A stretch of 64,000 nt of DNA from an uncultured Crocinitomix sp. (GTDB lineage Bacteria; Bacteroidota; Bacteroidia; Flavobacteriales_D; Crocinitomicaceae): contig CAJQHR010000029.1 in assembly GCA_905478225.1 (NCBI GenBank), forward strand, positions 1-64,000. Direction: 5' to 3'. The notes below the pieces were generated by a model. That model ran no database searches. It saw only the letters and a list, made by a program, of their open reading frames with translations, and was not told the origin of the DNA. Below are positions 1 through 64,000 of the stretch, in pieces. Position 1 is the stretch's first letter. Each line of letters opens with the position of its first letter. A program made the translations under genes and the position numbers.

Positions 1-49
1 GACAGCTCTGTTCTGTTGGGAATTCTGTCACAAATTCAAGTATAGTCAT
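1..49 (-). CDS. Transposase N-terminus, IS1595-like (partial)
   Basis: The first 16 codons on the minus strand read MTILEFVTEFPTEQSC and run off the window edge. The pattern of a short hydrophobic/acidic stretch followed by FPTE(Q)SC is typical of the start of IS1595-family (ISXO2-like) DDE transposases, just before their N-terminal zinc ribbon. This recognition is from memory of the family, on very few residues. If right, an insertion sequence abuts the TPR gene at 307, and its terminal inverted repeat should lie between about 50 and 110; the end was not identified. Confidence 0.5.
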   Translation of the reverse strand, partial: MTILEFVTEFPTEQSC

Positions 50-306
50 TGTTTTTTTATTACAAATTAATGACAGCACTCCGTAATCTATTTACGTTCT
101 GGTATTATTGCGACGAATCAATTAATTATTGATTTCACCAAAGTATGGCGAATATATTTCCAACAGGATTAGAAAAAATATTTGAGCACTGTGCAATAAT
201 CTTAACAGCAATACGTTTATAACTTTAACTTCCCCTCACACAATCCCTTACCTTACACCTTAAATTTACAAGTTTATAAAAGAGCAATTAAAATTGTTCG
301 GTAAAA
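50..306. other. Intergenic region, probable IS end plus TPR gene upstream region
   Basis: No gene is visible. The left part, with a TGACAGCACTCCG stretch near 71-83, probably contains the end of the putative insertion sequence whose transposase starts at 49. The rest is AT-rich and should hold the promoter of the TPR gene at 307, but no clear TAnnTTTG box stands out. Confidence 0.4.
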
Positions 307-3300
307 ATGACAAACAGGTTTATGCTGAGAGCGAGTGTTATAATTTTATTATTACTAAGTACGGCTGGGTTTTCTCAATCTTCTGAGAAATACAAATCAG
401 ACTATGCGCGGTTTTATAAAGCTGAGGATCTATATAAAAAAATGAAATACAGCGCTGCCGAGGAGGAATTCAAACTCTTTATGGCGGAGCAAGACGATCC
501 TAATGATCCGCTTTATTCTTCTGCAATGTATTATAGCGCCTTAAGTGCTTTGCATCTTTATCATGCTGATGCGGAAAGACGCTTGTTAAAATTCTTGCGC
601 GAATATCCTGAAAGTATCCAAAGACAAAGCGTTTATCTTGAATTAGGGCGTTACTGCTATCGCGGTAAGAAATTTATTGATGCCATAGAGTATTTAGAGC
701 AAATTGACGTTTACGATTTAACTGCTGATGAAAAAGAGGAGTACTATTTTAAATTAGGCTATGCTCATTTTCGCCGGAACAATCTAAAAAAGTCTCGAGA
801 TGCTTTTTACGAAATCATTAGTTCAGAAGGACAATATCAAGCACCAGCAATTTATTATTTTTCACACATTGCTTATACTGAAAAAAGCTATCAAACAGCC
901 TTGGAAGGATTTACCAAATTAAAGGACGATCCTAGTTTTAAGGATGTTGTACCGTATTATATCGCTCAAATTTATTATTTGCAAGGCAAGTATGAAATGT
1001 TATTGGAGTATGCGCCAAATGTTGTGGATTCCACCAATCCTAAAAATGAGGTAGGAATGGCCCATTTAATTGGTGATGCTTTTTATAAAATTGGAAAGTA
1101 TGATGAAGCTGTTCCTTTTTTGGAAGAGTACAATAAAAAAAGTGCCACAACGCGAGACGAAGATTATCAGTTGGGTTTTGCTTATTATAAAAGTGGCGAT
1201 TTTGAAAATGCCATTCCAATGTTTGATAAAGTGGCAAGAACAAAGGATGAATTGGGGCATATAGCATTGTATCATATTGGAGAATGTTATTTACAGCTTG
1301 AAGAATTTCTTTATGCGCGAAATGCATTTGAAGGCGCCTCTGTTCTTTCTTTTGATGCAGCAGTCGAAGAGGATGCGCTTTATAATATGGCAGTGCTCTC
1401 CTATAAATTAGATTATAATCCATTTGATGAGGCAGTGGAAGCTATGAACCTCTTTTTAGAGCGTTATCCGAATTCACCTCGAAAGCAGGACATGTATCAA
1501 TACTTGGTGAATGTATACACCACTATGCGGAATTATAAATCGGCAATGGAATCTATTGATCGAATTGAAGAGAAGGATTTTAAAATGAAAAACGCCTATC
1601 AAATAATGGCCTACAATCATGGCGTAGAGTTGTTTGAAAATGGTGAGATGGATAAAGCCATTGAGGCATTTGGCGTGGTGAAGCGTTATCCAATTGATCC
1701 AAAGTTGAATGCCATGAGTTTGTATTGGATTGCTGAAGCGAGTTTTAAAAAGGCAGATTACCCGACGGCTATTTCTCAGTATCGCACATTTTTAGACGAG
1801 CCCGGTGGATATGGTGTGATTGAGCATAATGACGCTTATTATAATATGGCTTATGCTTATTTTAAACAACAGGATTATGCAAATGCCATTCAACACTTTA
1901 GAACATTTACTCAGGACGAAACGGAGTCGCACAAAGAGAAGATTACGGATGCCTATTTAAGAATTGGAGACTGTTATTTTGTTCGTAAACCGAACGATAC
2001 GCCAAAACCGGATGATGATAATGCGATCTTGTTTTATCAAAAAGCAATTGCTACTGGAGGTGGTCAAATGGATTATGCGAAATATCAAATTGGTTTGTCT
2101 TACGGATTTAAAAAGCAGTATACGGATAAGGCTTCTATCATGTTGGACATTGTGAATAATCATGCACGATCTGGATTGGCAGTTCCTGCTTTGTATGAAG
2201 CTGGTGAGTCGTATAGATTGATGTCGGATTCAGATGATCCTTCACATAAGGACAAAGCAATTAAATATTACAAACAGCTGATTCAAGATCATCCAAAGCA
2301 TGTAAAAGTAGTGGATGCGATCTTTCAAATTGGGAATATTCATTTATTCTCGAAGGAATATAGTTTGGCTGAGAAACAATTTTTAAGGGTTGTGAATGAA
2401 TATCCTGCATCTGAAAAATTTCCAGAAGCACTTGAGCGATTAAGAGATGTGTATACCGCAATGAACAGAACGGATGATTATGTGAAATTACTAGCCAATT
2501 TAGAAATTGATATTGATGTGAGCGAAAAAGATGAGCTGATGTACGAAGGAGCTTATCGTGCTTATGAGGATTCAGTCTTTGATGACGCAGCTGCTTCGTT
2601 TAAAAAGTATTTGGATGAATTTGCACATCCTAATCATGAAATTAATGCCTTATTCCATATGGCAGATTCATATCGACAATTAGGTGAGTTAGAGTTAAGT
2701 GCCGCAGCATTTAAAAAATTATTAGAAAAACCGACCAATTTCTATACAGAGGAAGCGGCTGGAATTGCATCTACTGATGAGTATCAAGCTGGGAATTATG
2801 AAAAAGCCGCAAAGTATTTTGAGATTTTGGACAACAACGCTTCCTATCCTGAAAATAAATTAAAAGCCGAGATTGGTTTAATGCGCTGTTACACTTTCCT
2901 CGAAGAATTAGGCATTGCTGCCGAATATGCTAAAAAAGTACTTGCTGATCCACTGGCACTTGACAATGTTAAAGTTGAAGCGCATTATGTGATTGGAAAG
3001 GCTGCGCTTGAAGCTGATAATTACGCCAAAGCCTTGAGTGAATTTAAAGAAGTGACGGAACAAACTTCAAGTGTGTTGGGCGCAGAGGCGCAATTCAGCA
3101 TTGCATTAATCTATCATTTACAAGAAGAGTTTAAAAAATCTGAAGATGAAGTGAGAGTGCTTATGAAAGAACGGGCTGGTTATGATTTTTGGGTGGCAAA
3201 GGCACTCATCCTTCAATCTAAAAACTCCATTGGGTTAGATGATTATGTGCAGGCTGAATATACTATTAATAGTGTGTTGAATGGATACACCGTAACAGAT

Positions 3301-3420
3301 GATGGAATTTTAGAAGAGGCGAATGAAGTTATGGCTGTCATTCAGGCATATAAAAACAAAGAGAAGGATCTTGATCCGGATATTGATAATCCAATTGAAA
3401 TAGGAGATGGAAATGACTAA
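307..3420 (+). CDS. Large secreted tetratricopeptide repeat protein
   Basis: A 1037-residue protein with a signal peptide (hydrophobic residues about 9-22, then GFSQ) and many degenerate TPR helical pairs over nearly the whole mature chain, for example repeated A-x-x-x-Y and Y-x-x-A-I/A patterns. TPR arrays of this size in Bacteroidota are usually periplasmic or outer-membrane-associated scaffolds. It overlaps the next gene, an outer-membrane barrel, by 14 bases, so the two are co-transcribed and probably act together at the outer membrane (inference). A second ATG at 322 is an alternative start and keeps the signal peptide. The exact function is unknown. Confidence 0.85.
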   Translation: MTNRFMLRASVIILLLLSTAGFSQSSEKYKSDYARFYKAEDLYKKMKYSAAEEEFKLFMAEQDDPNDPLYSSAMYYSALSALHLYHADAERRLLKFLREYPESIQRQSVYLELGRYCYRGKKFIDAIEYLEQIDVYDLTADEKEEYYFKLGYAHFRRNNLKKSRDAFYEIISSEGQYQAPAIYYFSHIAYTEKSYQTALEGFTKLKDDPSFKDVVPYYIAQIYYLQGKYEMLLEYAPNVVDSTNPKNEVGMAHLIGDAFYKIGKYDEAVPFLEEYNKKSATTRDEDYQLGFAYYKSGDFENAIPMFDKVARTKDELGHIALYHIGECYLQLEEFLYARNAFEGASVLSFDAAVEEDALYNMAVLSYKLDYNPFDEAVEAMNLFLERYPNSPRKQDMYQYLVNVYTTMRNYKSAMESIDRIEEKDFKMKNAYQIMAYNHGVELFENGEMDKAIEAFGVVKRYPIDPKLNAMSLYWIAEASFKKADYPTAISQYRTFLDEPGGYGVIEHNDAYYNMAYAYFKQQDYANAIQHFRTFTQDETESHKEKITDAYLRIGDCYFVRKPNDTPKPDDDNAILFYQKAIATGGGQMDYAKYQIGLSYGFKKQYTDKASIMLDIVNNHARSGLAVPALYEAGESYRLMSDSDDPSHKDKAIKYYKQLIQDHPKHVKVVDAIFQIGNIHLFSKEYSLAEKQFLRVVNEYPASEKFPEALERLRDVYTAMNRTDDYVKLLANLEIDIDVSEKDELMYEGAYRAYEDSVFDDAAASFKKYLDEFAHPNHEINALFHMADSYRQLGELELSAAAFKKLLEKPTNFYTEEAAGIASTDEYQAGNYEKAAKYFEILDNNASYPENKLKAEIGLMRCYTFLEELGIAAEYAKKVLADPLALDNVKVEAHYVIGKAALEADNYAKALSEFKEVTEQTSSVLGAEAQFSIALIYHLQEEFKKSEDEVRVLMKERAGYDFWVAKALILQSKNSIGLDDYVQAEYTINSVLNGYTVTDDGILEEANEVMAVIQAYKNKEKDLDPDIDNPIEIGDGND

Positions 3421-5113
3421 GATAGATTTAAAATATATAATATTAGGTCCGCTATTTCTTTTAGCAGGAATCAGCTTTGGGCAAATAGATTACGAAGCAA
3501 TTTCAAAAGCCGAAAGACCAATCTCACCGTCATATCGAATTTCGGAAAAGCCCGCGATTATTGACACGGTTATTCCTATCCCGAACATTTCTTATCCGCT
3601 ATTGTCACGAAATATGCGAACTGAAATTTCAATTGATCAAATTGATCCTGCAAAGATCAAGATTGTTGAAAAATTAGACAAACTCTATCCAGGTTATTTA
3701 CGTCTTGGATTAGGGAATTATATCAATCCGCTTGGAGAGTTTTATTATAATTCTTTGCGGAATCGACGAATGAGTTATGGTGTGCATTTAAATCACAATT
3801 CATCTTTTGGAAATATTAAAGGATATGCACCAAGTACTTTTGATAATAGCTCAGCCAAACTTTTTGGGGAGTTCTTTACCAAAGAATTCAGAATTGAAAG
3901 TGAAATTAATTATTTGAATAATGGCTATCATTTTTATGGTATTCAAGACACAACAGAAAATCAAGATCTAATTTCAAAAGATTCATTAAGAACACGTGTG
4001 CAAGGAATTGGATACAACGTTCGTTTCTCGAATTTTGCTAGAAAAGATAGCGCCACTTTGCTTTACACAGTTAAAACAGACTTTGACCATTTTCATGAAT
4101 TTGATCCGCTCGAGCGAAATATGAACGCGAAAAACTCAAATTTTGGAATTGGAACAGAAATGGCCTACCAACTCAAAAATAATATTTACGCAGGTGAATT
4201 AGACATTCGTTACAATAAATACAAATTCGCCAATGACAATCCAAATGTATTAATTAGCGATTGGCATGATGATGACAATACCATTGTTCATCTAAAACCA
4301 TCCATTACATCTTACGGAAAAAAATGGAAAGTATTAGTGGGTGTAGATCTTAATTTTGACTTCAATCCAGAGCCTACATTTGTGGCAGTTCCTCTTTTGG
4401 AAGGGATGTATAGCTTGTTTAAAGACATGTTTATACCCTATGCTGGAATTGGTGGTGGGTTAACGCAAAACACCTTCCGCTCTTTAAACCGAACGAACGA
4501 ATTTATAGTGTCAGAGCTTGATTTAAAGAACACCAAAGAATTGAAATTTTATGGCGGTATTAAAGGAACCTTATCGAAAAAACTATCCTTTAATTTGCAA
4601 GTGCATTCAACCACATTTACCAATATGGCGTTATTTGTAAATGACACCGTTTGGAGTGATTTATACAAATTTGACGTGGTTTACGATAAAGTAACCGCTT
4701 TAGGCGTAAATGCTAGTGTGAGCTACCAAGCCGCGGAAAAATTAAAAATAGATGCGATTGTCGCGTATAATAATTACACCACTCAAGTGGAAACACATGC
4801 GTGGAATCTGCCGGAAATTGACATTAAGTTAAGAGGCTCTTATAACCTCTATGATAAGATCTATGTGAAGTCCGATTTAACGCTGCTAGGCGGTAGAAAA
4901 AGCCCTGAGGGATTATTTTCAACTGAAGTGAGTGATGAAGAATTTGATCTTGGATTTGTCGCAGACGCAAACCTAAGCGCCGAGTATCGCTATAATAAAC
5001 GAGTTTCAATCTTTGTGCAGCTTAACAACTTGGCCGCACAAAAATATTTCAGATGGAACAGGTATCGTACACAAGGTTTCCAAATCCTTGGTGGAGCAAC
5101 TTTTTCTTTTTAG
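3407..5113 (+). CDS. Outer-membrane beta-barrel protein (TonB-receptor-like barrel)
   Basis: A 568-residue protein with a signal sequence ending near GISFGQ, followed by long alternating aromatic/polar beta strands and a C-terminal GGATFSF ending in Phe, the usual outer-membrane barrel insertion signal. It resembles the barrel half of TonB-dependent receptors, but no plug domain is evident. The start overlaps the end of the TPR gene. An AGGAG at 3402-3406 fits the ATG at 3413 better (six-base spacing) than the one at 3407, so the true protein may lack the first two residues. It probably partners the TPR protein; the substrate cannot be told. Confidence 0.8.
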   Translation: MEMTKIDLKYIILGPLFLLAGISFGQIDYEAISKAERPISPSYRISEKPAIIDTVIPIPNISYPLLSRNMRTEISIDQIDPAKIKIVEKLDKLYPGYLRLGLGNYINPLGEFYYNSLRNRRMSYGVHLNHNSSFGNIKGYAPSTFDNSSAKLFGEFFTKEFRIESEINYLNNGYHFYGIQDTTENQDLISKDSLRTRVQGIGYNVRFSNFARKDSATLLYTVKTDFDHFHEFDPLERNMNAKNSNFGIGTEMAYQLKNNIYAGELDIRYNKYKFANDNPNVLISDWHDDDNTIVHLKPSITSYGKKWKVLVGVDLNFDFNPEPTFVAVPLLEGMYSLFKDMFIPYAGIGGGLTQNTFRSLNRTNEFIVSELDLKNTKELKFYGGIKGTLSKKLSFNLQVHSTTFTNMALFVNDTVWSDLYKFDVVYDKVTALGVNASVSYQAAEKLKIDAIVAYNNYTTQVETHAWNLPEIDIKLRGSYNLYDKIYVKSDLTLLGGRKSPEGLFSTEVSDEEFDLGFVADANLSAEYRYNKRVSIFVQLNNLAAQKYFRWNRYRTQGFQILGGATFSF

Positions 5114-5179
5114 GTTGAGCTAGTTCAATGTATAATTGACATTGATAAATTAACAATTGAGTGGCCTTTATTTGATGTT

Positions 5180-5536
5180 ATGAGCTATACCATTGGTAAG
5201 TTTAAATCAAATCCGCTTTCGGAGAAAACGGAGGTGTTAAAAAAGATTTCTAAAATCGAATTCCATGATATGCCCGTTAATTGGTTTAAAATTCAACTTG
5301 GATCAGAAAACGCTTTTACTATCCAGATTACGCCTTATGTAGAAGTGCTTAAGGAGTATGAAATCATCAATATTAAGTGTAATCAAATCTTAATATTCGA
5401 AATTGACGGCTATAAATTCAATGATAAATGGACTCTTGAAATAGGTTCATTTGAATACGAATGGAATAACAACTTTGAAGGAAGGTTATATCTGCTTCCG
5501 GGATGGAATCAAGGAGGAATAGAGATCAATTTTTAA
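5180..5536 (+). CDS. Hypothetical protein, 118 aa
   Basis: A small, soluble-looking protein with no signal peptide, rich in aromatic residues and Asp/Glu near its end (WTLEIGSFEYEW, LLPGWNQGG). I do not recognise the family. The same frame is open without interruption back to the stop of the upstream barrel gene (5111-5113), and the intervening 22 codons, read as protein, look plausible, but hold no ATG, GTG or TTG. The real start may therefore be this ATG, or the gene may have lost its original start. The codon pattern is ordinary for the window. Confidence 0.5.
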   Translation: MSYTIGKFKSNPLSEKTEVLKKISKIEFHDMPVNWFKIQLGSENAFTIQITPYVEVLKEYEIINIKCNQILIFEIDGYKFNDKWTLEIGSFEYEWNNNFEGRLYLLPGWNQGGIEINF

Positions 5537-5613
5537 TGTCAATCTATCGAGTTAGAATATTTAGGGATTGAAAACGTTTGCTAACATAGTATTAATGTTA
5601 AAACCAAGTCAAA

Positions 5614-5631
5614 TCGAAGTGAACCCTTCGA
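5614..5631. repeat. Short hairpin of a possible dispersed intergenic element
   Basis: TCGAAG and CTTCGA flank a six-base loop, followed by ATAAACTTGGGGCAACTCGC. The string resembles a dispersed intergenic sequence (TCGAAGTGAACCCTTCGA) that I associate with many flavobacterial genomes. Only one copy is seen in this window. Confidence 0.35.
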
Positions 5632-5718
5632 TAAACTTGGGGCAACTCGCTTATAATTGTAAATTGCACATTGCTAATTGAAAAAAAAGGGCATAAAATA
5701 TGCTAACTTTACCCCAAG

Positions 5719-6519
5719 GTGAAAAAACTAATAACCATATTCTTAATTGTTCTGGCGGGAAATTACTCCTCGGCGCAAGCATCTATTTTTATACCCACTG
5801 ATTCTATTAAGGGAAATTTCTCTCAATTCTCAGTGGATAATTTTGGACGTGTTTATCTCTGTGAGAATGATATTATTAGTCAGCATTTTAGCCAAAACGA
5901 CACCATTTACACGACTTCATTGAAGTCGTTCAGACCAACTTCCATTGAAAGTTCAAAGTCTTTTAGAACGCTAGTTTTTGATCAAGATCGGTCGGTATTG
6001 CATTTTTACGATAATACGTTGACAGACATCAATGGCGAAATTGATTTAGTTTCAATTGGGCTGCAACAACCGCTTTTAGTTTGTGAATCGTTTGCAGGTA
6101 ATACTTTTTGGGTGCTTGATGGGGGATTAATGCGCCTCGTAAAATTGAACCGTGAGCTAGAAATTATATCACAAACTGAGAACCTTGTCTCGATTTTTGA
6201 TAATGATAATCCGCCGAGCCAAATGATTGAACAAAACGATTATTTATATATTCTTATTCCCAGCAAAGGAGTCGCAATATTTGATATTTTTGGGACGTTT
6301 ATTAAGATTTATCCAACGCGAGCCACAAATATTGGCGTTCTCAATAATTACCTTTTGTTGCAAGACGGCAGAACTATCGAGGCGGTTTCAAATATAGCTT
6401 TCTTAACGGCCGATTTTACGTATAAAATTCCAGAAAATGTCATGAAGTTCGCTTTCTCAAATTCAAAAGTCTATTTCTTAAAAAAGAATGGCTTAGTAAT
6501 TGGCGAGTTCAAAAAGTAG
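5719..6519 (+). CDS. Secreted beta-propeller-like hypothetical protein
   Basis: A 266-residue protein starting at GTG, with a clear signal peptide (MKKLITIFLIVLAG, cleavage near SSAQA). The body is made of short beta-strand repeats with FGRVYL, LLVCESFAGNTFWVLD and YLYILIPSKGVAIFD motifs, suggesting a beta-propeller. A TAACTTTA box at 5704-5711, only seven bases before the GTG, resembles the Bacteroidota -7 element. It precedes the PASTA protein; in related genomes an unknown exported protein often occupies a similar place. The function is unknown. Confidence 0.7.
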   Translation: MKKLITIFLIVLAGNYSSAQASIFIPTDSIKGNFSQFSVDNFGRVYLCENDIISQHFSQNDTIYTTSLKSFRPTSIESSKSFRTLVFDQDRSVLHFYDNTLTDINGEIDLVSIGLQQPLLVCESFAGNTFWVLDGGLMRLVKLNRELEIISQTENLVSIFDNDNPPSQMIEQNDYLYILIPSKGVAIFDIFGTFIKIYPTRATNIGVLNNYLLLQDGRTIEAVSNIAFLTADFTYKIPENVMKFAFSNSKVYFLKKNGLVIGEFKK

Positions 6520-6702
6520 TGTTTTCAACGCAGATTTCCGGATTAAGTCATCTTGAATCTCATTTATGAAACTTCTTATTAAATGCCAACATGCAACAAT
6601 CGAATCTTGAAATTGGCAAACAAATCATATCGTCAAACTAGCAAATAATAAATGAAACCACCTTACCTCACATTCGAGCGTGAAGATTAAAAGTGAATTA
6701 CT

Positions 6703-6710
6703 TATATTTG
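6703..6710 (+). promoter_or_regulatory. -7 promoter box TATATTTG of the PASTA gene
   Basis: Exact match to the Bacteroidota -7 consensus TAnnTTTG, 36 bases before the ATG at 6747. No good -33 TTG is present at the usual spacing, so the call rests on the -7 box and its position. Confidence 0.5.
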
Positions 6711-6746
6711 CCACATCAATAAAAAGAGTTAAAATCCATAGTTGAA

Positions 6747-7526
6747 ATGAAAAAATTCTTTCGGTTTTTTATTAGCAAGCAGTTTCTGATAAATATTGGG
6801 CTGATTATTATAGTGTGGGGGGCAATAATTTTTGGTGAATTATGGTATTTAAAAAACCATACAAGCTTTGGTGAACAGATAGAAGTTCCTACATTCTATA
6901 AAATCCACATGGATGATTTAGATGAATTTGTAAGTGATAAAGGAATTAAATACACCATTCAAGATTCTGTTTATATGGATGATTGGCCAAAGGGCACGGT
7001 GTGTTGGCAATACCCGCTTCCAACTGACTCTTCTGGAATGCACATTAAGTCCGGTCGAGAAATACTATTGTCAGTTGTACCGGTTAACCCACAAATGATA
7101 AAAATGCCAGATGTGGTAGACATGTCTGAAAGAATGGCAGAATCCAGTTTAGAAGCGATAGGAATTCGAACAAAAATTAGTTACCAACCCGCATCAGAAG
7201 GAAAAGGTTTTGTTTTAAAACAGCAATACCAAGGGCATGACATAAAACCAGGAACAAGAATTCCGAAGGGAACAAGAGTTGAATTAGTTGTGGCACAGGG
7301 AAATAATGGTGCCACATCAGGCTTACCAAATTTGGTTGGATTAACAATATCCGAAGCAAACGAACGTTTATCTAATTTAACACTTTCAATGTATGTTGAT
7401 TGTAATGGCTGTTCTGAGGAAGAAAAGCCAGGGGCAATTATTACAGAACAGAGCCCCAAAGGGGGGGAAGGTGTGAACGTTTCGGCCGGCAGTACAATTA
7501 CCGTCTGGGCAAGTAAAGGCGAATAA
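6747..7526 (+). CDS. PASTA domain-containing membrane protein
   Basis: A 259-residue protein with a short basic N-terminus, one membrane helix (about residues 13-33) and three PASTA-type repeats outside the membrane (about 44-112, 117-187 and 193-257), each with the characteristic P-x-V/L-x-G/D-M/L-x-x-x-x-A start and a G-x-x-I/V-x-x-Q-x-P segment. In Firmicutes PASTA repeats bind peptidoglycan on kinases and PBPs; in Bacteroidota free-standing membrane PASTA proteins next to rluD and ddl are common and their role is not established. No kinase or transpeptidase domain is present. It lies 17 bases before the T9SS cargo gene and is probably in one operon with rluD. Confidence 0.9.
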   Translation: MKKFFRFFISKQFLINIGLIIIVWGAIIFGELWYLKNHTSFGEQIEVPTFYKIHMDDLDEFVSDKGIKYTIQDSVYMDDWPKGTVCWQYPLPTDSSGMHIKSGREILLSVVPVNPQMIKMPDVVDMSERMAESSLEAIGIRTKISYQPASEGKGFVLKQQYQGHDIKPGTRIPKGTRVELVVAQGNNGATSGLPNLVGLTISEANERLSNLTLSMYVDCNGCSEEEKPGAIITEQSPKGGEGVNVSAGSTITVWASKGE

Positions 7527-7543
7527 TTAAAGGATTTGAACAA

Positions 7544-9841
7544 ATGAAACAAGTTGCACTCGCAATAGCTATATTAGCATCAGGATTTATTTTTGCACAA
7601 GAAAAAATTAATCCGCTGCTTATCAATCAAACAATTCAGAAAGAGAAGGTGCTTGCAAAAGCGAGCCTAATGAACGATTTGGATAGTACCTATATTTATG
7701 AATTCACGTCGCTGCGTTTAATAGATGTATATGACGATTTTTCAATTGATAAATTTGAACCTTTTAATGAAAACCCGAGTGATCCTGATGTCACATCAGT
7801 ACTTTATCATAGATTAATGGATGAAACAAATACCACTCCGCAGGAGCCCGGTCTAATTTTTTGTGATTCGATTTTTGCCCGTCATGATACTGTGATAGTG
7901 GATGAAATTGGAGCTGTGATTGAAACCGTGACGAATTATCCTTTTACATCCTATGATATTTGGGTGAATGATTTAGATTTTTATCCTGTTGAAGGTATTT
8001 TAAATGAAGGCGTATTTCAAGAGTGCTATGTATTAATTGATTCAATTATTGATGGTGTGGTAGATTTGGATCAAGACACAATCTGGTATAACATTGATCC
8101 TACCGCATATCTGCAAGATAGTGCGCGTGTGTTTACTGAAGTTGTAAATGATACTTCTATTCTTTGGCAAGATAATTATGCTTGCCGAAATTATACGTAT
8201 GCCGTTGATCCATGGTCTTTAGGTGTCGCAACATTTGATGGGTTAGATGAAAATGGATATCCATATGCAATCGGTGATGATGGAGCCCATGGCGTTGCAG
8301 ATTATTTAACTTCAAGACCAATTGATCTTTCAGACCTTGATGCAACGGATTTTCTCTATTTAAAGTTCGTTTATCAAGCGAAGGGTTTTGGTAATATGCC
8401 TGAAGGGTTTGACAGTTTAGTGCTGGAAATGAAAGTGCCGGAGTTGGAGGATTGGATGCGTGAATGGTCAGTTTCTGGCGATTCGGTGTCTGCAAACTCT
8501 TGGGATACGTTATACTTTCCAATAGATAATGGTTATAAGGAAGAGGGGTTTCAATTCCGTTTAAAGAATTATGCATCATTATCAGGTGCGCTGGATCATT
8601 GGCATATTGATTATGTCGAGTTGAGCATTGAACCACTTCCGTATATCCAATCATTTAATGATGTGGCTATTCAGTATCCGATTAACACTATTTTAAAAGA
8701 TTATACACGTGTCCCTTGGGATCATTATAAGGCAAATACTACCGGGGCTGAACATATTTTGGAGAACCTTCTATTGCATACGCACAACAGCACACCTACT
8801 GAAACTAATTTCACTGAGGGAGAGTGGGAAGTGCGTTATGGAGGTGTTTTGCAAGGGGGGAGTCCTTTTAATATACCAAATTCAGCAGCTCCAGATGTAG
8901 ATTTCTACGTAGGTTATACTCCTTTGACCTTTGATGGAGCTTCAGATTACGGGTATGACCCTGCGATTGTTGGAGATCAGGCGGCCTTTGATTTAAAGTT
9001 TGGATTTTCTTCGTCTGCGGGTGCTGATAAAAATGTCTATAGAGAAAACGACTCAACTTATTTAACACAGCGTTTCGATAATTACTACGCTTATGACGAC
9101 GGTTCGGCTGAGGCGGCATATGGCATTGAAGGGGAAGGATCTTTAATGGCTTACAAGTTTGAAACCTACCAAGCGGGCAATCTAAAAGGAATATTAATGC
9201 AGTTTCAGCCGTCAGTAACAGATTTGAGTGGTGAGGTGTTTTTGATGACAGTATGGGCAGATAATGACGGTGAGCCGGGAGAAATTATTTATCAAGACGA
9301 TTATTTTGAATCGCATACGCCAGGATATTCTGGTTCAAAAGATGGATTTAGATATTATAAGTTCAGAAACATGGAATATTTAAACACGGCAGACACATCT
9401 TTAACTGTAAGCGAGGTGTTTTATGTAGGGTGGCAAAAAATTGGCTCTATGAGTTTAAATATTGGTTTAGATTGGAATATTGATAACGGAGACAAAGTGT
9501 TTAGAAATACATCAGGTGAGTGGTTAACCTCATCATTTGAAATGTCTTTATTAATTCGTCCTTTATTTTCAACAGGTTTAGATGGCACATTAGAAATTGA
9601 AGATGAGGAGTTGCAAGAGGAAATCACCATGTATCCAAATCCAACTTCTGATGCCTTAACAATTAGCGGTTTAACTGGAGATTATGAGGTGAGAATTTTT
9701 GACATGAGCGGACGAGTGGTTACTTCTGTCCAAAATCAACATCAAGTAAATGTAAGTGACTTGGAAAGTGGGTTCTATATAGTTGATGTAAGAGACTTGG
9801 CTGGAACACCAATATATTCTTCCAAGCTAATTAAAAAGTAA
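7544..9841 (+). CDS. T9SS type A sorting domain-containing secreted protein
   Basis: A 765-residue protein with a signal peptide (MKQVALAIAILASGFIFAQ) and a C-terminal type A T9SS sorting domain (about residues 692-765: MYPNPTSDALTISG, then EVRIFDMSGRVV and a final GFYIVDVRD...KLIKK). The body is Asp/Tyr-rich and beta-stranded with no recognised catalytic motif. It should be exported by Sec, carried over the outer membrane by the T9SS and attached or released. Its stop overlaps the start of rluD (TAATG), so the two are translationally coupled even though the functions look unrelated. Confidence 0.9.
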   Translation: MKQVALAIAILASGFIFAQEKINPLLINQTIQKEKVLAKASLMNDLDSTYIYEFTSLRLIDVYDDFSIDKFEPFNENPSDPDVTSVLYHRLMDETNTTPQEPGLIFCDSIFARHDTVIVDEIGAVIETVTNYPFTSYDIWVNDLDFYPVEGILNEGVFQECYVLIDSIIDGVVDLDQDTIWYNIDPTAYLQDSARVFTEVVNDTSILWQDNYACRNYTYAVDPWSLGVATFDGLDENGYPYAIGDDGAHGVADYLTSRPIDLSDLDATDFLYLKFVYQAKGFGNMPEGFDSLVLEMKVPELEDWMREWSVSGDSVSANSWDTLYFPIDNGYKEEGFQFRLKNYASLSGALDHWHIDYVELSIEPLPYIQSFNDVAIQYPINTILKDYTRVPWDHYKANTTGAEHILENLLLHTHNSTPTETNFTEGEWEVRYGGVLQGGSPFNIPNSAAPDVDFYVGYTPLTFDGASDYGYDPAIVGDQAAFDLKFGFSSSAGADKNVYRENDSTYLTQRFDNYYAYDDGSAEAAYGIEGEGSLMAYKFETYQAGNLKGILMQFQPSVTDLSGEVFLMTVWADNDGEPGEIIYQDDYFESHTPGYSGSKDGFRYYKFRNMEYLNTADTSLTVSEVFYVGWQKIGSMSLNIGLDWNIDNGDKVFRNTSGEWLTSSFEMSLLIRPLFSTGLDGTLEIEDEELQEEITMYPNPTSDALTISGLTGDYEVRIFDMSGRVVTSVQNQHQVNVSDLESGFYIVDVRDLAGTPIYSSKLIKK

Positions 9842-10893
9842 TGACTGAAAATACCGGAGAAGAAGATCAAATTTCTGAAGAAAACGAGCAGCAAGAAGAT
9901 TTATTCGAACATCATAATTTAATTGCAGATGTTGGACAAGAGGCGATAAGAATTGATAAATTCTTAATGAAACGCTTGCCAAATGTATCACGCAACAGAT
10001 TGCAAACTATTGCTAAGGCAGGCACATTATTCGTAAATGGCAAATCTGTTAAATCAAACTATAAGGTAAGACCGAAAGATGAAATTTCGGTGGTTTTACC
10101 TTATCCGGTCCGTGAAATAAAATTAATTCCTGAAGATATTCCAATTGAAGTGCTTTATGAGGATGATCAAATGATTATGGTCAATAAACCGGCCAATATG
10201 GTTGTGCATCCAGGTTTCGGAAACTATTCAGGTACTTTATTGAACGGCCTTGTTTATCATTTTGATTCGTTGCCTAAAAAGGACGATTATTTTGGCAGAC
10301 CAGGCTTAGTTCACCGTCTTGACAAACATACAACGGGGATTCTTGTTGTAGCAAAAACTGAGGTAGCTTTAACACATTTGGCCAAACAATTTCATGATCG
10401 CACAAGTGAGCGCGTTTATTATGCACTCGTTTGGGGAGATTTGACCGAAAATGAAGGAACAATTACGGGTCCAATTGGCAGATCGAAGAAAAATCGCAAA
10501 GTTTTTCAAGTTTATGATGAAGATGAAGAATATGGAAAACATGCCGTAACTCACTATAAAGTAGTCGAAAGGTTTGGATATGTTACGTTAGTGGAATGTA
10601 AATTGGAAACCGGAAGAACACACCAAATTAGAGTCCATTTTAAACACATTGGACACCCCCTTTTTCACGACCTTGAGTATGGCGGGGATCGCATCCTAAA
10701 AGGAACTACGTTCACTAAGTATCAGCAGTTTATAAATAATTGTTTTAAACTGTTACCAGGGCAAGCTTTGCATGCAAAAACCCTCGGAGTTGAACACCCA
10801 ATAACAGGTGAAAGAGTCTACTACGATTCTGAACTTCCTGAAGGGTTTTTGAAACTCTTAGCGAAATGGAGAGTATACAGTAAAAACGTTTGA
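9841..10893 (+). CDS. rluD: RluD-family 23S rRNA pseudouridine synthase
   Basis: A 350-residue cytoplasmic enzyme with an acidic N-terminal extension (about residues 1-25), an S4 RNA-binding domain (about 38-95) and the RluA-type catalytic core. The catalytic Asp is residue 161 in HRLDKHTTG, followed by TGRTHQIRVH, a hallmark of the RluA/RluD class. RluD makes pseudouridines in helix 69 of 23S rRNA; the exact target here is inferred. The start codon overlaps the previous stop by one base. In many Bacteroidota this gene sits beside PASTA and ddl genes, and the same neighbourhood is seen here without ddl. Confidence 0.93.
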   Translation: MTENTGEEDQISEENEQQEDLFEHHNLIADVGQEAIRIDKFLMKRLPNVSRNRLQTIAKAGTLFVNGKSVKSNYKVRPKDEISVVLPYPVREIKLIPEDIPIEVLYEDDQMIMVNKPANMVVHPGFGNYSGTLLNGLVYHFDSLPKKDDYFGRPGLVHRLDKHTTGILVVAKTEVALTHLAKQFHDRTSERVYYALVWGDLTENEGTITGPIGRSKKNRKVFQVYDEDEEYGKHAVTHYKVVERFGYVTLVECKLETGRTHQIRVHFKHIGHPLFHDLEYGGDRILKGTTFTKYQQFINNCFKLLPGQALHAKTLGVEHPITGERVYYDSELPEGFLKLLAKWRVYSKNV

Positions 10894-11010
10894 GGAGAAG
10901 TAACGGTTAGTTTCAGGGCATTTTATTAGGAAAAATGTACTGATAAGTAAAATATAATCTTTATTTTCGCCTCTTTGAGTATTACGCTTATATCAGAAAA
11001 GTAAATTTTT

Positions 11011-13146
11011 ATGAAATCACTAAAGTCTGTAATTTTATTCGTTGGATTAATTGCTTGGGGATCAGTAGCCATTGCGCAAACTAATAGAGCAGCTACACGA
11101 AGTTACTCGGGTGAAGCGGTTAACCTATGGAAAGCCGGAGCCTACGCTGAAGCTGCGGAAGCTTTTAAATTAGCTGCTGAAAAAATCAGCCCTAAAAATG
11201 ACAAGGCAAGACAAAAGAAAGCCTATTTCACATACATGTCAGGGCGCTGCTATGACTTGTTAAGTGAGCATGCTTCTGCTGAACAACAGTATGAAAAAGC
11301 TGTCTTATTCCGTTACCAAGAGTGGGAGGCTGAAGTTTATATGAAGCTTGCTGAAATGGAAATGGCGCAATGTAAACACAAAGAAGCAAAGGAAAATTAT
11401 CAAAAGTATTTGAAGTTGAATCCATCAAGCGAAATGGCAAAAACCCGTATTGCTTCATGTGATTATTATGCTGAAAGTACTGGAGATCCTTCAAAACACC
11501 TAGTATCTAATGTGACTAAGTTAAATACAGGGTCTTATGACTTTGCTACTGTAATGGGACCAAGAGGTAAAGAAATGTATTTCACTTCTTCTCGTGCAGG
11601 TTCAACAGGAGCTGCTTCTGATCCAATTACTAGTCAGAATTATATGGACCTTTGGGTATCGAAAATTGATAGAAATGGAAACTGGGGTCAACCAACTCCA
11701 ATGCCAGAGCCAATCAATTCTATCGATAATGAAGGAACAATGGCATTTGACGCGAGAGGAAAAACATTGTGGTTCACACGTTGTCCTTCAGTTGACAAAA
11801 TGAACTTAGGTTGCGAAATATGGATGACTACCGCTAAAGGTAAAGGATGGGCAGAGCCTAAAAGATTAGAATTAAAAGATCATGACACAACGCATGTTGG
11901 TCACCCTTGTCCAACTCCTGATGGTAAAACATTAATCTTCTCGTCTAATATGGCTGGTGGATTCGGTGGAGTTGACCTTTGGATGTCAACTTATGACAAA
12001 CGTTCTGATTCATGGAGTCTTCCAGTAAACTTAGGTGAAGATATCAATACAGCACAAAATGATTTATTCCCAACTTTCGGGCCTGATGGAAACTTATACT
12101 ACGCATCTGACGGAATGGTTGGATTAGGTGGATTAGATCTCTACATGGCAACTCAAGTTGGTGAAGAAGATAAATGGGAGAACCCAACTAACCTTGGCGC
12201 ACCTATGAACTCTTGTCGTGATGATTATCATATCATCTATACTGAAAAAGGTAAAGTTGAAAGAGGATATATTAGTTCGAATAGAAATGGTTCTAAAGGA
12301 GATAACTCTCAAGATATTTGGGATTTCTATTTACCACCAATCTTAATTGATGTAATGATCATTGTTTCTGATCAAGAAGAAGGATATCCTATTGAAGGTG
12401 CTAAAATTAAAATGGTTGGTTCTAATGGAGCGAGCTATGATTTAGTGACTGATGCTTCTGGTCAAGTTAACCTAGGTGAAAAACCAGATGGTGAGCGTTT
12501 TGTTGAACCTGGTGCAACTTGGACTTTGGAAGTAGACGGAATTGAAAAATTATATTTAGGAACAAACGATAACTATACCACTGAAGGTGTTGAGGTAAAT
12601 ACTCGAATCATTAGAGATTTGAAAGTATTGAACATTGAAAAACCAATTCGTCTTCCTGAAGTGCGTTACGCACTAGGTAGTTCAGTTCTATTAGTTGATA
12701 CAACTAATGCTGATCCAGCACTTCAAATTAATTCAAAAGATTCATTGAATTACTTGTATGACTTATTACAAGAAAATCCGAACTTAATTGTTGAGTTGAT
12801 TTCACATACGGATTGTCGTGGATCAGATGCAGCAAACTTGAAACTATCTAAAGCGAGAGCGCAATCTTGTGTAAACTATTTAGTAGATGAAAAAGGTATT
12901 CCAACTGAGCGTTTAATCCCTAAAGGATTGGGTGAAAATAGACCTGTTGAACTACGAGATATTAGCGCAACTGGAGATACAACGTTTACGACATTAGGTT
13001 GTGACATGATTACTAAACTGAAAAAGACAGACAATCAAAAGTTTGAACTTTATCATCAGTTGAACAGACGTACAGAATGTGCGATCTTAAGTTTCGATTA
13101 TGTTCCGACTGAAGCAACCGAACCAGAAGACGGCGAAGGGAATTAG
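11011..13146 (+). CDS. PorE-like OmpA-family protein (TPR/PD40/CRD/OmpA)
   Basis: A 711-residue protein with a signal peptide (cleavage near AIAQ). Domains in order: TPR repeats (about 30-150); PD40/WD40-like propeller repeats with WFTR, LIFSSNMAGGFGG and LYYASDG motifs (about 170-430); a carboxypeptidase-regulatory-like fold (about 445-530); and an OmpA peptidoglycan-binding domain (about 555-660, with SHTDCRGSDAANLKLSKARA). This is the architecture of PorE, the T9SS protein that anchors the secretion core to peptidoglycan. Porphyromonas PorE is a lipoprotein, whereas here there is no lipobox. Several paralogues with this layout exist in flavobacteria, so orthology is likely but not certain. 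Confidence 0.85.
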   Translation: MKSLKSVILFVGLIAWGSVAIAQTNRAATRSYSGEAVNLWKAGAYAEAAEAFKLAAEKISPKNDKARQKKAYFTYMSGRCYDLLSEHASAEQQYEKAVLFRYQEWEAEVYMKLAEMEMAQCKHKEAKENYQKYLKLNPSSEMAKTRIASCDYYAESTGDPSKHLVSNVTKLNTGSYDFATVMGPRGKEMYFTSSRAGSTGAASDPITSQNYMDLWVSKIDRNGNWGQPTPMPEPINSIDNEGTMAFDARGKTLWFTRCPSVDKMNLGCEIWMTTAKGKGWAEPKRLELKDHDTTHVGHPCPTPDGKTLIFSSNMAGGFGGVDLWMSTYDKRSDSWSLPVNLGEDINTAQNDLFPTFGPDGNLYYASDGMVGLGGLDLYMATQVGEEDKWENPTNLGAPMNSCRDDYHIIYTEKGKVERGYISSNRNGSKGDNSQDIWDFYLPPILIDVMIIVSDQEEGYPIEGAKIKMVGSNGASYDLVTDASGQVNLGEKPDGERFVEPGATWTLEVDGIEKLYLGTNDNYTTEGVEVNTRIIRDLKVLNIEKPIRLPEVRYALGSSVLLVDTTNADPALQINSKDSLNYLYDLLQENPNLIVELISHTDCRGSDAANLKLSKARAQSCVNYLVDEKGIPTERLIPKGLGENRPVELRDISATGDTTFTTLGCDMITKLKKTDNQKFELYHQLNRRTECAILSFDYVPTEATEPEDGEGN

Positions 13147-13165
13147 ATAAATAGAATTTTTAAAG

Positions 13166-13208
13166 AAAAAGCACTGCATCACACAATTGTGATGCAGTGC
13201 TTTTTTTA
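13166..13208 (+). terminator. Intrinsic terminator after the PorE-like gene
   Basis: A perfect 13-bp stem (13171-13183 with 13188-13200), loop CAAT, flanked by A5 and T7, so it could also work on the opposite strand. It lies 24 bases after the PorE-like stop. Its 3' arm and T-tract are also part of the next gene's promoter. Confidence 0.92.
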
Positions 13209-13214
13209 TTTTTG
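13187..13214 (+). promoter_or_regulatory. Promoter embedded in the terminator (TTG-N17-TATTTTTG)
   Basis: TTG at 13187-13189, 17-base spacing, then TATTTTTG at 13207-13214, matching the flavobacterial consensus TTG-N17-23-TAnnTTTG. The -33 element starts in the hairpin loop and the -7 element begins in the T-tract. The ATG of the AIR synthase-like gene follows 17 bases later. Confidence 0.75.
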
Positions 13215-13231
13215 CATAAAATCGGATTACA

Positions 13232-14401
13232 ATGGCTGACGAAAGGTATAAGTCCAGAGGTGTATCAGCATCTAAAGAAGATGTGCACAACGCAATTAAG
13301 AATGTTGATAAAGGTTTGTTTCCACAAGCCTTTTGTAAAATCGTGCCTGATCATTTAACGGGGGATGAAGATTATTGCGTCGTCATGCATGCTGATGGCG
13401 CAGGAACTAAAAGTTCACTGGCTTACATGTATTGGAAAGAAACGGGTGACGCATCTGTTTGGAAGGGAATTGCACAAGACGCTTTAATCATGAATATTGA
13501 TGATTTACTGTGTGTTGGTGCAACTGAAAATATTCTTCTATCTTCAACAATTGGAAGAAATAAAAACAAGATTGACGGAACAGTGCTTTCCGAAATCATT
13601 AATGGAACTGAAGAACTTTTGGCTGACTTGCGCAACCATGGTGTTCAAATTCATTCAACAGGAGGAGAAACTGCTGATGTTGGTGATTTGGTTCGTACCA
13701 TTATTGTGGATTCTACCGTAATTGCAAGAATGAAAAGGTCAGACGTTATTTCAAATCATACTATTCAAGGTGGAGATGTAATTGTAGGATTATCATCCTA
13801 TGGCCAAGCGACTTACGAAACTGAATATAACGGAGGAATGGGTAGTAATGGATTAACCAGCGCTCGGCATGATGTTTTTGATAAATATTTAGCAGAGAAA
13901 TATCCAGAAAGTTTCGACCCAGAGGTACCCGCTGATTTGGTATATAGCGGAACAAAAAAATTGACGGATGCAATTGAAGGATCACCGATTAACGCCGGGA
14001 AGCTGGTTTTGTCGCCAACACGAACATACGCGCCTGTTATAAAATCGATTTTAGATAAACATAGAGGAGATATTCATGGTATGGTGCATTGCAGTGGTGG
14101 GGCGCAAACCAAAGTGCTGCATTTTGTCAAAGATGTGCATGTGATCAAAGATAATATGTTTGATGCGCCACCTTTGTTCAAACTAATTCACCAAGAATCT
14201 GGAACAGATTGGAAAGAAATGTACAAAGTATTCAACATGGGGCATAGAATGGAAATTTATCTATCGTCCGAAAAAGCCAACGAAATTATTCAGATTTCTG
14301 AATCGTTTGGAATTGAAGCCAAAATAATTGGACGAGTTGAAAACAATGAAGGGAACAAATTAACGATTCAATCGGAATTTGGAGAGTTTATTTATGAGTA
14401 G
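13232..14401 (+). CDS. AIR synthase-related protein (PurM-like)
   Basis: A 389-residue protein of the PurM/AIR synthase superfamily. The N-terminal KSRGVSASKEDVHNAI, the metal/ATP-binding segment HADGAGTKSSLAY, DALIMNIDDLLCVGA and the glycine-rich STGGETADVGDLVRT are all present, followed by the C-terminal ATP-grasp-like half with NAGKLVLSPTRTYAP. Phosphoribosylformylglycinamidine cyclo-ligase makes AIR in purine synthesis; Bacteroidota carry this diverged form next to prfA and pyrF, so it may be their PurM or a related enzyme. Transcription starts from the promoter overlapping the upstream terminator. Confidence 0.85.
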   Translation: MADERYKSRGVSASKEDVHNAIKNVDKGLFPQAFCKIVPDHLTGDEDYCVVMHADGAGTKSSLAYMYWKETGDASVWKGIAQDALIMNIDDLLCVGATENILLSSTIGRNKNKIDGTVLSEIINGTEELLADLRNHGVQIHSTGGETADVGDLVRTIIVDSTVIARMKRSDVISNHTIQGGDVIVGLSSYGQATYETEYNGGMGSNGLTSARHDVFDKYLAEKYPESFDPEVPADLVYSGTKKLTDAIEGSPINAGKLVLSPTRTYAPVIKSILDKHRGDIHGMVHCSGGAQTKVLHFVKDVHVIKDNMFDAPPLFKLIHQESGTDWKEMYKVFNMGHRMEIYLSSEKANEIIQISESFGIEAKIIGRVENNEGNKLTIQSEFGEFIYE

Positions 14402-14442
14402 ATAAATGCACGGAGGGACTTATTGAAGCAATAAAATAACTT

Positions 14443-15234
14443 ATGTTAGGATTTATAATTTTCGGGACAAGAGGGGTAAGATCTAACGTACAGGAAGGTC
14501 AGTTTTATTGTCCTCAATGTGATGGACAAACGCGATTTAAACAGAAAAAAGTAACACAGTTTTTCACCTTGTATTTTATTCCATTAATTCCTTTAGGAAA
14601 CAAAGGAACTTATGTTGAATGTCAATCGTGTCGCAACACTTTCATTGATCGCATTTTGGAGATGCACCAGGAAATTGATATTACTGATCGCCCTGAACCA
14701 AAAAGAAGAATTGAGCAACAACCAGAGGTAAATGAATTAGAGCATGCATTTGGAGAGTATATGGAAGCTCATAAAAAATTAACATTAGCCGAAAAATTGG
14801 CTGCCGAAGAACAAAGTCTAGGTTCTGAAACACAGGGTATAGCCCCAAAAGGGGATATCCAGTCTGAAAAACAAAAAGTGATTAAGAAATTATTAATCAT
14901 GATGATTTTGGCGGATGGGAAAGTTGAAGACTCTGAAATTCACATGTTCCATAAAGTATATCGCAAAACTACTGGAGCAGCAGTAGCTGATGTTTATCAG
15001 GAAATTGAAAAGGTAAGAAGCGAATATAAACCGCCCTACCAATATTTAAAACAAGTAGCTGCTTATTTAAATGATGAAGGAAAAATAGATATTATTAAAG
15101 CAAGTATGATGATCGCAGCCGCTGATAGTGACATTGATGCGACCGAAATTTCAATGGTTCAAAATTTTGGAAAAGCCTTGGAATTGAAACCCGCTCAAGT
15201 AAGAGTTATTATTGATTCGGTGACTAATAGTTAG
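14443..15234 (+). CDS. Zinc-ribbon and TerB-like domain protein
   Basis: A 263-residue protein. The N-terminal zinc ribbon uses C23/C26 and C60/C63, separated by a hydrophobic hairpin (FFTLYFIPLIPLG) as in zinc_ribbon_15-type proteins. A charged linker (about 75-145) leads to a C-terminal TerB-like helical domain (about 145-262) with MILADGKVEDSEIHMF and AAADSDIDATEISM, the paired acidic motifs of the TerB fold. TerB domains occur in tellurite-resistance and stress or membrane-linked systems; the role here is unknown. It is inserted between the AIR synthase-like gene and prfA, which are usually close neighbours. Confidence 0.8.
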   Translation: MLGFIIFGTRGVRSNVQEGQFYCPQCDGQTRFKQKKVTQFFTLYFIPLIPLGNKGTYVECQSCRNTFIDRILEMHQEIDITDRPEPKRRIEQQPEVNELEHAFGEYMEAHKKLTLAEKLAAEEQSLGSETQGIAPKGDIQSEKQKVIKKLLIMMILADGKVEDSEIHMFHKVYRKTTGAAVADVYQEIEKVRSEYKPPYQYLKQVAAYLNDEGKIDIIKASMMIAAADSDIDATEISMVQNFGKALELKPAQVRVIIDSVTNS

Positions 15235-15345
15235 TCATTAGTATCACTTGCCGAGTCCTCAATTTTAATGAGGATCGGATTGAGGGAAAGATTAAGAGGA
15301 GTGTTGAATTAAGAGGCAAGAGCAAGCAATGATGCTAAAGATAAC

Positions 15346-15375
15346 ACACAACACAACACAACACAACACAACACA
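15346..15375. repeat. Six tandem ACACA pentamers
   Basis: Six perfect copies of the 5-base unit ACACA, followed by an A-run, in the gap between the TerB-like gene and prfA. Such a short array can change length by slippage. It is non-coding in this context. Confidence 0.9.
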
Positions 15376-15400
15376 AAAAAAGTCTAAGTACTAAGAGTGA

Positions 15401-15456
15401 ACTCGGCTTAGCCGAGTGAATGGTCTAACGACTAACAGTGATCCGCCATAGGCGGA
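15401..15456. repeat. Two adjacent short palindromes upstream of prfA
   Basis: ACTCGGC-TTA-GCCGAGT at 15401-15417 and TCCGCC-ATA-GGCGGA at 15442-15456. The second has the same arms as palindromes at 57589 and 58878, so it belongs to a small dispersed hairpin family with variable 3-base loops. Confidence 0.85.
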
Positions 15457-15480
15457 GAACGTACTAACCATTATATAAGC

Positions 15481-16563
15481 ATGAGTAACATATTACAGAA
15501 ATTAGAATCCATTGCCGTTCGTTTTAACGAAGTGGGCCAGCAAATTGTCGATCCAGACATTATTGCGGATATGAAGCGTTATGTCAAATTGACAAAAGAA
15601 TACAAAGATCTTTCGGAAATAGTTAGGGTATATAAAGAATATAAGAACGTGGTAGATAATATTGCCATGTCTAAGGAGATGATTGAAACGGAGAACGATC
15701 CTGAAATGAAGGAGATGGCTAAAATGGAATTGGATGATCTACTGCCCAAAAGAGCAGAAATGGAGGAGGAGATCAAGGTGATGTTAATTCCTAAAGATCC
15801 CGAGGATGATAAAAACGTAATTGTTGAATTGCGCGCCGGAACAGGTGGAGATGAGTCTTGCATTTTTGTAGAAGATGTGTTTAGAATGTATACCATGTAT
15901 TTTAAATCTGTGGGTTGGAAAATGGAAGTTGTAAATTCTAATGAAGGAGGAACCAGTGGTTATCGTGAACTTTCTTTTGAAGTTGAAGGGGACGGTGTGT
16001 ATGGGATGTTAAAGTTTGAATCGGGCGTTCACCGTGTGCAACGTGTCCCAGATACAGAATCACAAGGGCGTGTGCATACTTCCGCAATTACAGTTGCTGT
16101 AATGCCTGAGGCAGAGGAAGTAGATGTAAAACTGAATATGGCAGATGTAAAGAAAGACACCTATCGTGCATCAGGCGCAGGTGGTCAGCACGTAAATAAG
16201 ACGGAATCTGCCGTTCGTTTAACGCATATCCCTACCAACACGGTAGTAGAATGTCAAGATGGTAGATCACAACATAAAAACTACGATAAGGCCTTAACGG
16301 TGCTTAGAACACGTTTGTATCAAGCCGAGTTAGAAAAGAAAGAAAAGGAAAGATCTGAACACCGTAAATCGTTGGTTTCAACAGGTGACCGTTCTGCCAA
16401 AATTAGAACCTATAATTATCCGCAAGGAAGAATTACTGATCACCGCATCAATAAAACCATGTATAACTTGCCAAGTTTTATGAATGGTGACATTCAAGAA
16501 ATTATTGATGCCTTGAAAATTGCCGAAAATGCGAAAAAAATGAAACAAGGAACCGCTATTTAA
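15481..16563 (+). CDS. prfA: Peptide chain release factor 1
   Basis: A 360-residue class I release factor. The GGQ motif that triggers peptidyl-tRNA hydrolysis is at residues 234-236 (ASGAGGQHVNKTES). The codon-recognition region reads VQRVPDTESQGRVHTS, where the RF1 P-x-T tripeptide is PDT, and no RF2-type SPF is present, so it should read UAA/UAG. The length is usual for RF1. It lies nine bases before pyrF, a pairing seen across Bacteroidota. The leader contains the ACACA array and two short hairpins. Confidence 0.96.
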   Translation: MSNILQKLESIAVRFNEVGQQIVDPDIIADMKRYVKLTKEYKDLSEIVRVYKEYKNVVDNIAMSKEMIETENDPEMKEMAKMELDDLLPKRAEMEEEIKVMLIPKDPEDDKNVIVELRAGTGGDESCIFVEDVFRMYTMYFKSVGWKMEVVNSNEGGTSGYRELSFEVEGDGVYGMLKFESGVHRVQRVPDTESQGRVHTSAITVAVMPEAEEVDVKLNMADVKKDTYRASGAGGQHVNKTESAVRLTHIPTNTVVECQDGRSQHKNYDKALTVLRTRLYQAELEKKEKERSEHRKSLVSTGDRSAKIRTYNYPQGRITDHRINKTMYNLPSFMNGDIQEIIDALKIAENAKKMKQGTAI

Positions 16564-16572
16564 TTTTAACCC

Positions 16573-17394
16573 ATGACCAAAGAACAATTAGTTGAAAATA
16601 TCAAACGAAAAGGGTCCTTTTTATGCGTTGGACTTGATGTGGATTTAGATAAAATCCCAGCTTTTTTGTTGGATTATGATGATCCTATTTTTGAGTTTAA
16701 CAAACGCATTATTGATGCGACAAAAGATTTATGTGTAGCCTATAAGCCTAATATTGCTTTTTATGAATGTCATGGAAGCAAAGGTTGGGACGCATTGAAA
16801 AAGACCATTGATTATATTCCGAAGGATATTTTCACAATTGCAGATGCAAAACGGGGAGATATCGGAAATACGTCGCATTATTATGCCAAGACATTTTTTG
16901 AATACATGGATTTTGATTCGGTAACTGTAGCGCCTTATATGGGGGTGGACAGTGTTACGCCGTTTTTCGAATATGAAGATAAATGGGTGATTTTATTGGC
17001 GCTAACGTCTAATAAGGGGGCCTTAGATTTTCAATTCACAACGGACATGAAAGGCGAAAAATTATTCAAAAGAGTCATTCGCAAATCTGCTGAGTGGGGT
17101 GATTCTTCAAAACTCATGTATGTTGTTGGAGCAACACGTAATGAGTCCATTGGGCAAGTGCGAGCATTGACTCCCGATCATTTTTTTTTAGTACCGGGTG
17201 TGGGAGCACAAGGCGGCTCAATGAAGGATGTTGCAGATTATGGCTGGAATGATAACTGTGGGTTGCTTGTGAATTCTTCTCGTGGAATTATTTATGCCGG
17301 CAATGGGAAAGATTTTGGCGATAGAGCACGTTTGGCAGCTCAAGATTTGCAAGAGCAAATGTCAGCGATTTTAACTGAAAAGGGGTTTGTTTAG
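16573..17394 (+). CDS. pyrF: Orotidine-5'-phosphate decarboxylase (type 2)
   Basis: A 273-residue enzyme of the last step of UMP synthesis (OMP to UMP plus CO2). It begins with [14 protein letters not shown], has the catalytic [17 protein letters not shown] (Lys 93 and the following Asp) and the phosphate-binding PGVGAQGG near residue 212. Its length, and the YKPNIAFYE and [11 protein letters not shown] segments, identify the type 2 subfamily common in Bacteroidota and Actinobacteria. It is probably co-transcribed with prfA. Confidence 0.96.
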
Positions 17395-17411
17395 CTAAGA
17401 TTTCAATCTCA

Positions 17412-17773
17412 ATGGAAATATATGAAATTGTTGGTAAATATGCTATTAAGGGCATAAATCAAGATGTTGGTCAAACACCCTATAAAGGAACGCTCGAGTT
17501 AGTTGTAAATTCCAATAATAAAATTAATGCCTTTTGGACAATTGGCGCTGATCAAACACAAGAAGGAGTAGGTTTTTTAAGGATGATATTCTTGTAGTTA
17601 ATTTCAATTACCAAGGAGAAACGGCTAAAATTTTCAAAGGCGTGGTAGTTTACCGTTGTTTAAATCGGAATATTATTAAAGGATTTTGGTCCGAAAAACA
17701 AGGGGATCAGAGTGTTTTGGGTGAAGAAAATGGCGTTCGAATAAATCCTTTTGAGGATTTTAGTCAGAATTAG
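17412..17773 (+). pseudogene. Frameshifted small protein gene
   Basis: The frame from ATG 17412 runs to a TAG at 17595-17597 (61 residues ending GVGFLRMIFL). Adding one base to the T6 run at 17573-17578 continues it as GFFKDDILVVNFNYQGETAKI and then VVVYRCLNRNIIKGFWSEKQG and FEDFSQN, stopping at 17771-17773. The rejoined product of about 120 residues looks like a small lipocalin-like beta-barrel (alternating strands, GTLELVV, GKYAI). The family was not named. The lesion is either real or a homopolymer miscall. Confidence 0.75.
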
Positions 17774-18114
17774 GCAATGAAAAAGTTATTATATAATTTT
17801 AATGCTGTAGTAGATTTTTTTAAAAATTATGGAAACTAGTGGGTTTATAAAAATAACTACAAGCATTTTTCTTAAGCCGAACTTTCAATGTTTAAATGGA
17901 TGGAAATTTGGTATTACAAGAGCTGCAGTCACTCGGTTTTAAATTACAAAACCATTCATGAATTTGAATTAGAAATATTAATCATAAATTAGCAGCATAA
18001 CTTAAATGAGTCTCCAGTTATGTATCGTATGTCCAAAAAAAAATACGGATGTGCAGGTCGAGTGGAGTGTTGAGAAGGTAGTTAAACGCAGAATGATACA
18101 ATTGAATTAATTTT
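17774..18114. other. 341-base gap without a recognisable gene
   Basis: AT-rich. A 20-codon ORF (ATG 17778, MKKLLYNFNAVVDFFKNYGN) is present but has nothing to support it. No tRNA, clear hairpin or strong promoter box was found. The stretch may be remnant sequence, since it lies next to a broken gene. Confidence 0.5.
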
Positions 18115-19236
18115 ATGAAACAATTCCGTTTGCCCCATATACTTTTGATATTAATGACTGTGCTAATTTGTATCTTGATATGGCATGAAATCGAATACGC
18201 TTCATGCGCACAGTTGACGCGAGATTTGGGTGCATACCGAATTGACCATTTGGAATTAAATCATCAATTAGCTGATTTTTTTTCTACTCATGAGGTTGTC
18301 AGTTTAGGACTAAAGATTTCCGTTGTGTTGGTCGGTTTTATCTGTCTTTTGGGCTTTATTCGTATGCTTATTATTAGCCGGTATAAGAATGCGAAATTAA
18401 CGGTGATCGCTTTTTTTATTGCCGCCGCCTGCTTTGGATATTATCATGCCCGGTTTGTTCATTTAAGATTTGATAGAATAGTCGATAATAAGGGGCTCGA
18501 ATGGTATTATTATGGAGAACGTGAAGATTCATTTATTGGCTATCAAAGAAATCCTTTGTTCATAGCATCACAGGCCATTACTTATTATGACGAGTTCAAG
18601 GAAACCAATGATGAAGAAACGCGAACCTATTTCCATAATTGCATTAACTATTTGATGGAAGATAAAGTTGTTGAAGGGGATGCGACTTATTTTACCGGAG
18701 ACTTCGATCTAGTAGCCTATGACGAGCCAGTCGGATGGAAGTGCGGGTTAACTAATTCAAGGGTCATTCTAGCTATGATGGCTGCTCACGAGGAAAGTGG
18801 AGACACTACTTATTTAGAGGTTGCTCATAGCGTTTTATTTCCTTTCACAATACCCATTACAAAGGGAGGATTAGTCATAAAATTGAGTGATAAAAGTTGG
18901 TGGTTTTGTGAATACCCTAAACCAAATGGGGACAGTCCTATGGTGCTGAATGGTAAGCTCTCAATTTTAATCGCTATGCACAAATACTATGAATACTCCA
19001 ATGATGAGCTCGCCATGGAATTATACGAGAAAGGCTTAGTCGCTTTAAAAGACAATCTCGCCCGGTTTGATGACAATGGGTTTTCCTTTTACGACCTAAA
19101 AAACAAGTCTGCCGGTAAATCATATCACATGATTCATATCAGCTTGCTAAAACAGTTGTATGCTTTTGAGCCTGACCCTTTATTTGAAACCTATCGTGTG
19201 AAATGGCAAAACTATGCTACAGAGCAGGATTGGTAG
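18115..19236 (+). CDS. Membrane protein with D-glucuronyl C5-epimerase-like domain
   Basis: A 373-residue protein with about three N-terminal membrane helices (roughly 7-25, 59-80 and 93-112) and a C-terminal domain (about 135-370) resembling the C-terminal alpha/alpha-toroid of D-glucuronyl C5-epimerases: NPLFIASQAITYYDEF, GWKCGLTNSRVILAM, PFTIPITKGG, WWFCEYPKP, MVLNGKLSILIAMHKYYEY, FSFYDLKN and YHMIHISLLKQLY. These enzymes epimerise glucuronic acid to iduronic acid in heparan-like polymers; here it may act on an envelope polysaccharide, but enzyme activity is only inferred. No sugar gene lies next to it; both flanks are broken genes. Confidence 0.7.
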   Translation: MKQFRLPHILLILMTVLICILIWHEIEYASCAQLTRDLGAYRIDHLELNHQLADFFSTHEVVSLGLKISVVLVGFICLLGFIRMLIISRYKNAKLTVIAFFIAAACFGYYHARFVHLRFDRIVDNKGLEWYYYGEREDSFIGYQRNPLFIASQAITYYDEFKETNDEETRTYFHNCINYLMEDKVVEGDATYFTGDFDLVAYDEPVGWKCGLTNSRVILAMMAAHEESGDTTYLEVAHSVLFPFTIPITKGGLVIKLSDKSWWFCEYPKPNGDSPMVLNGKLSILIAMHKYYEYSNDELAMELYEKGLVALKDNLARFDDNGFSFYDLKNKSAGKSYHMIHISLLKQLYAFEPDPLFETYRVKWQNYATEQDW

Positions 19237-19355
19237 CCTAGTCTAATAGTGGTGCAAATGTTTGCTCATTCCTTTCATGGGTTGTCTTTGCATACTTCAA
19301 ACCAAAATAAATTTAGAAATGATCAACACGCAGTGAATTGATCAAAGGAGATAAA

Positions 19356-20953
19356 CTAACCTTTTACAATGCGTTTTGAATAGATAATACCATCTTTCAA
19401 TTCATAATTAATCACATAAATGCCATCAGCAATTGTAGTAGAAATTGAAACGCTATTATGTTGTAACTCGCAAGGGATTTTCCGCCCATTTAAATCTATC
19501 ATTGTGATCCGCACCACTTCCTCTGGAATATCAATTTGGAAAGTGTTTATAAATGGATTTGGATAAATAATTCCTGCGTTTTGGTAAACTCCTTCAGTTA
19601 TTCCTAGGCCATAAGTTACGTCACGAGAACATATTTCGGTCACGTGAGCCCCGCGTCCCGTTCGAGCAACGTATGAGGCTTGTGTAATGCCGTGCAATGG
19701 AAATGGTGGTTCGTAGCTAAAGTATGTGTCTCCTAAGGCATTTGTGGTTCCTAAATAAATGTTTTCTAAACCGCACAATGTATCTGGCTGATAGAAATGA
19801 TTTTTGAGAAATAGTGCATCTGTTTCGAGACTAGAGCCACGTGGCCCAGTAACGTAATACGCATCATCCATTTCTGTTAAACCTGTGAAGTAAGAATTGA
19901 CAGTATCATGCCATAGTTTATTTCGAAGTACTTCACCGCTCGGGTCTAAAAGTGTAAAAAGTCCAACGGTTTGATCGGTCCAATAGGTTGTGTCATAGAT
20001 TCCGCAAGCAGCTATATTCCCATCATCATTTATGTGAATATCATAATATTCTGAAATTCCTGTTCCGCCTGGTCCTTTATAAACCCACTCGTTCACGCCT
20101 TCGGTGGTTATTTTCCATACACTTGCATGTTTTGAAGTACCAAAATATCCTGAAACTCCGCCAACTATAACATTGTTGTCATCAAATCACTCCACACTAG
20201 AGAATATGTTGTCTATCTCAATTCCTAAATATAATTCACTCGCCCAAGTGATATTACCAAGCGTGTCGAAAGTGCTCAGTAATCCAGAAACGATTCCAAT
20301 TCCATAAGTGTATCCGGCAACAGCGTATTCGTTTTCGCTCATTTTACAAATTCCACGCAATCCACATCCTTGTTCTGCTGAACCTGTGTATTGCGTTGCC
20401 CATTCAATTTCAAAATCAGCGCCTATCATCATAACATGGGCTTGTGGCAGTGCAAAACCAGTAAATCCTGTACCGCAAATCATAAAGCCGCCATTGTCCA
20501 TTAAGACCATATCATCAGCCGCCATTACTTCATATAATTTTGATTGTAGTGGCTCACCATCTGCACTTATTCTATGAAGAACGGTTCCATGATAATCCGA
20601 CCATCCAACAATATCATAGCTTCCACAAACAATAATTTCGTTGGCCTCGTTTTCTAACACAGCCACACTTTCTTCGGTATGAAAACCCTCAAAATCAGGG
20701 TCATCATTACCAATATAAATTGACCATATTGTGTCACCTTCAGTGTCAAATTTCGCGACATACATATCTACTCCTTCAGACATAAAACTGCTCGTGGAAC
20801 CTGCAACTATTATGTTTTTTCCTCAGTGATGCAGATAGCTCTGCCTGTGTCATAGCTGTCTCCACCATAAATATTGGTAAATGTTTGTGCAGATATGGCT
20901 AAAGGTAAAAAGAATAATAGTGCTAACGTAACAATTGCTTTTGGGCTTTTCAT
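19356..20953 (-). pseudogene. Broken T9SS-exported beta-propeller protein gene
   Basis: Starts at ATG 20953 with signal peptide MKSPKAIVTLALLFFLPLA...SAQ. After about 40 codons an A6 run (about 20816-20821) lacks one base; restoring it joins TEEKNIIVAGSTSSFMSEG to the next segment. That segment (20783-20187) ends at an in-frame TGA (20187-20189), after which the same frame continues FDDNNVIVGGVSGYFGTS to 19356. The C-terminus is a T9SS type A sorting domain (IYPNPFINTFQID, ITMIDLNGRKI, IYVINYELKDG). The repeats (NEYAVAGYTYG, GGFMICGTGFTG) suggest a propeller. Two lesions make a functional full-length product unlikely. Confidence 0.85.
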
Positions 20954-21042
20954 TAGAAAAAAGATTAGGTGTTTTATCTAAGACGAGAAAAGTGGGCAAA
21001 AAGTGAAATGAAAATTAACTTTGTGAAAAACGATTCGGTTAA

Positions 21043-22350
21043 TTATTCAATTCCGTAACGCTCATGATACTTGCGCGACAATTGCATTTGGTGATTATCC
21101 AAAACAATAAAATTCCCCTTTACCATTGCAAGCGTGACATTATTGGTCATCATATCTAATGCATTTCCGTCTGAAATAAATAGGGTAGCATCTTTTCCAC
21201 CTTCTAGTGAACCGATCCGATCATCCACGCCCATTATTTTTGCTACGTTTAATGAAATGGATGCAACCGCTTCCTCTTCTGTCAAACCGTATGCCCAAGC
21301 CGTGCCTGCTAAAAACGGTAAGTTACGAGCGTTCATAACTTCCATGTCTCCCGCCGATTGGAGGCAGAAAGGAACGCCTGCTTTTTGCAATTTTGCCGCA
21401 GCTTGATAATTAACGTATGTATAATCTTCTTCAAAATTTGGCAATGAATGCGGACGTCCTAACATGACGGAAAAATTATTTTCAATTAAGCGCGCTGCTA
21501 CTAAATGGGCATCATATCCTCCAATAATAACAGGGTGTTTTAAATCAAAACGCCGCGAAAAGTTAATCACGTCATTGATTTCAGGTGCATACTCTGTGTG
21601 AATATAAAGGCGCTGATCTCCCTTGAAAATTCCACGCATAGCTTCTAACTTCAAGAACGTTTCTGTCGGATTTTTAACTTCTGAATAAGCCATAGCTTCC
21701 TGAAAAAAAGCATAAATGGCATCTCGAGTTTTATTGTATTTATCATTTGCAGAGTTTGGTCCCGGTTCTGCCCACCAACCTGATTTACGGTGTTTGATTG
21801 GCCAATTAATATGTACACCATCATCTGCTTTGTAAACCGCATCTTCCCAGTTCCAGCCGTCAAGTGCCATTACAGATGAAGTTCCTGATACTAATCCACC
21901 TCGAGGGGTAGATTGCGTCACCAAAACTCCGTTTGTACGCACAGTATACATTACTTTCGAATCCGTGTTAAAAGCAATGAGCGATCGCACATTTGGATTA
22001 ATGCTGCCTGTTTCTCTGAAATCGCGAGTAGCACGTACGGCATCAATTTCGGTTAAACCTATGGTTAAATTCGCTGCAATAAAGCCTGGATAAACATGTT
22101 TCCCCTTTATAGAGATAATCGTATCCCAATCGCCTTCGGTGAGTTGATACGTCAAGGCATTTTTAACAAAAAGAATTTTGCCTTCTTCAACCCCAATCAC
22201 TGAATTGTGGACATAATCTCCATTGCCAACATGGGCGCTTCCATTTTGAAAAAGAATACGCTTGTGTTGTTGTTTTTGTGGACTAGGTGATTGACCAAAT
22301 CCACTGGAGACAACTAAAAAACCAATGAGTAAAATATATATACGTTTCAT
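21043..22350 (-). CDS. Secreted amidohydrolase-like protein, degenerate metal site
   Basis: A 435-residue protein with a signal peptide (MKRIYILLIGFLVVSSGFGQ) and the amidohydrolase fold of imidazolonepropionase-like proteins: KHVYPGFIAANLTIG near the N-terminal beta strand, VIIGGYDAHLVAARLI, CLQSAGDMEVMNARNLPF, then GSLEGGKDATLFISDG and NVTLAMVKGNFI at the end. The HxH metal motif that should follow PGFI is replaced by NLT, so normal metal binding is doubtful. It follows the 1016-residue amidohydrolase by 11 bases and is probably its structural or regulatory partner (inference). Confidence 0.85.
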   Translation of the reverse strand: MKRIYILLIGFLVVSSGFGQSPSPQKQQHKRILFQNGSAHVGNGDYVHNSVIGVEEGKILFVKNALTYQLTEGDWDTIISIKGKHVYPGFIAANLTIGLTEIDAVRATRDFRETGSINPNVRSLIAFNTDSKVMYTVRTNGVLVTQSTPRGGLVSGTSSVMALDGWNWEDAVYKADDGVHINWPIKHRKSGWWAEPGPNSANDKYNKTRDAIYAFFQEAMAYSEVKNPTETFLKLEAMRGIFKGDQRLYIHTEYAPEINDVINFSRRFDLKHPVIIGGYDAHLVAARLIENNFSVMLGRPHSLPNFEEDYTYVNYQAAAKLQKAGVPFCLQSAGDMEVMNARNLPFLAGTAWAYGLTEEEAVASISLNVAKIMGVDDRIGSLEGGKDATLFISDGNALDMMTNNVTLAMVKGNFIVLDNHQMQLSRKYHERYGIE

Positions 22351-22361
22351 TCTTCTATCAA

Positions 22362-25300
22362 TTAATGTTCACCAACTGTATCACAGTGGTAATGTGGATT
22401 CATTTTTTTAAATGGCTTGCGCGTTGCTGCTCCCTTGCTTTTTTCTGCTAGCATCAACTGCATAATTCTGTTGCGTTCGGTTTGATCACGATCGTGTAAA
22501 AGAACACTGCGGTTCATATCGTAAAGAAGTATTCCATCTACAAAGGTTTGCTCCACCTTGGCTTGCACTGAAAGTGGGTTGGCAGACCATATAACAATGT
22601 CAGCGTCTTTCCCTTCTTTAATACTCCCCATGCGATCGTCCAAATGTAAAAGTATCGCTGGATTTAAGGTCACCATTTTCCAGGCATCTTCTTGTGATAC
22701 CCCGCCGTATTTCACTACCTTGGCAGCTTCGTGATTCAATCGTCGTCCCATTTCAGCATCATCTGAGTTTATGGCAGTTACAATTCCCATTTTGTGCAAA
22801 ATTGCCGCGTTGTATGGAATGGCTTCGTTTACTTCGAATTTATAAGCCCACCAATCTGCGAAAGTTGAAGCACCTGCGCCGTGCGCTTTCATTTGTTCTG
22901 CTACTTTGTACCCTTCTAAAATGTGTGTAAAAGTGTTAAGCGTAAAGCCCATGGAGTCTGCCACGTGCATTAACATATTGATTTCACTTTGAATGTAGGA
23001 GTGACAAGTGACGAATCGTTCCGAATTAAGAATTTCTAGCATCACATCTAATTCTAAATCTCGCCGCGGCGCATCAATACCAACTCGTTTCTTTTCTGAA
23101 TATTTATTATAAGTCGCCCACTTTTCTTCGTATTGTCTGGCTTGAATAAATGCGTCATAAAACACTTGTTCGACTCCCATTCTTGTTTGCGGAAAACGAA
23201 CCGTATTAAAATTACCCCAGTTGGATTGTTTTACATTTTCACCTAAGGCAAATTTGATGAATCCAGGTGCATCATCAATTAACATCTCTTGAGGTGAAAA
23301 GCCCCACTTTAGTTTTATGAGTGCCGACTGTCCACCAACCGGGTTGGCAGAACCATGCAACAATTGTGAAGCCGTAACACCGCCTGAAAGTTGTCGGTAA
23401 ATATTAATGTCATTCGAACGAACAACGTCTCCTATTGAAACCTCGGCTGAATTATTTTGTCCGCTCTCATTTACACCTTTACTTATGGCAATATGTGAGT
23501 GTTCATCTATAATTCCGCAAGTCACATGTTTGCCCCCTGCGTCTATTACCAGGGCATCATTCGGAATTTGAATGATTGATTTATTCACGGCTTTAATCTT
23601 CCCGTTTTGAATCAGTAATGTGGCATTTTTTAGTATTCCACCGGATTCATTCGTCCAAATAGTTGCGTTTTTTATAAAATAAGTTTCTTGTGACGGAAGG
23701 CTATCAAAACCGTAAGCCATATTCGGATACATTAATTTGTTCACGGCTGATGTATCTACCACGAATTTGGATTTAGTTTTAGCGCTTTTATGTTTTTCAT
23801 TGCGAATAGCACTCCAATCCACCCAATCACCATTTGGTAATTTAGCTTTACCATGAAACGCTCCAAGGGCACTGTTATAGGTTCCGTTTAGTTGAACAAC
23901 CCCATCATAATTCCCTGCTTTTTCGGAAAAATTCATACTAATTTGCAAATCGTTTAAAACTAAATTGGATTTAAGTTCTACTGTGTCTAGTTTGGTCACA
24001 TTGGTTACAGAATCAAACTTAGTTTGGTAGCTTAATAATTTTGAGGTAGGTTTTTCAGACTTTCCAGTCACTTCCCAGCCATAAACAATTGAATTTATGT
24101 TTAGGTTATACTTTCCCCGGATATCGGTTGAATTGATGTCTTTAATTTTTGAACGTTCCCCTCTTATCCAATTCTCATAGATCACGCCATTTTCGAAAAT
24201 ATCACCTTTTACTATCAACAGGTTGGCAATTTTTCCAGCTTCTAGTGTCCCCACTTGATCGCCTGCATTTAAAAACGTTGCCGGATTCTCAGTTAAGGCG
24301 CGCAAGGCTTCAGCTTTCGGTAGGCCATGTTTTACTGTTTTACGGACATTCTTTAAAAAGTCGGCCTTTTTCTTTAACCCCGCGGTCGTAAAGCAAAAAG
24401 GCACTTGTTTTTTGTGCAAAAAGTAAGCGTTGTAGGGACGCATTTCCCAATCTTTTAAATCAGCTAATGAAATAAAACGCGATAAATAGGGGTCGGTTAC
24501 GTCATAAGGTGCTGGAAAGTTGACGGGGATAATTAATTTAGTACCAAGTCCTTTAATGGCGTCAATGCGCTCATAGCTGTCGCCGCCTCCCTTTACAATA
24601 AGGTCAATATTAAATTCCTTCGCTAATTTTGCAGCTCTTAATATTTCAAGTTTATCAGAAACCTCAAAAATTTGTGGAAGGTCTAGGTTTTCCATCCCTC
24701 TTTTTAGTGAGATATTATCTGTATTATTCGTTTGTCCTTGATACCATTTCGCGTCATAATAAAATTGACGGATTAATGCGATTGAACCCATTTGAGAAGA
24801 AGGATAGCTTTGTTTGGACGATCCTTTTGAAAAAGAATAATGATTTGCTGCGGTCGTTTTTATAATTTGTTCTTGTGACTTATCCGATCCTATTGTAGTT
24901 AGTACAGCTGTTCCTCGCAACAATCCATCTCGCTGATGGGTTGAGATGGCTCCAAAACCTTGGTTTATGTAAGCACTTTTTTCCTTGAAAAGCTTATCTG
25001 CGTATAGTGTATAGGCATCAACTTCTGGATGAATGGCTTGGTTCCAATAATAGGGTCCTTCTTTCAATGTAGATAATTGAGGGCCCATGCCTTGTTTTTT
25101 TAAAGGACTTTTTTCAACGCCCTCACTTACATGTATATCTATGAATGACGGATAAAGTGTATAACCTTTTAGGTCAATTTTGATTGCGTTTTTTGGTGCA
25201 ATTACGGCGGCTCCAACATTTATGATTACACCGTCTTTTATCACGAGTGTTCCTCTTTCAATGGTTTCAGATGCACTTACAACAATACGTGCATTTGTAA

Positions 25301-25412
25301 ATGCAACAGTTTCTTTAGAGTTGATGACACCGTTTTCAGGTTCAATATCCTGAGCTTGGGAGTAAGCACCCAAAAGCAGTGAAAAAATCCCTGCAACTAT
25401 ATATTTGATCAT
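22362..25412 (-). CDS. Secreted double amidohydrolase (1016 aa)
   Basis: Signal peptide (MIKYIVAGIFSLLLGAYSQAQ) and two amidohydrolase modules. Module 1 (about 25-435) has YPSFIDIHVSEG, with H94 but Ser at the second HxH position, so it looks degenerate. A beta-rich linker (about 440-570) follows. Module 2 (about 580-1016) keeps H638-S-H640 in CGIIDEHSHIAIS, later His residues in TCHSYIQSEI and NTFTHILEGYK, and the catalytic Asp in INSDDAEMGRRL, then IKEGKDADIVIWS. Only module 2 should be active, probably as a periplasmic or outer-membrane hydrolase of a cyclic amide or dipeptide; the substrate is unknown. It forms an operon with the next amidohydrolase. Confidence 0.88.
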   Translation of the reverse strand: MIKYIVAGIFSLLLGAYSQAQDIEPENGVINSKETVAFTNARIVVSASETIERGTLVIKDGVIINVGAAVIAPKNAIKIDLKGYTLYPSFIDIHVSEGVEKSPLKKQGMGPQLSTLKEGPYYWNQAIHPEVDAYTLYADKLFKEKSAYINQGFGAISTHQRDGLLRGTAVLTTIGSDKSQEQIIKTTAANHYSFSKGSSKQSYPSSQMGSIALIRQFYYDAKWYQGQTNNTDNISLKRGMENLDLPQIFEVSDKLEILRAAKLAKEFNIDLIVKGGGDSYERIDAIKGLGTKLIIPVNFPAPYDVTDPYLSRFISLADLKDWEMRPYNAYFLHKKQVPFCFTTAGLKKKADFLKNVRKTVKHGLPKAEALRALTENPATFLNAGDQVGTLEAGKIANLLIVKGDIFENGVIYENWIRGERSKIKDINSTDIRGKYNLNINSIVYGWEVTGKSEKPTSKLLSYQTKFDSVTNVTKLDTVELKSNLVLNDLQISMNFSEKAGNYDGVVQLNGTYNSALGAFHGKAKLPNGDWVDWSAIRNEKHKSAKTKSKFVVDTSAVNKLMYPNMAYGFDSLPSQETYFIKNATIWTNESGGILKNATLLIQNGKIKAVNKSIIQIPNDALVIDAGGKHVTCGIIDEHSHIAISKGVNESGQNNSAEVSIGDVVRSNDINIYRQLSGGVTASQLLHGSANPVGGQSALIKLKWGFSPQEMLIDDAPGFIKFALGENVKQSNWGNFNTVRFPQTRMGVEQVFYDAFIQARQYEEKWATYNKYSEKKRVGIDAPRRDLELDVMLEILNSERFVTCHSYIQSEINMLMHVADSMGFTLNTFTHILEGYKVAEQMKAHGAGASTFADWWAYKFEVNEAIPYNAAILHKMGIVTAINSDDAEMGRRLNHEAAKVVKYGGVSQEDAWKMVTLNPAILLHLDDRMGSIKEGKDADIVIWSANPLSVQAKVEQTFVDGILLYDMNRSVLLHDRDQTERNRIMQLMLAEKSKGAATRKPFKKMNPHYHCDTVGEH

Positions 25413-25485
25413 GGATAATTATTTTATATTCGAATAGAAGTAAAATTACAATTCAAGTTTTAATCGGCTTATCTTATTAAAACTG

Positions 25486-25493
25486 TAAATTTG
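25486..25493 (+). promoter_or_regulatory. -7 box TAAATTTG of the cytochrome-like gene
   Basis: Matches TAnnTTTG, 17 bases before ATG 25511, in the divergent gap between the amidohydrolase operon and the cytochrome-like gene. No clear -33 element. Confidence 0.45.
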
Positions 25494-25510
25494 TTCAAAA
25501 ATAACCAATT

Positions 25511-25963
25511 ATGGAAACATTTAATCGGATTCTAATAAGCTCTCACTCTGGATGGAGATGGATTGTGTTAATTCTTATCGTTGCGGCGGTTGTAAAGATG
25601 CACATGGGATGGAAAGGAAAGAAGGCATTTACTGATGGAAGTCGTAAGTTAGCACTCTTTACTATGATTGCTTTTCACCTGCAATTTTTGTTTGGTTGGA
25701 TTTTATATTTTACCAGTGAGAAGGTACAATTTATTGATGGTATGATGAGTAATCCTCAATATCGTTTTTTCATGGTTGAACATTCTTTAATGATGACCAT
25801 AGCAATGATTTTAATCACAATTGGACATTCAAAATCAAAGAAAAAGAAGACAGATACTGATAAATTTAAGGTGCTTGCCGTTTTTTACACCATTGCATTG
25901 GCACTAATTTTAGCTGCAATTCCTTGGCCATTCAGAGAAGCGCTGGGTGCAGGTTGGTTTTAA
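25511..25963 (+). CDS. Cytochrome b-like four-helix membrane protein
   Basis: A 150-residue integral membrane protein with four predicted helices and His residues in conserved-looking places: HSGWRW near residue 12, AFHLQF in helix 2, VEHSLMM in helix 3 and IGHSK after it. Proteins of this size and pattern in Bacteroidota are annotated as cytochrome B; paired His residues on neighbouring helices suggest heme binding (inference). It stands alone between divergent amidohydrolase genes and hflX. Confidence 0.75.
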   Translation: METFNRILISSHSGWRWIVLILIVAAVVKMHMGWKGKKAFTDGSRKLALFTMIAFHLQFLFGWILYFTSEKVQFIDGMMSNPQYRFFMVEHSLMMTIAMILITIGHSKSKKKKTDTDKFKVLAVFYTIALALILAAIPWPFREALGAGWF

Positions 25964-26014
25964 ATTGAATGATTAAATCAACAGCAATTTCGCTGTTCGA
26001 TTTTAAAAAAATAT

Positions 26015-27214
26015 ATGTCTACTGGATTTTCACATATTGAGTCAAAGCAAGAGTTTGCTGTTTTAATTGGGGTAATTACCAGTAAGCAAACTGAAGAGAT
26101 GGCGAATGAGTACATTGAAGAATTGGCCTTTCTGGCCGATACTTCTGGTGCAGAAACGAAGCGTAAATTTTTACAACGGATTGATAAACCAAATCCTAAA
26201 ACCTATGTAGGATCGGGAAAAATCAAAGAGATTAAAACATACATTGATAATAATGGAATTGATATTGCCATTTTTGATGATGAATTGTCTCCATCTCAGT
26301 TGCGTAATATTGAGCGTGAGTTTGAAATAAAAGTCTTAGACCGCAACAATCTTATTCTTGATATTTTTGCGAGTCGTGCACGCACAGCGCATGCCAAAAC
26401 GCAGGTGGAATTGGCGCAGTATCAATATTTATTGCCACGACTAACGGGAATGTGGACTCACTTGGATAGAACCAAAGGGGGGATTGGAATGCGCGGCCCA
26501 GGGGAGACGCAAATTGAAACGGATAGACGTATTATTAAAGAGAAAATATCCTTGTTAAAGGAAAAGATGAAGAAAATTGACAAACAAATGTCCGTTCAAC
26601 GTGGCAATCGTGGTCAATTAGTTCGGGCGGCTTTGGTTGGTTATACAAATGTTGGTAAATCCACGATCATGAATTTGTTAAGCAAGTCTGACGTGTTTGC
26701 GGAGAATAAACTCTTTGCAACGCTAGATACGACTGTGCGTAAGGTTGTGATTGAGAATCTACCCTTTTTAATGTCTGACACCGTAGGGTTTATCCGAAAA
26801 TTACCACATCAATTAATTGAATCTTTCAAATCTACATTAGATGAAGTAAGGGAAGCGGATATTTTAATTCACGTCGTTGATATTTCGCATCCAAATTTTG
26901 AGGAGCAATATGAAGTGGTGAACGAAACTATTGCAGAAATTGATGGGGATAATAAAGATAAGCGCTCAATAGTTGTATTCAACAAGGTTGATGCTTATAA
27001 TCCTGCTCCAGAAGATATTGGATATCACCCAGAGGGTAAAAAATTCGCGTTAGATGCATTGAGAAAATCCTGGATGGCAAAATTGGGAACAGAGGATTGC
27101 ATCTTCATTTCTGCGCAAGAAAATTTGAATATTGACGAGTTCAAAGCGAAGTTATACACAGAGGCGAAGGCCATATTTCAAGTGCGTTACCCTTATCATA
27201 ACTTCTTGTATTAA
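26015..27214 (+). CDS. hflX: GTPase HflX
   Basis: A 399-residue ribosome-associated GTPase that splits stalled or idle ribosomes under stress. The N-terminal HflX domain has KTYVGSGKIKEI and IFDDELSPSQLRNIE, followed by the subfamily signature GGIGMRGPGETQIETDRR, a coiled linker, and a G domain with G1 GYTNVGKST (residues 209-217), G3 DTVGF and G4 NKVD. The length is usual. The gene is monocistronic as far as can be seen. Confidence 0.96.
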   Translation: MSTGFSHIESKQEFAVLIGVITSKQTEEMANEYIEELAFLADTSGAETKRKFLQRIDKPNPKTYVGSGKIKEIKTYIDNNGIDIAIFDDELSPSQLRNIEREFEIKVLDRNNLILDIFASRARTAHAKTQVELAQYQYLLPRLTGMWTHLDRTKGGIGMRGPGETQIETDRRIIKEKISLLKEKMKKIDKQMSVQRGNRGQLVRAALVGYTNVGKSTIMNLLSKSDVFAENKLFATLDTTVRKVVIENLPFLMSDTVGFIRKLPHQLIESFKSTLDEVREADILIHVVDISHPNFEEQYEVVNETIAEIDGDNKDKRSIVVFNKVDAYNPAPEDIGYHPEGKKFALDALRKSWMAKLGTEDCIFISAQENLNIDEFKAKLYTEAKAIFQVRYPYHNFLY

Positions 27215-27221
27215 AGTAACT

Positions 27222-27695
27222 TTAATTATTGATAATTACAGTAACTGCTCCATTAGGTCGGTTATCCGAATAACGTGTACCAAATTTGCTGATTAATGCG
27301 TTCACATTATCGGTATTTAAAGCTCCATCAACATAAAGGTTATGCCTTAGGATGAATTTCACCAACATTTTTCTCGTTTGGCTTGGGATTTCACAATTTA
27401 AATCAAGTGTTAAGAAGTTGAAATCAATCCAACTTACTTCTCCATTTGGGTTTGAACTGGTCACTTCATTTGGGTCTTTATAATCTGGAAAAGTGACGTA
27501 AACTTCATCTTCAGTTGAATTCAAACTTGCAATTGAAATTGAATTTTCGGCCCAAGTATATGTGAATTTCAAAAATGGTTTACCATCTATGGTCGCATCA
27601 TCATCCTTAATTTTTACGTTTTGACTAAATCCTTAAAATGATAAGGTCAATATGCCTATCAGAGCTACTATTTTACACGTAGAAATTGATTTAAT
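27222..27695 (-). pseudogene. Broken small secreted protein gene
   Basis: The 116-residue open part (27572-27222) begins at a TTG inside what looks like a longer gene. Reading the same frame upstream gives GFSQNVKIKDDD, a mature N-terminus, preceded by TAA (27633-27635), then the hydrophobic KIVALIGILTLSF and KSISTC with ATT in place of ATG at 27695-27693. A normal exported protein (signal peptide ending GFSQ) thus seems to have both a start-codon change and a nonsense codon inside the signal peptide. The family is unknown. Confidence 0.65.
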
Positions 27696-27733
27696 GTTCG
27701 TATTAAATTTAACAATCCATGATGGATATTCGA

Positions 27734-29008
27734 TCAATCCGTTTCTTCTTCTTCTTCCTCAATTTGATTACTTCGAAAAGCCGTAGGTACTAAATCCGGA
27801 ATAATCTTAAGTACCAAGGGCATTAATAAGGCACCACCCGGTAACATGAATAACGTCAATGAAGGAATTGTCCGCGCTAGGTCTTTCAGTTGCGTTCGCG
27901 CTTTTTCTTTTTCTTCTTTGGTAAGGTCGTCTGTTGTTGATTTTCGAATAAGCGCCATCAATTCTTTACTCTCTTTTAATTCGGCAGCCAATTGTTCTTT
28001 GTTCCTGCCCAAAATATTCTTCCAACGTTCTGCGGCGCCTTCCATTAATAACTCGGCGTCTTTTTTTCCTTGCAAAAACGGAATGGTTTCGTAGTTGTTC
28101 ATCACAAAGGCTTGAATGGCGAGGAAAGATTTGTCGCGTTCGTCTTCGCCAAGTCCTAGTTTTAATGTGAGGGCTTTTAAAAATCCGCGTTCTGAATCAA
28201 CTACTAACCGGTCGCTCCAAACGGTTAGAACGGCAATTTCCATTAAATACCGGTTCAAAATCCAAGAGCGTTCATAGTCCAATTCCATGGAGTCGAGTGA
28301 ACGTTTACCGTCCCAATATAATCTTGCTTCTTCGCGCGCTTCACGGTTTAAACTGGCAGAGGCCATAAATACTTCGAAAATGGCTTCCTCTTCCTCGGCT
28401 AATTCACCGTCGGCATTTGCCGCTAGTGCTATAATTTTGATTACGTCAAGCTCTACTCGGCTTCGCTTAACAATTAAATCTTTCGGATTTGCCCCGTTGT
28501 GGTATTCGTTGTATAGAATTAAATCATAAAAAATAAGGCTGTTATACAAATAGGTGGTCCAAAGCTTATGGGTAAAACTGGTTTTAATATCTACCCTTTG
28601 GGCAATAATGGACTCGAGTTTTTCATAAACGGTTAAATCCTTAAAATTCAACCATCCTTTTTTTGCTTTTTCAATTTGGGTTTCTTCATAGAATGCAACA
28701 AATTCTTCCAGTGATTTTTCTAAAGATTCTAGATCAAAACTCCCTTTTCTGAGATGATCGGTTAGTACTAACCCCTCTAGTAGTAGTATTTTAAAGGCTT
28801 CTTCACTTGAAAGATCCGCAATTAAATCGTCATTTAAAAAAAGTAAGCTAGTAGGAAAACCATACATAATGCCGGTTGGCTGTAAAAACCCGTAGAACAA
28901 CTCATCAGCAGAAAGCATTGTTCCTGAGTATTTATTTAAACTGTCGCTGTAGTTGTCTAAAAGCGAAAAATACTTTTTGATCCAGCCTGGTTTACTAGGG
29001 TTCATCAT
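27734..29008 (-). CDS. LETM1-related biofilm-associated protein
   Basis: A 424-residue protein of the Bacteroidota family annotated as LETM1-related biofilm-associated. A TerB-like acidic helical segment in the middle (about 195-300; LAANADGELAEEEEAIFEVF) and a C-terminal hydrophobic stretch SLTLFMLPGGALLMPLVLKIIP resemble the LETM1 membrane/ribosome-binding region. An acidic EEEEETD tail ends the protein. The family is linked to biofilm phenotypes only by annotation; the molecular role is unknown, though LETM1 proteins influence ion homeostasis. The gene is convergent with hflX and divergent from the 29115 gene. Confidence 0.85.
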   Translation of the reverse strand: MMNPSKPGWIKKYFSLLDNYSDSLNKYSGTMLSADELFYGFLQPTGIMYGFPTSLLFLNDDLIADLSSEEAFKILLLEGLVLTDHLRKGSFDLESLEKSLEEFVAFYEETQIEKAKKGWLNFKDLTVYEKLESIIAQRVDIKTSFTHKLWTTYLYNSLIFYDLILYNEYHNGANPKDLIVKRSRVELDVIKIIALAANADGELAEEEEAIFEVFMASASLNREAREEARLYWDGKRSLDSMELDYERSWILNRYLMEIAVLTVWSDRLVVDSERGFLKALTLKLGLGEDERDKSFLAIQAFVMNNYETIPFLQGKKDAELLMEGAAERWKNILGRNKEQLAAELKESKELMALIRKSTTDDLTKEEKEKARTQLKDLARTIPSLTLFMLPGGALLMPLVLKIIPDLVPTAFRSNQIEEEEEETD

Positions 29009-29064
29009 CTTATATCAGAAGTTTGGTAGCACATAGATACCATTAACATTGTACACAAATTTAG

Positions 29065-29072
29065 TATATTTG
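29065..29072 (+). promoter_or_regulatory. -7 box TATATTTG of the 29115 gene
   Basis: Exact TAnnTTTG match 42 bases before the chosen ATG at 29115. It lies downstream of an ATG at 29049, which argues against that longer start. Confidence 0.55.
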
Positions 29073-29114
29073 ATCGTTCATAGAAGTGAAAAAAAAATTG
29101 AATTCCCAAAACTT

Positions 29115-29663
29115 ATGAGAATTCTCATTCTTTCCATACTATTTTTAATGCTTGGCTATTCTGAAGACGTTGAAAAACCCTTTGTTACTGAGGCCACCAC
29201 CGAAACACCGTTCCCAAGACAATATAACGGGTTTTATGCAGGTATGACATTAAAAGAATTCAATAAAAATCCCTACGCCGGGGATTATTTTATCACGTCT
29301 GAGGTTCCAGAATGGGTGAAATATAGTTATAGTGGCGTAATAAAAGGACCACAAGTTTGTGCCGAGCATGGCTCCATTTTGCTTGTGGCTTACATTGAAT
29401 CTAATCGGATTGCGAGATTAGAATTTACTGGGGGTAAAGATCCGTTTTTTGCGATAGAACTCGAATATATTGCCAATACTTTTAGCACAGATTCTGGTAA
29501 TAAATCTGAAAGGACTTTTTACCAAGATTCTTTAAAAACACATGTGAATACAAATTCAGATGAATTGATATTAACTCATGCCACAATCTGTTCGCAATGG
29601 AAAGACGGTGAGAAAATGTTTAATGAAGAAATAAAAGCGGCGATATTGGAAAAATATAAGTAG
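29115..29663 (+). CDS. Hypothetical exported protein, 182 aa
   Basis: Start placed at ATG 29115 because it gives a signal-like MRILILSILFLMLGYSE and lies after the promoter box; an in-frame ATG at 29049 would add 22 non-signal residues. The mature part has FPRQYNGFYAGMTLKEFNKNPY and an acidic beta-strand pattern. I do not recognise the family. It precedes two more exported protein genes on the same strand. Confidence 0.6.
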   Translation: MRILILSILFLMLGYSEDVEKPFVTEATTETPFPRQYNGFYAGMTLKEFNKNPYAGDYFITSEVPEWVKYSYSGVIKGPQVCAEHGSILLVAYIESNRIARLEFTGGKDPFFAIELEYIANTFSTDSGNKSERTFYQDSLKTHVNTNSDELILTHATICSQWKDGEKMFNEEIKAAILEKYK

Positions 29664-29726
29664 AAATCACGTGCGAATGGTAAATACTTAAAGTTTTGGT
29701 CTAATTTCGGGGGTTTGATCAATTAA

Positions 29727-30593
29727 ATGGCAAAAAAGCTGACATATACACTTATATTATTCATGGCGACAATAACCGCAATGGGGCAGGCTAAATTGAA
29801 GAAAATTGCTGATTTACCAAAATCAGTTTATGAAACTTCCGGACTGGTTTATTATAAAAACGAATATTTGATTACCCACAATGACGGCGGGCATAAGAGT
29901 GAAATTTTTGTCTTGAACTTGAAAGGTGAGGTCGTTAAAAAAATCAATATAAAAGACACCAAAAATAGAGATTGGGAGGATTTAACGCAAGATGATAAGG
30001 GGCGAATTTATATTGGCGATTTTGGGAATAACGCAAACAAACGCGAAAAATGTCAAATTTATATTCTCCCAAAAAACCTATTAGACAAGAAAGATGTCAC
30101 ACCTAAAAAAATCACCTTCACTTATGAGGATCAAAAGAAATTTCCTCCAAAAAAAAGTGAATTAAATTATGATTGTGAGGCGTTTTTTTGGAAGGAGAAT
30201 AAACTATATCTCCTTACCAAATGCCGCACGAAACCTTTTACGAGTGAATCAAGAGTTTATGAAATCCCTGCAATTACTGGTAAACACAAAGCCAAATATA
30301 TCGGCAGTATATTCCTTTGCAAATCAGGATGGCGCTTTTGTTCTGTCACGAGTGCTGCTTATGATGCGAAATCGAATCAGCTCGCAATATTAACCTATTC
30401 TAAGCTTTACGTTATTTCTAATATTAAAGGAAATGATTTTTGGAATGGTAAAATTAAATCTTATGCGTTGCCAGTAGTTAAACAGCGTGAGGCCGTATGT
30501 TTCAAAAATAAATCAACACTATTTGTAACGGATGAACAGAAGAAGGGCCTGGGCGGAGGAAATCTTTACGAACTAAAATTAAAATCTAAATAA
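29727..30593 (+). CDS. Secreted beta-propeller protein, SdiA-regulated-like
   Basis: A 288-residue protein with a signal peptide (KLTYTLILFMATITAMGQ). The mature part has repeated four-strand blades: ETSGLVYYKNEYLITHNDGG, NRDWEDLTQDDKGRIYIGDFGNN, YDCEAFFWKENKLYLLTKC and REAVCFKNKSTLFVTDE. The DWEDL..D..G.IYIGDFGNN core recalls propellers of the SdiA-regulated/NHL type found in Bacteroidota. The role is unknown. It ends six bases before the S8 protease gene, so an operon is likely. Confidence 0.72.
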   Translation: MAKKLTYTLILFMATITAMGQAKLKKIADLPKSVYETSGLVYYKNEYLITHNDGGHKSEIFVLNLKGEVVKKINIKDTKNRDWEDLTQDDKGRIYIGDFGNNANKREKCQIYILPKNLLDKKDVTPKKITFTYEDQKKFPPKKSELNYDCEAFFWKENKLYLLTKCRTKPFTSESRVYEIPAITGKHKAKYIGSIFLCKSGWRFCSVTSAAYDAKSNQLAILTYSKLYVISNIKGNDFWNGKIKSYALPVVKQREAVCFKNKSTLFVTDEQKKGLGGGNLYELKLKSK

Positions 30594-30599
30594 CCAATT

Positions 30600-32195
30600 A
30601 TGAAAAATGGCATCACTCTAATATTTACTTTCCTTTTGGTTGGGAATTTAAATGCGCAGAAAATTGATAAAAAAATTCCAAATTGGTATAATGGCAATAA
30701 ATATGGAATGGTCACAGATAAAGCCTATGCTAAGCTTTTGGCTGATAAAAAATCGCGCACTGTGGTGGTCGCTGTTATTGATTCTGGAGTAGATATTGAA
30801 CATGAAGATTTAAAGGGACATATTTGGATAAACAAGGGTGAAATTGCTGATAATGGCATTGATGATGATGGAAACGGTTACATAGATGATATCAATGGAT
30901 GGAATTTTTTGGGCAATGCCAAAGGTGAAAATATAAATGACGTCCGACTGGAAGTAGCAAGAATTTATCATGATTTGGACCTCAAACTTAAAGGGCGAGA
31001 ATATTCAGATTTATCTGCTGAGGAAAAAGAACAATATGCCTTGTATAAAGAGGTAAAGGAAGAAGTTGAGAAAAATAGAGATGAATCAGAAAAAGGATTC
31101 ACGAGTTTGAAGGAGATGACCAGTGTGCTGAAAGGGTCTGACTTGAAATTACGAAAGCATTTTGGGGGCGACTATACCATTAAACAATTGAAAAAAGTAA
31201 AGAAACATCCAAAAGTAGGTATGGAAGCTACTCAAATGATTGCGCTTTATAAATTTGGATACACCTATTCCGACATTGAAGCTGAAAACAAATATTATCG
31301 CGATAATTTAGATTTTAATTACAATCCAGAAATTGATGCAAGAGCAGATGTTATTGGAGATGATCCAACAGATTTTTCTGACAGAAACTATGGAAACAAT
31401 GATGTTGAGGGACCAGATGCCGGTCATGGAACACATTGCGCAGGAATAATTGGTGCATTACGAAATAATGGTATAGGAAATGATGGCGTTGCAGAGAATG
31501 TTCAAATCATGTCGTTGAGAGCCGTGCCCAATGGTGACGAGTGGGATAAAGATATTGCTCTTGCTGTGAGATATGCCGTTGACAATGGCGCTCAAGTCAT
31601 CAATATGAGTTTTGGTAAATCATATTCTCCCTACAAAAAGGGGGTTATGGAAGCCTTTGAGTATGCTGAGGAAAAAGGAGTACTTGTGGTTCATGCAGCT
31701 GGAAATGAAGGAATGGATAATGACGATTTAGGACACAATTTCCCAACACCTAAATATGAAGGAATGTCGGATAAATTTAATAATTGGATTGAAGTGGGTG
31801 CTTCAACACGGCATAAAAAAGCGAAGTTTTATAAAGACTATCTTTTCCGTCCAGGTTTAGCAGCTGATTTTTCGAATTATGGAAATGAAATTGTAGATGT
31901 TTTTGCGCCGGGTTATGATATTTATTCTACTGTACCAAATAACGAATATGACATCTATGACGGTACGTCAATGGCCGGACCCATGGTGGCAGGCTTAGCG
32001 GCTCTGATTATGTCTTATTATCCTGAAATTAGTATGATTGACGTACGTGAAATCATTGTGACAACCGTGCTTGATCCGGGAAGAACAACTCCTTTGCCAA
32101 GTGATCATAAAAAAGAAGTGACTTTTGATGAACTATGCGTGAGTGGTGGAATTGTGAATGTGTATAATGCGATTGCATTGGCTGAAAAATGGTGA
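30600..32195 (+). CDS. S8 family (subtilisin-like) serine protease
   Basis: A 531-residue exported protease with signal peptide ITLIFTFLLVGNLNAQ. Catalytic triad: Asp61 in VIDSGVD, His276 in DAGHGTHCAGIIGA and Ser457 in GTSMAGPMVAGLAALI; the oxyanion Asn is in HAAGNEG. About 200 residues, largely charged and helical, are inserted between the Asp and His motifs, a layout known in Bacteroidota S8 peptidases. No pro-domain before Asp61 and no T9SS sorting domain are visible, so it is probably periplasmic. Follows the propeller protein directly. Confidence 0.93.
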   Translation: MKNGITLIFTFLLVGNLNAQKIDKKIPNWYNGNKYGMVTDKAYAKLLADKKSRTVVVAVIDSGVDIEHEDLKGHIWINKGEIADNGIDDDGNGYIDDINGWNFLGNAKGENINDVRLEVARIYHDLDLKLKGREYSDLSAEEKEQYALYKEVKEEVEKNRDESEKGFTSLKEMTSVLKGSDLKLRKHFGGDYTIKQLKKVKKHPKVGMEATQMIALYKFGYTYSDIEAENKYYRDNLDFNYNPEIDARADVIGDDPTDFSDRNYGNNDVEGPDAGHGTHCAGIIGALRNNGIGNDGVAENVQIMSLRAVPNGDEWDKDIALAVRYAVDNGAQVINMSFGKSYSPYKKGVMEAFEYAEEKGVLVVHAAGNEGMDNDDLGHNFPTPKYEGMSDKFNNWIEVGASTRHKKAKFYKDYLFRPGLAADFSNYGNEIVDVFAPGYDIYSTVPNNEYDIYDGTSMAGPMVAGLAALIMSYYPEISMIDVREIIVTTVLDPGRTTPLPSDHKKEVTFDELCVSGGIVNVYNAIALAEKW

Positions 32196-32290
32196 TTTGT
32201 AATTAGCGATTATCAACTCAGATAACGCGAAGCATGAGCCAAGGTCTATTGTCAAAGAGCGAGGCGATCTAACTTCTAAAATCTAAAAAA

Positions 32291-32974
32291 ATGCAATCAG
32301 TAATATTCGATATGGACGGTGTCCTAATAGATTCAGAACCGTTATGGAAAATTGCCGAAGTAGAAGCTTTTGCGAAAGTTGGACTTGATTTAACCTATAC
32401 CGATTGTGAAGAAACCGTGGGTTTACGAATAGATGAGGTGGTGCAATTGTGGCATGATAAGGTAAAGTGGACCTCAAAAACCGTGAAGGTAGTAGAGGCG
32501 GATATCGTTGATATCGTCATTCGAGAAATTAACATTCAAGGAAAAGCCCTGGCAGGCGTTCATGAGTCGTTAGAAATGATTCGTTCGGCAGGGTATAAAA
32601 TTGGACTTGCAACTTCATCCTACGAGCGGATTATTGAGGCCGTTGTTGAAAAGTTAGGAATCGGCAATTATTTTGAAGTGATGCACTCTGCCGAACATGA
32701 ATTAAACGGTAAACCACACCCGGCGGTATTTTTAAATTGTGCCAAAAAACTAAACGTGAATCCTAAAGATTGTTTGGTAATTGAAGATTCGTTTAATGGT
32801 GTCTTGGCGGCTAAAGCTGCCCGCATGAAGGTAATCGCAATTCCTGAAAAGACACATCAAATTGATCCAAGATTGGTAATTGCTGATTCATCTCTTGATT
32901 CGCTCCATGATTTTAATTTAGCGGATGTATTGAAGTTTTGGGAACAAAGTTTAAGCCTCTCTTCGATCAAGTGA
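32291..32974 (+). CDS. hxpB: Hexitol phosphatase HxpB-like HAD hydrolase
   Basis: A 227-residue HAD-superfamily phosphatase, subfamily IA. Nucleophile and acid are D7 and D9 in IFDMDGVLIDSEPLW; motif II is LATSSY, the motif III Lys is in NGKPHP and the acidic pair is in VIEDSFNG. ETVGLRIDEVVQLW and KAARMKVIAIP match E. coli HxpB (YniC), which dephosphorylates hexitol phosphates and 2-deoxyglucose 6-phosphate. Substrate assignment is by similarity. It is separated by 95 bases from the protease gene. Confidence 0.85.
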   Translation: MQSVIFDMDGVLIDSEPLWKIAEVEAFAKVGLDLTYTDCEETVGLRIDEVVQLWHDKVKWTSKTVKVVEADIVDIVIREINIQGKALAGVHESLEMIRSAGYKIGLATSSYERIIEAVVEKLGIGNYFEVMHSAEHELNGKPHPAVFLNCAKKLNVNPKDCLVIEDSFNGVLAAKAARMKVIAIPEKTHQIDPRLVIADSSLDSLHDFNLADVLKFWEQSLSLSSIK

Positions 32975-33040
32975 ACTCATCTTTTACAATTATACAATAG
33001 GGGCACCTAGTTTTAAGTTTCTCATTGGAAACTAAAACAA

Positions 33041-33112
33041 ATGAAACGATTGGCCTATTTAATTTTTTTAACCTATTTCGTAATAGCAATAATCGTTGGA
33101 CTATCATCATGA
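33041..33112 (+). CDS. Possible 23-residue hydrophobic membrane peptide
   Basis: ATG to TGA encodes MKRLAYLIFLTYFVIAIIVGLSS: two basic residues followed by one full transmembrane stretch. It lies in the gap between hxpB and a convergent lipoprotein gene, just after an imperfect hairpin (about 33009-33036). No clear promoter or ribosome-binding site was seen. Short hydrophobic peptides of this form occur as membrane regulators or type I toxins, but chance is a real alternative. Confidence 0.3.
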   Translation: MKRLAYLIFLTYFVIAIIVGLSS

Positions 33113-33120
33113 CTTAGCAA

Positions 33121-33154
33121 ATAAAAACCCGCGTCTAAATATTAGAAGCGGGCT
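33121..33154 (-). terminator. Terminator of the 33181-34116 lipoprotein gene
   Basis: Read on the minus strand: GCCCGC, TTCTAA, a short loop, TTAGA and GCGGG form a stem with one bulge, followed by TTTTTATTTG. It lies about 27 bases after the lipoprotein stop. Confidence 0.8.
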
Positions 33155-33180
33155 CACTAACTTAAGGCTTACTTATGTTC

Positions 33181-34116
33181 TTAAGGTAAAGCGTCTATTA
33201 AAGTGACTAGTGCGTCTTCAGTGATTGCTGCAAAATCATCTATGTTTTGCACATGATTGTCTATAATCGTTGCGGACTGAATGCTGCAGTGTAGTTCATC
33301 ACCTACAATTCCAACCGCAATAAAGTGAACTTCTAATCCGATTGGAATTAATCCATAATGTTCCGAAAATCGATCTCCTGTCCAAACGTCAAACTGTGCT
33401 AATGCATTTGATTCTCCATCATACGAAATATAAACTTCAGTATTGGTATCGTCAAAACCTTCCGGTAATTCTGCAAAAATTTCAGTTTTAGGTCTTGGGT
33501 CAGAATAAAATTTGTCAATATTTGTCCATCCCCATTCACCGGGTAAGATTTCATATGACAATGCAACTCCAGTGCAATCTTCACCTTCATTTAAAATGCT
33601 GTCTGCAGCCATTTCCCACAGCAAATCTTCCTCATCTGAGATGTTTACGAATTTACGCATGCTTGGATCATAATCGTCAATTGGGGTCGATAATGTCATT
33701 GGAGACGTTAAAGTTAATTCAGTACCGAATTGAGAAATGCTAACATAAAATTCTCCTTGAGAAATTAAGGTGGTGTGATTCGAGCCTTTTTTGCCCATTG
33801 TGGCTTTATTCATCAAAACCATTTCAGATTTTTTGTCAATCTCAATCAACGCTACTTGAACATCACCAGTCACCAAATTTCCTTCTGAATCGACTAGAGC
33901 GTCAGCAGCTAAATAGAGAGATGTTCCTTTTTCACCGTAAATGTAAATTGGAGAATTAGCATTGACAGAGAAATTTTGAGTCGCCTCTTCAATATTATCA
34001 CTATTAAACGCGATTAGAGCAGCTGCGTCTGGTGCAGGTGGTGGAACTGGATCGGATTTCTTACATGCGAAACTTATAAATACCAGTCCTCCTATTAAAT
34101 AATGCGTATTTTTCAT
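33181..34116 (-). CDS. Lipoprotein, tandem paralogue 1
   Basis: A 311-residue exported protein with a lipobox-like FISFACKK, so it is probably lipid-anchored at Cys. The body contains FSVNANSPIYIYGEKGTSLYL, DVQVALIEIDKKSEMVLMN, GEFYVSISQFG and the striking EILPGEWGWTNIDKFYSDPRPKTE. These parts match the gene at 35185-34176, often residue for residue, so the two arose by duplication. The family is unnamed here; similar Bacteroidota lipoproteins are unknowns. Each gene appears to have its own leader. Confidence 0.8.
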   Translation of the reverse strand: MKNTHYLIGGLVFISFACKKSDPVPPPAPDAAALIAFNSDNIEEATQNFSVNANSPIYIYGEKGTSLYLAADALVDSEGNLVTGDVQVALIEIDKKSEMVLMNKATMGKKGSNHTTLISQGEFYVSISQFGTELTLTSPMTLSTPIDDYDPSMRKFVNISDEEDLLWEMAADSILNEGEDCTGVALSYEILPGEWGWTNIDKFYSDPRPKTEIFAELPEGFDDTNTEVYISYDGESNALAQFDVWTGDRFSEHYGLIPIGLEVHFIAVGIVGDELHCSIQSATIIDNHVQNIDDFAAITEDALVTLIDALP

Positions 34117-34175
34117 AATCTGTTTTTTTTATTAGTACAAGACCCAAATTTAGATGGTTGTCTCAGCTTAATGAA

Positions 34176-35185
34176 TTAGGGTAAATCGTCTATTAAAGTA
34201 ATAAGCGCATCTTCACTAATTTCTGTAAATCCATCAATGGTTTGTACATGATTTTCAGTGATAGTGGCAGGGATGTTTGTATAGTTAAGTTGTCCGCTAA
34301 TTTTTATAACAGCAATAAAATGTGCTTCTAGACCAATCGGAATCAAACCATAATGCTCTGTAAATCGACCATCTTCCCAAACGTCAAATTGAGCTAGCGC
34401 TTTCGATTCTCCGTCATATGAAATGAAAACCTCTGTATTTGTATTGCCTAGTCCATCTGGTAATTCTGCGTAAATCTCTGTTTTTGGTCTTGGATCTGAA
34501 TAGAATTTATCTATATTCGTCCATCCCCATTCACCTGGCAATATTTCGAAAGCAGAAACTCCCTCCATACCACCATCCGGATCTAGAAGGCTGTCAGCAG
34601 CCATCTCCCAAGGCATTTCTTCTGCATCAGATGTGTTAAAAATTTTCGCATATCGGGATCAAAGTCCCCTAAAAAGGATTGAACGTACATTGGCGTTGTA
34701 GAAGTTACTTCTTGACCATCTTGGGAGATTGAGATGTAAAATTCTCCGTTAGAAACTAATGTGGCATGCTCACCGGTCGGTTTTAAGCCCGTAGTCGCTT
34801 TATTTAACATTAGCATTTCAGATTTTTTGCTCACCTCTATCAATTCGATATCTACTAAACCCGTGATTAGATCCCCATCTGCATCAATTAAACTATTTGG
34901 TGCAAGTGAATGGTATGTTCCCTTTTCTCCTGTTAAACTAATCACAGCGTTTGCGTTTTGAGAAAAGTGTTGAGTAGCTGCTTCAATATTTGTTGAAAAG
35001 AAGTTGGCTAAAGCAACGTCTGAACCAATTGGGATTTCCATTATTCCGGTAGAGTCATTGGCACCAGTTTCTTCAACTATCGGATCATCTCCAACAATAG
35101 GAGGATCAATTATGGTTTCTTTTTCGCAGGAAAAACTAAGCAATAGAATTCCTGTTGCCATAAGGCAATATTTTAAATTTTTCAT
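34176..35185 (-). pseudogene. Frameshifted lipoprotein, tandem paralogue 2
   Basis: Starts at ATG 35185 with lipobox LLSFSCEK and follows paralogue 1 until DPDMRKF. There, at an A5 run on the plus strand (34638-34642), one base is missing; the reading frame then gives 18 nonsense residues and stops, whereas the other frame continues NTSDAEEMPWEMAADS, exactly where paralogue 1 has NISDEEDLLWEMAADS. The rest matches paralogue 1 to the end (ALITLIDDLP). The intact copy alone proves the lesion is a one-base loss. It may be a real pseudogene or a homopolymer miscall. Confidence 0.88.
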
Positions 35186-35349
35186 CAGTTTAATATTATG
35201 TTATTAGGTTAAATTTATTGAACGGGTTCGATATTAGTAAGCAGTAGAACCTGAACAAATGAATCATGAAACGCTTCATAGATAAAACGCAATGTTGTTT
35301 TAAAAGGTTGCATAATCCATTTTATTCAAAGGATACAAAGTATATTTCC

Positions 35350-35357
35350 TAAATTTG
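35350..35357 (+). promoter_or_regulatory. -7 box TAAATTTG of the AAA+ gene
   Basis: TAnnTTTG match ending seven bases before ATG 35365. Transcription would start within a few bases of the ATG, giving a nearly leaderless mRNA. No good -33 element is present at 17-23 bases. Confidence 0.55.
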
Positions 35358-35364
35358 CACCTGC

Positions 35365-36063
35365 ATGAATAGTTTATACTTAACCAATCTGGCCTCGGTA
35401 GAATTAGAAGAGGTTGTTTTTGACGAAAGTTTATCGAATCATATCAACGATTTTCTAGATGAATATACGCACAAGGAAATCCTTGAGTCGTATGATTTGC
35501 CTGTAGCGAACAAACTCTTTTTATACGGGCAAACCGGCTGTGGAAAAACCATGACTGCCAAGGCGCTTGCTACCCGTTTAAATAAAAAAATATTCATTGT
35601 TAATTTAAGCTCAATTGTATCTTCAAAATTAGGCGAGACGGCTAAAAATTTGGCAGCGCTTTTTAAAAATGTAGAGCATAAAAAAGCCGTGCTATTTTTC
35701 GACGAATTTGATTCGTTAGGAAGTATGCGTGATTATGACAATAACGATACAAGTGAAATGAAACGGGTGGTAAATACCATCTTACAATTGATTGATGCTT
35801 TTCCAAAAGATTCCATATTGATTGGCGCCACGAATCAAATTCAACTTATTGATGAAGCTTTGTTACGGCGATTTGATTTAAAATTGGAATTTACAACACC
35901 GCCAAAAGAGGTCTTGGAGGAATATTACACGAAATTACTCGCGAATTACCCGGCTCAATACCGAACAATTGATCGCGTGTATGACATATCATTTGCAGAT
36001 GCACGAAATTTAGTTTTTACACGGGTTAAAAAAAATATAATCGCTTTAGAAGTGAATAAATAA
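35365..36063 (+). CDS. AAA+ ATPase, single domain
   Basis: A 232-residue ATPase. Walker A is GQTGCGKT (residues 55-62), Walker B is AVLFFDEFDS (about 110-119), sensor 1 is ILIGATN and the arginine finger region is EALLRRFDLKLEF. No extra domain or membrane helix is seen, so substrate choice must lie in the short N-terminus or in a partner. The stop is five bases before the isoaspartyl peptidase start, so the two genes are one operon. This suggests a link to the cyanophycin genes (inference). It differs from S8-protease-linked ATPases, whose protease partner would be adjacent. Confidence 0.85.
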   Translation: MNSLYLTNLASVELEEVVFDESLSNHINDFLDEYTHKEILESYDLPVANKLFLYGQTGCGKTMTAKALATRLNKKIFIVNLSSIVSSKLGETAKNLAALFKNVEHKKAVLFFDEFDSLGSMRDYDNNDTSEMKRVVNTILQLIDAFPKDSILIGATNQIQLIDEALLRRFDLKLEFTTPPKEVLEEYYTKLLANYPAQYRTIDRVYDISFADARNLVFTRVKKNIIALEVNK

Positions 36064-36068
36064 TTAGC

Positions 36069-36998
36069 ATGAATACATTTTCAATAGCAATACACGGCGG
36101 TGCAGGAACTCTAGTTAAGGGCATGATGACACCTGAAAAAGAAATCGAATATCGTTCGGCACTGAAAAACGCGTTAGATGGTGGCTATCAGGTTTTAGAG
36201 AATGGCGGGACCGCAGTTGATGCCGTGGAAGAGGCAGTGAAGCGATTAGAAGATTCATATTTGTTTAATGCGGGTAAAGGAAGTGTTTTTACAGCAGCTG
36301 AGACGCATGAAATGGATGCTTCTATTATGGATGGAGAGAGCCTAAATGCGGGGGCAGTTTCGTTAATAAGCGGAATTAAAAACCCGGTGAGTTTAGCACG
36401 TGATGTAATGGATAAAAGCGAGCACGTTTTCTTAGCGGGTGACGGCGCAATGGAATTTGCAAAAAATAACAATCATGCCATTGAGGATAGCGCTTATTTT
36501 TATGATGAATTTCGGCATAAACAATGGATTGAAATTAAAGATACAGATAGCTTTCAATTGGATCACGCTAAGAAAAAAGATTCAAAATTCGGAACCGTTG
36601 GGGCAGTGGCATGTGATCAAAAGGGAACTATTGCGGCCGCCACATCTACTGGTGGAATGACGAATAAGAAGTTTGGACGTGTAGGGGACAGCCCAATGAT
36701 TGGAGCAGGGAATTATGCAAACAATGAGACCTGTGCCATTTCTTGTACTGGAAGCGGAGAATATTTCATTAGGGGAGTGGTAGCTTATGATGTGGCTTGT
36801 TTAATCGAGCATAAGGAGATGTCATTAGCGGCTGCAGCGACAGAGGTGATTAGTAAACGTGTACTAAAATTGGGAGGTGATGGAGGCCTTATTGCTATCA
36901 ATGCAAATGGCGAAATTTCTATGCCTTTTAATACGGAAGGAATGTATCGCGCTTCTAAATCTTCTAATGGGGAAGAGGTAGTTTCTATCTATAAATAG
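36069..36998 (+). CDS. iaaA: Isoaspartyl peptidase / plant-type L-asparaginase
   Basis: A 309-residue Ntn-hydrolase. The N-terminal IAIHGGAGTL and the GTVGAVACDQKG segment with autocatalytic, nucleophilic Thr176 are diagnostic, followed by TSTGGMTNKKFGRVGDSP and GAGNYANNETCAISCTGSGE. Precursor cleavage should occur before Thr176, giving alpha and beta subunits. The enzyme hydrolyses beta-aspartyl dipeptides. Next to cyanophycinase and cyanophycin synthetase, the likely substrate is beta-Asp-Arg released from cyanophycin. No signal peptide is present, so it is cytoplasmic. Confidence 0.93.
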   Translation: MNTFSIAIHGGAGTLVKGMMTPEKEIEYRSALKNALDGGYQVLENGGTAVDAVEEAVKRLEDSYLFNAGKGSVFTAAETHEMDASIMDGESLNAGAVSLISGIKNPVSLARDVMDKSEHVFLAGDGAMEFAKNNNHAIEDSAYFYDEFRHKQWIEIKDTDSFQLDHAKKKDSKFGTVGAVACDQKGTIAAATSTGGMTNKKFGRVGDSPMIGAGNYANNETCAISCTGSGEYFIRGVVAYDVACLIEHKEMSLAAAATEVISKRVLKLGGDGGLIAINANGEISMPFNTEGMYRASKSSNGEEVVSIYK

Positions 36999-37239
36999 AA
37001 AGTAAAACACTGCTAAAGTTTCCGCCGATTTAATCTTTCAATTCACGAAAACAGAATGGATAAATTGAAGTAGCAATTTGCGACCTCGAGATGGGGCGGA
37101 CGTCGAACATTACCCTATATCTATACAGAGCACGGCGTTTTAATGCTTTAAAGTGTACTGAGCAGTAAACGGGCAATTGCTGTGAATAGTTAATCAAAAA
37201 AAAGCTGAACTAGTTTTTATTAAAGGATAAGAATGCGTG
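36999..37239. other. Convergent intergenic gap between iaaA and cphB
   Basis: 241 bases with no supported gene. It should hold terminators for both converging genes, but only a weak A/T-rich inverted stretch near 37200-37220 is seen. Confidence 0.5.
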
Positions 37240-38103
37240 TTAAACGAATGGTGCGTCAATTGGAAGCACTTTAATTTTGCGAGTTTTAATTTCAAATTGA
37301 TCGCCATTTGATAAAACATGTGTAACCATATTTGTAATGGTCATTGGTGTTCCTTCTTTGAGTTCATCAATTGTGTTATGACCTAGATTTCTGGCGTCAA
37401 AAACAATGACCATACCCGATCCAATTACTTCGAATTCACTATTGTTACGTATAATCAAACCTGTATCTTCTGCTAGTCCAATTCCTATTAAATCAGGGAA
37501 ATGTGCAACGGATTCAGTCAGACGGCCAAAACGCCCTCTTTTAATGAAATGCGAATCAATGACTAAATGCGGTGTAAAACTCATTCCTTTTCCCAATCCA
37601 ACTACGCCTTTTCTAAATGACTCTGAACTATTACCATGCGTTATCATTTCTTCAGACATACACATGGCTCCGGCGCTAGTACCTGCAATTACAAAATCCT
37701 CGTTTAAATAACGTTCCTGCATTATTTTATGGATTGTCGTACCGGAAATTTTTGATGTTATTTTAGATTGATCTCCACCTGAAAACATCACGCAGTCCGC
37801 AGTCTTAATCATTTCAATAGATTCCTCTTTTTCAGAATCCGCTTTTTCACGAATATCTAAGAAATGAATGTTGGTGCAACCCAATTTCTCAAAAGCTTCT
37901 TTGTAGTTTACACAAACTTCGTCCGGAATACTAGAGGCCGTTGGAATTAGAATGATTTTCGCATCAATCCCACCCGCTTCTCTTACGACATGATATAATA
38001 TTCCTTCATCAATAAATTCAAGCGTATGCATTTCATCTTCGCCGCCTTTGTCTTCATTCCCCCCAATTGGTATTAATACCCCCCTAGCAATAGAATTTAT
38101 CAT
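37240..38103 (-). CDS. cphB: Cyanophycinase
   Basis: A 287-residue serine exopeptidase of family S51. It starts with GVLIPIGGNEDKGG, has VMFSGGDQSKI and the nucleophile Ser143 in AGTSAGAM, then DSHFIKRGRFGRL and the GLAEDTGLII segment typical of CphB. It degrades multi-L-arginyl-poly-L-aspartate to beta-Asp-Arg dipeptides. There is no signal peptide, so it acts on internal granules rather than as a secreted scavenger. It is divergent from cphA across a 191-base control region. Confidence 0.95.
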   Translation of the reverse strand: MINSIARGVLIPIGGNEDKGGEDEMHTLEFIDEGILYHVVREAGGIDAKIILIPTASSIPDEVCVNYKEAFEKLGCTNIHFLDIREKADSEKEESIEMIKTADCVMFSGGDQSKITSKISGTTIHKIMQERYLNEDFVIAGTSAGAMCMSEEMITHGNSSESFRKGVVGLGKGMSFTPHLVIDSHFIKRGRFGRLTESVAHFPDLIGIGLAEDTGLIIRNNSEFEVIGSGMVIVFDARNLGHNTIDELKEGTPMTITNMVTHVLSNGDQFEIKTRKIKVLPIDAPFV

Positions 38104-38133
38104 TTGATCGTATTTAAATTTTTTGAGTCATTA

Positions 38134-38141
38134 CAAATTTA
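38134..38141 (-). promoter_or_regulatory. -7 box TAAATTTG of cphB
   Basis: Reads TAAATTTG on the minus strand, 30 bases before the cphB ATG at 38103. The -33 element is unclear. Confidence 0.5.
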
Positions 38142-38180
38142 CAGTATTTGGTGAAAAAAATGATATATTTATAACAATTC

Positions 38181-38211
38181 GTTAACCGTTGTTTCTTAAA
38201 AACAGGTTAAC
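38181..38211. promoter_or_regulatory. Inverted repeat in the cphB-cphA control region
   Basis: GTTAACC (38181-38187) and GGTTAAC (38205-38211) pair, and inner TGTTT/AAACA extends the stem with a small bulge; TTTTG follows on the plus strand. It could be an operator (the arms themselves are GTTAAC palindromes) or an RNA hairpin in the cphA leader. Its place between the two opposing genes suggests shared control. Confidence 0.5.
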
Positions 38212-38294
38212 TTTTGACTTATAAAAATAACAAATTACCAATTGTTGAGGGAGGAGGGATTTTCTTCTGAACTTATAGAGAAAAGATTAAACCT

Positions 38295-40925
38295 ATGGAA
38301 ATACGCAGTATAAATGGAATGAGAGGCCCAAATTATTGGTCGGTACGCCGTCACAAACTAATTGTTATGGTGTTGGATTTAGAGGAGATGGAAGAACGTC
38401 CGTCGAATAAAATTGATGGATTTAGTGACCGATTGCAAGCATTGTTTCCTGGTATGTATGAACATAGATGCTCTGTTGGCACGGCGGGCGGTTTTTTTCA
38501 ACGCGTAGAAGAAGGCACTTGGATGGGGCATATTATTGAGCATATTGCGCTTGAAATTCAGTCGCTAGCTGGAATGGAAGTTGGTTTTGGTCGCACGAGA
38601 GGATATGGGGAAGAAGGGGTTTATAATGTGGTATTTGCTTATACAGAGGAAAAAGTTGGGCGTTTTGCAGCAAAAGCTTCAGTAGCAATTTGCGAAGCAC
38701 TTATTGATGGTAAGGATTATGATTTGGACGCGGATATTCAAGAAATGCGTGAGATCAGGGAGGATGAGCGCCTTGGACCAAGTACTGGCTCAATTATCGA
38801 AGAAGCTGAATCTCGTGGAATTCCATGGATTCGTTTAAATAAATATTCCTTATGCCAATTAGGTTATGGAGCGAACCAAAAAAGAATTCAAGCCACAGTT
38901 ACAAGTGAAACGAGTAGCATTGGGGTTGAAATTGCATGTGACAAAGAAGATACGAAGCATTTATTAGAACAAGCTGAGGTCGAAGTACCTCGCGGAGATA
39001 TTATTCGAAGAGAATGTAGTTTAGAAGAAACATGTCGCTATGTGGGGTACCCATTGGTGATTAAACCAGTCGGTGGAAATCATGGTCGCGGTATTACCGT
39101 AGGTGTTGAAAATTTGGAAGATGCAACTATTGCATTTCATGCGGCGAAAGAAGTTTCAAGCGCAGTTATTGTAGAGAAAATGATAATTGGTGAGGATTAT
39201 CGTTTATTGGTAATTAACAATGTTTTAGTAGCGGCTTCAAAACGAACTCCTGCGCATGTAATTGGGGATGGAAAATCAACAGTTCGCGAATTAGTGGATA
39301 TCGTGAACTCTGATCCTAGAAGAGGCTATGGACATGAAAATGTGTTAACTCAAATTACAATTAACGATTTGACTAAGAGCATTTTAAAAGGTGAGGGATA
39401 TACTGAGGAAAGTGTGATTGCTGAAGGAGAAATGCTGATTTTAAAAGATACGGCAAACTTGTCGACAGGCGGAACGGCTGAGGATGTTACAGATATTGTC
39501 CATCCTGCAAATGTTTCAATGGCAGAGCGAATTTCAAAAATAATTGATCTAGATATTTGTGGAATTGACATCATGACAACTGATATCTCGCAACCATTAG
39601 CCGAAACTGGAGGCGCCGTGCTTGAAGTAAATGCTGGACCAGGATTCAGAATGCATTTAGCACCAACTAAAGGCTTACCAAGAAATGTGGCTGGCCATGT
39701 CATTGATAAATTATTTCCACAAGGAAATACTGGCCGAATTCCAATCATAGCTATTTCTGGTACGAACGGTAAAACAACAACAACACGTTTGATTGCGCAC
39801 ATGATGAAGATGACGGGTTACCGCGTAGGCTATACAACTACGGACGGTGTGTATATTCAGAACAGGCTATTAATGACTGGTGACTGCACTGGGCCTGCGA
39901 GTGCAGAATTTGTATTGAAAGATCCAACGGTTAATCTAGCCGTTTTGGAATGTGCGCGTGGCGGATTGTTAAGAGCTGGTTTAGGATTTAAAAAATGTGA
40001 CATTGCAATTGTAACAAATGTTTCGGCAGATCATTTAGGATTAAAAGGAATTCATACGGTTGAACAGTTAGCGAAAGTAAAAGGTGTTGTACCCGAAACG
40101 GTATTGCCTGATGGTTATGCCATTTTAAATGCAGATGATGATTTAGTGTATGAAATGCGCCGTAACGTAGATTGTAACGTAGCACTTTTCTCCATGGATG
40201 AGGAAAACCCTAGAATTAAAGCTTTACAGCGTATAGGAGGAATTTGTGCGGTTTTTGAAAACGGTTATGTCACCATTTGTCGTGGAGAATGGAAAATGCG
40301 TGTGATGCGTGTTGAAGAAATTCCTTTGACCTATGGCGGTAAGGCTGAATTTATGATTCAGAATGTATTGCCAGCAATTTTAACAGCAAACATTCAAGGC
40401 ATAAGTATTGAGGATATGCGCGCAGCATTGGAAACATTTATTCCTTCAGCTTCGCAAACACCAGGGCGTTTGAATTTATTTGAGTTCAATGACTTTAATG
40501 TGCTTTTAGATTATGCACATAATCCAGCAGGAATGCGAGCCTTGAAAAAGTTTGTCGATAATATGGAGGCAACTGTCAAAGTTGGTATTATTGCCGGAAT
40601 TGGTGATCGAAGAGTCGAGGATAATAATGAAATGGGGGCGATTGCCGCAGAAATGTTTGATGAAATCATTATTCGCCAAGATAAAAAGCTAAGGGGTAAA
40701 ACAGAAGAGGAGTTAATTAAAATGTTAAGTGATGGTATCAAACAGAAAGATCCCAAGATCAAAACAACAATTATTCCTTCTGAAAAAGAAGCGATCACAT
40801 ATGCGATTAAAAATGCTGTGAAAGGTTCTTTAATTGTATTGAGCAGTGATGTAATTCCCGAGGCGCTTGATTTAGTGAAACACTTTAAAGAGATGGAGTT
40901 GCGTGGCGAACCTATGGAGGCTTAG
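38295..40925 (+). CDS. cphA: Cyanophycin synthetase
   Basis: An 876-residue synthetase. The N-terminal domain (about 1-160; YWSVRRHKLIVMVLDLEEM) is followed by an ATP-grasp domain (about 210-470; YPLVIKPVGGNHGRGITVG, VEKMIIGEDYRLLVI, EVNAGPG) that adds Asp, and a Mur-ligase-like domain (about 480-876) with P-loop GTNGKTTT (residues 489-496), LECARGGLLRAGLG and VLLDYAHNPAGM that adds Arg. Size and order match CphA1. The enzyme builds the nitrogen reserve polymer from Asp, Arg and ATP in the cytoplasm. Divergent from cphB. Confidence 0.95.
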   Translation: MEIRSINGMRGPNYWSVRRHKLIVMVLDLEEMEERPSNKIDGFSDRLQALFPGMYEHRCSVGTAGGFFQRVEEGTWMGHIIEHIALEIQSLAGMEVGFGRTRGYGEEGVYNVVFAYTEEKVGRFAAKASVAICEALIDGKDYDLDADIQEMREIREDERLGPSTGSIIEEAESRGIPWIRLNKYSLCQLGYGANQKRIQATVTSETSSIGVEIACDKEDTKHLLEQAEVEVPRGDIIRRECSLEETCRYVGYPLVIKPVGGNHGRGITVGVENLEDATIAFHAAKEVSSAVIVEKMIIGEDYRLLVINNVLVAASKRTPAHVIGDGKSTVRELVDIVNSDPRRGYGHENVLTQITINDLTKSILKGEGYTEESVIAEGEMLILKDTANLSTGGTAEDVTDIVHPANVSMAERISKIIDLDICGIDIMTTDISQPLAETGGAVLEVNAGPGFRMHLAPTKGLPRNVAGHVIDKLFPQGNTGRIPIIAISGTNGKTTTTRLIAHMMKMTGYRVGYTTTDGVYIQNRLLMTGDCTGPASAEFVLKDPTVNLAVLECARGGLLRAGLGFKKCDIAIVTNVSADHLGLKGIHTVEQLAKVKGVVPETVLPDGYAILNADDDLVYEMRRNVDCNVALFSMDEENPRIKALQRIGGICAVFENGYVTICRGEWKMRVMRVEEIPLTYGGKAEFMIQNVLPAILTANIQGISIEDMRAALETFIPSASQTPGRLNLFEFNDFNVLLDYAHNPAGMRALKKFVDNMEATVKVGIIAGIGDRRVEDNNEMGAIAAEMFDEIIIRQDKKLRGKTEEELIKMLSDGIKQKDPKIKTTIIPSEKEAITYAIKNAVKGSLIVLSSDVIPEALDLVKHFKEMELRGEPMEA

Positions 40926-40946
40926 GCTTTTCTTTTTATCTAAAAA

Positions 40947-41302
40947 ATGAAAATTAATTGTACTTGCGGTTCAGTGATCCTAGATAATTACGATTATTTG
41001 AGGAATAAGGGACGTTTAATATCAGATACCCATTGGTTTGATTTCTGGGAGTCGATAGATAATGCTGTTGAAAAATCAGGAGGGAGCGTAAAAGAGAAAG
41101 AATATCCTGCCATGCAATTGAGACAGATGAGCCTTCTAAACTAATATTGGAATGCCGGAATTGTGGAAAATTATTTTTTAACACAAAAAGTGGCGAATTA
41201 ATCACATTCTCTACAGATAATAGGAAGTACAATGCGGTTTTGGATAAGAATGAATCGAACGAAGATCGCAATGAATTCATAAAATCCTTACCCAAAAAGT
41301 AA
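40947..41302 (+). pseudogene. Frameshifted small zinc-finger-like protein gene
   Basis: ATG 40947 encodes MKINCTCGSVILDNYDYLRN and continues to a TAA at 41142-41144 (65 residues). A one-base loss near 41127-41135 separates it from a second frame that reads TDEPSKLILECRNCGKLFF and ends SLPKK at 41302. Together they give about 118 residues with paired Cys motifs (CTCGS and CRNCG) as in a small family I recall from bacteria with cold-loving relatives; the name is not known. Unlike the other lesions it is not in a long A/T run. Confidence 0.75.
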
Positions 41303-41334
41303 ACTCCAAAAGACTAACATCTAAGATCTCGAAA

Positions 41335-42198
41335 TCATCCCATTCTTAAAAAATCAACCTCCTTTTCATCCAAAAATCTCCAAGTACCTCTGGGAAGGTC
41401 TTTCTTCGTTAGTCCGGCAAATTTCACGCGGTCTAAGCGCACCACTTTATGTCCTATCGCTTCAAACATTCTTCGGACTACGCGGTTTTTTCCTGAATGA
41501 ATTTCAACGCCCACCTCACGATTTCGCGAATCAGCAATTATTTCGGCTACGTCCACTTTTGCAAAGTCTCCGTCGTCTAATTCAACACCTGCGTGTAATG
41601 CATGTATGGCTTCAACATCAATTGGTCGCTCTAGTTCTACATGATAAATTTTCTTAACCTCATAGCGCGGGTGCGTTAATTTTTTTGTCAAGTCTCCGTC
41701 ATTCGTAAATAATAAAACACCTGTGGTGTTTCTATCTAATCTACCAACTGGATAAATACGCTCTTTACAAGCGTTTTTCACAAGTTGCAGCACGGTTCTT
41801 CTTCCATGCTCATCATCCATTGTCGTAATAAAATCTTTTGGTTTGTTCAGTAAAACGTAACGCTTCTTCTCCGATTGAATAGTACTTCCGTCATATTTCA
41901 CAGTATCATTAGGCTTAACTTTATAACCCATTTCAGTGATGATCTTACCATTCACTTCTACAATACCACTTTGAATCAAAACATCTGCTTCTCTTCTTGA
42001 GCATATGCCGGCATTCGCAATAAATTTATTTAAGCGCACCTCGTCACTAAAAGACGGCAAAGGATCTCCCTTTGGTTTTTTATAACGTTGCTCTCCTTTT
42101 GCAAATGGCTTTTTATTTGACTTGCTAAAACCTTTGCTTCTATCTCCACTTGCGCGGCTCGGTTTTTTATATCCCGATTTTTTATTACGTTCACTCAT
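41335..42198 (-). CDS. RsuA/RluB-family rRNA pseudouridine synthase
   Basis: A 287-residue enzyme with a basic low-complexity N-terminus rich in Lys, Ser and Gly (about 1-45), an S4 domain (about 48-105; VRLNKFIANAGICSRREAD) and the RsuA-type catalytic core with YPVGRLDRNTTGVLLF, its Asp being the catalytic residue, then SGKNRVVRRMFEAIGHKV. The long basic tail is common in Bacteroidota homologues. Start set at ATG 42198; the longer frame begins at TTG 42216. Which rRNA site it modifies cannot be told. Confidence 0.9.
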   Translation of the reverse strand: MSERNKKSGYKKPSRASGDRSKGFSKSNKKPFAKGEQRYKKPKGDPLPSFSDEVRLNKFIANAGICSRREADVLIQSGIVEVNGKIITEMGYKVKPNDTVKYDGSTIQSEKKRYVLLNKPKDFITTMDDEHGRRTVLQLVKNACKERIYPVGRLDRNTTGVLLFTNDGDLTKKLTHPRYEVKKIYHVELERPIDVEAIHALHAGVELDDGDFAKVDVAEIIADSRNREVGVEIHSGKNRVVRRMFEAIGHKVVRLDRVKFAGLTKKDLPRGTWRFLDEKEVDFLRMG

Positions 42199-42235
42199 AC
42201 TGATTGATTTACACAAAATTCTGGTTTCGTTGCGG

Positions 42236-42243
42236 CAAAGATA
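42236..42243 (-). promoter_or_regulatory. -7 box TATCTTTG of the pseudouridine synthase gene
   Basis: Minus-strand TATCTTTG, an exact TAnnTTTG match, 37 bases before the ATG at 42198. Confidence 0.55.
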
Positions 42244-42299
42244 AGAGATAATCCATCTAGTTGACCAACAGGCTTAAATTAAGCAAAGGGATTATTAGT

Positions 42300-43244
42300 T
42301 TAGCGAGAATGCTTGCGCCTTGTTTTATTTGTGCGCTTAAAACTTACATTTCGAATAAATGACATGTTTAAGTAGAGATAAACGTCATTATAATCGGAAC
42401 TTCCACGTGCTAAACCTGCTTGCGTTAATTCGGGAAATGGCCCCAATGATGGATCGGCAAAATAAGCAGCTTTGCTTCCAAAATTGCTTTCAATCAAGCT
42501 ATTGTTATAATAATTGCCGCTGACATCATCTAAATAATCGGTAAAAGTATGTGTATAGCTTATTTCGAACGACATAGACCACATGGGAGCGAGTCCTATC
42601 TTATAACCAAAACCAATAGGAATTCCTAGACTATAGCGTTCATATTCTCTTGTGTCTCCTATGAATCCTTGTCCTTCGGTTTTTAATGGGCGTAAATTGG
42701 TCCAACCATATACGCCACCCCGACCTTGTGGAATAAATCCAAATACAGAGATACCAGAAAATAGGTAAACTTGAAAATCTTTTGAACGAAAACCCTTGAG
42801 TCCATATTTGCGGTGACGAGATCCAAATTGTTCGTTACGTGCCAATATTAATTCAAATTGCTGTGATACTTCAAATAGGTGCGTCTGAACTTGTATATTC
42901 CGGTTTCTGCGGTTTGGTTGATGGGTATATGCATCATTTGCTGCGAACAATCCATATTGCAATAGCGTTTTTGTTGCGAAATTGGATCCAATTCTGAAAC
43001 GGTAACCAATATGGCCAGCATAGGCTGTTGAATTTAGATCTAGATCTTTGGGTGAAAAATGCGTACCGTCTTTATCACTTCCACCTATATCACCTAGAAA
43101 ACCAGTCAAACCAATCCCAAACAAAACGGATTTGCGTTTATTTTTCCAATGATCACTTGTAGTGAAGTGAGAGGACTGGCTAAAGGTAGAGGTTGTTGGT
43201 GCGGAAATTATAAAGAGCAGAATTACTATTTTAAAATATCCCAT
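42300..43244 (-). CDS. Outer-membrane barrel protein, PorG/DUF6089-like
   Basis: A 314-residue protein with a signal peptide (ending STFSQ) and an eight-strand-type barrel: FGIGLTGFLGDIGG, AGHIGYRFRIG, QVYLFSGISVFGFIP, GIPIGFGYKIGL, MSFEISYTHTFTDYLDDVSG and LYLNMSFIRNVSF. The GDIGG, GYRF, GIPIG and TDYLDDVSG pattern fits the DUF6089 family, which includes PorG of the T9SS. A basic tail (KRTNKTRRKHSR) follows the last strand. PorG identity is likely but not certain, as several paralogues exist per genome. Confidence 0.65.
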   Translation of the reverse strand: MGYFKIVILLFIISAPTTSTFSQSSHFTTSDHWKNKRKSVLFGIGLTGFLGDIGGSDKDGTHFSPKDLDLNSTAYAGHIGYRFRIGSNFATKTLLQYGLFAANDAYTHQPNRRNRNIQVQTHLFEVSQQFELILARNEQFGSRHRKYGLKGFRSKDFQVYLFSGISVFGFIPQGRGGVYGWTNLRPLKTEGQGFIGDTREYERYSLGIPIGFGYKIGLAPMWSMSFEISYTHTFTDYLDDVSGNYYNNSLIESNFGSKAAYFADPSLGPFPELTQAGLARGSSDYNDVYLYLNMSFIRNVSFKRTNKTRRKHSR

Positions 43245-43358
43245 AAGTAAGCGTTGTTCATTGGCTTAAAATTATAGTAAAATATAGACAAAAGAGGGTT
43301 TATCATGAAGTATTGATTAAAGTGCTTTTGAAGTTGACTGTGTGGTCAGACTTAATGA

Positions 43359-44108
43359 TTATTGTAGTTTTTTGCGGAGTAATTGTAGCACGGCTTCAAC
43401 ATCTTCTGGCACATCTATATTCGGTGTTTCAATTGTAGTTTCTACTGTTCGAATCGAATAACCATTGTAAATCCAGCGCAATTGTTCTAAAGACTCTAGT
43501 TTTTCTAGTGCGGTTGAGTCTAACGTGAGTAATTCTTTGAGTGTTTTAGTTCGCCAGGCATAAATCCCAATGTGTTTGTAAAAGGTGTTATTGTCTAACC
43601 AATTTGAATGTGGTGTGCTGGCTATGTGAGGAATTGGACTACGACTAAAATAAATTCCATTTTTGTCTTTATCTAACACCACTTTAATTCGATTTGGATT
43701 TCGTATATCTGCATCATTTGATATGGGCTTGACAATTGTTCCAATTGTAACCTCTGCCGATTCAAAAACCGCAATTAGTTCAGTTAATTGCTCTGGTCTA
43801 ATTAAGGGTTCATCTCCTTGAATATTGACCACAATTTCGTAGTCATTGTATTTTTCAATTACCTCGCCACAGCGTTCAGTTCCGCTCGCATGATCAGAAC
43901 TTGTCATCATTACCAGTCCTCCAAACGCTTTAACGTGATCGTAAATCCGTTGATCATCCGTGGCAACGACCACATCCGCAAAAGTCACGCATTTCTTTGC
44001 TTGTTCATAAACGCGCTGTATCATAGATTTTCCCAATAAATCTGCCAATGGTTTACCTGGGAAACGACTTGAACCATAACGAGAAGGAATAATGCCGAGT
44101 ACTTTCAT
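43359..44108 (-). CDS. kdsB: 3-deoxy-manno-octulosonate cytidylyltransferase
   Basis: A 249-residue enzyme that activates Kdo as CMP-Kdo for lipid A-core assembly. The start at ATG 44108 gives the canonical MKVLGIIPSRYGSSRFPGKPL; the longer frame from 44165 adds unrelated residues. VVATDDQRI, NIQGDEPLIRPEQ, YFSRSPIPH and HIGIYAWR are all present. A -7 promoter box ends five bases before this ATG, so the mRNA is probably leaderless or nearly so. Confidence 0.96.
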   Translation of the reverse strand: MKVLGIIPSRYGSSRFPGKPLADLLGKSMIQRVYEQAKKCVTFADVVVATDDQRIYDHVKAFGGLVMMTSSDHASGTERCGEVIEKYNDYEIVVNIQGDEPLIRPEQLTELIAVFESAEVTIGTIVKPISNDADIRNPNRIKVVLDKDKNGIYFSRSPIPHIASTPHSNWLDNNTFYKHIGIYAWRTKTLKELLTLDSTALEKLESLEQLRWIYNGYSIRTVETTIETPNIDVPEDVEAVLQLLRKKLQ

Positions 44109-44113
44109 AGGTA

Positions 44114-44121
44114 CAAATTTA
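44114..44121 (-). promoter_or_regulatory. -7 box TAAATTTG of kdsB
   Basis: Minus-strand TAAATTTG ending five bases before the kdsB ATG. Supports the short start and a leaderless transcript. No convincing -33 element was found. Confidence 0.55.
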
Positions 44122-44168
44122 GGTTTTGTATTGAATTGATAACAGTTGAAGTTTATTATTTTCACGTT

Positions 44169-44688
44169 ATGGAGAATTTACTGATTGAATCAAGCCGCAG
44201 TTATAAAGAAGGTAGTTGGTTTGTTTTTAAAGATAATGATGATTGGTTTCGTTTGCGGGTGGGGTCAACAAGTGGGAAAAGAGAGATTTTATTATAATGA
44301 TAATTTATTAGGAGAGAAACAACAACGAACCAAACTTAAAACGTCTTATGAACATAAGAATGCAGCCGGTGATCATTTTGAAGTTGTTTTGAAAGCATCC
44401 ATACAATTTAACAATGCTGGTTCAATTTGTACATTGACAAAAAATGGTGAGATGATCGGAAGAGTTGAAATGCTACAGAATAAAGGATACATGCGAATGT
44501 TTCGATTGATTTTATACCCAGCAGCGATCTTATTTATTATTACTTTTTTAATGATGAAAATTGGAAATTCTTCAGAATCGCTGCTGCTCATCCCAATTTT
44601 ATATTTGTTTTTCGGAATTGTTTACATGATCAGGAGCAAAGTCCCAATGGTAAAAGTTGCGGACACTTCGGACTTAATAGATGATTGA
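44169..44688 (+). pseudogene. Frameshifted two-helix membrane protein gene
   Basis: ATG 44169 reads MENLLIESSRSYKEGSWF and then FRLRVGSTSGKREI before a stop. Removing one T from the T4 run at 44287-44290 continues it as YYNDNLLGEKQQRTK and then DHFEVVLKASIQFN, with two membrane helices (MFRLILYPAAILFIITFLMM and LLLIPILYLFFGIVYMI) and end DTSDLIDD. The soluble start (S..SGKE..YYN) fits small bacterial membrane proteins of this layout. The competing open frame from TTG 44185 has an atypical start and is judged a shadow over its first 34 codons. Confidence 0.75.
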
Positions 44689-44782
44689 AAAATGAAATCT
44701 TTCAACTGTTTTCCGTTTCATGAGTCAAACCGAATATTCAAGTAAACTTGCTTCCAAATCTAATAGCAAAAGAAGCTCGCTT

Positions 44783-46573
44783 CTAATCCAATTTTAGAAC
44801 CGCCAAGAAAGCTTCTTGTGGAACCTCTACACTTCCAACTTGACGCATTCTTTTCTTCCCCTTTTTCTGCTTTTCTAATAACTTACGTTTACGAGAAATA
44901 TCACCACCATAACATTTAGCAGTTACATCCTTACGCAAGGCCTTGATCGTTTCTCTCGATACAATTTTTGCTCCAATAGCTGCTTGAATCGGAATTTCAA
45001 ATTGTTGTCTTGGAATCAATTCCTTCAACTTAATACAAATTTTCTTCCCTAAACTATGTGCATTACTTCGGTGTACCAAAGCTGAAAGTGCATCCACCTG
45101 ATCTCCATTTAAGAGAATATCCATTTTTACCAAATCAGATTTATGATAATCTATCGGGTGATAATCGAAAGAGGCGTATCCACGAGAAACTGATTTTAAT
45201 TTATCGTAGAAATCAAAAACAACTTCTCCCATTGGCATTTCAAACGTAATCTCAACACGTGATTGCGTTAAGTAAACTTGATTTTTAAGTTCACCACGTT
45301 TCTCAATACACAAATTCATGATTTGCCCAACATAGTCTGACTTGGTAATGATTTGTGCGCGTATATAGGGTTCCTCGATATAATCTATTCGAGAAGGATC
45401 AGGCAATTCAGATGGATTGTTTACCACCTGCATGATATTATCTTTTCTTAAAAATGCTTTGTATGATACATTGGGAACAGTTGTAATAACCGTCATGTTA
45501 AACTCACGCTCTAAACGTTCCTGAATAATTTCCATGTGTAACATCCCTAAGAATCCACAACGGAAACCAAAACCTAAGGCTGCAGATGATTCAGGTTCAA
45601 AGACCAAAGAAGCATCATTTAATTGCAGCTTCTCCATGGAATAGCGCAATTCTTCATATTCATCTGTATCTACAGGGTAAAGCCCAGCAAACACCATTGG
45701 TTTTACATCTTCAAATCCTTGTACAATTTCTTTAGTAGGATTCGCTACGGTTGTAATCGTATCCCCAACTTTAACCTCGTTCGCTTTTTTAATTCCCGAA
45801 ATGATATAACCAACATCACCAGCTAGCACCTCTTTTCTAGGCTCCATATCCATTCTCAAAATACCAATTTCATCTGCGTAGTATTCGCGTTCAGTATTCA
45901 CAAATTTGACAAGATCACCTTTTTTAATCTTACCATTTAAAACACGATAGTAGGCAATAATACCCCTAAATGAATTGAATACAGAATCAAAAATCATAGC
46001 TTGAAGCGGTGCTTCAACATCTCCAACTGGAGCTGGAATTCTTTCAATAATTGCTTTTAGAATTTCTGGAACTCCAAGGCCTGTTTTGCCACTTGCAGGA
46101 ATCACATCAGAAGGATCGCAACCAATAAGGTCAACAATTTCATCCGTCACCTCTTCAGGTTGTGCGCCGGGTAAATCCATTTTATTCAGAATTGGAATAA
46201 TTTCCAAATCATTTTCTAAAGCCAAATATAAATTTGAAATAGTTTGAGCTTCAATCCCCTGTGCGGCATCAACAATTAATAAAGCGCCTTCACAAGCAGC
46301 AATAGATCTTGAAACTTCATATGAAAAATCAACATGGCCGGGCGTGTCAATCAAGTTTAGGGTATAATCAATCCCATCTTGTTTGTAATCCATTTGAATG
46401 GCATGACTTTTAATTGTAATCCCTCTTTCTCGCTCAATATCCATATCATCCAAAGCTTGGCTTTGCATGTCTCTGTCCGCTATCGTTCCGGTAGTTTGCA
46501 ATAACCGATCGGCCAAGGTGCTTTTACCGTGGTCAATATGAGCTATGATGCAAAAATTCCTGATATTCTTCAT
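44783..46573 (-). CDS. lepA: Elongation factor 4 (LepA)
   Basis: A 596-residue ribosome-dependent GTPase. G1 is [14 protein letters not shown]2 [11 protein letters not shown]3 DTPGHVDF and G4 NKMD, followed by domains II, III and V and the LepA-specific C-terminus ([23 protein letters not shown]). It acts on stalled or mislocated tRNAs and in ribosome biogenesis. The -7 box TATTTTTG ends four bases before the ATG, so the mRNA is predicted to be leaderless. Confidence 0.97.
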
Positions 46574-46577
46574 GCTG

Positions 46578-46585
46578 CAAAAATA
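46578..46585 (-). promoter_or_regulatory. -7 box TATTTTTG of lepA
   Basis: Minus-strand exact TAnnTTTG match four bases before ATG 46573. Given the usual distance from the box to +1, transcription should start on or beside the A of the ATG. A TTTG lies 26 bases further upstream, a little far for a -33 element. Confidence 0.55.
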
Positions 46586-46850
46586 GAAGATTTTAATTTA
46601 ATTCTTCCTATCAAACCCATGAATAACGCGCAATAAGCGTTCTTATTTTCGTTTTTAGATTTTATTCACCCTGATTCAGCGATTGAAGGCAGCTAGTTTT
46701 TGAAGAATAGCATGGTAATTTCGCTTTTTTCGAAATATCGTTGATTCAGATTAGAACTGCATATGTTTAAAAAGAAAGCGGCAGAAATAAAGAAAAAGAA
46801 TTGCGTTTAGAAGGCCTTAAAAAAAGGATTGTTGCTTAAAGACTTATTTC
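46586..46850. other. Gap upstream of lepA without a gene
   Basis: AT-rich, no ORF or hairpin of note. It leads into the candidate RNA locus on the plus strand. Confidence 0.5.
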
Positions 46851-46877
46851 TTGGTGCAATTTTTAGCACGATTTTTG
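46851..46877 (+). promoter_or_regulatory. Candidate promoter of the double-hairpin RNA
   Basis: TTG (46851-46853), 16-base spacing, then GATTTTTG (46870-46877), one mismatch from TAnnTTTG. It is about 25 bases before the first hairpin. Confidence 0.4.
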
Positions 46878-46882
46878 CGTTA

Positions 46883-46975
46883 TAAGCGACAGTTGGATTA
46901 AAGCCCTACCTTGGTAACGTAGGGCTTGGGTATATGGCCTTCCCTTGGTTTTTCCTCGGGAAGGCTTCTTTTTCA
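46883..46975 (+). ncRNA. Candidate small RNA with two hairpins and terminator
   Basis: Hairpin 1 pairs AAGCCCTAC (46901-46909) with GTAGGGCTT (46919-46927). Hairpin 2 pairs GCCTTCCC (46937-46944) with GGGAAGGC (46958-46965) and is followed by TTCTTTTTC, an intrinsic terminator. Both hairpins place a CCTTGG string at the start of their loops. With the promoter upstream this makes a discrete RNA of roughly 90 bases that ends before the DUF2851 gene. It could instead be the leader of that gene or a terminator pair. Flavobacterial RNA classes (Flavo-1, 6S-Flavo) should be compared. Confidence 0.5.
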
Positions 46976-47028
46976 TTAAATATTCCCTATATTCATACTC
47001 CAATCCCAAAACTTTTCATTTCAATCAT

Positions 47029-48297
47029 ATGAAAGAGGAATACTTGCACCACGTGTTCAAGAAAAAAATGTTGGGCAATAGCTTCAAAACTGTAAATAAT
47101 CAAAGTTTAAAAGTACTCGATTTTGGAGAGCATAATTCAAATGCAGGACCTGATTTTTTAGACGCTAAAATTTTACATGACGGTCATATTTGGGCGGGTC
47201 CAATTGAATTTCATGTAAACGCCTCGGATTGGTATAAGCACAAACATCAAACTGATGCAGCGTATAATAATGTGATCGCTCATTTTGTTTACAATTATGA
47301 TACTGATGTTTTAGTTAATGAATTTCAAATACCTACCGTGGAGCTACAAGACAAGATTAATTTGAACCATTTCGATAAATACAAAGGATTAGTTCAAGCC
47401 GACAAAAGTATCCTATGTCAAGACGGGATTCCTGAAATTGATTCAGCAATAATTGAAGAGCAATTAAAGGAAAGTTTAGGAGAACGTCTTTGGAAAAAGG
47501 CACTTGTCATTATTCAAGATGTGGAGTCTAATATTGGTGATCGAGATAAGGCATTTATATCGGCGATATCGCGAGTGTTTGGCGGTCAGGTGAATTATTT
47601 GCCATTTCAAATGTTAGCAGATAAGTTAGATCCGAAATGGTTTGCAAAGTTAAATTATGAATCAATTCGTATAGAAGCTCTTGTTTTAGGGTTGTCTGGT
47701 TTGCTGAATTTTCATTCAGATAGTGTTCATATTAAAAAGTTGCAAACTGAATTTGTTTATCAAAAAAAACTATTCGGAATAAATGAAATGCCGAAGCAGA
47801 ATTGGAAATATTCTCGAATGAGACCGCACAATTTTCCTGATTTGCGCCTTGCACAATTCGCCGCATGGTTAAATTCCCGACCCGCAACAAATGACTTTTT
47901 AACTACAAATTGGGATCTTAAAAAATGGCGCGCTGCATTTTACATTACACTTGATCCTTTTTGGAAACATCACTTTCGACTAAAAACACGGACAGAAAAC
48001 CGGGTAACAACACATTTATCCAAAAGTTTTGTGGATTTAGTTTTTATTAATGCAGTTGTTCCCTTTATATATGCCATTGGTTTATGGGAGGGTAATGATG
48101 CTTATACGAAACAGGCCATGGAAGTTTTAAAGAAAATAAAACCCGAAAAAAATAGTGTCATTAAAGAATGGAAAAAAGCAGGGGTAAAAGTGAATTCGGC
48201 ATTCGAAACACAATCATTATTAGAGTTAAAAAAACAAGGGTGTAATCGAAAAAAATGCTTATTTTGCGCTCTTGGAAAAAGTATTTTAAATAGATGA
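47029..48297 (+). CDS. DUF2851 family protein
   Basis: A 422-residue cytoplasmic protein. The start at ATG 47029 gives MKEEYLHHVFKKKM, the usual DUF2851 start; a longer frame from 46945 reads through the terminator hairpin and is rejected. Conserved parts are LDFGEHNSNAGPDFLDAKI, GPIEFHVNASDWYKHKH, NVIAHFVYNYD, SRMRPHNFPDLRLAQFA and the Cys-rich end QGCNRKKCLFCALG. Function is unknown; the C-terminal Cys cluster suggests metal binding. The stop overlaps the next start (ATGA). Confidence 0.9.
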   Translation: MKEEYLHHVFKKKMLGNSFKTVNNQSLKVLDFGEHNSNAGPDFLDAKILHDGHIWAGPIEFHVNASDWYKHKHQTDAAYNNVIAHFVYNYDTDVLVNEFQIPTVELQDKINLNHFDKYKGLVQADKSILCQDGIPEIDSAIIEEQLKESLGERLWKKALVIIQDVESNIGDRDKAFISAISRVFGGQVNYLPFQMLADKLDPKWFAKLNYESIRIEALVLGLSGLLNFHSDSVHIKKLQTEFVYQKKLFGINEMPKQNWKYSRMRPHNFPDLRLAQFAAWLNSRPATNDFLTTNWDLKKWRAAFYITLDPFWKHHFRLKTRTENRVTTHLSKSFVDLVFINAVVPFIYAIGLWEGNDAYTKQAMEVLKKIKPEKNSVIKEWKKAGVKVNSAFETQSLLELKKQGCNRKKCLFCALGKSILNR

Positions 48298-48527
48298 ATT
48301 TTATTCAGAAAATAGCCCTCTTTTTTGAACTCCGCTCATTCGGTGTTAGCACATGGTTTGCTCGAAAAACAAGGGTAGAAGTGTCTAAAGTCAGACTCTT
48401 TTTTATTTATGCTTCGTTTATTGGACTCGGCTCTCCAATAATTATATACATGGTGATGGCTTTTGTTTTGGAACATAAACATATTTTTAAGTTGCAACGC
48501 CGCAGAAAATCAATTTGGGAAATCTAA
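48294..48527 (+). CDS. PspC-domain small membrane protein
   Basis: A 77-residue protein: N-terminal amphipathic part with FGVSTWFARKTRVEVSKVRLFF, then one long membrane segment (IYASFIGLGSPIIIYMVMAFVL) and a basic tail. The layout matches the PspC domain of the phage-shock system, without other Psp genes nearby. It overlaps the DUF2851 gene by four bases, and the K+ channel gene starts directly after it, so the three are likely one transcript. Confidence 0.8.
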   Translation: MNFIQKIALFFELRSFGVSTWFARKTRVEVSKVRLFFIYASFIGLGSPIIIYMVMAFVLEHKHIFKLQRRRKSIWEI

Positions 48528-49550
48528 ATGTTATTAAACTATAAATATTTCGCCAAGGTTTACTACGCAATGATGCTACTTGCAATTGTTGTTTTAATGG
48601 GGACAATTGGTTTTATGATCGTGGAGGGTTGGTCCTTCTTTGACTCATTTTATATGACCATTATTACCATTTCCACCGTTGGGTTTAATGAGGTGAATGA
48701 GCTCTCGCTTGGGGGGAAACTTTTTACTTCTTTTTTGATTATCACAAGCTTCGGTACATTTGCGTATGCGATTTCTGCCATAACTTCCTACATTGTGGGT
48801 GGTGAGTATAAAGCGTATTTTCAGGAGTATAAGTCGCTAAAAACAGCAAAAAACATGGAAAACCATACTATAGTTAGTGGATATGGTCGTGTGGGCAAGC
48901 AAGCCGCACATGATCTTCGTTTCTACAAGAAATCATTTGTTATTGTGGAAAGAGATCAAGAGATCGTAGAAGACACCCAACACAATGATGTTGATTTTAT
49001 CAAGGGAGATTCCACTGATGATCAAGTTTTGTTAAAAGCGGGCATTAAAAGAGCCTCCTCTTTAATCACAGCCTTGCCAAAAGATGCCGATAATTTATTT
49101 GTTGTGCTTTCAGCGCGTGAATTGAATGCTAAACTAAAAATCATCTCTCGTGCATCTAGTTATTCTTCTATGCGTAAACTACGAATTGCAGGGGCAGATA
49201 ACGTAATTATGCCGGACACTGTTGGTGGCGCGCATATGGCTTCTTTGGTTGTAAATCCAGACATTATGGAGTTTATGGATTTGATTAAGGTTTCAGGTAA
49301 AGCCGCGGTGAACTTAGAGGAAATTGAATTCCGAGAATTACCTGAAGATATTAAGTATACCACTGTCGGCGACCTACAAGGACGTTCGTTGTCTGGATGT
49401 AACGTGATCGGATATCGAACTCAAGAGGGGGAGTATATTATCAACCCACCACGCGATTTGAAAATTTTACCGAATTCAAAATTATTTGTTTTAGGTAACC
49501 CTGAGCAAATCCAGAAACTAAATACTATTTTCGGAATTAAGAAATCCTAA
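48528..49550 (+). CDS. Potassium channel protein with RCK (TrkA-N) domain
   Basis: A 340-residue channel subunit with two membrane helices (about 12-32 and 66-90) around a pore loop whose filter is T50-V-G-F-N-E (TISTVGFNEV) rather than TVGYGD. A TrkA-N/RCK Rossmann domain (about 112-230; SGYGRVGKQAAHDL) and a TrkA-C-like domain (about 255-338) follow and should bind a regulatory nucleotide or ion. It assembles as a tetramer in the inner membrane. TVGF-type filters are known in bacterial RCK channels. It immediately follows the PspC-like gene. Confidence 0.9.
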   Translation: MLLNYKYFAKVYYAMMLLAIVVLMGTIGFMIVEGWSFFDSFYMTIITISTVGFNEVNELSLGGKLFTSFLIITSFGTFAYAISAITSYIVGGEYKAYFQEYKSLKTAKNMENHTIVSGYGRVGKQAAHDLRFYKKSFVIVERDQEIVEDTQHNDVDFIKGDSTDDQVLLKAGIKRASSLITALPKDADNLFVVLSARELNAKLKIISRASSYSSMRKLRIAGADNVIMPDTVGGAHMASLVVNPDIMEFMDLIKVSGKAAVNLEEIEFRELPEDIKYTTVGDLQGRSLSGCNVIGYRTQEGEYIINPPRDLKILPNSKLFVLGNPEQIQKLNTIFGIKKS

Positions 49551-49562
49551 TTCACACTGAGT

Positions 49563-50450
49563 ATGATTATTCTTGTTACCGGATCGAACGGACTTTTAGG
49601 GCAAAAAATCGTCAAACAATTAGTAAAATCAAAAACAGAATTTGTGGCTACTTCATTGGGTGAAAACAGGAATAGCGCTTGTCCAACTGCTAACTATCAA
49701 TCTTTAGATATTACCAATTCACAAGAAATTCAATCCATATTTGAACTTGCTAAACCCACAGTAGTTCTAAATACGGCTGCAATGACAAATGTGGATGCAT
49801 GCGAAGCAGATGAGGTGAATTGTAGAATAATTAACGTTGAAGGGGTTGACTTGCTGTTTCAAGCGGCTAAAAAACGGAATGCCCATTTTATTCATCTATC
49901 TACTGATTTTGTTTTTGATGGTGAAGCCGGACCTTATATTGAAACGGATCAGCGAAACCCTTTAAGTATTTATGCAAGGTCAAAGGTCGATTCGGAGAAT
50001 CTATTAATCAATAGTGAGTATAAAAATTGGGCAATCCTTCGAACCATTATTGTTTTTGGTGAAGGAGAGAACTTAAGTCGCTCAAATATTGTTTTATGGG
50101 CAAAATCTGCTTTGAAAGAGGGAAAGACTTTAACCATTGTAAACGATCAATTTCGCGCACCCACTTGGGCAGATGACTTGGCTTGGGCTTGCATTCAAAC
50201 GGCTGTTTTAAATGCTCAAGGCATCTTTCATATTTCTGGCCCTGAAACATTTTCAATCTATGATTTAGTTATTCGAATCGGAAAGTTTTATGGATTGAGC
50301 ACTGATATGATACAACCCATAAGCTCCGCAACTTTAAGTCAAAAAGCAAAACGCCCCCCAAAAACGGGTTTTATTATCGACAAAGCAAAAGCATCTTTGG
50401 GTTACAATCCTATAAGCATAGAAGAAAGCTTGGCATTACTCAATAATTGA
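49563..50450 (+). CDS. dTDP-4-dehydrorhamnose reductase-like SDR protein
   Basis: A 295-residue extended SDR with the RfbD signature: GSNGLLGQKIVKQL nucleotide loop, LNTAAMTNVDACE, HLSTDFVFDGEAGPY and the catalytic YARSKVDSE (Tyr-x3-Lys). It reduces dTDP-4-keto-rhamnose or a similar nucleotide sugar, or acts as MAT2B-like SDR. No other rhamnose gene is adjacent, so the pathway is uncertain. It lies 13 bases after the K+ channel gene. Confidence 0.85.
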   Translation: MIILVTGSNGLLGQKIVKQLVKSKTEFVATSLGENRNSACPTANYQSLDITNSQEIQSIFELAKPTVVLNTAAMTNVDACEADEVNCRIINVEGVDLLFQAAKKRNAHFIHLSTDFVFDGEAGPYIETDQRNPLSIYARSKVDSENLLINSEYKNWAILRTIIVFGEGENLSRSNIVLWAKSALKEGKTLTIVNDQFRAPTWADDLAWACIQTAVLNAQGIFHISGPETFSIYDLVIRIGKFYGLSTDMIQPISSATLSQKAKRPPKTGFIIDKAKASLGYNPISIEESLALLNN

Positions 50451-50474
50451 GTCTGACAATTTTTTCTATATTTG
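50447..50474 (+). promoter_or_regulatory. Promoter TTG-N17-TATATTTG of the symporter gene
   Basis: TTG at 50447-50449 and TATATTTG at 50467-50474 with 17-base spacing, both consensus. The -33 box overlaps the end of the SDR gene. ATG 50518 is 43 bases downstream. Confidence 0.7.
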
Positions 50475-50517
50475 TTGAAAGTCGTTTTGGCTTATCTAGA
50501 AACCATAAAATCATTTA

Positions 50518-52506
50518 ATGAAAAAGGTGCTATTATTATTGTTTGCATTCGTTCCGTTTTTAAATTATGCGGCTGAGCAGGGGGTTGACGAAAAGATTGA
50601 TAAAGTTTTTGGAGATGCAACGGGATGGTTTGTGCAAGGGATCTTTTATGCCATACCATTTACGGATAAAATAGCAGTTCCATGGGTGCTTATCGTTTTA
50701 ATAGGGGGAGCACTTTTCTTTACCTTCTATTTCAAATTAATTAATTTCACTGGCTTCAAAACGGCAATTAATATTGTACGTGGTAAGTATGATGAAATTG
50801 AATCAGGAGGAGACGATCACGTCGAAACATCAGACGCAGTATTTACTGTAGATGGGGATAATCCCGACACAATACGTGTTGAGCAAGACGCAGACCATCA
50901 TGGAGAAGTGACGCATTTTCAGGCACTCACAGCCGCCTTGTCAGCAACAGTTGGTTTAGGTAATATCGCAGGTGTAGCAGTCGCCTTATCTATCGGTGGT
51001 CCAGGCGCCACTTTTTGGATGATTATTGCTGGTTTTATTGGGATGGCTTCAAAATTCACTGAATGTACATTAGGTGTTAAGTATCGAGAAATTGATGAAA
51101 ATGGTAAAGTTTACGGTGGTCCAATGTATTACCTTAAAAAAGGATTAAGGGACAGAGGACTAGCAAAGCTAGGTAAAGGCCTTGCAATCATATTTGCTAT
51201 CATGTGTATTGGAGGATCTTTTGGTGGAGGAAACATGTTTCAGTCCAATCAAGCCTTTGCCATGTTAGAATCTTATGGATCTAGCGACGCAGATGAATAT
51301 GAAAATTTAGAAGAGACAATAGATTCAAAAGTGAAATATTCATACTTCGAAACAAACGAAGGTATTGTGTCAAGTGTGAATGAGGATTCTGTGATTTATA
51401 TGATGGGTGACACGCGTTGCGCATTGACAAAGGATGATTTTTTAGGGGATTCTATCGTGATGGCAGGCTCTTGGGCGGCAATTGATACTACGACGGACTT
51501 GGCAGCTTTAAGTGGTGCTTTAATCGCTTGTACATCTTACGAAAAAATTATTTCGAATGTTGAGTCAATTTCAGGGGGATATGTCAATTTAAAAAATGGC
51601 GAAGGTGTAATGACAGTTTCGGAAGCTGATTTTAGAGCAGGCGCTGTCATCTCGCCACTTACAGGCAACGGTTGGATTTTCGGTTTGATATTGGCAATCT
51701 TAGTTGGTGTCGTGATAATAGGTGGGATTAAAAAAATCGCAAAGGTTACGGATAAGATCGTTCCATTTATGGTTGTAATATATGTAGGTGCGGCCTTGGT
51801 TATTTTAGGAATGAAATTCGATCAAATCCCGAGTGCTTTTAGTCAGATATTTAGCGGAGCTTTCACAGGTGCAGGAATTGCCGGTGGAGCATTTGGAGTT
51901 TTAATTCAAGGATTTAGAAGAGCAGCATTTAGTAATGAGGCTGGAATCGGTTCTGCTTCAATAGCGCACTCAGCAGTAAAAACTAAATATGCAGCAAGTG
52001 AAGGTTTGGTGGCATTATTAGAGCCATTTATCGATACGGTTTTGGTTTGTACAATGACAGCATTGGTATTAATTGTTACAAATGGTGACGGATCAATTAT
52101 GACTTACGGACAAGAGGTGAAGCAAGGTGTTGAAGTTACTTCGGCTGCTTTCGAATCTGTAATCGGTTTCTTCCCATTAATTTTAACCATTGCGGTTATA
52201 TTATTTGCTTTTTCCACCATGATTTCTTGGTCGTATTACGGTTATCAGGCATGGACGTTTTTATTTGGTAGAGGAAAGAAAATTGAGTATGCCTATAAAG
52301 GGTTGTTTTGTTTATTTGTAATCGTTGGGGCCGCTTCGCAACTTGGAGCCGTTATCGACTTTTCTGATGCCATGATTTTCGCTATGCTTGTTCCTAATAT
52401 GATCGGGCTATTCTTACTTGCGCCTCGGGCAAAAGAGGAGTTGAAACGCTTCATGAACAAAATTAAAGAATCAAAGAAAGAATCAAAAAAAGAGGCAAAA
52501 GCTTAA
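50518..52506 (+). CDS. Alanine/glycine:cation symporter (AGCS) with large insertion
   Basis: A 662-residue inner-membrane transporter with an N-terminal signal-like segment, the AGCS hallmark ATVGLGNIAGVAVALSIGGPGATFWM, then GGPMYYLKKGLRDRG and RRAAFSNEAGIGSASIAH. It imports Ala or Gly with Na+ or H+. Typical AGCS proteins have about 450-550 residues; here a hydrophilic stretch of roughly 130 residues (about 245-378) sits between helices, and an acidic stretch occurs before residue 130. The tail is Lys/Glu-rich. The stop is one base before the next start. Confidence 0.9.
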   Translation: MKKVLLLLFAFVPFLNYAAEQGVDEKIDKVFGDATGWFVQGIFYAIPFTDKIAVPWVLIVLIGGALFFTFYFKLINFTGFKTAINIVRGKYDEIESGGDDHVETSDAVFTVDGDNPDTIRVEQDADHHGEVTHFQALTAALSATVGLGNIAGVAVALSIGGPGATFWMIIAGFIGMASKFTECTLGVKYREIDENGKVYGGPMYYLKKGLRDRGLAKLGKGLAIIFAIMCIGGSFGGGNMFQSNQAFAMLESYGSSDADEYENLEETIDSKVKYSYFETNEGIVSSVNEDSVIYMMGDTRCALTKDDFLGDSIVMAGSWAAIDTTTDLAALSGALIACTSYEKIISNVESISGGYVNLKNGEGVMTVSEADFRAGAVISPLTGNGWIFGLILAILVGVVIIGGIKKIAKVTDKIVPFMVVIYVGAALVILGMKFDQIPSAFSQIFSGAFTGAGIAGGAFGVLIQGFRRAAFSNEAGIGSASIAHSAVKTKYAASEGLVALLEPFIDTVLVCTMTALVLIVTNGDGSIMTYGQEVKQGVEVTSAAFESVIGFFPLILTIAVILFAFSTMISWSYYGYQAWTFLFGRGKKIEYAYKGLFCLFVIVGAASQLGAVIDFSDAMIFAMLVPNMIGLFLLAPRAKEELKRFMNKIKESKKESKKEAKA

Positions 52507-52507
52507 T

Positions 52508-53383
52508 GTGAAACCGTATTTCAATTTTAATCGGAAGGAAAAGATTGGCGTGGTCGCTTTGTCCGCGCTTATTCTATTATTAACGGTTCTGTTGAATGTT
52601 GGATACACGACGTATGTGCCTGACCCTTTTGATGTAGATGAATCTAAACTAGAGTTTTTGGTTTTAGATGATGGGGATTCTAATCCTTCTCAAAATCAAG
52701 ATCCCGATTCACATTTTGATAAGGAAGCATTCAAACCAGTAATTACTGATTTTGATCCAAACGAAATTGGTTTGGATAAATGGATAAGTTTTGGTTTTTC
52801 GGAAAAACAAGCGGCATCAATTATTAAATACAGAAATAGCTACGGACCTTTTAAGAGGAAAGAAGATATCAAAAAACTGTATGTAGTCAGTGATGAGAAA
52901 TATGCCGAACTAGAACCGCATATTATTATTCAACAACAGGTTGAACAGAAAAGTAGCGCCATTGAATCCGTTGATCCAAGTCCTTCAATAACGCCTAAAA
53001 TAATTGAATTAAACACTGCAACTAAAGAGGAACTTATTGGTTTAAATGGCATTGGCGAATATTTCGCCGATCGAATTTTAAACTACCGTAGTAAAATTGG
53101 AGGTTTTGTAGATGTCGAACAAATTCAAGAAATGTCAATCCGTGATGAAGCCAAGTCAACTATAATAGAATTGACCACTATCAATGCGGCGTTAGTTAAA
53201 AAAACAAACATTAACACCGCAACAAAAGATGAATTGAGAAAAGTACCATATTCTAATTGGCTAGCCGTTGCGACAATATTAAAATATCGCGATACACAAA
53301 TGATCGTTGATCTTGACTTTCTAGCGGAATCTGAGTTATCGGCCAATGACAAAGCGAAATTTCAGTTTTATATCGAATTTTAG
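52508..53383 (+). CDS. ComEA-like helix-hairpin-helix protein
   Basis: A 291-residue protein starting at GTG, with one N-terminal membrane helix (about 12-31) and three helix-hairpin-helix repeats: PNEIGLDKWISFGFSEKQA (about 80-140), IELNTATKEELIGLNGIGEY (about 165-215) and INTATKDELRKVPY (about 237-290). The INTATKEEL..LPGIG pattern is the DNA-binding signature of ComEA, so this may be a membrane-anchored periplasmic DNA-binding protein of natural transformation, though many Bacteroidota have several such proteins. Co-transcribed with the symporter by position only. Confidence 0.85.
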   Translation: MKPYFNFNRKEKIGVVALSALILLLTVLLNVGYTTYVPDPFDVDESKLEFLVLDDGDSNPSQNQDPDSHFDKEAFKPVITDFDPNEIGLDKWISFGFSEKQAASIIKYRNSYGPFKRKEDIKKLYVVSDEKYAELEPHIIIQQQVEQKSSAIESVDPSPSITPKIIELNTATKEELIGLNGIGEYFADRILNYRSKIGGFVDVEQIQEMSIRDEAKSTIIELTTINAALVKKTNINTATKDELRKVPYSNWLAVATILKYRDTQMIVDLDFLAESELSANDKAKFQFYIEF

Positions 53384-53483
53384 TTTTGGGCAACAAGTCC
53401 ATATCGACCCACAAATTTTTTGAGTTTACCTTATCAAACCTTCGATTTAATATTACTAACTTTACGTTCGCTAATTACAAGAT

Positions 53484-54623
53484 ATGATTTTAAAAGAAAA
53501 CGAAAATCAAAAAATGATCCAGCAAATGGTACGCGATTTTTCTGAAAAAGAAATCCGACCTAAGATGATGGAATGGGATGAAGATCAAATTTTTCCAGTA
53601 GAATTATTCAAGAAATTGGGTCATCTAGGTTTGATGGGTGTTTTGGTCCCACAAAAATATGGTGGAAGTGGTCTTGGATATTATGAATACATCACTGTCG
53701 TATCGGAAATTTCAAAGGTATGTGGTTCAATTGGTTTATCGGTTGCTGCACATAATTCTTTGTGTACCGGGCATATTTTATACCATGGTTCAGAAGAACA
53801 AAAGAAAAAATATTTACCCAAATTAGCAACAGCCGAGTTTATCGGAGCGTGGGGTTTAACTGAAACTGGCACAGGTTCTGATGCTGGCGGAATGGCAACT
53901 ACTGCAGTTAGAGATGGAGATCGTTATGTAATAAATGGGTCTAAAAACTTTATTACACATGCCATCTCTGGTGACGTAGCTGTTGTAATTGTGCGTACAG
54001 GTGAAAAAGGTGATTCTCATGGTATGAGTGCTTTTATTATTGAAAAAGGTACACCAGGTTTTATGTCGGGTAAAAAAGAGAACAAATTAGGAATGCGTGC
54101 ATCTGAAACTGCAGAGTTAATTTTTAACAACTGTAGGGTGCATAAAGATCAATTGATCGGAAAAGAGGGAGAAGGATTTGTGCAAGCCATGAAAGTGCTT
54201 GATGGTGGTCGAATTTCAATCGGCGCACTTGGACTTGGAATTGCGCAAGGTGCATTTAAAGCAGCAGTTAAATATTCTAAAGAACGCGAACAATTTGGTA
54301 AACCAATTTCTCAATTTCAAGGCATTGCCTTTAAATTGGCTGAAATGGGAACAAAAATTAAAGCCGCGGAACTTTTATTGTTAGAGGCGGCTGATAAAAA
54401 GAATAGACATGAAAAAATGACCAAAGAAGGTGCCATGGCTAAGTACTATACTTCTGAGGTAGCAGTTGAGGTTTCGGTAGAAGCCGTGCAAATTTTTGGC
54501 GGATACGGCTATACAAAAGACTTTCCGGTAGAGAAATTCTACCGCGATTCTAAGCTTTGTACCATTGGCGAAGGAACCTCTGAGATACAAAAATTGGTTA
54601 TTTCTAGAGAAATATTAAAATAG
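53484..54623 (+). CDS. Acyl-CoA dehydrogenase (short-chain type)
   Basis: A 379-residue FAD enzyme of beta-oxidation. Flavin and substrate motifs GAWGLTETGTGSDAG, NGSKNFITHA and QLYGEGTSEIQ-like TIGEGTSEIQK are present; Glu363 in that last motif is the predicted catalytic base, as in butyryl-CoA dehydrogenases. YSKEREQFGKPISQFQ and IFGGYGYTKDFPVEKFYRDSK complete the family pattern. It oxidises acyl-CoA to enoyl-CoA with electron-transfer flavoprotein; the chain length is inferred. Confidence 0.94.
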   Translation: MILKENENQKMIQQMVRDFSEKEIRPKMMEWDEDQIFPVELFKKLGHLGLMGVLVPQKYGGSGLGYYEYITVVSEISKVCGSIGLSVAAHNSLCTGHILYHGSEEQKKKYLPKLATAEFIGAWGLTETGTGSDAGGMATTAVRDGDRYVINGSKNFITHAISGDVAVVIVRTGEKGDSHGMSAFIIEKGTPGFMSGKKENKLGMRASETAELIFNNCRVHKDQLIGKEGEGFVQAMKVLDGGRISIGALGLGIAQGAFKAAVKYSKEREQFGKPISQFQGIAFKLAEMGTKIKAAELLLLEAADKKNRHEKMTKEGAMAKYYTSEVAVEVSVEAVQIFGGYGYTKDFPVEKFYRDSKLCTIGEGTSEIQKLVISREILK

Positions 54624-54624
54624 A

Positions 54625-54655
54625 TTTGTTAAAATGTTTTTTTGCGCTATCTTTG
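54625..54655 (+). promoter_or_regulatory. Consensus promoter of rpsU (TTTG-N19-TATCTTTG)
   Basis: TTTG at 54625-54628, 19 bases, TATCTTTG at 54648-54655: a full match to the Bacteroidota sigma-70 consensus, 33 bases before ATG 54689. The best promoter in the window. Confidence 0.85.
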
Positions 54656-54688
54656 CGCCCCTGATAAGATTATAATTAAACAAAAGAT

Positions 54689-54880
54689 ATGTTAATAATA
54701 CCATTGAAAGAAGGAGAAAACATTGAGAGAGCACTCAAAAAGTATAAGAAGAAATTTGAGCGTACGGGAATGTTAAAAGACCTTAGAGCTAGACAACATT
54801 TTACTAAGCCATCTGTTGTAAATAGACAAATGAAATTGAAAGCTGCTTATATCGAGCAGTTGAGAAGAGAAGAAATGTAA
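54689..54880 (+). CDS. rpsU: Ribosomal protein bS21
   Basis: A 63-residue basic protein of the 30S subunit: MLIIPLKEGENIERALKKYKKKFE, then RARQHFTKPSVVNRQMK. Bacteroidota bS21 has this length and helps choose non-Shine-Dalgarno starts. First gene of the rpsU-xerC-hpf group, driven by a strong promoter, with a 58-base gap before xerC. Confidence 0.95.
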   Translation: MLIIPLKEGENIERALKKYKKKFERTGMLKDLRARQHFTKPSVVNRQMKLKAAYIEQLRREEM

Positions 54881-54938
54881 GAAACTTTTTCTTTAAAAAT
54901 ACGTTAAAGAGTATAGGGAAACCTGTACTCTTTTTTTT

Positions 54939-55820
54939 ATGTCCTATACTGAAGGTTTTAAAAACTATCTAATCCATGAACGGCGCTATTCTCAGCATAC
55001 CGTTTTAGCCTATATAAAGGATTTGGAACAGTTTTATGATTTGTTGGACTTGGAGTCTGATGACGCTGTAAAGGAAGTGAGTCACCGAGTGATGCGTTAC
55101 TATCTTGTAGGTCTCGTGGATCTGGGCTTAGAAAACTCTTCTGTGAACCGCAAATTATCCACGGTTAAAAGTTTTTTTAAATTTTTAAGGCAGCAAGGAG
55201 AGATTGACATCAATCCCGCGATTAAAGTGCAAAGCTTAAAGCAAAAGAAAGTGCTTCCTCAATTTGTGCCAGAAAAACAGCTTTGGACATCTGAAATATT
55301 TGATGATGAGAAGGACCCTCACAATAAAGCGTTGGTAGAATTAACATTAGAGCTTTTTTATCAAACAGGGATTCGACTAAGTGAACTTATCAATTTGAAA
55401 GAACAAAACGTCAGCCAAAATCAGATTAAAGTTTTGGGAAAAAGAAATAAGGAACGTATAATCCCAATAGCGGGTAACTTGTTTGATTTGATTAATAATT
55501 TCAGAGATTTAAAGAAGGAATCTTCCCTTAAATCACAATTCTTAATGATTGCTAAAAATGGAAAAAAACTCACATCAAAGTTTGTTTATAGTAAAGTTAA
55601 TAACTACCTTGGAAAGGCGACGAATTTGAGTAAAAAGAGTCCGCATGTATTAAGACATACCTTTGCCACGCATATGTTGAATAATGGGGCCTCTCTTGAG
55701 TCCATTAAAAAACTATTGGGTCATACTGATTTGTCTTCGACGCAGATTTATACGCACAATTCGTTCAAACAAATTAAAACCATTTACGAACAATCGCATC
55801 CCCGTGGTGCGGATCGGTAG
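54939..55820 (+). CDS. xerC: Tyrosine recombinase XerC/XerA-type
   Basis: A 293-residue recombinase with an N-terminal SAM-like core-binding domain (about 1-95) and a catalytic domain holding Arg146 (QTGIRLSEL), His236 and Arg239 (HVLRHTF), His262 (LGHTDL) and nucleophile Tyr271. Xer proteins resolve chromosome dimers at dif. Its place between rpsU and hpf is fixed in Bacteroidota, which argues for the housekeeping Xer rather than a mobile-element integrase. Confidence 0.93.
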   Translation: MSYTEGFKNYLIHERRYSQHTVLAYIKDLEQFYDLLDLESDDAVKEVSHRVMRYYLVGLVDLGLENSSVNRKLSTVKSFFKFLRQQGEIDINPAIKVQSLKQKKVLPQFVPEKQLWTSEIFDDEKDPHNKALVELTLELFYQTGIRLSELINLKEQNVSQNQIKVLGKRNKERIIPIAGNLFDLINNFRDLKKESSLKSQFLMIAKNGKKLTSKFVYSKVNNYLGKATNLSKKSPHVLRHTFATHMLNNGASLESIKKLLGHTDLSSTQIYTHNSFKQIKTIYEQSHPRGADR

Positions 55821-55849
55821 TTATACCGAGAAATAAACATTTAATAAAT

Positions 55850-56146
55850 ATGGATATACAAGTGCATTCCGTCCATTTTGACGCAGACAGAAAATTGATT
55901 GATTTTGTAAATCAACGCGTGGAGAAATTAGAATTGTATTTTGATAATATAATTTTAGGAGAAGTTTTCTTAAAATTAGGAAACCCTTCAGATAAAGAAA
56001 ATAAAGTGGCAGAAATTAAATTAGCGATTCCAGGGAAAGAGCTTTTCGCGAAAAAACAGTGTAAAACTTTTGAAGAGGCTGCAGATCTAGCGTGCCAGGC
56101 ATTAAAGCGCCAAGTTCAAAAGCATAAAGAAAAAATATCTGCATAA
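55850..56146 (+). CDS. hpf: Ribosome hibernation promoting factor, short form
   Basis: A 98-residue HPF/RaiA-type protein: DIQVHSVHFDADRKLIDFVNQRVEKLELYF... and KQCKTFEEAADLACQALKRQV. It binds the 30S decoding centre in stationary phase. The short form lacks the dimerising C-terminal domain of long HPF. Ends just before a clear terminator, closing the rpsU group. Confidence 0.93.
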   Translation: MDIQVHSVHFDADRKLIDFVNQRVEKLELYFDNIILGEVFLKLGNPSDKENKVAEIKLAIPGKELFAKKQCKTFEEAADLACQALKRQVQKHKEKISA

Positions 56147-56161
56147 ATAAACTGAAATATT

Positions 56162-56207
56162 AAAAAGCGTCTCGCATTTGGATCACCAATCGGGACGCTT
56201 TTTCTTT
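56162..56207 (+). terminator. Terminator after hpf
   Basis: AAAAAGCGTCTCG (56162-56174) pairs with CGGGACGCTTTTT (56191-56203), with one G-T wobble, and is followed by CTTT. Ends the rpsU-xerC-hpf transcript. Confidence 0.9.
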
Positions 56208-56301
56208 GGATTAAATGAATATTTTGAACGATCTAAATAAAATAGTTTATTTTTGGAACGTAATTTGCATAAGGAGAAATAGAACAATTAAAAGAAAAAG
56301 A

Positions 56302-56862
56302 ATGAAAACAATAGCAATGATTATAGCCATGCTCGCATTAACACCAGCAATGGCGCAAACAAAAATTAGTGGCAATGTAATGCCTAACGTCATGAAAGTC
56401 GGGAGTGAGTATTTGAAAATGAACGGCGGCGGAATTCGTGAAAAATTAGTATTCGATTTATATGTCGGTGTACTCTATTTACAAGAAAAATCCTCAGACG
56501 CAGATGAAATAATTAATGGTGATAGACCTATGGCCATCAAAATTAAGATCATTTCTGGTATGGTGGACAACGATAATTTTAAAGAAGCCTTAGAAGAAGG
56601 TTTTGAAAAATCTACGAATGATAATGTTGCTCCATATAGAGAGCGTATGGACGACATGATGGCTGAAGGGTTTAAAGAAGATATTAAGACCAATGATGTT
56701 TATGACATTGTCTATCAGCCAGGAACAGGTTGTACTTTGTCAAAAAATGGTACCGCTTTAATTACAGTTCCAGGCCTAGATTTTAAAAAGGCACTCTTTG
56801 GAGTATGGCTTTGTGACGACCCCGCAGATGCTGGTTTGAAAAAGAAAATGCTTGGGAATTAA
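56302..56862 (+). CDS. Chalcone isomerase-like secreted protein
   Basis: A 186-residue protein. The start at ATG 56302 gives the signal peptide MKTIAMIIAMLALTPAMAQ; a longer frame from 56215 adds a non-signal stretch and is not used. The mature part has MKVGSEYLKMNGGGIREKLVFDLYVGVLYL, GTGCTLSKNGTALITVPGLDFKKALFGVWL, which match the chalcone isomerase-like (CHMI) domain of bacterial periplasmic proteins. Bacterial members lack flavonoid activity; a role in binding a small molecule or fatty acid is inferred. Confidence 0.82.
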   Translation: MKTIAMIIAMLALTPAMAQTKISGNVMPNVMKVGSEYLKMNGGGIREKLVFDLYVGVLYLQEKSSDADEIINGDRPMAIKIKIISGMVDNDNFKEALEEGFEKSTNDNVAPYRERMDDMMAEGFKEDIKTNDVYDIVYQPGTGCTLSKNGTALITVPGLDFKKALFGVWLCDDPADAGLKKKMLGN

Positions 56863-56886
56863 AAAAAAAATAAAAAAAACTGATTA

Positions 56887-56922
56887 TTTGTTACTACAAT
56901 AAAATTCTTTAACATATATTTG
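56887..56922 (+). promoter_or_regulatory. Promoter of the tRNA cluster
   Basis: TTTG (56887-56890) and TATATTTG (56915-56922), spacing 24, slightly long. The initiation site would fall in the following hairpin. Confidence 0.55.
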
Positions 56923-56923
56923 C

Positions 56924-56953
56924 ACTCCCGTTTGAAAAAAGCGGGAGTTTTTT
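56924..56953 (+). terminator. Terminator or attenuator at the start of the tRNA operon
   Basis: ACTCCCG (56924-56930) pairs with CGGGAGT (56942-56948), followed by T6. It could end the chalcone isomerase-like transcript or, as it lies just after the tRNA promoter, attenuate the tRNA operon. Confidence 0.7.
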
Positions 56954-56986
56954 AGTTCTTTTTATAGAGTAATTAACATTGAGAAT

Positions 56987-57061
56987 GCCTCTGTAGCTCA
57001 GCTGGCTTAGAGCAGCTGATTTGTAATCAGCAGGTCGTGGGTTCGAGTCCCTCCAGAGGCT
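56987..57061 (+). tRNA. tRNA-Thr (TGT)
   Basis: Acceptor arms GCCTCTG / CAGAGGC, anticodon loop TTTGTAA with anticodon TGT, T-loop GGTTCGAGTCC. CCA is not encoded. Confidence 0.95.
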
Positions 57062-57083
57062 CAATTTAATACTATTGTTTGAA

Positions 57084-57166
57084 GGGGAGATACCAAAGCG
57101 GCCAACTGGGGCAGACTGTAACTCTGCTGACTTATGTCTTCGTAGGTTCGAATCCTGCTCTCCCCA
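57084..57166 (+). tRNA. tRNA-Tyr (GTA)
   Basis: Class II tRNA, acceptor arms GGGGAGA / TCTCCCC, anticodon GTA in ACTGTAA, long variable arm, T-loop GGTTCGAATCC. CCA is not encoded. Confidence 0.94.
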
Positions 57167-57191
57167 CTAAACAAGTTTTGAAAAAAGCTAA

Positions 57192-57264
57192 GCGGGAGTA
57201 GCTCAGTTGATAGAGCGTCAGCCTTCCAAGCTGAGGGTCGCGAGTTTGAGTCTCGTCTCCCGCT
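57192..57264 (+). tRNA. tRNA-Gly (TCC)
   Basis: Acceptor arms GCGGGAG / CTCCCGC, anticodon loop CTTCCAA with anticodon TCC, T-loop GTTTGAGTC. CCA is not encoded. Confidence 0.94.
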
Positions 57265-57282
57265 CAAAAAACACATATAGTT

Positions 57283-57392
57283 GATCTCGGTTCGCCGAGA
57301 TCGCTAATTGTTTTTAGATGTGTAAAACAAAGACCTAGTCTTAGTTTTACATTTATAACAAATAAGCTGTCAAACGAGGCAGTCGTTATAAA
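57283..57392 (+). other. Three-hairpin structured spacer in the tRNA cluster
   Basis: Hairpin A: GATCTCGG-TTCG-CCGAGATC (57283-57302), an 8-bp stem with a UUCG tetraloop. Hairpin B: TGTAAAAC (57321-57328) with GTTTTACA (57344-57351), then A-A mismatch, AAGAC/GTCTT and a CTA loop. Hairpin C: TTTATAAC (57352-57359) with GTTATAAA (57385-57392). The three nearly touch and lie between tRNA-Gly and tRNA-Thr. They may guide processing or form a small RNA. Confidence 0.75.
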
Positions 57393-57401
57393 TAGATTAG
57401 T

Positions 57402-57473
<72 letters not shown>

Positions 57474-57588
57474 CTGGAAAGAGTTGAGGGTGGAAAAAAG
57501 ATTTGAATAATGAGTCTGAATTTCATGGACATTTGTCTCGGGTTTGTTCAATTTTTGAACTCCGCATTTGCTCTAAAGGATAAGTAAG

Positions 57589-57603
57589 TCCGCCTCAGGC
57601 GGA
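57589..57603. repeat. Palindrome TCCGCC-TCA-GGCGGA upstream of tuf
   Basis: Six-base arms and a 3-base loop, the same arms as at 15442 and 58878. Lies 54 bases before the tuf start, in its leader or promoter region. Confidence 0.85.
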
Positions 57604-57656
57604 TGTTTTGTTGTTGTATAATTTTGAATTTAATAATAAAGTAAACAATTGTAATT

Positions 57657-58844
57657 ATGGCTAAGGAAAAATTTGACCGTTCCAAACCGCATGTGAATAT
57701 TGGAACTATTGGTCACGTGGATCACGGGAAAACGACTTTAACGGCTGCTATCACTGTAGTGCTAGCCAAAGCTGGAGGAGCAGTAGTTAGAGATTTTGAT
57801 ACGATCGATAACGCACCAGAAGAAAAAGAAAGAGGAATAACTATTAATACTTCACACGTGGAGTATGAAACAGAGAACAGACACTACGCTCACGTAGATT
57901 GTCCTGGTCACGCCGATTATGTTAAGAACATGGTTACTGGCGCTGCCCAAATGGATGGTGCTATATTAGTGGTAGCTGCTACTGATGGACCAATGCCTCA
58001 AACTAGAGAGCATATACTATTAGGAAGACAAGTTGGAATTCCTCGTATGGTTGTATTCATGAATAAAGTGGATATGGTTGATGATGAAGAGCTTTTAGAA
58101 TTAGTAGAGATGGAAATCAGAGAATTGCTTTCTTTCTATGAGTATGATGGAGATAATGCTCCAATCATTCAAGGTTCTGCTTTAGGTGGATTAAATGGAG
58201 ATGCTAAATGGGAGCCATCTATTATCGAACTAATGGCTGCAGTTGATGAGTATATTGAATTACCTGTAAGAGATACTGATAAGGATTTCTTAATGCCAGT
58301 TGAGGATGTATTCTCAATTACTGGTCGTGGTACTGTTGCTACTGGAAAAATCGAAACCGGTGTAATTAACTCTGGTGAGGAAGTAGATATTTTAGGAATG
58401 GGTGACATGAAATTAAAGTCAACTGTTACTGGAGTAGAAATGTTCCGTAAGATATTAGATAGAGGTGAAGCTGGCGATAACGTTGGTCTTTTATTGAGAG
58501 GTATTGAGAAATCAGAAATCGCAAGAGGGATGGTAATCGCCAAGCCTGGTTCAATTACTCCACACTCTAAAATTAAAGCTGAGGTTTATATCTTGAAAAA
58601 AGAAGAAGGTGGACGTCACACTCCATTTCACAATAACTATAGACCACAGTTCTATTTAAGAACAACAGATGTTACTGGACAAATCGAACTTGAAGAAGGA
58701 AGAGAAATGGTAATGCCTGGTGATAACGTTACTATTACAGTAAACCTTATCGTTCCTGTTGCAATTAACAAAGGATTAAGGTTTGCAATTAGAGAAGGTG
58801 GTAGAACTGTAGGTGCAGGTCAAGTTACTGAGATTATCGAGTAA
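57657..58844 (+). CDS. tuf: Elongation factor Tu
   Basis: A 395-residue GTPase that delivers aminoacyl-tRNA to the ribosome. G1 GHVDHGKTT (residues 19-27 approx.), G2 [15 protein letters not shown]3 DCPGHADYV and G4 NKVDM, then domains II and III with [15 protein letters not shown]. Length is standard. The promoter region is not evident beyond the hairpin at 57589; it may be partly co-transcribed with the tRNAs. Confidence 0.98.
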
Positions 58845-58873
58845 GAGACTAAAGCATATGTACTTTGACGAAT

Positions 58874-58896
58874 CCCGTCCGCCTATGGCGGATGGG
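58874..58896. repeat. Palindrome TCCGCC-TAT-GGCGGA between tuf and tRNA-Trp
   Basis: Core at 58878-58892, with flanking CCC/GGG extending the stem. Third copy of the arm pair in the window. Could act as a processing or termination hairpin after tuf, though no T-tract follows. Confidence 0.8.
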
Positions 58897-58907
58897 AATT
58901 TGTCTCT

Positions 58908-58978
58908 ACGGGCGTAGTTCAATGGTAGAATGTCGGTCTCCAACACCGCTGATGAGGGTTCGAATCCTTCCGCCCGTG
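58908..58978 (+). tRNA. tRNA-Trp (CCA)
   Basis: Acceptor arms ACGGGCG / CGCCCGT, discriminator G, anticodon CCA in TCTCCAACA, T-loop GGTTCGAATCC. Lies between tuf and secE, its standard Bacteroidota site. Confidence 0.95.
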
Positions 58979-59036
58979 CGAAAGAAGAAAAAAGTAATTT
59001 GATTCTTCTTATAATAAAATTAAAAAAAACAGATAC

Positions 59037-59291
59037 GTGGCTAACATTATACAATACATAGAAGAGTCTTTTAGTGAATTGGTGCACAAGGTAACTTGGC
59101 CTACATGGGATCAACTGCAAAGTAGTTCAATTGTGGTACTAGTAGCCTCTGTTATTTTCGCATTGATGATCTTCGTAATGGATTATATCTTCGGAATTAA
59201 TATTAAACTTCAAGAAGGTGAAGCCGCAGCTCCTCTTTGGAGTGGAGTTCTTGGATTTTATTACGACGTAATTGCTGGAGCATACAAATAA
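59037..59291 (+). CDS. secE: Preprotein translocase subunit SecE
   Basis: An 84-residue single-span translocase subunit starting at GTG. The amphipathic part SFSELVHKVTWPTWDQLQSSS holds the SecE signature (KVTWPT), followed by one membrane helix (about 33-52). A partner of SecY and SecG. Conserved place before nusG. Confidence 0.94.
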   Translation: MANIIQYIEESFSELVHKVTWPTWDQLQSSSIVVLVASVIFALMIFVMDYIFGINIKLQEGEAAAPLWSGVLGFYYDVIAGAYK

Positions 59292-59301
59292 TCGATTTAA
59301 G

Positions 59302-59853
59302 ATGGCTGAAATTAAGAAACGTTGGTACGTTGTTAGAGCGATTGGCGGTAAGGAAAGAAAAGTTAAAGATTATATTGATCTTGAAATTAAACGTCACAAA
59401 TTAGAACATTTGGTTGGACAAGTTTTGATTCCTACTGAAAAAGTATACCAAATCCGGAACGGAAAAAAAATTAGTAAGGAGAAAAACTACCTTCCAGGAT
59501 ATGTGCTTATCGAAGCAAGTCTTGAAGGGGAAGTTCAACACATTATAAAAAGTGTTCCTAACGTAATAGGATTTATGGGAGCTGTTAAAGGCGGCGATCC
59601 AATGCCTATGCGTACAAGTGAAGTAAACAGAATTCTTGGTAAAGTTGATGAATTGGCTGAACAAGAAGAAGAAATGAATGTGCCATATGTAGTGGGTGAA
59701 ACCATTAAAGTAATTGACGGACCATTCAATGGATTCACGGGTGTTATTGAAGACATCAATGAACAGAAAAAGAAACTTGAAGTTATGGTTAAAATCTTCG
59801 GTCGTAAAACACCGCTTGAGTTAAACTATATGCAAGTGGACAAAACAAATTAA
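59302..59853 (+). CDS. nusG: Transcription antitermination protein NusG
   Basis: A 183-residue protein. The start at ATG 59302 gives MAEIKKRWYVVRAIGGKERKV, the usual NusG start; the frame from 59272 overlaps secE and is not used. The NGN domain (about 5-110) with LPGYVLIEA and the KOW domain (about 127-183) with GETIKVIDGPFNGFTGVIE link RNA polymerase to the ribosome or Rho. Confidence 0.96.
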   Translation: MAEIKKRWYVVRAIGGKERKVKDYIDLEIKRHKLEHLVGQVLIPTEKVYQIRNGKKISKEKNYLPGYVLIEASLEGEVQHIIKSVPNVIGFMGAVKGGDPMPMRTSEVNRILGKVDELAEQEEEMNVPYVVGETIKVIDGPFNGFTGVIEDINEQKKKLEVMVKIFGRKTPLELNYMQVDKTN

Positions 59854-59868
59854 CGCGTATATTAACGT

Positions 59869-59932
59869 GTAGGAGTACTGCCCGAATGAAATAGAATGTT
59901 TCCCATTCGAGAACAACGGTATGCTTGACTAC
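59869..59932 (+). promoter_or_regulatory. Structured leader of rplK, candidate L1 control site
   Basis: GTAG (59869-59872) can pair with CTAC (59929-59932), enclosing CGAATG (59883-59888) with CATTCG (59904-59909). In E. coli ribosomal protein L1 represses the rplK-rplA mRNA by binding its leader, so a structured leader is expected. The L1 consensus itself was not recognised. Confidence 0.4.
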
Positions 59933-59948
59933 AAAAAACAAACATATA

Positions 59949-60392
59949 ATGGCAAAACAAGTTGATGGATTAATCAAGCTTCAAATCAAAGGAGGAGCTG
60001 CTAATCCTTCACCTCCAGTAGGACCTGCATTGGGTGCAAAAGGGGTGAACATCATGGAGTTCTGTAAGCAGTTTAATGCTAGAACCCAAGAGAAAGCAGG
60101 AAAAGTACTTCCTGTTGTTATTACTGTATATGGAGATAAGACTTTTGACTTTGTTGTTAAAACACCTCCAGTAGCAGTACAATTACTAGAAGCAGCTAAA
60201 CTGAAATCTGGTTCAGCAGAATCTAATCGAATCAAAGTAGCAAAAGTAACATGGGATCAAGTAAGAGCAATCGCTGAAGATAAAATTCAGGATATGAATG
60301 CTTTTAAAGTTGAGTCTGCTATGAAAATGGTAGCCGGTACTGCACGCAGTATGGGTATTACAGTTCAAGGCGCATTTCCAGAATCTAATTAA
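59949..60392 (+). CDS. rplK: Ribosomal protein uL11
   Basis: A 147-residue protein of the GTPase centre. The start at ATG 59949 gives [29 protein letters not shown]; the 59925 frame adds extra residues. [19 protein letters not shown] and [15 protein letters not shown] complete the family pattern. Confidence 0.97.
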
Positions 60393-60399
60393 TTGAGCA

Positions 60400-61095
60400 A
60401 TGGCAAGAATAAGTAAGAAAAGAAAAGAAAGCTTGGCGAAAATTGATCAAGAGAAAGCATATAGTCTCACAGAGGCATGTGCATTAGTAAAGGAAGTGAC
60501 TACAAATAAATTTGACGCATCTATTGATGTTGCAGTTCGTTTAGGAGTTGATCCTAGAAAAGCAAATCAAATGGTTCGTGGAACTGTAGCTCTACCTCAC
60601 GGTACAGGAAAAGATGTTAAAGTACTTGTACTTTGCACAACTGACAAAGAGGCTGAAGCAACAGAAGCAGGAGCTGACTTTGTTGGCTTGGATGAGTACA
60701 TCACTAAAATAAAAGGTGGATGGACAGATGTTGACGTTATTGTAACAATGCCCTCAGTAATGGGGAAAGTTGGAGCTTTAGGTAGAATTTTAGGACCACG
60801 TGGTCTAATGCCTAATCCAAAAACAGGTACAGTAACTATGGATGTGGCTAAAGCCGTAACAGAAGTTAAAGCTGGTAAAATTGATTTTAGAGTTGATAAA
60901 TTTGGAATTATTCACGCGGCAGTTGCTAAATCTTCATTCGAAGCTGGCAAAATCCAAGATAACCTTTCTGAATTGTTAACTACAATCATGAAGCTTAAAC
61001 CGACAGCGGCAAAAGGAACGTACGTAAAAAGTATTAACATTAGTTCAACTATGAGCCCAGGTATCTCTATCGATACTAAAGCTTACGCCATCTAA
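60400..61095 (+). CDS. rplA: Ribosomal protein uL1
   Basis: A 231-residue protein of the L1 stalk. [34 protein letters not shown] and [21 protein letters not shown] are the family signatures. Seven bases after rplK, the usual pair; L1 is the expected repressor of both. Confidence 0.97.
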
Positions 61096-61109
61096 GAAAC
61101 CTCTATATT

Positions 61110-61637
61110 ATGACAAGAGAAGAAAAATCACAGTACATTGAAGACTTGGCTGCAAAGCTGTCTGAAACGGGTGTTTTCTATTTGACTGACACTGCAGGTT
61201 TAACTGTTGAGACGGTCAACCAATTAAGAGAGAAATGTTTCAAAAACTCGATTGAGTTACGTGTTGTAAAAAACACATTGCTTAAGAAAGCTATGGATAG
61301 CATTGACGGAACAGATTATGAAGAACTTTATGGAGTTCTTGCTGGACCGACTGCAATCATGTTCTCTGAAGTTGGAAGTGCACCAGCAAAGTTGATTAAA
61401 GATTTCCGTAAGAAAAACGATAAACCACTTATTAAAGGTGCTTTTATCGAAGAATCTATCTACACTGGAGATGAAAACTTAGATTTCCTAAGTTCAATCA
61501 AAAGTAAAGAAGAGCTTATCGGAGAGATTATTGGCTTGCTACAATCACCTGCTAAAAACGTTATTTCTGGACTTAAATCTGGTGGTAACACAATCGCAGG
61601 TCTTATTAAAACGCTTTCTGAAAGAGCAGAAGCATAA
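61110..61637 (+). CDS. rplJ: Ribosomal protein uL10
   Basis: A 175-residue stalk base protein: YIEDLAAKLSETGVFYLTDTAGLTV, LRVVKNTLLKKAMDS, ending in the helix that binds bL12 dimers. Only 14 bases separate it from rplA, so there is no room for the long rplJ leader known from E. coli. Confidence 0.97.
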   Translation: MTREEKSQYIEDLAAKLSETGVFYLTDTAGLTVETVNQLREKCFKNSIELRVVKNTLLKKAMDSIDGTDYEELYGVLAGPTAIMFSEVGSAPAKLIKDFRKKNDKPLIKGAFIEESIYTGDENLDFLSSIKSKEELIGEIIGLLQSPAKNVISGLKSGGNTIAGLIKTLSERAEA

Positions 61638-61674
61638 TTATTTTTATCAATAACACAATTTAAAACAAAATAAA

Positions 61675-62049
61675 ATGGCTGAATTAAAAGAATTCGCAGA
61701 ACAACTAGTTAACCTTACAGTAAAAGAAGTTAACGAATTAGCAACTATCCTTAAAGATGAGTACGGTATCGAGCCTGCTGCTGCTGCTGCAGTTGCTGTT
61801 GCTGGGCCTGCTGCTGGTGGAGAAGAAGCGGAAGCTCAAACTGAGTTTGACGTAATCTTAAAAGCTGCTGGTGGATCTAAACTTGCTGTAGTAAAATTAG
61901 TAAAAGAATTAACCGGAAAAGGGTTAAAAGAAGCTAAAGAATTAGTTGACAGTGCACCAACTGCATTAAAAGAAGGTGTATCTCAAGACGAAGCTAACGG
62001 TCTTAAGACTGAGTTAGAAGCTGCGGGAGCAGAAGTTGAAATTAAGTAA
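61675..62049 (+). CDS. rplL: Ribosomal protein bL12
   Basis: A 124-residue stalk protein with N-terminal dimer domain, an Ala/Gly hinge ([17 protein letters not shown]) and the C-terminal domain [37 protein letters not shown] that recruits translation factors. Followed by an attenuator-type hairpin. Confidence 0.97.
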
Positions 62050-62064
62050 GAACACTTAAGAAGT

Positions 62065-62109
62065 ACAGGATAGGCACTGCCCTTTGGGCATGTGCCTACT
62101 CCTGTTTTA
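62065..62109 (+). terminator. rplL-rpoB attenuator hairpin
   Basis: ACAGGA (62065-62070) pairs with TCCTGT (62100-62105), inside it GGCAC/GTGCC and GCCC/GGGC around a TTT loop, then TTTTAT. A long, stable stem with small internal loops and a short T-tract, fitting partial termination that lets only some polymerases reach rpoB. Confidence 0.85.
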
Positions 62110-62157
62110 TAGTTCGCATCATTTAGAATTTATTTTCTTTAACAAAAAAAATTAGCC

Positions 62158-64000
62158 TTGGTACCAAATAATATAACTAAAGAAAGAATCAATTTTAGAA
62201 GCCAGTCGGCGCTGTTTGAATACCCTGATTTCCTGGATATTCAGTTGGAATCGTTCAGACAATTCTTTCAGTTGGAGACAACACCAGAAAACAGAAGTGA
62301 CGAAGGACTTTTCAAAGTGTTTAGTGAGAATTTTCCAATCACTGATACACGAAATCAATTCGTACTCGAATTCTTAGATTATTTTGTTGATCCACCGCGT
62401 TACACAATTGCTGAGTGTATCGATAGGGGATTAACTTATAGTGTGCCGCTAAAGGCAAAGCTGAAATTGTATTGTACTGATCCTGAACACGAGGATTTTG
62501 AAACAATCGTTCAAGATGTTTATTTGGGTACAATACCATACATGACACCTAAAGGATCATTTGTAATAAATGGTGCTGAACGTGTAATCGTATCTCAATT
62601 GCATAGATCTCCTGGAGTTTTCTTCGGACAATCTAGACATGCAAATGGTACGAAATTATACTCTGCACGTATTATTCCTTTTAAAGGTTCATGGATCGAA
62701 TTCGCAACTGATATTAATTCAGTAATGTACGCGTATATCGATCGTAAAAAGAAATTACCTGTTACCACTTTATTCCGTGCACTCGGATTTGAAAGTGACA
62801 AAGATATTTTAGAAATTTTCGATCTTGCTGATGAAGTTAAAACAACTAAATCAGGATTGAAAAAAGTAATGGGACGTAAATTAGCCGCTAGAGTTTTGAA
62901 AACTTGGGTGGAAGATTTCGTGGATGAGGATACAGGCGAAGTTGTTTCTATTGAAAGAAATGAAGTGTTATTAGATCGTGAAACATTGCTAGAGCAAGAG
63001 CATGTTGATTTGATCTTAGACGCAGGCGTTAAATCTGTGATCTTACACAAAGAGAATGTAAATTCTGCGGATTTTGCAATTATCTATAATACGTTACAAA
63101 AAGATACTTCTAACTCAGAGAAAGAAGCTGTAGAACATATTTATCGTCAATTACGTAACGCTGAGCCGCCTGATTTCGAAACGGCGCGTGGTGTATTCGA
63201 AAAACTATTCTTCTCCGATTCAAGATATGATTTAGGTGAAGTAGGACGTTATAGAATCAATAAAAAATTAGGTTTAGATACTGATATTGAGCAAAAAGTA
63301 TTAACGAAAGAGGATATCATCCTTATCGTAAGATACTTGATTGAGTTAATTAACGCGAAAGCGGAGATTGACGATATTGATCACTTGTCAAATAGACGTG
63401 TAAGAACTGTTGGTGAGCAATTGCACAACCAATTCGGTGTTGGTTTAGCTCGTATGGCTAGAACAATTCGTGAAAGAATGAACGTTAGAGATAACGAAGT
63501 CTTTACACCGATCGATTTGATTAATGCGAAAACGCTTTCTTCTGTAATTAATTCATTCTTCGGAACAAATCAGCTGTCTCAGTTCATGGATCAAACGAAT
63601 CCATTATCGGAGGTAACACACAAAAGAAGACTATCTGCCTTAGGGCCAGGGGGTTTATCTCGTGAAAGAGCAGGGTTTGAGGTTCGTGATGTTCACTATA
63701 CGCACTACGGTCGTCTTTGTACGATTGAAACTCCAGAGGGACCGAATATTGGTTTGATTTCCTCATTATGTGTATTTGCAAAAGTGAATAAACTTGGATT
63801 TATCGAAACGCCATATTGGTCAGTGACTAAAGGTAAAGTGGATCAATCTGGTTCACCTATTTATTTAAGTGCTGAAGAAGAAGAGTCAAAGATTATTGCA
63901 CAAGCAAGTATGTCTATTGACAAATCAGGTAAGTTTACTGATGATAAAATTAAAGCAAGATTAGAAGGTGATTTCCCTGTTGTTAGTCCAGATGCAATTG
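62158..64000 (+). CDS. rpoB: RNA polymerase beta subunit (partial, runs off window)
   Basis: About 614 codons. The start is a TTG at 62158 giving [15 protein letters not shown] in front of the conserved [19 protein letters not shown]; no ATG fits the homologous start. [40 protein letters not shown] and the rifampicin pocket [34 protein letters not shown] are intact and of wild-type form. Follows rplL after an attenuator, as expected for the rplKAJL-rpoBC unit. Confidence 0.96.

Follow-up and report, generated by a model that had tools for sequence, protein, structure and literature searches.

Two divergent genes of an uncultured Crocinitomix sp., lepA and a gene of the DUF2851 family, are separated by 455 bases, and the question raised by this gap is whether it holds a small RNA (sRNA) gene of its own and, if so, what would switch it on and how it would act. 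A sequence-only reading of the window (the whole stretch of DNA that was analysed, 64,000 nucleotides long) had proposed there an unannotated double-hairpin RNA with its own promoter and terminator; the gap itself lies at 46574-47028. We are highly confident in the predicted sRNA gene (Table 1). We modestly favour the explanation as a whole, a trans-acting sRNA that would be driven by sigma-54 and act through a 5' seed, whose parts are not independent of one another.

Table 1. Features of the locus, in coordinates of the window.
Feature	Position	Strand	Basis
lepA	44783-46573	-	
Sigma-54-like promoter: -24 element TTAGCACG (46863-46870), N4, -12 element TTGCG (46875-46879)	46863-46879	+	Kept in 6/7 carriers
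Whole predicted sRNA, ~83 nt	46891-46973	+	Similarity, covariance models, covariation, promoter spacing
Predicted 5' end and mostly unpaired seed AGUUGGAUUA	46891-46900	+	GUUGGAUU invariant in 7/7; unpaired probability; spacing
Hairpin 1, stem AAGCCCTAC / GTAGGGCTT, 9-base loop	46901-46927	+	Both-side changes in 6/9 pairs
Linker GGGUAUAU	46928-46935	+	GG.TATAT in 7/7; mean unpaired probability 0.47-0.75
Hairpin 2 (stem 46936-46966) and U-tract, predicted intrinsic terminator	46936-46973	+	98.8% of cells paired
DUF2851 gene	47029-48297	+	

Structure and strand of the hairpins

The predicted RNA begins with an unpaired 5' end, AGUUGGAUU, followed by hairpin 1, the linker and hairpin 2, which runs into the U-tract TTCTTTTT. 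The two strong hairpins of the sequence-only reading, the second followed by a T-tract, were thus recovered, and they fold better than shuffled sequences: the 125-nt stretch reaches -43.6 kcal/mol, where shuffles average -31.3 (z -3.4), and beats all 200 dinucleotide shuffles, and for 46885-46975, i.e., the predicted RNA with a little flank, the z-score is -2.7 and 3 of 200 shuffles are as good. The reverse strand of the stretch folds well too (z -4.9) and folding therefore does not give the strand. The seed has a mean unpaired probability of 0.58-0.83 across carriers and is least accessible in G005 (0.58), whose predicted fold pairs part of the 5' end; a conserved accessible seed of this kind is expected of a trans-acting, base-pairing sRNA.

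The alignment of the seven genomes that carry the element is more informative. The stems are conserved, with 142 of 145 cells paired, so the lack of stem conservation that the sequence-only reading had named as a refutation did not occur, and 8 of the 21 base pairs show compensatory changes on both sides (two of the 12 pairs in hairpin 2, the others in hairpin 1), the check it had proposed for related genomes. None of 500 shuffles reaches the observed values of four out of five covariation measures (22/500 reach the fifth), and versions of the structure slid along the alignment pair 37-63% of cells, with at most three pairs changed on both sides; both controls overstate the covariation, the structure having been worked out from these same seven, related sequences. 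When the alignment is read on the - strand, 127 of the 145 cells pair, fewer than on the + strand because 15 cells are G-U, and these G-U pairs fix the strand as +. By this comparison of sequences, both hairpins are genuine features kept by selection, and a conserved structure with compensatory changes is what an independent sRNA should have.

The sequence-only reading had also placed a CCTTGG string at the start of both loops and suggested that it marks a shared protein or RNA partner. The string does occur literally twice (46909-46914 and 46943-46948), but in hairpin 2 its CC and GG are stem bases and its TT a mismatch between them. Among the seven carriers, the loop of hairpin 1 reads CCTTGG in three, CCGTGG in one and otherwise in three, and hairpin 2 has CCTTGG in two. 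Since the string is unconserved and similar tops (CTTGG...CCAAG) occur in other terminator-like hairpins of the bacterial family (L039, L046, L055), we do not take it as the mark of a partner.

Occurrence in the genus and known RNA families

A plain DNA similarity search with the window first revealed the carriers. It covered 149 genomes, the window's own included; besides the window, it matched G001, G002, G004, G006 and G008 clearly and G005 over a short length. The element is thus present in seven of the nine Crocinitomix genomes searched; covariance models with and without the terminator found no convincing copy in the other two of the genus, G003 and G007. The model of the whole RNA (R1) matched the seven carriers, all Crocinitomix, at 83-108.5 bits among 240 genomes of the bacterial family, high scores that arise because the carriers' sequences built the models. 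At E <= 0.1, R1 matched 24 of the 240, 17 of them only at 34.7 bits or less, and the best of these 17 is an ordinary-looking terminator. The weaker matches that were given a locus (L038-L060) were inspected visually: ordinary terminator hairpins make up many of them, the others are unremarkable, and none has both conserved motifs; the single weak match in G003 (L045, 26.4 bits) has neither. The terminator-free model (R3) matched 15 of the 240 genomes at E <= 0.5, the carriers at 65-80 bits and the remaining eight at 18.9-22.9 bits, none of the latter with both motifs. In a draw of 399 genomes of the order, which did not list G006 and G008, R3 found five matches, all Crocinitomix, and the exact pattern occurred in six genomes, the same number of Crocinitomix (five) plus G159, whose stretch matches a structureless Flavobacteriia stretch (L063). 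The exact-pattern scan of genome contigs returned 26 stretches, with the two hairpins in six (Crocinitomix) and not in the 20 others. Three stretches in viral contigs, all of one sequence type, have a weak first hairpin and lack the terminator hairpin. The strict filters of these many-genome scans lose weak matches, and more diverged relatives may therefore be missed. At this sensitivity of sequence searching, the element is a genus-level RNA family.

Within the genus, GTTGGATT is invariant before hairpin 1, as is GG.TATAT between the hairpins, in all seven carriers. By forced global alignment, identity of the RNA to that of the window is 0.74-0.93; the sequence immediately upstream of the promoter reaches 0.55-0.64 and that downstream 0.52-0.74. 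The tree has low support (38, 64) where G003 and G007 are placed, and it fits losses of the element in these two genomes without proving them.

The RNA belongs to no family that we could recognise. Rfam gave nothing credible at the element, either at the gathering score or at E <= 10; the PyrR binding site (RF00515) scored 20.9 bits (E 1.5), below the gathering cut-off of 54 bits. Flavo-1 and 6S-Flavo, likewise structured RNAs of Bacteroidetes according to the accessible part of their report (PMC2864571), had been named for checking, but their covariance models (RF01705 and RF01685) have no match at this locus, either at gathering or at E up to 10. A search of the whole genomes with 6S-Flavo matched none of the nine, but its control likewise matched nowhere, and absence from these genomes does not follow from it. 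We found no report of this RNA in a literature search of titles and beginnings of abstracts, mostly of papers outside subscription, and we regard it as a new RNA family of an ordinary kind.

A sigma-54-like promoter

Sigma-54 promoters follow the consensus YTGGCACG-N4-TTGCW, and transcription starts about 12 bases after the C of TTGC. The window has the block TTTTTAGCACG-ATTT-TTGCGTT upstream of the RNA, and its core is kept in six of the seven carriers as TTAGCA[C/T]G-N4-TTGC, 12-13 bases before GTTGGATT. The N4 varies (ATTC in G002, GTAT in G008), and G001 carries TTAGCATG. The spacing and most bases are those of a -24/-12 promoter, the doublets in the window being A46865-G46866, N10 and GC at 46877-46878; the first G of the canonical GG is A in all six carriers that have the element, and the seventh, G005, lacks it. 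From the C of TTGC to the G of GTTGGATT there are 13, 13, 13, 12, 13 and 13 bases, a spacing that is fixed though the last bases before the motif differ. By the spacing rule, the predicted start would lie at or beside the A of AGTTGG. Transcription itself, its dependence on sigma-54 and this start site are what we infer. Of the promoter and terminator that the sequence-only reading had assigned to the RNA, the sequence shows a conserved promoter-like block and a stem with its U-tract. Neither was picked up by generic scans for sigma-70 promoters and for terminators: the stem of the terminator is interrupted, and the promoter seems to belong to another class.

The nine genomes all encode rpoN (RpoN, PF04552). 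With a matrix derived from 13 further sites in the genus, the six sRNA promoters score 10.8-20.3 bits, each value reached by none of 2000 mononucleotide shuffles, and the promoter region of G005 scores 0.7 bits (reached by 62/2000); the matrix was built from fixed-pattern hits, which favours such sites. Across the nine genomes, YTRGCACRNNNNTTGC has 35 matches and the reversed control 27; taken genome-wide, the whole pattern therefore shows no clear enrichment. The context could be read for 30 of the 35 (the other five had no locus) and differs between variants. All 13 TTGGCAC matches lie outside ORFs of at least 100 aa, within ~110 bases before the start of an ORF, and by eye they precede sets of like proteins with export-signal-like starts. 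The 14 TTAGCAC matches are split evenly: seven are inside ORFs and seven outside, the latter being five copies of this sRNA and two sites before an exported-protein-like gene (G003, G005). The three CTAGCAC/CTGGCAC matches are all inside ORFs, as are 5135 of 6000 random 16-mers of other loci. Taken together, we consider it likely that the predicted sRNA is under sigma-54 control.

Two sets of sites deserve mention on their own account. In L133, L134, L136, L139, L146 and L148, near position 1501 (1078 in L139), CTTTGGCAC[AG]-N4-TTGC precedes genes whose proteins begin alike (e.g., MKKILGLVAGLMMAAFTFGQS) in six genomes of the genus; judged by sequence, this looks like a conserved member of the sigma-54 regulon. 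In L127 and L132, also near position 1501, the variant found before the sRNA, TTAGCACG-N4-TTGC, stands before a long, similar-looking exported-protein gene, ~5 kb from rpoN (G003, G005).

Rival readings and proposed function

The position of the RNA invites the reading that it is a cis-acting leader or attenuator of a DUF2851 operon, since the gene lies 3' of it on the same strand in five of the seven carriers and, in the window, begins 55 bases past the U-tract. We hold this to be very unlikely: in G004 and G006 the gene is ~4.5 kb away and the RNA is still 93% and 91% identical to that of the window, and G003 and G007 retain DUF2851 without the element. In G004, the intervening stretch has three long ORFs on the opposite strand (L066 286-4696), of which, by eye, two resemble response regulators at their starts and the remaining one a sensor, and a 91-aa ORF on the + strand overlaps the first of the three. 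As to the other neighbour, lepA adjoins the RNA in six of the seven carriers and is 3.4 kb off in G005. The RNA is thus tied to neither gene, because each is distant in some carrier. That it is an independent small RNA, as first proposed, is well supported at the level of sequence by the covariation, the conserved single-stranded motifs, the promoter-like block at fixed spacing, the terminator and the changing neighbours; structure, strand, conservation, promoter-like element and independence from neighbours are all read directly from the compared sequences. A short protein-coding gene, or hairpins arisen by chance, we find scarcely credible. An ORF with an ATG (MAFPWFF in the window) does begin at the linker in six of the seven carriers, but G008 lacks this ATG, in G002 a stop codon follows the seventh codon, the C-terminal parts bear no evident relation to one another, and the covariation exceeds its controls for chance hairpins.

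The same independent sRNA might instead start near 46882 from a promoter of the housekeeping sigma-A of Bacteroidota, whose consensus is TAnnTTTG in the accessible part of PMC9723704: GATTTTTG at 46870-46877 fits it save for the first base, and G005, without the sigma-54 element, has a housekeeping-type box, TACCTTTA, ending 4 bases before GTTGGATT, which would again place the start at the seed. The box is broken in G008 (GGTATTTG) and G002 (GATTCTTG), the -24/-12 layout accounts for the bases kept in six of the seven carriers, and the fixed spacing agrees with a start at AGTTGG, which makes the housekeeping promoter unlikely in our view. We also regard as rather unlikely that the RNA titrates or anchors an RNA-binding protein via GUUGGAUU and GG.UAUAU rather than pairing with mRNAs. 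The former motif is invariant and the latter nearly so, and RbpB of Bacteroides thetaiotaomicron prefers single-stranded regions of noncoding RNAs, according to the accessible text of PMC11697453, but a sponge is expected to repeat a conserved loop motif, and the repeated CCTTGG is unconserved.

A perfect TAnnTTTG box, TATTTTTG, lies on the - strand at 46578-46585, ending 4 bases before the ATG of lepA, and such a box precedes lepA in G003 and G007 as well. Its position suggests that the lepA mRNA is leaderless or nearly so. Elsewhere in the window there are five tRNA genes, four of them clustered (56987-57473 and 58908-58978).

The sigma-54-driven sRNA that we favour would work as follows. 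A promoter of sigma-54 type belonging to the RNA gene would give a + strand transcript of ~83 nt, with hairpin 2 as its own terminator. While sigma-54 and its activator are active, the 5' end of this transcript, AGUUGGAUU, possibly together with the linker GG.UAUAU, would most likely pair in trans with mRNAs close to their start codons. Hairpin 1 would be a spacer and stabiliser, the shape of which is kept more than the sequence. The predicted start falls at an invariant, mostly unpaired segment that is followed by a shape-conserved hairpin and a terminator, which is the anatomy of a trans-acting sRNA, and base-pairing through the 5' end, argued by analogy alone, seems to us fairly probable. 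Which mRNAs it might meet was approached in several ways, all rejected as evidence for targets. The target pattern, AATCCAACT followed by ATG, outnumbers its reversed control in carriers as well as in non-carriers, by the smallest margin in the carrier G005, and codon usage is probably the cause of the excess. When the seed is set against 55 start regions in the window, its best site is equalled or bettered by 49 of 300 shuffled seeds, its number of good sites by 18 and its low mean by 11. The best site of the window (53484) sits in codons kept by the protein; its copy in G004 pairs equally well, those in the carrier G005 and the non-carrier G003 pair less, and the stretches of G001 and G006 examined have no copy.

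Comparison with known sRNAs (by description only) places the element beside several systems. Sigma-54-dependent sRNA genes with -24/-12 promoters are known from Proteobacteria, i.e., Qrr and GlmY/GlmZ, which work with Hfq or RapZ; the element has a block that resembles such a promoter and no match in Rfam. The FopS RNAs of B. thetaiotaomicron, described with GibS as Bacteroidota sRNAs, have a conserved 5' seed that is single-stranded, precedes a terminator hairpin and pairs near start codons of susC mRNAs; in the accessible text (PMC11697453), they form a family of 14 members, ~65-70 nt long, whose promoters are canonical housekeeping ones and whose consensus lacks a first hairpin, whereas the Crocinitomix element has one full-strength copy per genome, an extra covarying hairpin and a sigma-54-like promoter. 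Rfp18 and Rfp11 of Flavobacterium psychrophilum are likewise independent structured sRNAs of Flavobacteriales. In the accessible part of their report, Rfp18 affects protease mRNAs and has at least three stem-loops, with the predicted pairing region in the third and not at a free 5' end, and Rfp11 is listed with an SM6 promoter, attributed by the authors to a sigma factor of ECF type (PMC9723704). The same text describes a sigma-54 (SM4) regulon of chaperones, envelope-stress functions, gliding and exported proteins, and the SM4 promoters named there precede protein genes (PMC9723704). The literature search described above, of the same scope, found no sigma-54-driven sRNA of Bacteroidota.

A more specific role can be imagined, which we put forward as doubtful: the RNA would be an arm of the Crocinitomix sigma-54 response, starting exactly at the seed AGUUGGAUU and repressing housekeeping mRNAs of envelope or exported proteins while sigma-54 activates others. 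If this were true, the element would be a sigma-54-driven sRNA of Bacteroidota. To our knowledge, few sRNAs have been characterised in this phylum outside Bacteroides and Flavobacterium, and the element gives sharp predictions of a 5' end, a seed and a sigma factor. As read from their sequences, most relatives within Crocinitomix have very probably kept a predicted small regulatory RNA between two genes, apparently switched on by an alternative sigma factor, which hints that the sigma-54 regulon may reach mRNAs whose promoters it does not control.
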